From positions 1 to 13,354 of the forward strand of contig PWWF01000202.1 in NCBI GenBank assembly GCA_003561595.1: DNA of 13,354 nucleotides. Direction: 5' to 3'. Positions within the stretch are counted from its first letter, which is position 1. Each line of letters begins with the position of its first letter. This document shows positions 1 through 13,354 of the stretch, piece after piece. The translations under genes were made by a program, and so were the position numbers. This DNA is from Paracoccaceae bacterium. Lineage in GTDB: Bacteria; Pseudomonadota; Alphaproteobacteria; Rhodobacterales; Rhodobacteraceae. The notes below the pieces were generated by a model. That model searched no databases, was not told the origin of the DNA, and saw only the letters and a program-made list of their open reading frames with translations.

Positions 1-77
1 AACTCATTGGCCGCCCGCATGATCCGGATGGCGATTTCGCCGCGATTGGCGACGAGGATCTTGTTGAAGTTGGCCAT
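1..77 (-). CDS. pyc: Biotin carboxylase-domain enzyme, N-terminus only; probably pyruvate carboxylase
   Basis: The gene reads leftward off the window edge, so only the first 25 codons are present. They begin MANFNKILVANRGEIAIRI and continue MRAANE. The KILVANRGEIAIR block is the hallmark start of the ATP-grasp biotin carboxylase domain, which carboxylates biotin with ATP and bicarbonate. The MRAANE continuation is closer to pyruvate carboxylase (pyruvate to oxaloacetate) than to AccC or PccA, whose starts usually read more like VIRAAREMG or VIKTARK. That subfamily choice rests on a few residues and is inference. The ATG (75-77 on the complement) has a good ribosome binding site, AAGGGGA at 83-89, five bases upstream. 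The gene is divergent from the helicase gene. Confidence 0.8.
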   Translation of the reverse strand, partial: MANFNKILVANRGEIAIRIMRAANE

Positions 78-247
78 ATCTGTCCCCTTGGCTGGAAAAA
101 GCGATACCGTGACCGTTTTGTTACCGATTTCTGCACTGCAGTAAAGCTTTGGCATTCGGGGCATGGCGCGGCGTTTTTTGGTAAGCGTACAGAACTTTTC
201 GGGAACACTCCTTCCCCTTTTGCAACAGGCGCGCTAGACTCCGGCGC
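78..247. other. Divergent intergenic region between the carboxylase and helicase genes
   Basis: This 170-base spacer must hold the 5' signals of both flanking genes. Visible in it are the carboxylase ribosome binding site (83-89, complement), a perfect short palindrome CTGCACTGCAG at 131-141 that could be an operator, and T-rich stretches at 174-179 and 215-220. I could not assign a convincing -35/-10 pair in either direction. There is no clear Shine-Dalgarno sequence before the helicase ATG. Confidence 0.4.
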
Positions 248-2629
248 ATGAGCGATTTCAATTCCGAACCCTCCCTTTCGGCCCGCGCCATGGCGGCGCG
301 GCCCGCGCCCTATCTGGACGGGCTGAACCCTGCGCAACGGCAGGCGGTCGAGGCGCTGGACGGCCCGGTGCTGATGCTGGCAGGCGCGGGCACCGGCAAG
401 ACCAAGGCGCTGACTGCGCGGATCGCGCATCTGCTGAATACGGGCCGCGCCTGGCCCTCGCAGATCCTGGCGGTGACCTTTACCAACAAGGCCGCGCGCG
501 AAATGAAGCTGCGTGTCGGCGGCTATCTGGGCGACGCGGTCGAGGGGATGCCCTGGCTGGGCACATTCCATTCGATCAGCGCGAAACTGCTGCGTCGGCA
601 TGCGGAACTGGTTGGGCTGAAATCCACCTTCACGATTCTGGACAGCGACGATCAGTTGCGGCTGCTGAAACAGTTGATCATTGCCGCGAATATCGATGAG
701 AAGCGCTGGCCTGCGCGGCTGATGGCCTCGATCATCGATCAGTGGAAGAACCGCGCCTGGCGGCCCGATCAGGTGCCCAGTTCCGAGGCGAGCGCCTTCA
801 ACAATCGCGGGACCGAGATCTATGCCGCCTATCAGGAGCGGCTGAAAACGCTGAATGCCTGCGATTTCGGCGATTTGCTGCTGCATTGCGTCAGCATCTT
901 TCAGGCGCACCCGGATGTGCTGGAAACCTATCAGAAACGGTTTCGCTATATTCTGGTGGACGAGTATCAGGACACGAATGTCGCGCAGTATCTGTGGCTG
1001 CGGCTGCTGGCATCGGGGCATCGTAATATCTGCTGCGTGGGGGATGATGACCAGTCGATCTATGGCTGGCGCGGGGCCGAGGTGGGCAATATCCTGCGCT
1101 TCGAGCGCGATTTCGAGGGCGCGACCGTCGTGCGGCTGGAACAGAATTACCGCTCGACCCCGCATATTCTGGCCGCGGCCGGGCAGGTCATCGCTGCCAA
1201 TGAGGGGCGGTTGGGCAAGACCCTGTGGACTGAGGCGCAGGACGGCGAGAAGGTCCGTCTGATCGGCCATTGGGATGGCGAGGAAGAGGCGCGCTGGATC
1301 GGCGAGCAGATCGAGGATCTGAGCCGCGGCACCCGCGGGCTGGACCCGTTCAGCCTGAATCAGGTGGCGGTATTGGTGCGCGCCAGCCACCAGATGCGCG
1401 CGTTCGAGGATCGGTTTCTGACCATCGGGATGCCCTATCGCGTGATCGGTGGCCCGCGATTCTATGAGCGGATGGAGATTCGTGATGCCATGGCCTATTT
1501 CCGCCTGGCGGTCAGCCCGGCGGATGATCTGGCGTTCGAGCGGGTCGTGAACACCCCCAAGCGGGGCTTGGGCGACAAGGCGCAGCAGACCATCCAGCGG
1601 ATCGCGCGCGCGCAGGGCCTGTCGCTGGTGCAGGGCGCCGCGCTGGCGATTGAAGAGGGCGCGATCAAGGGCAAGGGGGCAGGGCAGTTGCGCGCGCTGA
1701 TCGACGCGATTGCCCGCTGGCACGCGGCTGTCGGCACCACCGCGCCCGTGGCCGAGGATGACCTGATCGAGACGCTGGCGCCCAACCCCGCGCAGTCCCA
1801 TATCGAACTGGCCGAGGCGATCCTGGAGGAATCGGGCTATACCGAGATGTGGCTGAACGACAAGACGCCCGAGGCGCCGGGGCGGCTGGAGAATCTGAAG
1901 GAACTGATCAAGGCGCTGGAAGAATTCGACAATCTGCAGGGGTTTCTCGAACATGTCGCGCTGATCATGGATAATGACAGCGACGCGGCAGAGGCCAAGG
2001 TCACGATCATGACGCTGCATGGCGCCAAGGGGCTGGAATACCCCGTCGTGTTTCTGCCGGGATGGGAGGATGGCCTGTTCCCCTCGCAACGCTCGATGGA
2101 CGAATCGGGGCTGAAGGGCCTCGAGGAAGAGCGGCGGCTGGCCTATGTCGGGATCACCCGCGCCGAACAGCTTTGCACCATCAGCTTCGCGGCCAACCGG
2201 CGGGTATACGGGCAATGGCAGTCGCAGATGCCCTCGCGCTTTGTCGATGAACTGCCGTCCGAGCATGTCGAGGTGCTGACGCCACCGGGCCTTTATGGCG
2301 GGGGCATGGCCGGGGCCGCTACGTCCACCAATATCGAGGATCGTGCCACGCGGGCCGATGTCTACAACTCTCCGGGGTGGCGGCGGTTGCAGGCCTCCCA
2401 GCGCCGCCCCACCGCCCAGCCGCGAGAGGCGCGTGACATGGTGATCGACGCGACCGCTGCCCCGGCGCATGAGACAGGCGAGCGCGTCTTCCACCGCAAG
2501 TTCGGCTATGGCCGCGTCGAATCCGTCGATGGGGACAAGCTGTTCATCCGGTTCGAGAAATCGGGGCCGCGTCATGTCGTGGCAAAATTCGTCGTGCCTG
2601 CGGCGCAGGCCGATGATGTGCCATTCTGA
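248..2629 (+). CDS. pcrA: ATP-dependent DNA helicase, UvrD/PcrA family (superfamily 1A)
   Basis: This 793-residue protein is a 3'-5' DNA helicase/translocase of the type that unwinds nicked DNA in nucleotide-excision and mismatch repair and strips RecA from DNA. The SF1A motifs appear in order: the Q-motif region LNPAQRQAV, Walker A GAGTGKT with Lys51, TFTNKAA (Ia), Walker B VDEYQDTN with Asp238-Glu239, GDDDQSIYGWRGAE (III), LEQNYRST (IV), and near the C-terminus TIMTLHGAKGLEYPVVF (V) and EERRLAYVGITRA (VI). The last ~60 residues contain VFHRKFGYGRVESVDGD, the Tudor-like C-terminal domain that in PcrA/UvrD contacts RNA polymerase. Length and architecture are complete. The start at 248 lacks a clear ribosome binding site; an in-frame ATG at 290 is an alternative giving a protein 14 residues shorter. 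UvrD and PcrA are hard to tell apart by eye, so the symbol is provisional. Confidence 0.93.
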   Translation: MSDFNSEPSLSARAMAARPAPYLDGLNPAQRQAVEALDGPVLMLAGAGTGKTKALTARIAHLLNTGRAWPSQILAVTFTNKAAREMKLRVGGYLGDAVEGMPWLGTFHSISAKLLRRHAELVGLKSTFTILDSDDQLRLLKQLIIAANIDEKRWPARLMASIIDQWKNRAWRPDQVPSSEASAFNNRGTEIYAAYQERLKTLNACDFGDLLLHCVSIFQAHPDVLETYQKRFRYILVDEYQDTNVAQYLWLRLLASGHRNICCVGDDDQSIYGWRGAEVGNILRFERDFEGATVVRLEQNYRSTPHILAAAGQVIAANEGRLGKTLWTEAQDGEKVRLIGHWDGEEEARWIGEQIEDLSRGTRGLDPFSLNQVAVLVRASHQMRAFEDRFLTIGMPYRVIGGPRFYERMEIRDAMAYFRLAVSPADDLAFERVVNTPKRGLGDKAQQTIQRIARAQGLSLVQGAALAIEEGAIKGKGAGQLRALIDAIARWHAAVGTTAPVAEDDLIETLAPNPAQSHIELAEAILEESGYTEMWLNDKTPEAPGRLENLKELIKALEEFDNLQGFLEHVALIMDNDSDAAEAKVTIMTLHGAKGLEYPVVFLPGWEDGLFPSQRSMDESGLKGLEEERRLAYVGITRAEQLCTISFAANRRVYGQWQSQMPSRFVDELPSEHVEVLTPPGLYGGGMAGAATSTNIEDRATRADVYNSPGWRRLQASQRRPTAQPREARDMVIDATAAPAHETGERVFHRKFGYGRVESVDGDKLFIRFEKSGPRHVVAKFVVPAAQADDVPF

Positions 2630-2669
2630 GCACTGCCGATAACCATGTTCTGAGAATGAAGAAGGCGAC

Positions 2670-2732
2670 AGCCCCAGGGAGGAGGAGGGGGCTGCCGCCA
2701 ATCGTGCAAGACCCTGGGAGGAGGATCGGGCC
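2670..2732 (-). ncRNA. CcsR/cuckoo-type small RNA, third (promoter-distal) copy
   Basis: Read on the minus strand, two hairpins follow each other. The first pairs 2728-2732 with 2710-2714 (one G-U) and carries a variant loop, AUCCUCCUCCC (2716-2726). The second has a perfect six-base-pair stem, AGCCCC (2688-2693) with GGGGCU (2670-2675), around CUCCUCCUCCC (2677-2687). The loops are 39 bases apart. Paired hairpins with CCUCCUCCC loops downstream of a DUF1127 gene define the cuckoo RNA family, called CcsR in Rhodobacter sphaeroides. No uracil tract follows; the next bases are only pyrimidine-rich (CUUCUUCAUUCUC), so the exact 3' end is uncertain. Confidence 0.75.
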
Positions 2733-2942
2733 TTTGCATCTGTCGGGCCAATGGCCCTATCTTCATGAAACGTCCGGCCAGGGAGGAGGAGGGCCAGATC
2801 GTCTCAACGAACGCCCCAGGGAGGAGGAGGGGGCGCACGTTCCGTGCCGGTTACAGACAAGTGCTGCCTGTCCCGGAATATGGGGCGATGACCAAGGGAG
2901 GAGGAGTGGCCATCGCCGCGATCGGACCCCAGGGAGGAGGAG
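2677..2942 (-). repeat. Six interspersed CTCCTCCTCCC repeats (loop motifs of the sRNA array)
   Basis: On the plus strand GGGAGGAGGAG occurs at 2677-2687, 2716-2726 (last base T), 2781-2791, 2819-2829, 2896-2906 and 2932-2942. Start-to-start spacings are 39, 65, 38, 77 and 36, a short-long alternation that marks three pairs. Each copy sits in the loop of a short GC-rich stem. On the transcribed minus strand the motif resembles the anti-Shine-Dalgarno end of 16S rRNA and could pair with GGAGG-type ribosome binding sites; that use is inferred. Confidence 0.9.
2774..2835 (-). ncRNA. CcsR/cuckoo-type small RNA, second copy
   Basis: On the minus strand, a perfect six-base-pair stem CGCCCC (2830-2835) with GGGGCG (2812-2817) encloses CUCCUCCUCCC (2819-2829). 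A second stem, CUGGCC (2792-2797) with GGCCGG (2774-2779, one U-G pair), encloses the same motif at 2781-2791. The loops are 38 bases apart. This is the most regular of the three copies. A 54-base linker (2836-2889) separates it from the first RNA and a 41-base linker (2733-2773) from the third. In R. sphaeroides the related RNAs are cut from a shared transcript with the DUF1127 mRNA and act in oxidative and heat stress; that role here is inferred by homology. Confidence 0.8.
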
Positions 2943-2950
2943 GGGGGCCG
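2890..2950 (-). ncRNA. CcsR/cuckoo-type small RNA, first (gene-proximal) copy
   Basis: The first hairpin (2923-2950) pairs CGGCCCC with GGGGUCCG, leaving one bulged U, around CUCCUCCUCCC (2932-2942). The second (2890-2911) pairs GGCCA with UGGUC around the motif at 2896-2906. The loops are 36 bases apart. The first stem begins only seven bases after the stop codon of the DUF1127 gene, so the RNA must come from the same transcript or be processed from its 3' end. The compensating base changes between the stems of the six hairpins, against an almost invariant loop, argue that RNA structure rather than protein coding is being conserved. Confidence 0.78.
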
Positions 2951-2957
2951 AAAGCCT

Positions 2958-3170
2958 TTATTTCTTGTACGCCGCTTCCTGTGCGAGGCGCGTGATCATC
3001 GATCGGCTGATGCCCAGATCGTCCAGTTCGCGCGTACTCAGCTGCGAAAGCTCAGCGTGGGTCCGATTGTACACCCGACGACGCGTAATCCAGAGCCTGA
3101 TCCGCGCCAGAATGTCATTTGCAGCCCCGCCTTGGCGTTCGATGCCGATTGTTTCAGCAATATGTGCCAT
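2958..3170 (-). CDS. Small DUF1127 protein, CcaF1-like, host gene of the sRNA array
   Basis: The 70-residue protein has the DUF1127 core near its C-terminus: RRRVYNRTHAELSQLSTREL followed by DDLGISRSMI (about residues 30-60). It is small, arginine-rich and has no signal or membrane segment. DUF1127 proteins are common in alpha- and gammaproteobacteria. In R. sphaeroides the homologous gene (RSP_6037, CcaF1) is co-transcribed with the CcsR RNAs from a stress sigma-factor promoter and its product has been reported to bind RNA and affect sRNA maturation. The gene order here (DUF1127, then three CCUCCUCCC RNAs) is the same, so the same partnership is likely. The start at 3168-3170 has AAAGG (3181-3185) ten bases upstream, a slightly long spacing. 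The 70-residue length is usual for the longer DUF1127 members. Confidence 0.88.
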   Translation of the reverse strand: MAHIAETIGIERQGGAANDILARIRLWITRRRVYNRTHAELSQLSTRELDDLGISRSMITRLAQEAAYKK

Positions 3171-3521
3171 CGATATGCTACCTTTGTCTTGCGGCGATCT
3201 CCAAGACAGCTACCCGCCGCTTCGTTGAAACAAAGATAGCAACTTGCTGCGCCTGCACAATGGCTGATGCTGCAATGCGGCTATGCGCTAGAGGAATGTT
3301 TACCCTAGGTAATTTTCGATCTGCCCGCTGTTTGATCCGAGTGCGGGAGAATTACGCAAAACAGATGAGGAATTATCCCGAATGCGGCGAATTGGGGGCT
3401 GCAGAATGCCGTTATGGGGTCTGTGCCGGTCGCCTGCGAAGGCGTCAGGCGGTCAATTCGCCCTTGCTGTCTGGCTCGAAATGCCCATTTTGCTTTGGAA
3501 AGCTGGAACAGGATGTCTGAT
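3171..3521. other. Divergent intergenic region between the DUF1127 gene and mrp
   Basis: These 351 bases contain the candidate DUF1127 promoter on the minus strand and must contain the mrp promoter on the plus strand, for which I see no confident -35/-10 pair. A small inverted repeat, CGCCTG/CAGGCG, lies at 3431-3451 without a T-tract. Open frames run through part of it, including an in-frame extension of mrp back to 3414, but they have no ribosome binding site and no recognisable protein sequence. Confidence 0.45.
3233..3260 (-). promoter_or_regulatory. Candidate promoter of the DUF1127-sRNA operon
   Basis: On the minus strand TTGTGC (3255-3260) and TATCTT (3233-3238) are separated by 16 bases. 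Transcription would begin near 3226, giving a 5' leader of about 55 bases before the DUF1127 ATG. In R. sphaeroides the equivalent operon is driven by the heat-shock sigma factors RpoHI/RpoHII. By eye I cannot say whether this site is of RpoH or housekeeping type. Confidence 0.35.
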
Positions 3522-4601
3522 ATGGCGGTGTCGCGCGACGCGATTCTGGATGCGCTGAAACATGTCACATTGCCGGATGGCGGCGATCTGGTGTCTCGAA
3601 ACCTGATACGCGCCTTGACGATAGAGGCGGGCGCCGTGCGGTTCGTGATCGATGCCGAAACGCCAGACCGCGCGCGCGCTCTGGGCGAGGTGCGCGGCGC
3701 CGCCGAATCCGCGATCCGGGCGCTGGACGGGGTGACGCAGGTCTCTGTCGCGCTGACAGCGCACGGCCCCGCCGCCAAAGGCAAGGGCGCCGCACCGGGG
3801 CTGAAGCTGGGCCGCCACCCGACCGAGACATCGGGCAAGCAGAGTGTTCCGGGCGTGCAGCACATCATTGCAATTGGTTCGGGCAAGGGCGGGGTCGGCA
3901 AATCGACCGTGGCCAGCAATCTGGCCGTCGCGCTGGCGCGGCTGGGCGTGCGCGTCGGGCTTCTGGATGCCGATATATATGGTCCCAGCCAGCCGCGCAT
4001 GATGGGGGTCGAACGCAAGCCCGGCTCGCCCGATGGCAAGACGATCATCCCGCTGCAGGCGCATGGGGTCACGATGATCTCTATCGGCTTGCTGCTGAAA
4101 GAGGATGAGGCCGTGATCTGGCGTGGTCCGATGCTGATGGGCGCGCTGCAGCAATTGCTGACCCAGGTCGAATGGGGCGCACTGGATGTGCTGCTGGTCG
4201 ATATGCCGCCGGGCACGGGCGATATTCAGCTTACATTATGCTCCAAATTCGATGTGCGCGGCGCGATTGTCGTCTCAACCCCGCAGGATGTGGCGCTACT
4301 GGATGCGCGCAAGGCCCTGCGCGCGTTCCAGACGCTGAAAACCCCGGTGCTGGGCCTGATCGAGAATATGTCGACCTTTATCTGTCCCAAATGCGGACAT
4401 GAGGAGCATATCTTTGGCGAAGGCGGCGTCCAGCGCGAGGCCGAGAAACAGGGGCTGAGCTTTCTGGGCGAATTGCCCCTGAGTGTCGAGGTCCGGCTGG
4501 CCAGCGATAGCGGGATGCCCGTCGCGGCGACTGACAGCCCCGTCGCGCGCGCCTATGAGCGGATGGCAACCCGCGTGATCGAGGCCATCGGCACGCGCTG
4601 A
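3522..4601 (+). CDS. mrp: Iron-sulfur cluster carrier ATPase, Mrp/ApbC (NBP35 family)
   Basis: The protein carries and delivers [4Fe-4S] clusters to apo-enzymes in the cytoplasm, driven by nucleotide binding. Residues ~1-85 form a MIP18/DUF59-type domain (SRDAILDALKHVTLPDGGDL). The P-loop domain follows, with the deviant Walker A GSGKGGVGKST (signature Lys122, P-loop Lys127), then LLDADIYGPSQP and VDMPPGTGD. The cluster-binding CPKC is at Cys288/Cys291, inside STFICPKCGHEEHIFG. At 359 residues it is a normal length for the family. I chose the ATG at 3522 because AGGA (3510-3513) lies eight bases upstream and homologues typically start MxVSR. An ATG at 3513 (three residues longer) is possible; the extension to 3414 is unlikely. 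The gene points toward the dcw cluster but is separated from it by 709 bases. Confidence 0.93.
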   Translation: MAVSRDAILDALKHVTLPDGGDLVSRNLIRALTIEAGAVRFVIDAETPDRARALGEVRGAAESAIRALDGVTQVSVALTAHGPAAKGKGAAPGLKLGRHPTETSGKQSVPGVQHIIAIGSGKGGVGKSTVASNLAVALARLGVRVGLLDADIYGPSQPRMMGVERKPGSPDGKTIIPLQAHGVTMISIGLLLKEDEAVIWRGPMLMGALQQLLTQVEWGALDVLLVDMPPGTGDIQLTLCSKFDVRGAIVVSTPQDVALLDARKALRAFQTLKTPVLGLIENMSTFICPKCGHEEHIFGEGGVQREAEKQGLSFLGELPLSVEVRLASDSGMPVAATDSPVARAYERMATRVIEAIGTR

Positions 4602-4620
4602 GCCTGTTTTCGCACGGATT

Positions 4621-4670
4621 CGGGATTTCATGGAATCCGGTCGCGGAAAGTTCCGGGATTTCATGGAATC
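4621..4670. repeat. Direct repeat of CGGGATTTCATGGAATC, two copies 33 bases apart
   Basis: Identical 17-base copies lie at 4621-4637 and 4654-4670, starts 33 bases apart (about three helical turns). The core GATTTCATGGAATC is an imperfect palindrome (12 of 14 positions symmetric) and ends in a GANTC site. Both copies also show CGGGA and TGGAA ten bases apart, a spacing like that of MraZ boxes, and share ATTTCATGG with the site at 5023-5047 on the other strand. It looks like a tandem operator; the binding protein is unknown. Confidence 0.7.
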
Positions 4671-4703
4671 TGCCGATATCCCACGTTCACGGCCATTCCC
4701 GAA

Positions 4704-4725
4704 CGAATCACTGCGCTGTGATTCG
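4704..4725. repeat. Perfect inverted repeat CGAATCAC-N6-GTGATTCG
   Basis: Eight-base arms at 4704-4711 and 4718-4725 flank TGCGCT. Each arm contains one GANTC site, so methylation would change both halves symmetrically. As RNA it could fold into a hairpin, but no T-tract follows, so a protein-binding site seems as likely as a terminator. Confidence 0.6.
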
Positions 4726-4799
4726 GCGTGAATCGCCGTTCACACGCATGTTTTCAGGTCGAGAGCGCGTTGAGACTCCGGAATGAGCGGCGGATTCTG

Positions 4800-4808
4800 T
4801 GCTATATC
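4800..4808 (+). promoter_or_regulatory. Possible extended -10 promoter element
   Basis: TGCTATATC matches the extended -10 form TGnTATAAT fairly well and lies three bases after a GANTC site (4793-4797). No good -35 is found at the usual distance. If used, the mraZ leader would be about 500 bases long. Weak evidence. Confidence 0.2.
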
Positions 4809-4944
4809 GGCAACAAAAACCGCTCTTCCAAAACTTTCGTGGAATCTTGTGGAACATCGCAGTTTGGGCTGCGCGTGTATGGCTATGGCTAGTATATCGG
4901 TTAGTTCCTGTAATGTTCGCACAATATATAGTTGAGATTGGAGG

Positions 4945-4979
4945 ATATCCACAGGATGCTGTGGGTAATTTGTGGAAAG
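4945..4979. promoter_or_regulatory. Cluster of DnaA-box-like sequences
   Basis: ATATCCACA at 4945-4953 matches the DnaA box TTATCCACA in eight of nine positions. TGTGGGTAA at 4960-4968 is its reverse-strand counterpart TTACCCACA, also eight of nine. TGTGGAAAG (4971-4979) and TGTGGAACA (4849-4857) match in seven. The first two form an inverted repeat, CCACAG-GATG-CTGTGG (4949-4964), beside an AT-rich stretch (4890-4935). This could bind DnaA as a transcription factor or be part of an origin; neither is shown. Confidence 0.45.
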
Positions 4980-5014
4980 CCGTAACACCCTTTCGCGACA
5001 CAAGATGATCTTTT

Positions 5015-5043
5015 TTGTTGCTGCCCATGAAATTCCATGGCAT
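5015..5043 (+). promoter_or_regulatory. Candidate promoter for the sRNA leader and the dcw cluster
   Basis: TTGTTG (5015-5020), a 17-base spacer and TGGCAT (5038-5043) form a mediocre promoter. It would start transcription near 5050, giving a leader of about 260 bases and a terminated RNA of about 210 bases, sizes close to those I recall for the R. sphaeroides dcw leader and UpsM. The -10 is poor, so the call depends mainly on that agreement and the overlapping MraZ-like boxes. Confidence 0.3.
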
Positions 5044-5047
5044 CCCA
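5023..5047 (-). promoter_or_regulatory. Candidate MraZ operator: three boxes with a 10-base period
   Basis: Read on the minus strand, TGGGA (5043-5047), TGGAA (5033-5037) and TGGGC (5023-5027) are each separated by exactly five bases. The MraZ box of E. coli is a set of TGGGN repeats with five-base spacers upstream of mraZ, so the spacing and two of three boxes fit exactly and the middle box has one change. The site lies 264 bases before the mraZ start and overlaps the best promoter candidate, which fits autorepression of the cluster. The boxes are on the strand opposite to the gene, which is a caveat. Confidence 0.5.
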
Positions 5048-5049
5048 TT

Positions 5050-5259
5050 GAGCAAGATAAACGGGCAGTAAGGGGCAGCTAAAGACCCCACCGAGGCAGA
5101 GTTTCATACAGGCACCCCGCTTATCTGAACAAATAGATCCGGCGCGCTCGCGAGCAGCATTCCCCCTCCCCCAAGGAGCGAGCGTCAACCGGGCACCCAG
5201 CGATGGGACAGTCGGCGGATCGGGCAGTGGCAGCAGCTCGATCCGCCGTTTTCATTTTT
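5050..5259 (+). ncRNA. Probable small RNA in the dcw leader, UpsM-like
   Basis: A strong intrinsic terminator (5213-5259) lies between the upstream region and the mraZ start, so transcripts entering mraZ must read through it and those that stop would leave a stable RNA. In R. sphaeroides exactly this arrangement yields the abundant sRNA UpsM ('upstream sRNA of mraZ'), made by partial termination in the dcw leader and cut by RNase E under stress. The region also folds a seven-base-pair stem CGCTCGC (5145-5151) with GCGAGCG (5178-5184), displaying a loop with CCCCCTCCCCC (5162-5172). The 3' end is well supported; the 5' end is an estimate. Confidence 0.55.
5213..5259 (+). terminator. Intrinsic terminator upstream of mraZ
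   Basis: Perfect ten-base arms CGGCGGATCG (5213-5222) and CGATCCGCCG (5239-5248) enclose a 16-base loop and are followed by TTTTCATTTTT (5249-5259). This is the best terminator in the window. It sits 52 bases before the mraZ start codon, pointing into the operon, so it is more likely an attenuator or the end of a leader sRNA than the terminator of mrp. Confidence 0.85.
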
Positions 5260-5310
5260 GCGGCCCGCGATACGCGTGCGCGGCCCCGCGACAGAGAGAG
5301 GAACCGCCGG

Positions 5311-5838
5311 TTGGTTTCGCGCAGGTTCAGAAGCACGTTCCACCAGAAGGTGGATGGCAAGGGTCGCGTCTCGATCCCTGCCACCTTCCGGCGCGTGATT
5401 GAACTTGGCGACCCGGACTGGAAAGAGGGCCTGCGCCCCAATTTCATCATCGTCTACGGGATGGAGTATCAGCAGCGGCTGGACTGCTTCACGCTGGACG
5501 GGATGGAAGAGATCTACGAGCGCATCGACCTGATGCATCCGGGATCGGAAGAGCGCGAAGAGATGGAGCTGATCTATAACTCCTACTCGCTGGACGCGCA
5601 GATCGACGATGACGGGCGCATCATCCTGCCGCAGATGCTGCGCGACAAGCTGGAGCTGGAGCCCGATGAAAAGGCGCGCTTCATGGGGCGCAACGATCAT
5701 TTCCAGATCTGGAAGGACGCGACTTTCAACGCGGCCTATGCCGAACAGAATGTGCGGATGAAGGTCGGTCGCGCCCCGCAATACGACCCGCGCATCAAGA
5801 TGCCGGCCAAGCCGCGCGGCGTGCCAACGGAAAGCTGA
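5311..5838 (+). CDS. mraZ: MraZ, transcriptional regulator of the division and cell-wall cluster
   Basis: MraZ is a DNA-binding protein that assembles into rings of subunits and regulates its own dcw operon. Two AbrB/SpoVT-like half-domains are visible: [16 protein letters not shown] at about residues 13-28, and [18 protein letters not shown] around Gly102-Arg103. I place the start at the TTG at 5311 (encoding [18 protein letters not shown]), because AGGAA (5299-5303) is seven bases upstream and family members begin with a short RRFRG-like stretch. The open frame runs back in phase to an ATG at 5203, but that would translate through the terminator hairpin. The 175-residue product is somewhat longer than E. 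coli MraZ (about 152), with a basic C-terminal tail ([13 protein letters not shown]). rsmH starts two bases after its stop, so the genes are co-transcribed. Confidence 0.92.
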
Positions 5839-5840
5839 GG

Positions 5841-6827
5841 ATGTACGTGAGCGCGCCACCGCATATCCCGGTCCTGCTTGCACCGATCCTTGCGCGTCTG
5901 GCCCCGATTGCCGGTCGCTGGCTGGATGGCACGCTGGGGGCGGGTGGCTATGCGCGCGGCCTGCTGGACGCGGGGGCGGCACAGGTGATCGGCGTGGACC
6001 GCGACCCCCTGGCGCTGGACATGGCGCGCGACTGGGGCCGCGAATATGGTGATCGCCTGCGCCTTGTGCAGGGCAATTTCGCGCAGCTTGACGACCATGC
6101 GGGCGGGCCGCTGGATGGGGTGGTGCTGGATCTGGGCGTCTCCTCCATGCAGTTGGACCAGCCTGAGCGCGGCTTTTCCTTTACCCGCGACGGCCCGCTG
6201 GACATGCGCATGTCGCAAAGCGGCCCTTCGGCGCATGATCTGGTCAATGGGGCCGAAGAATCCGCGCTCGCCGATATCCTGTTTCATTACGGTGAGGAGC
6301 GCGCCTCGCGCCGCATTGCCCGCGCGATCATCCGGGCGCGGGCGCAGGCCCCCATCGACAGCACAGCGCAGCTTGCCACGATCATCAGCGGCTGCCTGCC
6401 GCACCCCAAACCCGGCGCCAGCCACCCGGCAACCCGCAGCTTTCAGGCGCTGCGCATTGCCGTGAATGCCGAGTTTGACGCGCTTGTTGACGGGTTGGAG
6501 GCCGCGGAACGCGCGCTTTCCCCCGGCGGCAAGCTGGCCGTGGTCAGTTTCCACTCGCTCGAGGATCGCGTGATCAAGCGCTTTCTCGCCGCGCGCGCGG
6601 GGCAGGGCGGGCGCGCCAATCGCTACGCGCCCGAAGCCCCGCAACCCGATGCGCGCTTTCGCCTGATCGACAAGCGCGGCATTGCCGCCGATCCGGCGGA
6701 ACTGGCACAGAACCCGCGCGCGCGCTCCGCCCGGTTGCGGCTGGCCGAAAGGTTGGACGCACCCGCAGGCCCCGTGGACCGCACCGCACTTGGCCTGCCC
6801 GCCCTTGCCCTGGAGCGCCGATCATGA
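5841..6827 (+). CDS. rsmH: 16S rRNA (cytosine-1402 N4) methyltransferase RsmH
   Basis: RsmH (MraW) uses S-adenosylmethionine to methylate N4 of C1402 in the P-site region of 16S rRNA. The start HIPVLLAPI is typical, followed by the SAM-binding motif [10 protein letters not shown] (from residue 29), [32 protein letters not shown] (in two parts across residues ~94-115), the LDMRMSQ motif and [15 protein letters not shown]. At 328 residues it has the normal length. GGAAAG (5829-5834), inside the end of mraZ, is its ribosome binding site, six bases before the ATG, which suggests translational coupling. The C-terminal part ([13 protein letters not shown]) is typical of the alphaproteobacterial proteins. 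Confidence 0.96.
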
Positions 6828-6834
6828 GGTCCGC

Positions 6835-7215
6835 ATGAGAAGTCTGCTGTATCTGTTCACTGCGCTGGGGGTGATCGCGCTGGCTGCCTGGGCTTACCGC
6901 GAGAACCACCTGACCCGGCAGGCCATGAATGAACGCGGCGCGCTGGAGCGTGAGATCGTGCTGCTGAAGCAATCCATCAGCATCCAGCGTACCGAATGGG
7001 CCTATCTGAACCGCCCCGACCGGCTGCGCGATCTGGTCGATCTGAATTTCGAGCGGCTGCGGCTGGTGCCGATCACCGCCGACCATTTCGGTGAGATCGG
7101 CACGATTGCCTATCCGCTGCCCGAGGCCCGATCAGAGGTGGTGGACACGATCGAGACATTCGGCGCCATCGAGCATCTGATGGCCCACCTTGACCCGCAA
7201 TCGGAGGACCCATGA
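6835..7215 (+). CDS. ftsL: Cell division protein FtsL
   Basis: FtsL is a small bitopic inner-membrane protein that joins FtsB and FtsQ in the divisome and helps activate septal synthesis by FtsW and FtsI. The 126-residue protein has one membrane segment at about residues 4-21 (LLYLFTALGVIALAAWAY), a short cytoplasmic start and a periplasmic segment with a likely coiled coil (residues ~25-60), then a typical DRLRDLVDLNFERLRLVP block. FtsL diverges strongly, so the call rests on this architecture and on its place between rsmH and ftsI. The ATG at 6835 follows GAGG (6826-6829) by five bases; earlier in-frame starts lie inside rsmH and lack the family start. Its last codons overlap ftsI by four bases (ATGA). 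Confidence 0.88.
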   Translation: MRSLLYLFTALGVIALAAWAYRENHLTRQAMNERGALEREIVLLKQSISIQRTEWAYLNRPDRLRDLVDLNFERLRLVPITADHFGEIGTIAYPLPEARSEVVDTIETFGAIEHLMAHLDPQSEDP

Positions 7216-8993
7216 TCCGCACACCGCTGCGCCCCCTTGCCCGTGTCCTGCGCGCCCGCGAGGTGGGCGAAAACCCCGACCTGATCGAACGCGAGAACCG
7301 CCGCCTGCGGCAAGAGGCTGCGCGCGATCAGGCGCGCGCGCGGGCCGAGGGGCGGCTGGTGGTGCTGTCGCTGATCTTTGTTTGCGCGTTCGTCGTGCTC
7401 AGCGCGCGTATGGGCCTGCTGGCCGCGACCGAGCCGGTCGCCGTATCCCCCGGTATTTCCGAGGATATTTCCAGCGCCCGCGCTGACATCCTCGACCGGC
7501 ATGGCCGCGTGCTGGCGACCAATCTGGCCACCCATGCGCTTTATGCCGAAACGCGCCGCATGGTCGCGCCAGAGCAGGCCGCGCGCGAACTGGCGCGCAT
7601 CTTCCCCGATATCGATGCCGAACGGATGGCCGCGCGCTTCACCGACCCCAATCGCCGCTTCATCTGGATCCGCACGCGCCTGTCGCCCGAGCAGAAACAG
7701 GCCGTGCGCGATATTGGCGAACCGGGGCTGATGTTCGGCCCGCGCGAGATGCGGGTCTACCCCAATGGCCGGATGGCCGCGCATATCATGGGCGGGGCCA
7801 GTTTCGGCCAGCAGGGCGTGCGCGCCGCCGAGGTGATCGGTGTGGCCGGGATCGAGCTGTTTTTTGAGGATCGCCTGCGAGACCCCCAGCAGACCGACCA
7901 GCCCCTTGAACTGTCGATTGACCTGACGGTGCAGGCCACCGTGACCGAGGTGCTGGAAGGCGGCAAGAAGATGCTGAACGCCCGTGGTGCCACCGCTGTG
8001 CTGATGGATGTGCATACGGGTGAGGTGATCAGCCTTGTCTCACTGCCCGATTTCGACCCCAATAACCGGCCCGCCCCCCCGACCGAGGGTGAGCCTGCCG
8101 ACAGCCCGATCTTCAACCGCGCCGTTCAGGGGTATTACGAACTTGGGTCGGTGATGAAAACCTTTGCCGTCGCGCAGGCGCTGGATGAGGGCGATGTCCG
8201 GCCCGACACGGTCATCGACACGCGCGGACCGCTGACATGGGGCCGGTTCCGCATCCGTGATTTCCGCGACTATGGCCCGGAATTGTCGGTCAAGGATATC
8301 ATGGTCAGATCCTCGAATATCGGGACCGCGCGGATCATGCGCGAGATCGGCGCCGAACGGCAGCAGGAGTTTCTGCGCAAGCTGGGCCTTCTGGACAGCA
8401 TGCCGCTGGAACTGGTCGAGGCCGCGCGCTCGCGCCCCCTGCTGCCCGACCGCTGGTCCGATCTGTCGGTGATGACCATTTCCTACGGGCATGGCATGTC
8501 CACCAGCCCGCTGGCACTGGCCGCGACCTATTCGACGCTGGTCAATGGCGGGCGCAAGGTCACGCCCACGCTGCTGAAACAGGATCAGGTGCAGGCCGGG
8601 GAACAGGTGATCTCCGAACATGCCTCGGACCAGATCCGACTGATGCTGCATCAGGTCGTGCAAGAAGGCACCGCCTCTTTCGCGCGCATTCCGGGCTATC
8701 CGGTGGGGGGCAAGACCGGTTCGGCCGACAAGCCCAACCCGCAGGGCGGCGGCTATATGGACGAGGCCGTTCTGGCGACCTTTGCCTCGGTCTTTCCGTC
8801 GCACGCGCCGCGCTATGCGCTGGTCGTCACGCTGGATGAACCCACCGACACCACCGGGCCAGAGCCGCGCCGCACTGCGGGCTGGACCGCTGTGCCCGTT
8901 TCTGCCGAGATCACGCGCCGCGTGGCCCCGCTGCTGGGTCTGCGCCCCGAGAGCCTGAGCACGGCCAATGCCAGCTTCATACAGGGTCATTGA
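7212..8993 (+). CDS. ftsI: Septal peptidoglycan transpeptidase FtsI (class B penicillin-binding protein 3)
   Basis: FtsI cross-links peptidoglycan at the division septum as partner of FtsW. The 593-residue protein has a cytoplasmic N-terminus of about 47 residues, rich in Arg and Glu, and a membrane segment at about 48-70 (RLVVLSLIFVCAFVVLSAR). A pedestal domain with RADILDRHGRVLATN follows, and then the transpeptidase domain. Active-site motifs are SVMK with catalytic Ser313 and Lys316, SSN at 367-369 and KTGS at 501-504. All three are intact, so it should be active and bind beta-lactams. The start overlaps the ftsL stop (ATGA), implying coupled translation. Spacing to murE is 59 bases without a terminator. 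Confidence 0.96.
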   Translation: MIRTPLRPLARVLRAREVGENPDLIERENRRLRQEAARDQARARAEGRLVVLSLIFVCAFVVLSARMGLLAATEPVAVSPGISEDISSARADILDRHGRVLATNLATHALYAETRRMVAPEQAARELARIFPDIDAERMAARFTDPNRRFIWIRTRLSPEQKQAVRDIGEPGLMFGPREMRVYPNGRMAAHIMGGASFGQQGVRAAEVIGVAGIELFFEDRLRDPQQTDQPLELSIDLTVQATVTEVLEGGKKMLNARGATAVLMDVHTGEVISLVSLPDFDPNNRPAPPTEGEPADSPIFNRAVQGYYELGSVMKTFAVAQALDEGDVRPDTVIDTRGPLTWGRFRIRDFRDYGPELSVKDIMVRSSNIGTARIMREIGAERQQEFLRKLGLLDSMPLELVEAARSRPLLPDRWSDLSVMTISYGHGMSTSPLALAATYSTLVNGGRKVTPTLLKQDQVQAGEQVISEHASDQIRLMLHQVVQEGTASFARIPGYPVGGKTGSADKPNPQGGGYMDEAVLATFASVFPSHAPRYALVVTLDEPTDTTGPEPRRTAGWTAVPVSAEITRRVAPLLGLRPESLSTANASFIQGH

Positions 8994-9052
8994 ACCTGCC
9001 GCCCGAACTGGAGTAACACCCGCCCCGACACCCCCCTCAGGAGAGCGCCCGC

Positions 9053-10537
9053 GTGACTGACCTGCCCCCCCGCCCGCTCTCGGCGCTTGGCCTGAGCCCC
9101 AGCCGTGGCGGCAATGTGACCGTGACAGGGCTGGCCATCGACTCGCGCCATGTCGGCGAGGGTGGGTTGTTCGCAGCGCTGCCCGGCAGCCGCGTGCACG
9201 GGGCCGAGTTCATCTCTTACGCGCTGCGCATGGGCGCGGCGGCCATCCTGACAGACCGCGAAGGGGCCGCCATCGCACAGGATGCGCTTGCCGCGTCCGA
9301 CGCGGCGCTGGTGCTGGCAGAGGACCCGCGCGCCACGCTGGCCGGGGCCGCGGCGCTGTGGTTCGGCGCGCAGCCTGCCACGATGGTCGCGGTGACCGGC
9401 ACCAATGGCAAGACCTCGGTTGCCAGCTTCACCCGCCAGATCTGGACCCATCTGGGCGAAGAGGCCGCCAATCTGGGCACAACCGGGGTCGAAGGGGCGT
9501 TTTCCGCGCCGCTGGCCCATACCACGCCCGACCCCATCACCCTGCACCGCCTGCTGGCCGAAATGGCGCAGGCCGGTGTGACCCATGCCGCGATGGAGGC
9601 CTCCTCGCACGGGCTGGACCAGCGGCGGCTGGACGGGGTGCGGCTGGCAGCGGCGGCGTTCACAAATCTCAGCCAGGACCATCTGGACTATCACGCCACG
9701 ATGGACGGCTATCTGGCCGCCAAGGCGCAGCTTTTTGCGCGGCTTTTGCCCGATGACGGGGTCGCGGTGGTCAATATGGACGATGCGCATGGCCCCGACA
9801 TTTTGGCCATTGCCGAGGCGCGCGGACAGAGCACGCTGACCATCGGCATAGATGAAGATGCCGATATCCGCATCCTCGCCCAGCGGTTTGACGCGGCAGG
9901 GCAGGTGCTGCGCTTTTCCTATGACGGGCGCGTCTATCAGGAACATCTGCCTCTGATCGGCGGGTTTCAGGCCGAGAATGTGCTGGCGGCGGCAGCGCTG
10001 GTGCTGGCCTGCGGGGCCGAGATGCCCGAGATCGCCATGCGCCTGTCGCGGCTGGAAGGGGTGCGCGGGCGGATGCAGCTTGCGGGCACGCGTTCGAACG
10101 GGGCGCCGGTCTTTGTCGATTATTCCCATACGCCTGCGGCGGTCGAAACCGCGTTGCGGGCGTTGCGGCCCCATGTGATGGGGCGGCTTGTCGTTGTTCT
10201 GGGCGCCGGGGGCGACCGCGATCGCGGCAAGCGCCCGCTGATGGGCAAGGCAGCGGCCGATCACGCTGATGTTGTATATGTGACAGACGACAACCCCAGA
10301 TCCGAGGATCCACAGGCGATCCGTATTGAGATTCTGCAAGCCTGCCCCGACGCGCATGAGGTCGGCGACCGGGCCGAGGCGATCCTGCGCGCGGTGGATT
10401 CGCTTGGCCCCGGTGACGCGGCGCTGATCGCGGGCAAGGGGCATGAGACGGGCCAGATCATCGGCGACACGGTCTATCCCTTTGATGATGTCGAACAAGC
10501 CTCGGTCGCCATCGCGGCGCTGGAGGCGCGGATATGA
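9053..10537 (+). CDS. murE: UDP-MurNAc-L-Ala-D-Glu:meso-diaminopimelate ligase MurE
   Basis: MurE adds the third residue of the peptidoglycan stem peptide in the cytoplasm, with ATP. The N-terminal UDP-binding domain carries GLAIDSRHVGEGGLFAALPG. The central ligase domain has the ATP site VTGTNGKTSVASF with Lys120, then TTGVEG, HTTPDPI and MEASSHGLDQ. The C-terminal domain has the motif DNPRSED (Asp413 to Arg416 = DNPR). DNPR is the signature of meso-diaminopimelate specificity, as opposed to lysine-type MurE, and fits a Gram-negative wall. Length (494 residues) is normal. The start is GTG, supported by AGGAGAG (9039-9045) seven bases upstream, the strongest ribosome binding site in the cluster. 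The stop overlaps murF by four bases. Confidence 0.96.
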   Translation: MTDLPPRPLSALGLSPSRGGNVTVTGLAIDSRHVGEGGLFAALPGSRVHGAEFISYALRMGAAAILTDREGAAIAQDALAASDAALVLAEDPRATLAGAAALWFGAQPATMVAVTGTNGKTSVASFTRQIWTHLGEEAANLGTTGVEGAFSAPLAHTTPDPITLHRLLAEMAQAGVTHAAMEASSHGLDQRRLDGVRLAAAAFTNLSQDHLDYHATMDGYLAAKAQLFARLLPDDGVAVVNMDDAHGPDILAIAEARGQSTLTIGIDEDADIRILAQRFDAAGQVLRFSYDGRVYQEHLPLIGGFQAENVLAAAALVLACGAEMPEIAMRLSRLEGVRGRMQLAGTRSNGAPVFVDYSHTPAAVETALRALRPHVMGRLVVVLGAGGDRDRGKRPLMGKAAADHADVVYVTDDNPRSEDPQAIRIEILQACPDAHEVGDRAEAILRAVDSLGPGDAALIAGKGHETGQIIGDTVYPFDDVEQASVAIAALEARI

Positions 10538-11946
10538 CCCTCTGGACCGCTCAGGACGCGGCGCTTGCGACAGGCGGCACTGCCACAGGCGACTGGCAGG
10601 CAGCGGGCCTGTCCATCGACACGCGCAGCCTGCGCCCCGGTGATCTGTTCATTGCGCTGAAAGCGGCGCGGGACGGGCATGACTTTGTCGCGCAAGCGCT
10701 TGTAAAAGGGGCGGCTGCCGCGATGGTCAGCCACCGCCCCGATGATGTGCCCGCCGACGCACCTCTGCTGGTCGTGCCCGATGTGATGGATGCCTTGCGC
10801 GCGCTGGGCGCGGCAGGGCGCGCCCGTGCCCGCGCGCAGGTCATCGCCGTGACCGGGTCGGTCGGCAAGACCTCGACCAAGGAAATGCTGCGCGAGATGC
10901 TGTCCGAATTCGGGCAGGTCCATGCCGCCGAGGCCAGTTTCAACAACCATTGGGGTGTGCCGATCACCCTTGCGCGTCTGGACCCGGCCGCCGATTTTGC
11001 CGTGATCGAGATTGGCATGAACCACCCCGGTGAGATCGCGCCGCTGGCCGAACTCGCCCGCCCCCATGCCGCGCTGATCACCACAATCGCCCCCGCGCAT
11101 CTGGAAGCATTCGACAACATCGACGGCATCGCCCAAGAAAAATCGTCCATCTTCAAGGGGCTCGGCGCAGGTTCTCATGCGATCTACCCCGCCGATCTGC
11201 CCACCAGCCCGATCCTTGACGCTGCCGCCCGCGCCAGCGGTGCCAATTGCCTGCCGTTCGGCGACGGGACAGCGCTGACGCTGCAAGACATCACCCAATC
11301 CCCCACCGCCCTTGTGCTGCATGCGCAGATCGATGGCCTGCCGCTTGTGGTGCGGCTGCGCGATGCCGGGGCGCATTTTGCCACCAATGCGCTGGGCTGT
11401 CTGGCTGTGGCTCATGCGCTGCAGCTCGACCTCGCGCGCGCGGCCATGGCGCTGGGGCGCTGGCAACCGCCCGCAGGGCGGGGCGCGCGCCAGCGTATCC
11501 GCCTCGATCCGATCGATGATCTGTGTTTCACCCTGATCGATGACGCCTATAACGCCAACCCGACATCCTTGCAGGCCGCGCTCGCCATGCTGGCCGCACT
11601 CGCGCCCGGGCAGGCGCAATCGGGCCGCCCCGGACGCCGCATCGCGATTCTGGGCGACATGCTGGAACTGGGCGCGGATGAAGTGGCGCTGCATGCGGAG
11701 TTTGCGTCCGACCCGTCCATGGCCGATATCGATATCGTGCATTGCGTGGGCCTGCGCATGGCCGCGCTCCACGCGGCCCTGCCGCCCGGGCGGCAGGGCA
11801 GGCAGGTCGCGCAGGCCGATGATCTGGCCAATATCGCCCACACACTGGTCGCCCCCGGCGATATCGTGCTGGTCAAGGGGTCGAAATCAAGTGTCGTGTC
11901 GCGCGTGGTCGATGGGCTGCGCAGTCTGGACACGCGGGCTGCCTGA
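10534..11946 (+). CDS. murF: UDP-MurNAc-tripeptide:D-alanyl-D-alanine ligase MurF
   Basis: MurF adds the D-Ala-D-Ala dipeptide, giving the UDP-MurNAc-pentapeptide that MraY uses. The N-terminal domain shows GLSIDTRSLRPGDLFIALKA. The ATP-binding segment is VTGSVGKTSTKEML with Lys112, followed by FNNHWGVPITLARL, EIGMNHPGEIAPLA and PAHLEAF. The C-terminal domain contains DDAYNANPTSLQAAL and AILGDMLELG. These are diagnostic for MurF, which differs from MurE by the longer AYNANP motif and lacks DNPR. The length of 470 residues is usual. The ATG overlaps the murE stop (ATGA), and the gap to mraY is 19 bases. Confidence 0.96.
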   Translation: MTLWTAQDAALATGGTATGDWQAAGLSIDTRSLRPGDLFIALKAARDGHDFVAQALVKGAAAAMVSHRPDDVPADAPLLVVPDVMDALRALGAAGRARARAQVIAVTGSVGKTSTKEMLREMLSEFGQVHAAEASFNNHWGVPITLARLDPAADFAVIEIGMNHPGEIAPLAELARPHAALITTIAPAHLEAFDNIDGIAQEKSSIFKGLGAGSHAIYPADLPTSPILDAAARASGANCLPFGDGTALTLQDITQSPTALVLHAQIDGLPLVVRLRDAGAHFATNALGCLAVAHALQLDLARAAMALGRWQPPAGRGARQRIRLDPIDDLCFTLIDDAYNANPTSLQAALAMLAALAPGQAQSGRPGRRIAILGDMLELGADEVALHAEFASDPSMADIDIVHCVGLRMAALHAALPPGRQGRQVAQADDLANIAHTLVAPGDIVLVKGSKSSVVSRVVDGLRSLDTRAA

Positions 11947-11965
11947 GAGGAAGAGAGAGTAAGCG

Positions 11966-13051
11966 ATGTTATTCTGGCTGACGGAATTTGCCGATACCCT
12001 GCCCGGGTTCAACCTGTTCCGCTTCATCACCTTTCGGGCAGGTGCGGCGTTTTTCACAGCACTCCTGTTCGGCTTTTTCTTCGGCAAGCCGCTGATCAAC
12101 ATGTTGCGCCGCCGTCAGGTGAATGGCCAACCCATCCGCGAGGATGGCCCCGAAAGCCATATGCTCACCAAGACCGGCACGCCCACCATGGGGGGGCTGT
12201 TGATCCTGTCGGCGCTGACCGTGGCCACGTTGCTCTGGGCGCGCTGGGACAACCCCTATGTCTGGATCGTGCTGGCGGTCACGCTGTGTTTCGGTGCCAT
12301 CGGGTTCGCCGATGATCTGTCCAAGGTGTCGCGCGGCAATGTCAGCGGCGTGCCGGGACGGGTGCGGCTGGCGCTGGGGGTGGTGATCGGCCTTGCCGCC
12401 AGCTTTGCCGCGATGCAGTTTCACCCCTCTGCGCTGCAGGGCCAGCTTGCGGTTCCGGTCTTCAAGGAAGTGCTGTTCAACATGGGTTGGTTCTTCATCC
12501 CCTTTGGCGCCTTTGTCATCGTGGGGGCGGCCAATGCCGTCAACCTGACCGACGGGCTGGACGGGCTGGCGATCATGCCGGTGATGATCGCCGCGACCAC
12601 GTTGGGCGTCATCGCCTATGCTGTGGGCCGGGTCGACTTCACGGCCTATCTGGATGTGCATTACGTCCCCGGCGTGGGCGAATTGCTGATCTTCACCGCC
12701 GCGCTCGCAGGCGGGGGGCTGGGCTTTCTGTGGTATAACGCGCCGCCCGCTGCTGTCTTCATGGGCGATACCGGCAGCCTTGCACTTGGCGGCGCGCTGG
12801 GCGCGATCGCCGTTGTCACCAAGCACGAAATCGTGCTGGCCATTGTCGGCGGCATCTTCGTGGTTGAAACTCTCTCGGTCATCATCCAGGTCGCCTATTT
12901 CAAGGCCACCGGCAAACGCGTCTTTCTGATGGCCCCCATCCACCACCATTTCGAGAAGAAGGGCTGGGCAGAGCCGCAGATCGTCATCCGCTTCTGGATC
13001 ATCGCGCTTGTGCTCGCGCTGATCGGGTTGGCCACGCTCAAGGTGCGCTGA
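11966..13051 (+). CDS. mraY: Phospho-N-acetylmuramoyl-pentapeptide transferase MraY
   Basis: MraY is the polytopic membrane enzyme that moves phospho-MurNAc-pentapeptide from UDP to undecaprenyl phosphate, making lipid I. The 361-residue protein is very hydrophobic, consistent with the ten membrane helices of the family. The active-site residues are present: FADDLSK with Asp116-Asp117, [10 protein letters not shown] with Asp196, MGDTGS with Asp268, and the HHH cluster at 326-328 within [13 protein letters not shown]. The start LFWLTEF is typical. A purine-rich stretch, GAGGAAGAGAGAG (about 11946-11958), precedes the ATG and acts as ribosome binding site. It is the last plus-strand gene of the run. 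Confidence 0.97.
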
Positions 13052-13074
13052 CAGTCAGACCAATAGCCTGACTG
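13052..13074. terminator. Hairpin directly after mraY, possible weak terminator
   Basis: Perfect seven-base arms CAGTCAG (13052-13058) and CTGACTG (13068-13074) begin immediately after the mraY stop codon. There is no T-tract, so it is not a standard intrinsic terminator. It may stabilise the 3' end or slow polymerase between convergent genes. Confidence 0.4.
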
Positions 13075-13078
13075 CCAG

Positions 13079-13118
13079 CTTCATCTTGCCATAAATACTC
13101 AAATACGGCGCACGCGCC
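13079..13118 (-). terminator. GC hairpin plus conserved-looking AT tail after the aminotransferase gene
   Basis: On the minus strand, just past the stop codon, GGCGCGTGCGCC (13107-13118) can form a four-base-pair stem, followed by GTATTTGAGTATTTATGG and then CAAGATGAAG (13079-13106). I recall similar GTATTT-GATGAAG tails after terminator-like hairpins in other Rhodobacteraceae genomes, but this is a memory and not a search result. It is likely the 3' end signal of the aminotransferase transcript. Confidence 0.4.

Positions 13119-13354
<236 letters not shown>

Follow-up and report, generated by a model that had tools for sequence, protein, structure and literature searches.

The window analysed here, a stretch of 13,354 nucleotides from a Paracoccaceae bacterium, carries an ordinary and well-conserved operon of the ccaF1-CcsR (CIN1) type, in which a DUF1127 gene is followed by three pairs of hairpins with anti-Shine-Dalgarno (anti-SD) loops and whose units stay under the cut-off of Rfam CcsR1. 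The locus itself is of a known kind and the new part is its predicted link to PhaR, since two PhaR-like boxes are conserved in the promoter across the family and are lost where PhaR and PHB synthase are lost. The promoter therefore suggests when the anti-SD RNAs may be made and would tie them to a PHB sensor.

Locus and genomic setting

The window spans an entire contig of a 3.3 Mb genome assembled in 440 contigs. The operon is present on the minus strand, with uvrD (248-2629, plus) and an mrp-type gene (3414-4601, plus) on its two sides, and the first loop of the array lies 15 nt past the DUF1127 stop codon. The relatives of the same genus are called here the Roseinatronobacter group, for which 36 genomes including our own were sampled, 32 having a DUF1127 match, and 30 loci were fetched. 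The DUF1127 protein closest to that of the window (96%) is from the MAG GEM2.Bin58, and in 14 aligned proteins of the genus, that of the window among them, 22 of the 70 columns do not vary. On comparing by eye the 26 other genomes with both positions known, the DUF1127 match was found within 5 kb of uvrD in 13. The features of the locus are collected in Table 1.

Table 1. Features of the DUF1127-anti-SD operon and its promoter, with positions in the window
Feature	Position	Strand	Basis
DUF1127 gene, CcaF1-like, 70 aa	2958..3170	minus	PF06568, E 5.1e-13
Unit 1, hairpin 1 (loop 2931-2943)	2922..2951	minus	fold; helix 1: both-sided changes in 4/6 pairs
Unit 1, hairpin 2 (loop 2895-2906)	2884..2917	minus	fold; helix 2: both-sided changes in 8/10 pairs, 98.9% cells paired
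Spacer hairpin, units 1/2	2847..2876	minus	fold; helices 3-4: both-sided changes in 4/7 pairs
Unit 2, hairpin 3 (loop 2818-2829)	2806..2841	minus	fold; helix 5: both-sided changes in 3/10 pairs, 81.2% cells paired, weakest helix
Unit 2, hairpin 4 (loop 2780-2791)	2767..2805	minus	fold; helices 6-7: both-sided changes in 8/10 pairs
Spacer hairpin, units 2/3	2745..2757	minus	fold; helix 8: both-sided changes in 3/5 pairs
Unit 3, hairpin 5 (loop 2715-2727)	2705..2738	minus	fold; helix 9: both-sided changes in 2/6 pairs; within Rfam CcsR1 match 2660-2744
Unit 3, hairpin 6 (loop 2676-2687), 12-bp stem and U-rich tail	2664..2699	minus	fold; helix 10: both-sided changes in 5/12 pairs, 100% cells paired
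Probable -10, TATCTT	3233..3238	minus	conservation of 90% or more across the 30 aligned upstream regions; forms like CCATCT or CCATGT elsewhere in the family
PhaR-like box 2, TGCAGGCGCAGCA, overlaps -35	3245..3257	minus	element TGCAN3GCAGCA
Probable RpoH-type -35, TTGTGC	3255..3260	minus	upstream alignment and family promoters
PhaR-like box 1, AGCCGCATTGCAGCA	3268..3282	minus	best match of phasin-box weight matrix; score reached in 0/11 further windows at this locus; p 0.050 by shuffling
ATGC-N7-GCAT dyad, degenerate copy with one mismatch, LysR-type look	3283..3297	minus	family comparison
Inverted repeat TTACCTAGGGTAA (TTACC-N3-GGTAA), putative regulator site	3300..3312	minus	conserved in Roseinatronobacter; TTCCC..GGGAA in some loci

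Hairpin array and covariation

The motif CTCCTCC has 12 copies in the window, 11 of these inside six minus-strand loops (2678-2687, 2717-2723, 2782-2791, 2820-2829, 2897-2906 and 2933-2942; the loop at 2717-2723, the fifth, has a single copy), and in shuffled windows its mean count is 1.89 and the largest 6, so that none of the 200 shuffles reach 12. The loop starts are 36, 77, 38, 68 and 36 nt apart, in agreement with the distances of 36-39 within and 65-77 between pairs given in the preliminary description, whose six loops on six GC-rich stems, set in three pairs behind a DUF1127 gene, are likewise recovered by loop position, fold and the PF06568 match. The elements were found in the span of 2670..3170 assigned to them there, except that the last stem reaches 2664 and so lies slightly outside. 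The array of 308 nt folds at -140.7 kcal/mol (z = -5.69), with none of 100 shuffles equally low. The earlier account is extended by two conserved spacer hairpins that separate the pairs, and the one between units 2 and 3 has TTCG in its loop region in a number of relatives in the genus alignment. Hairpin 6 is probably the terminator of the array. A scan of 2600-5400 lists 4 terminator-like sites, among them its stem with the CTTCATTCTC tail, where shuffles give 2.0 on average, and a T-rich tail is also seen after the last hairpin in the aligned rows of the genus.

An alignment of 27 arrays of the genus, including the window, was used for covariation, from which L067 was excluded because its contig ends within the array. 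In the resulting structure of 66 pairs, 93.1% of the cells are paired and both-sided changes are seen in 37 of the 66 pairs, a value that none of 500 shuffles matched, and the stems earlier drawn for the window are thereby supported in its relatives. Pairing falls to about 50% when the partner is slid by one column, a comparison in which our structure is favoured, as it was drawn partly by hand from the same 27 sequences. An independent covariance model (R2) was made from 32 loci of other genera, taking the last loop pair of each out of 62 at hand, and has no rows of the genus of the window; it was used since a first model, R1, kept one hairpin only. R2 finds three units in the window with 71.2, 59.5 and 50.3 bits (E 1.7e-14, 5.4e-12 and 4.8e-10). 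With Rfam CcsR1 (RF02791) the scores are 46.8, 29.6 and 24.6 bits, the best being for pair 3 (E 5.5e-9), and the gathering score of 65.3 is not reached, while the relatives L076 and L232 score 104; Rfam ar14 (RF02344) gives 46.0 and 41.3 bits against a gathering score of 58.8, with the first match crossing a unit border. The cuckoo/CcsR assignment and the R. sphaeroides-type operon design of the preliminary description are upheld by the three R2 units and the published ccaF1-CcsR/CIN1 layout, with the unreached CcsR1 gathering score as a point against.

Nine further exact CTCCTCCTCC sites in the genome gave no R2 unit (best E 0.66 and 0.89), in a search that variant-loop arrays would escape. 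Other R2 matches at 5144-5259 on the plus strand (15.5 bits, E 0.012) and at the overlapping phasin/PhaR loci L161 and L164 (E 0.024) were taken as chance or terminator-like.

Copy number

Six exact CTCCTCC loops are present in 28 of the 30 genus loci, the remaining two being L040, which is cut by a contig end, and L041, which has five. When TTCCTCC is allowed, six loops are found in the latter also (listed as L066, the same locus), so that all 29 untruncated genus loci, window included, have three pairs. The earlier suggestion that three copies are specific to the lineage is therefore correct for the genus, and other genera differ. Across the family, two or more loops were seen at 82 loci, the window among them; the count is even in 59 and odd in 23, ranges from 2 to 15 and is most often 8 or 6, all by a regular expression that misses variant loops. 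In one locus (L251), cuckoo-like units are seen on both the upstream and the downstream side of the DUF1127 gene.

Promoter layout

The region at about 3230-3312 was not part of the preliminary description. By eye, the approximately 80 nt 5′ of the ATG seem better conserved than the N-terminal half of the protein. In the window, CCGCATTGCAG of box 1 has one mismatch to CTGCN3GCAG, and compared with other genera the box sits about 10 nt closer to the RpoH-like -35 (ATTGTGC). Of 80 array promoters, 72 could be anchored with a loose pattern. At positions where this pattern is open or half open, all 72 share the C that follows TTGTG as well as the G, A and A of GCAGCA. In 60 of the 72, a spacing of 23 or 24 nt separates the first T of TTG from the A of the -10-like xAT (23 in the window), as is expected from the RpoHI/RpoHII determinants. 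For R. sphaeroides, TTG at -35 and the A at -12 are reported as important in RpoHI/RpoHII promoters (PMC3441632), and a figure legend assigns such a promoter to the ccaF1-CcsR operon.

PhaR-like boxes across the family

PhaR is described, in the portions of the literature available to us, as a repressor in the absence of PHB that is sequestered on granules once PHB accumulates; its site in R. sphaeroides is given as CTGCNNNGCAG (PMC12542648), and the S. meliloti phaP1 and phaP2 promoters are reported with two PhaR sites each, flanking the -35. We found boxes of the TGCTGCRNYGCAGMA kind, usually two, in the phasin promoters of the genus and none at a weaker phasin-domain match (L156). A matrix was built from ten distinct phasin boxes, of which two (L159) are probably off-register, and its best match falls in the TGC-rich block at 57 of 59 DUF1127 promoters (the exceptions are L106 and L117, with low scores at L042 and L088), promoters that are not independent as 30 come from one genus. 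Of the other windows, 29 of 918 reach the score of their own locus. Shuffling the promoters gave p < 0.05 for box 1 alone in 39 of the 59 loci; such shuffles are a weak null for this box alone, and the argument rests instead on control windows and PhaR-less genomes.

For this, mismatches were counted in the 300 nt 5′ of the matched domain, with 332 windows of the same loci as controls. The composite of CTGCN3GCAG and TGCAN3GCAGCA with at most 3 mismatches was found at 76 of the 79 array-linked loci of PhaR-bearing genera (39 of them perfect) as against 1 of 332 controls, and in L184, L205 and L222 it has at least 4 mismatches. Taken singly, exact CTGCN3GCAG is present in 50 of these 79 promoters and 1 of the controls, exact TGCAN3GCAGCA in 66 and none, and the exact ATGC-N7-GCAT dyad in 69 and none; with one mismatch allowed CTGCN3GCAG becomes common, in 57 of the 332 control windows. 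CTGCN3GCAG alone was taken from outside this promoter set; the other box and the dyad were defined post hoc from the promoters themselves, and therefore their enrichment is expected and the comparison with PhaR-less genomes is the test that matters.

The idea that DUF1127 genes with no array would have no box was rejected, as 4 of 7 such loci have an exact CTGCN3GCAG. In 6 of these 7 at least a weak cuckoo unit was found by the covariance model (none at L182), so that the class is unusable as a negative control, and the regular expression misses variant arrays. At three loci with weak array matches (L235, L241 and L242), two tandem PhaR-like boxes lie right before the DUF1127 gene in the manner of a phasin promoter.

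PhaR-less genomes

In two overlapping sets of family genomes, PhaR (PF07879) has a match in 241 of 246 and in 387 of 395. None of the 8 PhaR-less genomes of the larger set has a match to PhaC_N (PHB synthase), which was found in all four others searched (G000, G253, G281 and G165). A DUF1127 gene with an array is present in 5 of the 8, namely G062 and G403 of one genus, G193 and G459 of another, and G372, so that the PhaR-less genera with arrays are three only; a DUF1127 match was not found in G142, G182 and G330, and the array-less DUF1127 matches of PhaR-less genomes (L260, L262, L263 and L264) were kept outside the counts.

In the five PhaR-less promoters, CTGCN3GCAG has 2-3 mismatches and TGCAN3GCAGCA has 3, like control windows. 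Thus with at most one mismatch, CTGCN3GCAG is found in 75 of 79 PhaR-bearing but 0 of 5 PhaR-less promoters, and TGCAN3GCAGCA in 78 of 79 but 0 of 5. Counted by genus, where the PhaR-less value is 0 of 3, Fisher tests gave p of 4e-4 and 5e-5 respectively, and 1.5e-3 and 1.7e-4 if G165 is counted as PhaR-less. G165 is the exception, having no PhaR match and yet keeping both boxes; as its assembly is fragmented (590 contigs, 92% completeness) and PhaC is present, PhaR was possibly missed and may be absent from the assembly only.

A UvrD tree of 29 genomes (G161, the 30th, was excluded as its match is in two pieces) places G062 and G403 with the PhaR-bearing G260 (support 98/97), and G193 and G459 with the PhaR-bearing G105 (100/95). 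Both of these sisters have the boxes, exact in L174 and with one mismatch in box 1 in L177. The PhaR label needs 5 changes on the tree, of which at least 3 are forced by well-supported branches, G142 and G182 being long branches of unsure placement. The PhaR-less state therefore has more than one origin, and the separate lineages are a natural experiment that points to the two boxes. It goes with loss of the putative PhaR boxes but not of the promoter at large.

The retained dyad bears on the main alternative, in which a LysR-type regulator of the LsrB/VtlR kind, rather than PhaR, binds the TGC-rich block. Such a protein may read the dyad, because the promoter of NfeR1, another anti-SD RNA, is reported to hold a TGCA-N6-GCAT site bound by LsrB, and we found this motif exact in 73 of 79 PhaR-bearing promoters and 1 of 332 controls. 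But the exact ATGC-N7-GCAT dyad is kept in 5 of 5 PhaR-less promoters, all of which have lost both PhaR boxes, and this speaks against the alternative, although TGCA-N6-GCAT itself has one mismatch in all five, which counters the argument from the dyad. We regard a LysR-type regulator in place of PhaR as unlikely; most likely both PhaR and a LysR-type regulator act, through overlapping sites.

Proposed mechanism

We propose that a single transcript is made from the RpoH-type promoter, the 5′ gene of which would give a small DUF1127 RNA-binding protein, while RNase E would process the 3′ part, as it does in R. sphaeroides, to three sRNAs of two hairpins each. Their CUCCUCC loops would pair with the Shine-Dalgarno regions of mRNAs and lower translation, and the last hairpin would double as the transcription end. 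PhaR on the two boxes at the -35 would repress the operon when PHB is absent, and as PHB granules form PhaR would be drawn off and the operon would open. Taken as a whole, this explanation (a CIN1 operon, anti-SD RNAs, and PhaR repression lifted by PHB) appears to us a likely one. Such control would connect anti-SD RNAs, which in R. sphaeroides are reported to affect C1 metabolism and pyruvate dehydrogenase, with the sensor of PHB, into which the same acetyl-CoA is drained. On a wider scale, there is a reasonable chance, better than even, that across the Rhodobacteraceae the anti-SD arrays and DUF1127 are an output of PhaR, whereby a full carbon store would free the RNAs and adjust translation, in concert with RpoH and with a LysR-type protein reading the overlapping dyad.

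The loops could instead be decoys of a C/U-binding protein and not antisense to Shine-Dalgarno sites, as the preliminary description also considered. Near-identical loops on changing stems, present in 2-15 copies in 82 loci, would suit the titration of a protein; we know of no C/U-binding partner, and for the relative NfeR1 the accessible text describes anti-SD seeds predicted on the ntrB mRNA and a seed mutant, which makes decoys rather improbable here. That the array consists of mere terminators or a chance low-complexity repeat, for which only the terminator look of the last hairpin speaks, is hardly credible given the shuffled windows (0 of 200), the covariation, the independent model and the three pairs in 29 of 29 untruncated genus loci.

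Relation to known systems

The closest known system is ccaF1 (RSP_6037)-CcsR1-4 of R. sphaeroides, which shares with the window a DUF1127 gene followed by tandem RNAs, the two-hairpin CCUCCUCCC unit of the Rfam CcsR1 model, an RpoH-type promoter (putative here) and the terminal hairpin. It differs in having four units instead of three, and the units of the window are under the Rfam CcsR1 cut-off; the two spacer hairpins may be a further difference. Also, the accessible text on the R. sphaeroides operon makes no mention of PhaR boxes. CcaF1 is reported there as an RNA-binding protein that works with RNase E in CcsR maturation, and the reported effects of the CcsR RNAs concern flhR mRNA, C1 metabolism and pyruvate dehydrogenase. 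With respect to the cuckoo RNA family and CIN1 (Reinkensmeier and Giegerich 2015, as cited in the available part of PMC10253847), the window is a member from the Roseinatronobacter group. The ar14/NfeR1 RNA of Sinorhizobium meliloti likewise has several hairpins with the CCUCCUCCC anti-SD loop and the promoter motif TGCA-N6-GCAT, but it holds three hairpins in one RNA under LsrB and NtrC control whereas the window array is in pairs. Anti-SD targeting is reported for NfeR1, whose three seeds are those predicted to pair with ntrB mRNA, the seed mutant having been built as a test. The PhaR (AniA) regulon, comprising phasin genes and the sRNA MmgR, shares the paired TGC-rich boxes at the -35, and MmgR of S. 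meliloti is, by the text available, already known as PhaR-repressed. To our knowledge MmgR is of a different RNA family. No paper joining PhaR with CcsR, CcaF1 or a DUF1127-anti-SD operon was found among the matches listed, seen in part, and the primary CcsR/cuckoo papers (Billenkamp 2015, Reinkensmeier 2015, Grutzner 2021) or subscription journals could hold such a link.

Leader of the mraZ cluster

Downstream of the mrp-type gene, within 4602-5317 on the plus strand, lies the long leader of a cell-division cluster, in which a strong hairpin with a T-rich tail was placed by eye at 5214-5257, about 60 nt before mraZ. It resembles the UpsM terminator known from Rhodobacteraceae, and a simple terminator scan of 2600-5400 did not list it. 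The same leader has repeated TTTCATGGAATC and GTGGAATC words at 4622-4690 and about 4838-4860 (plus), which are possible regulator sites.
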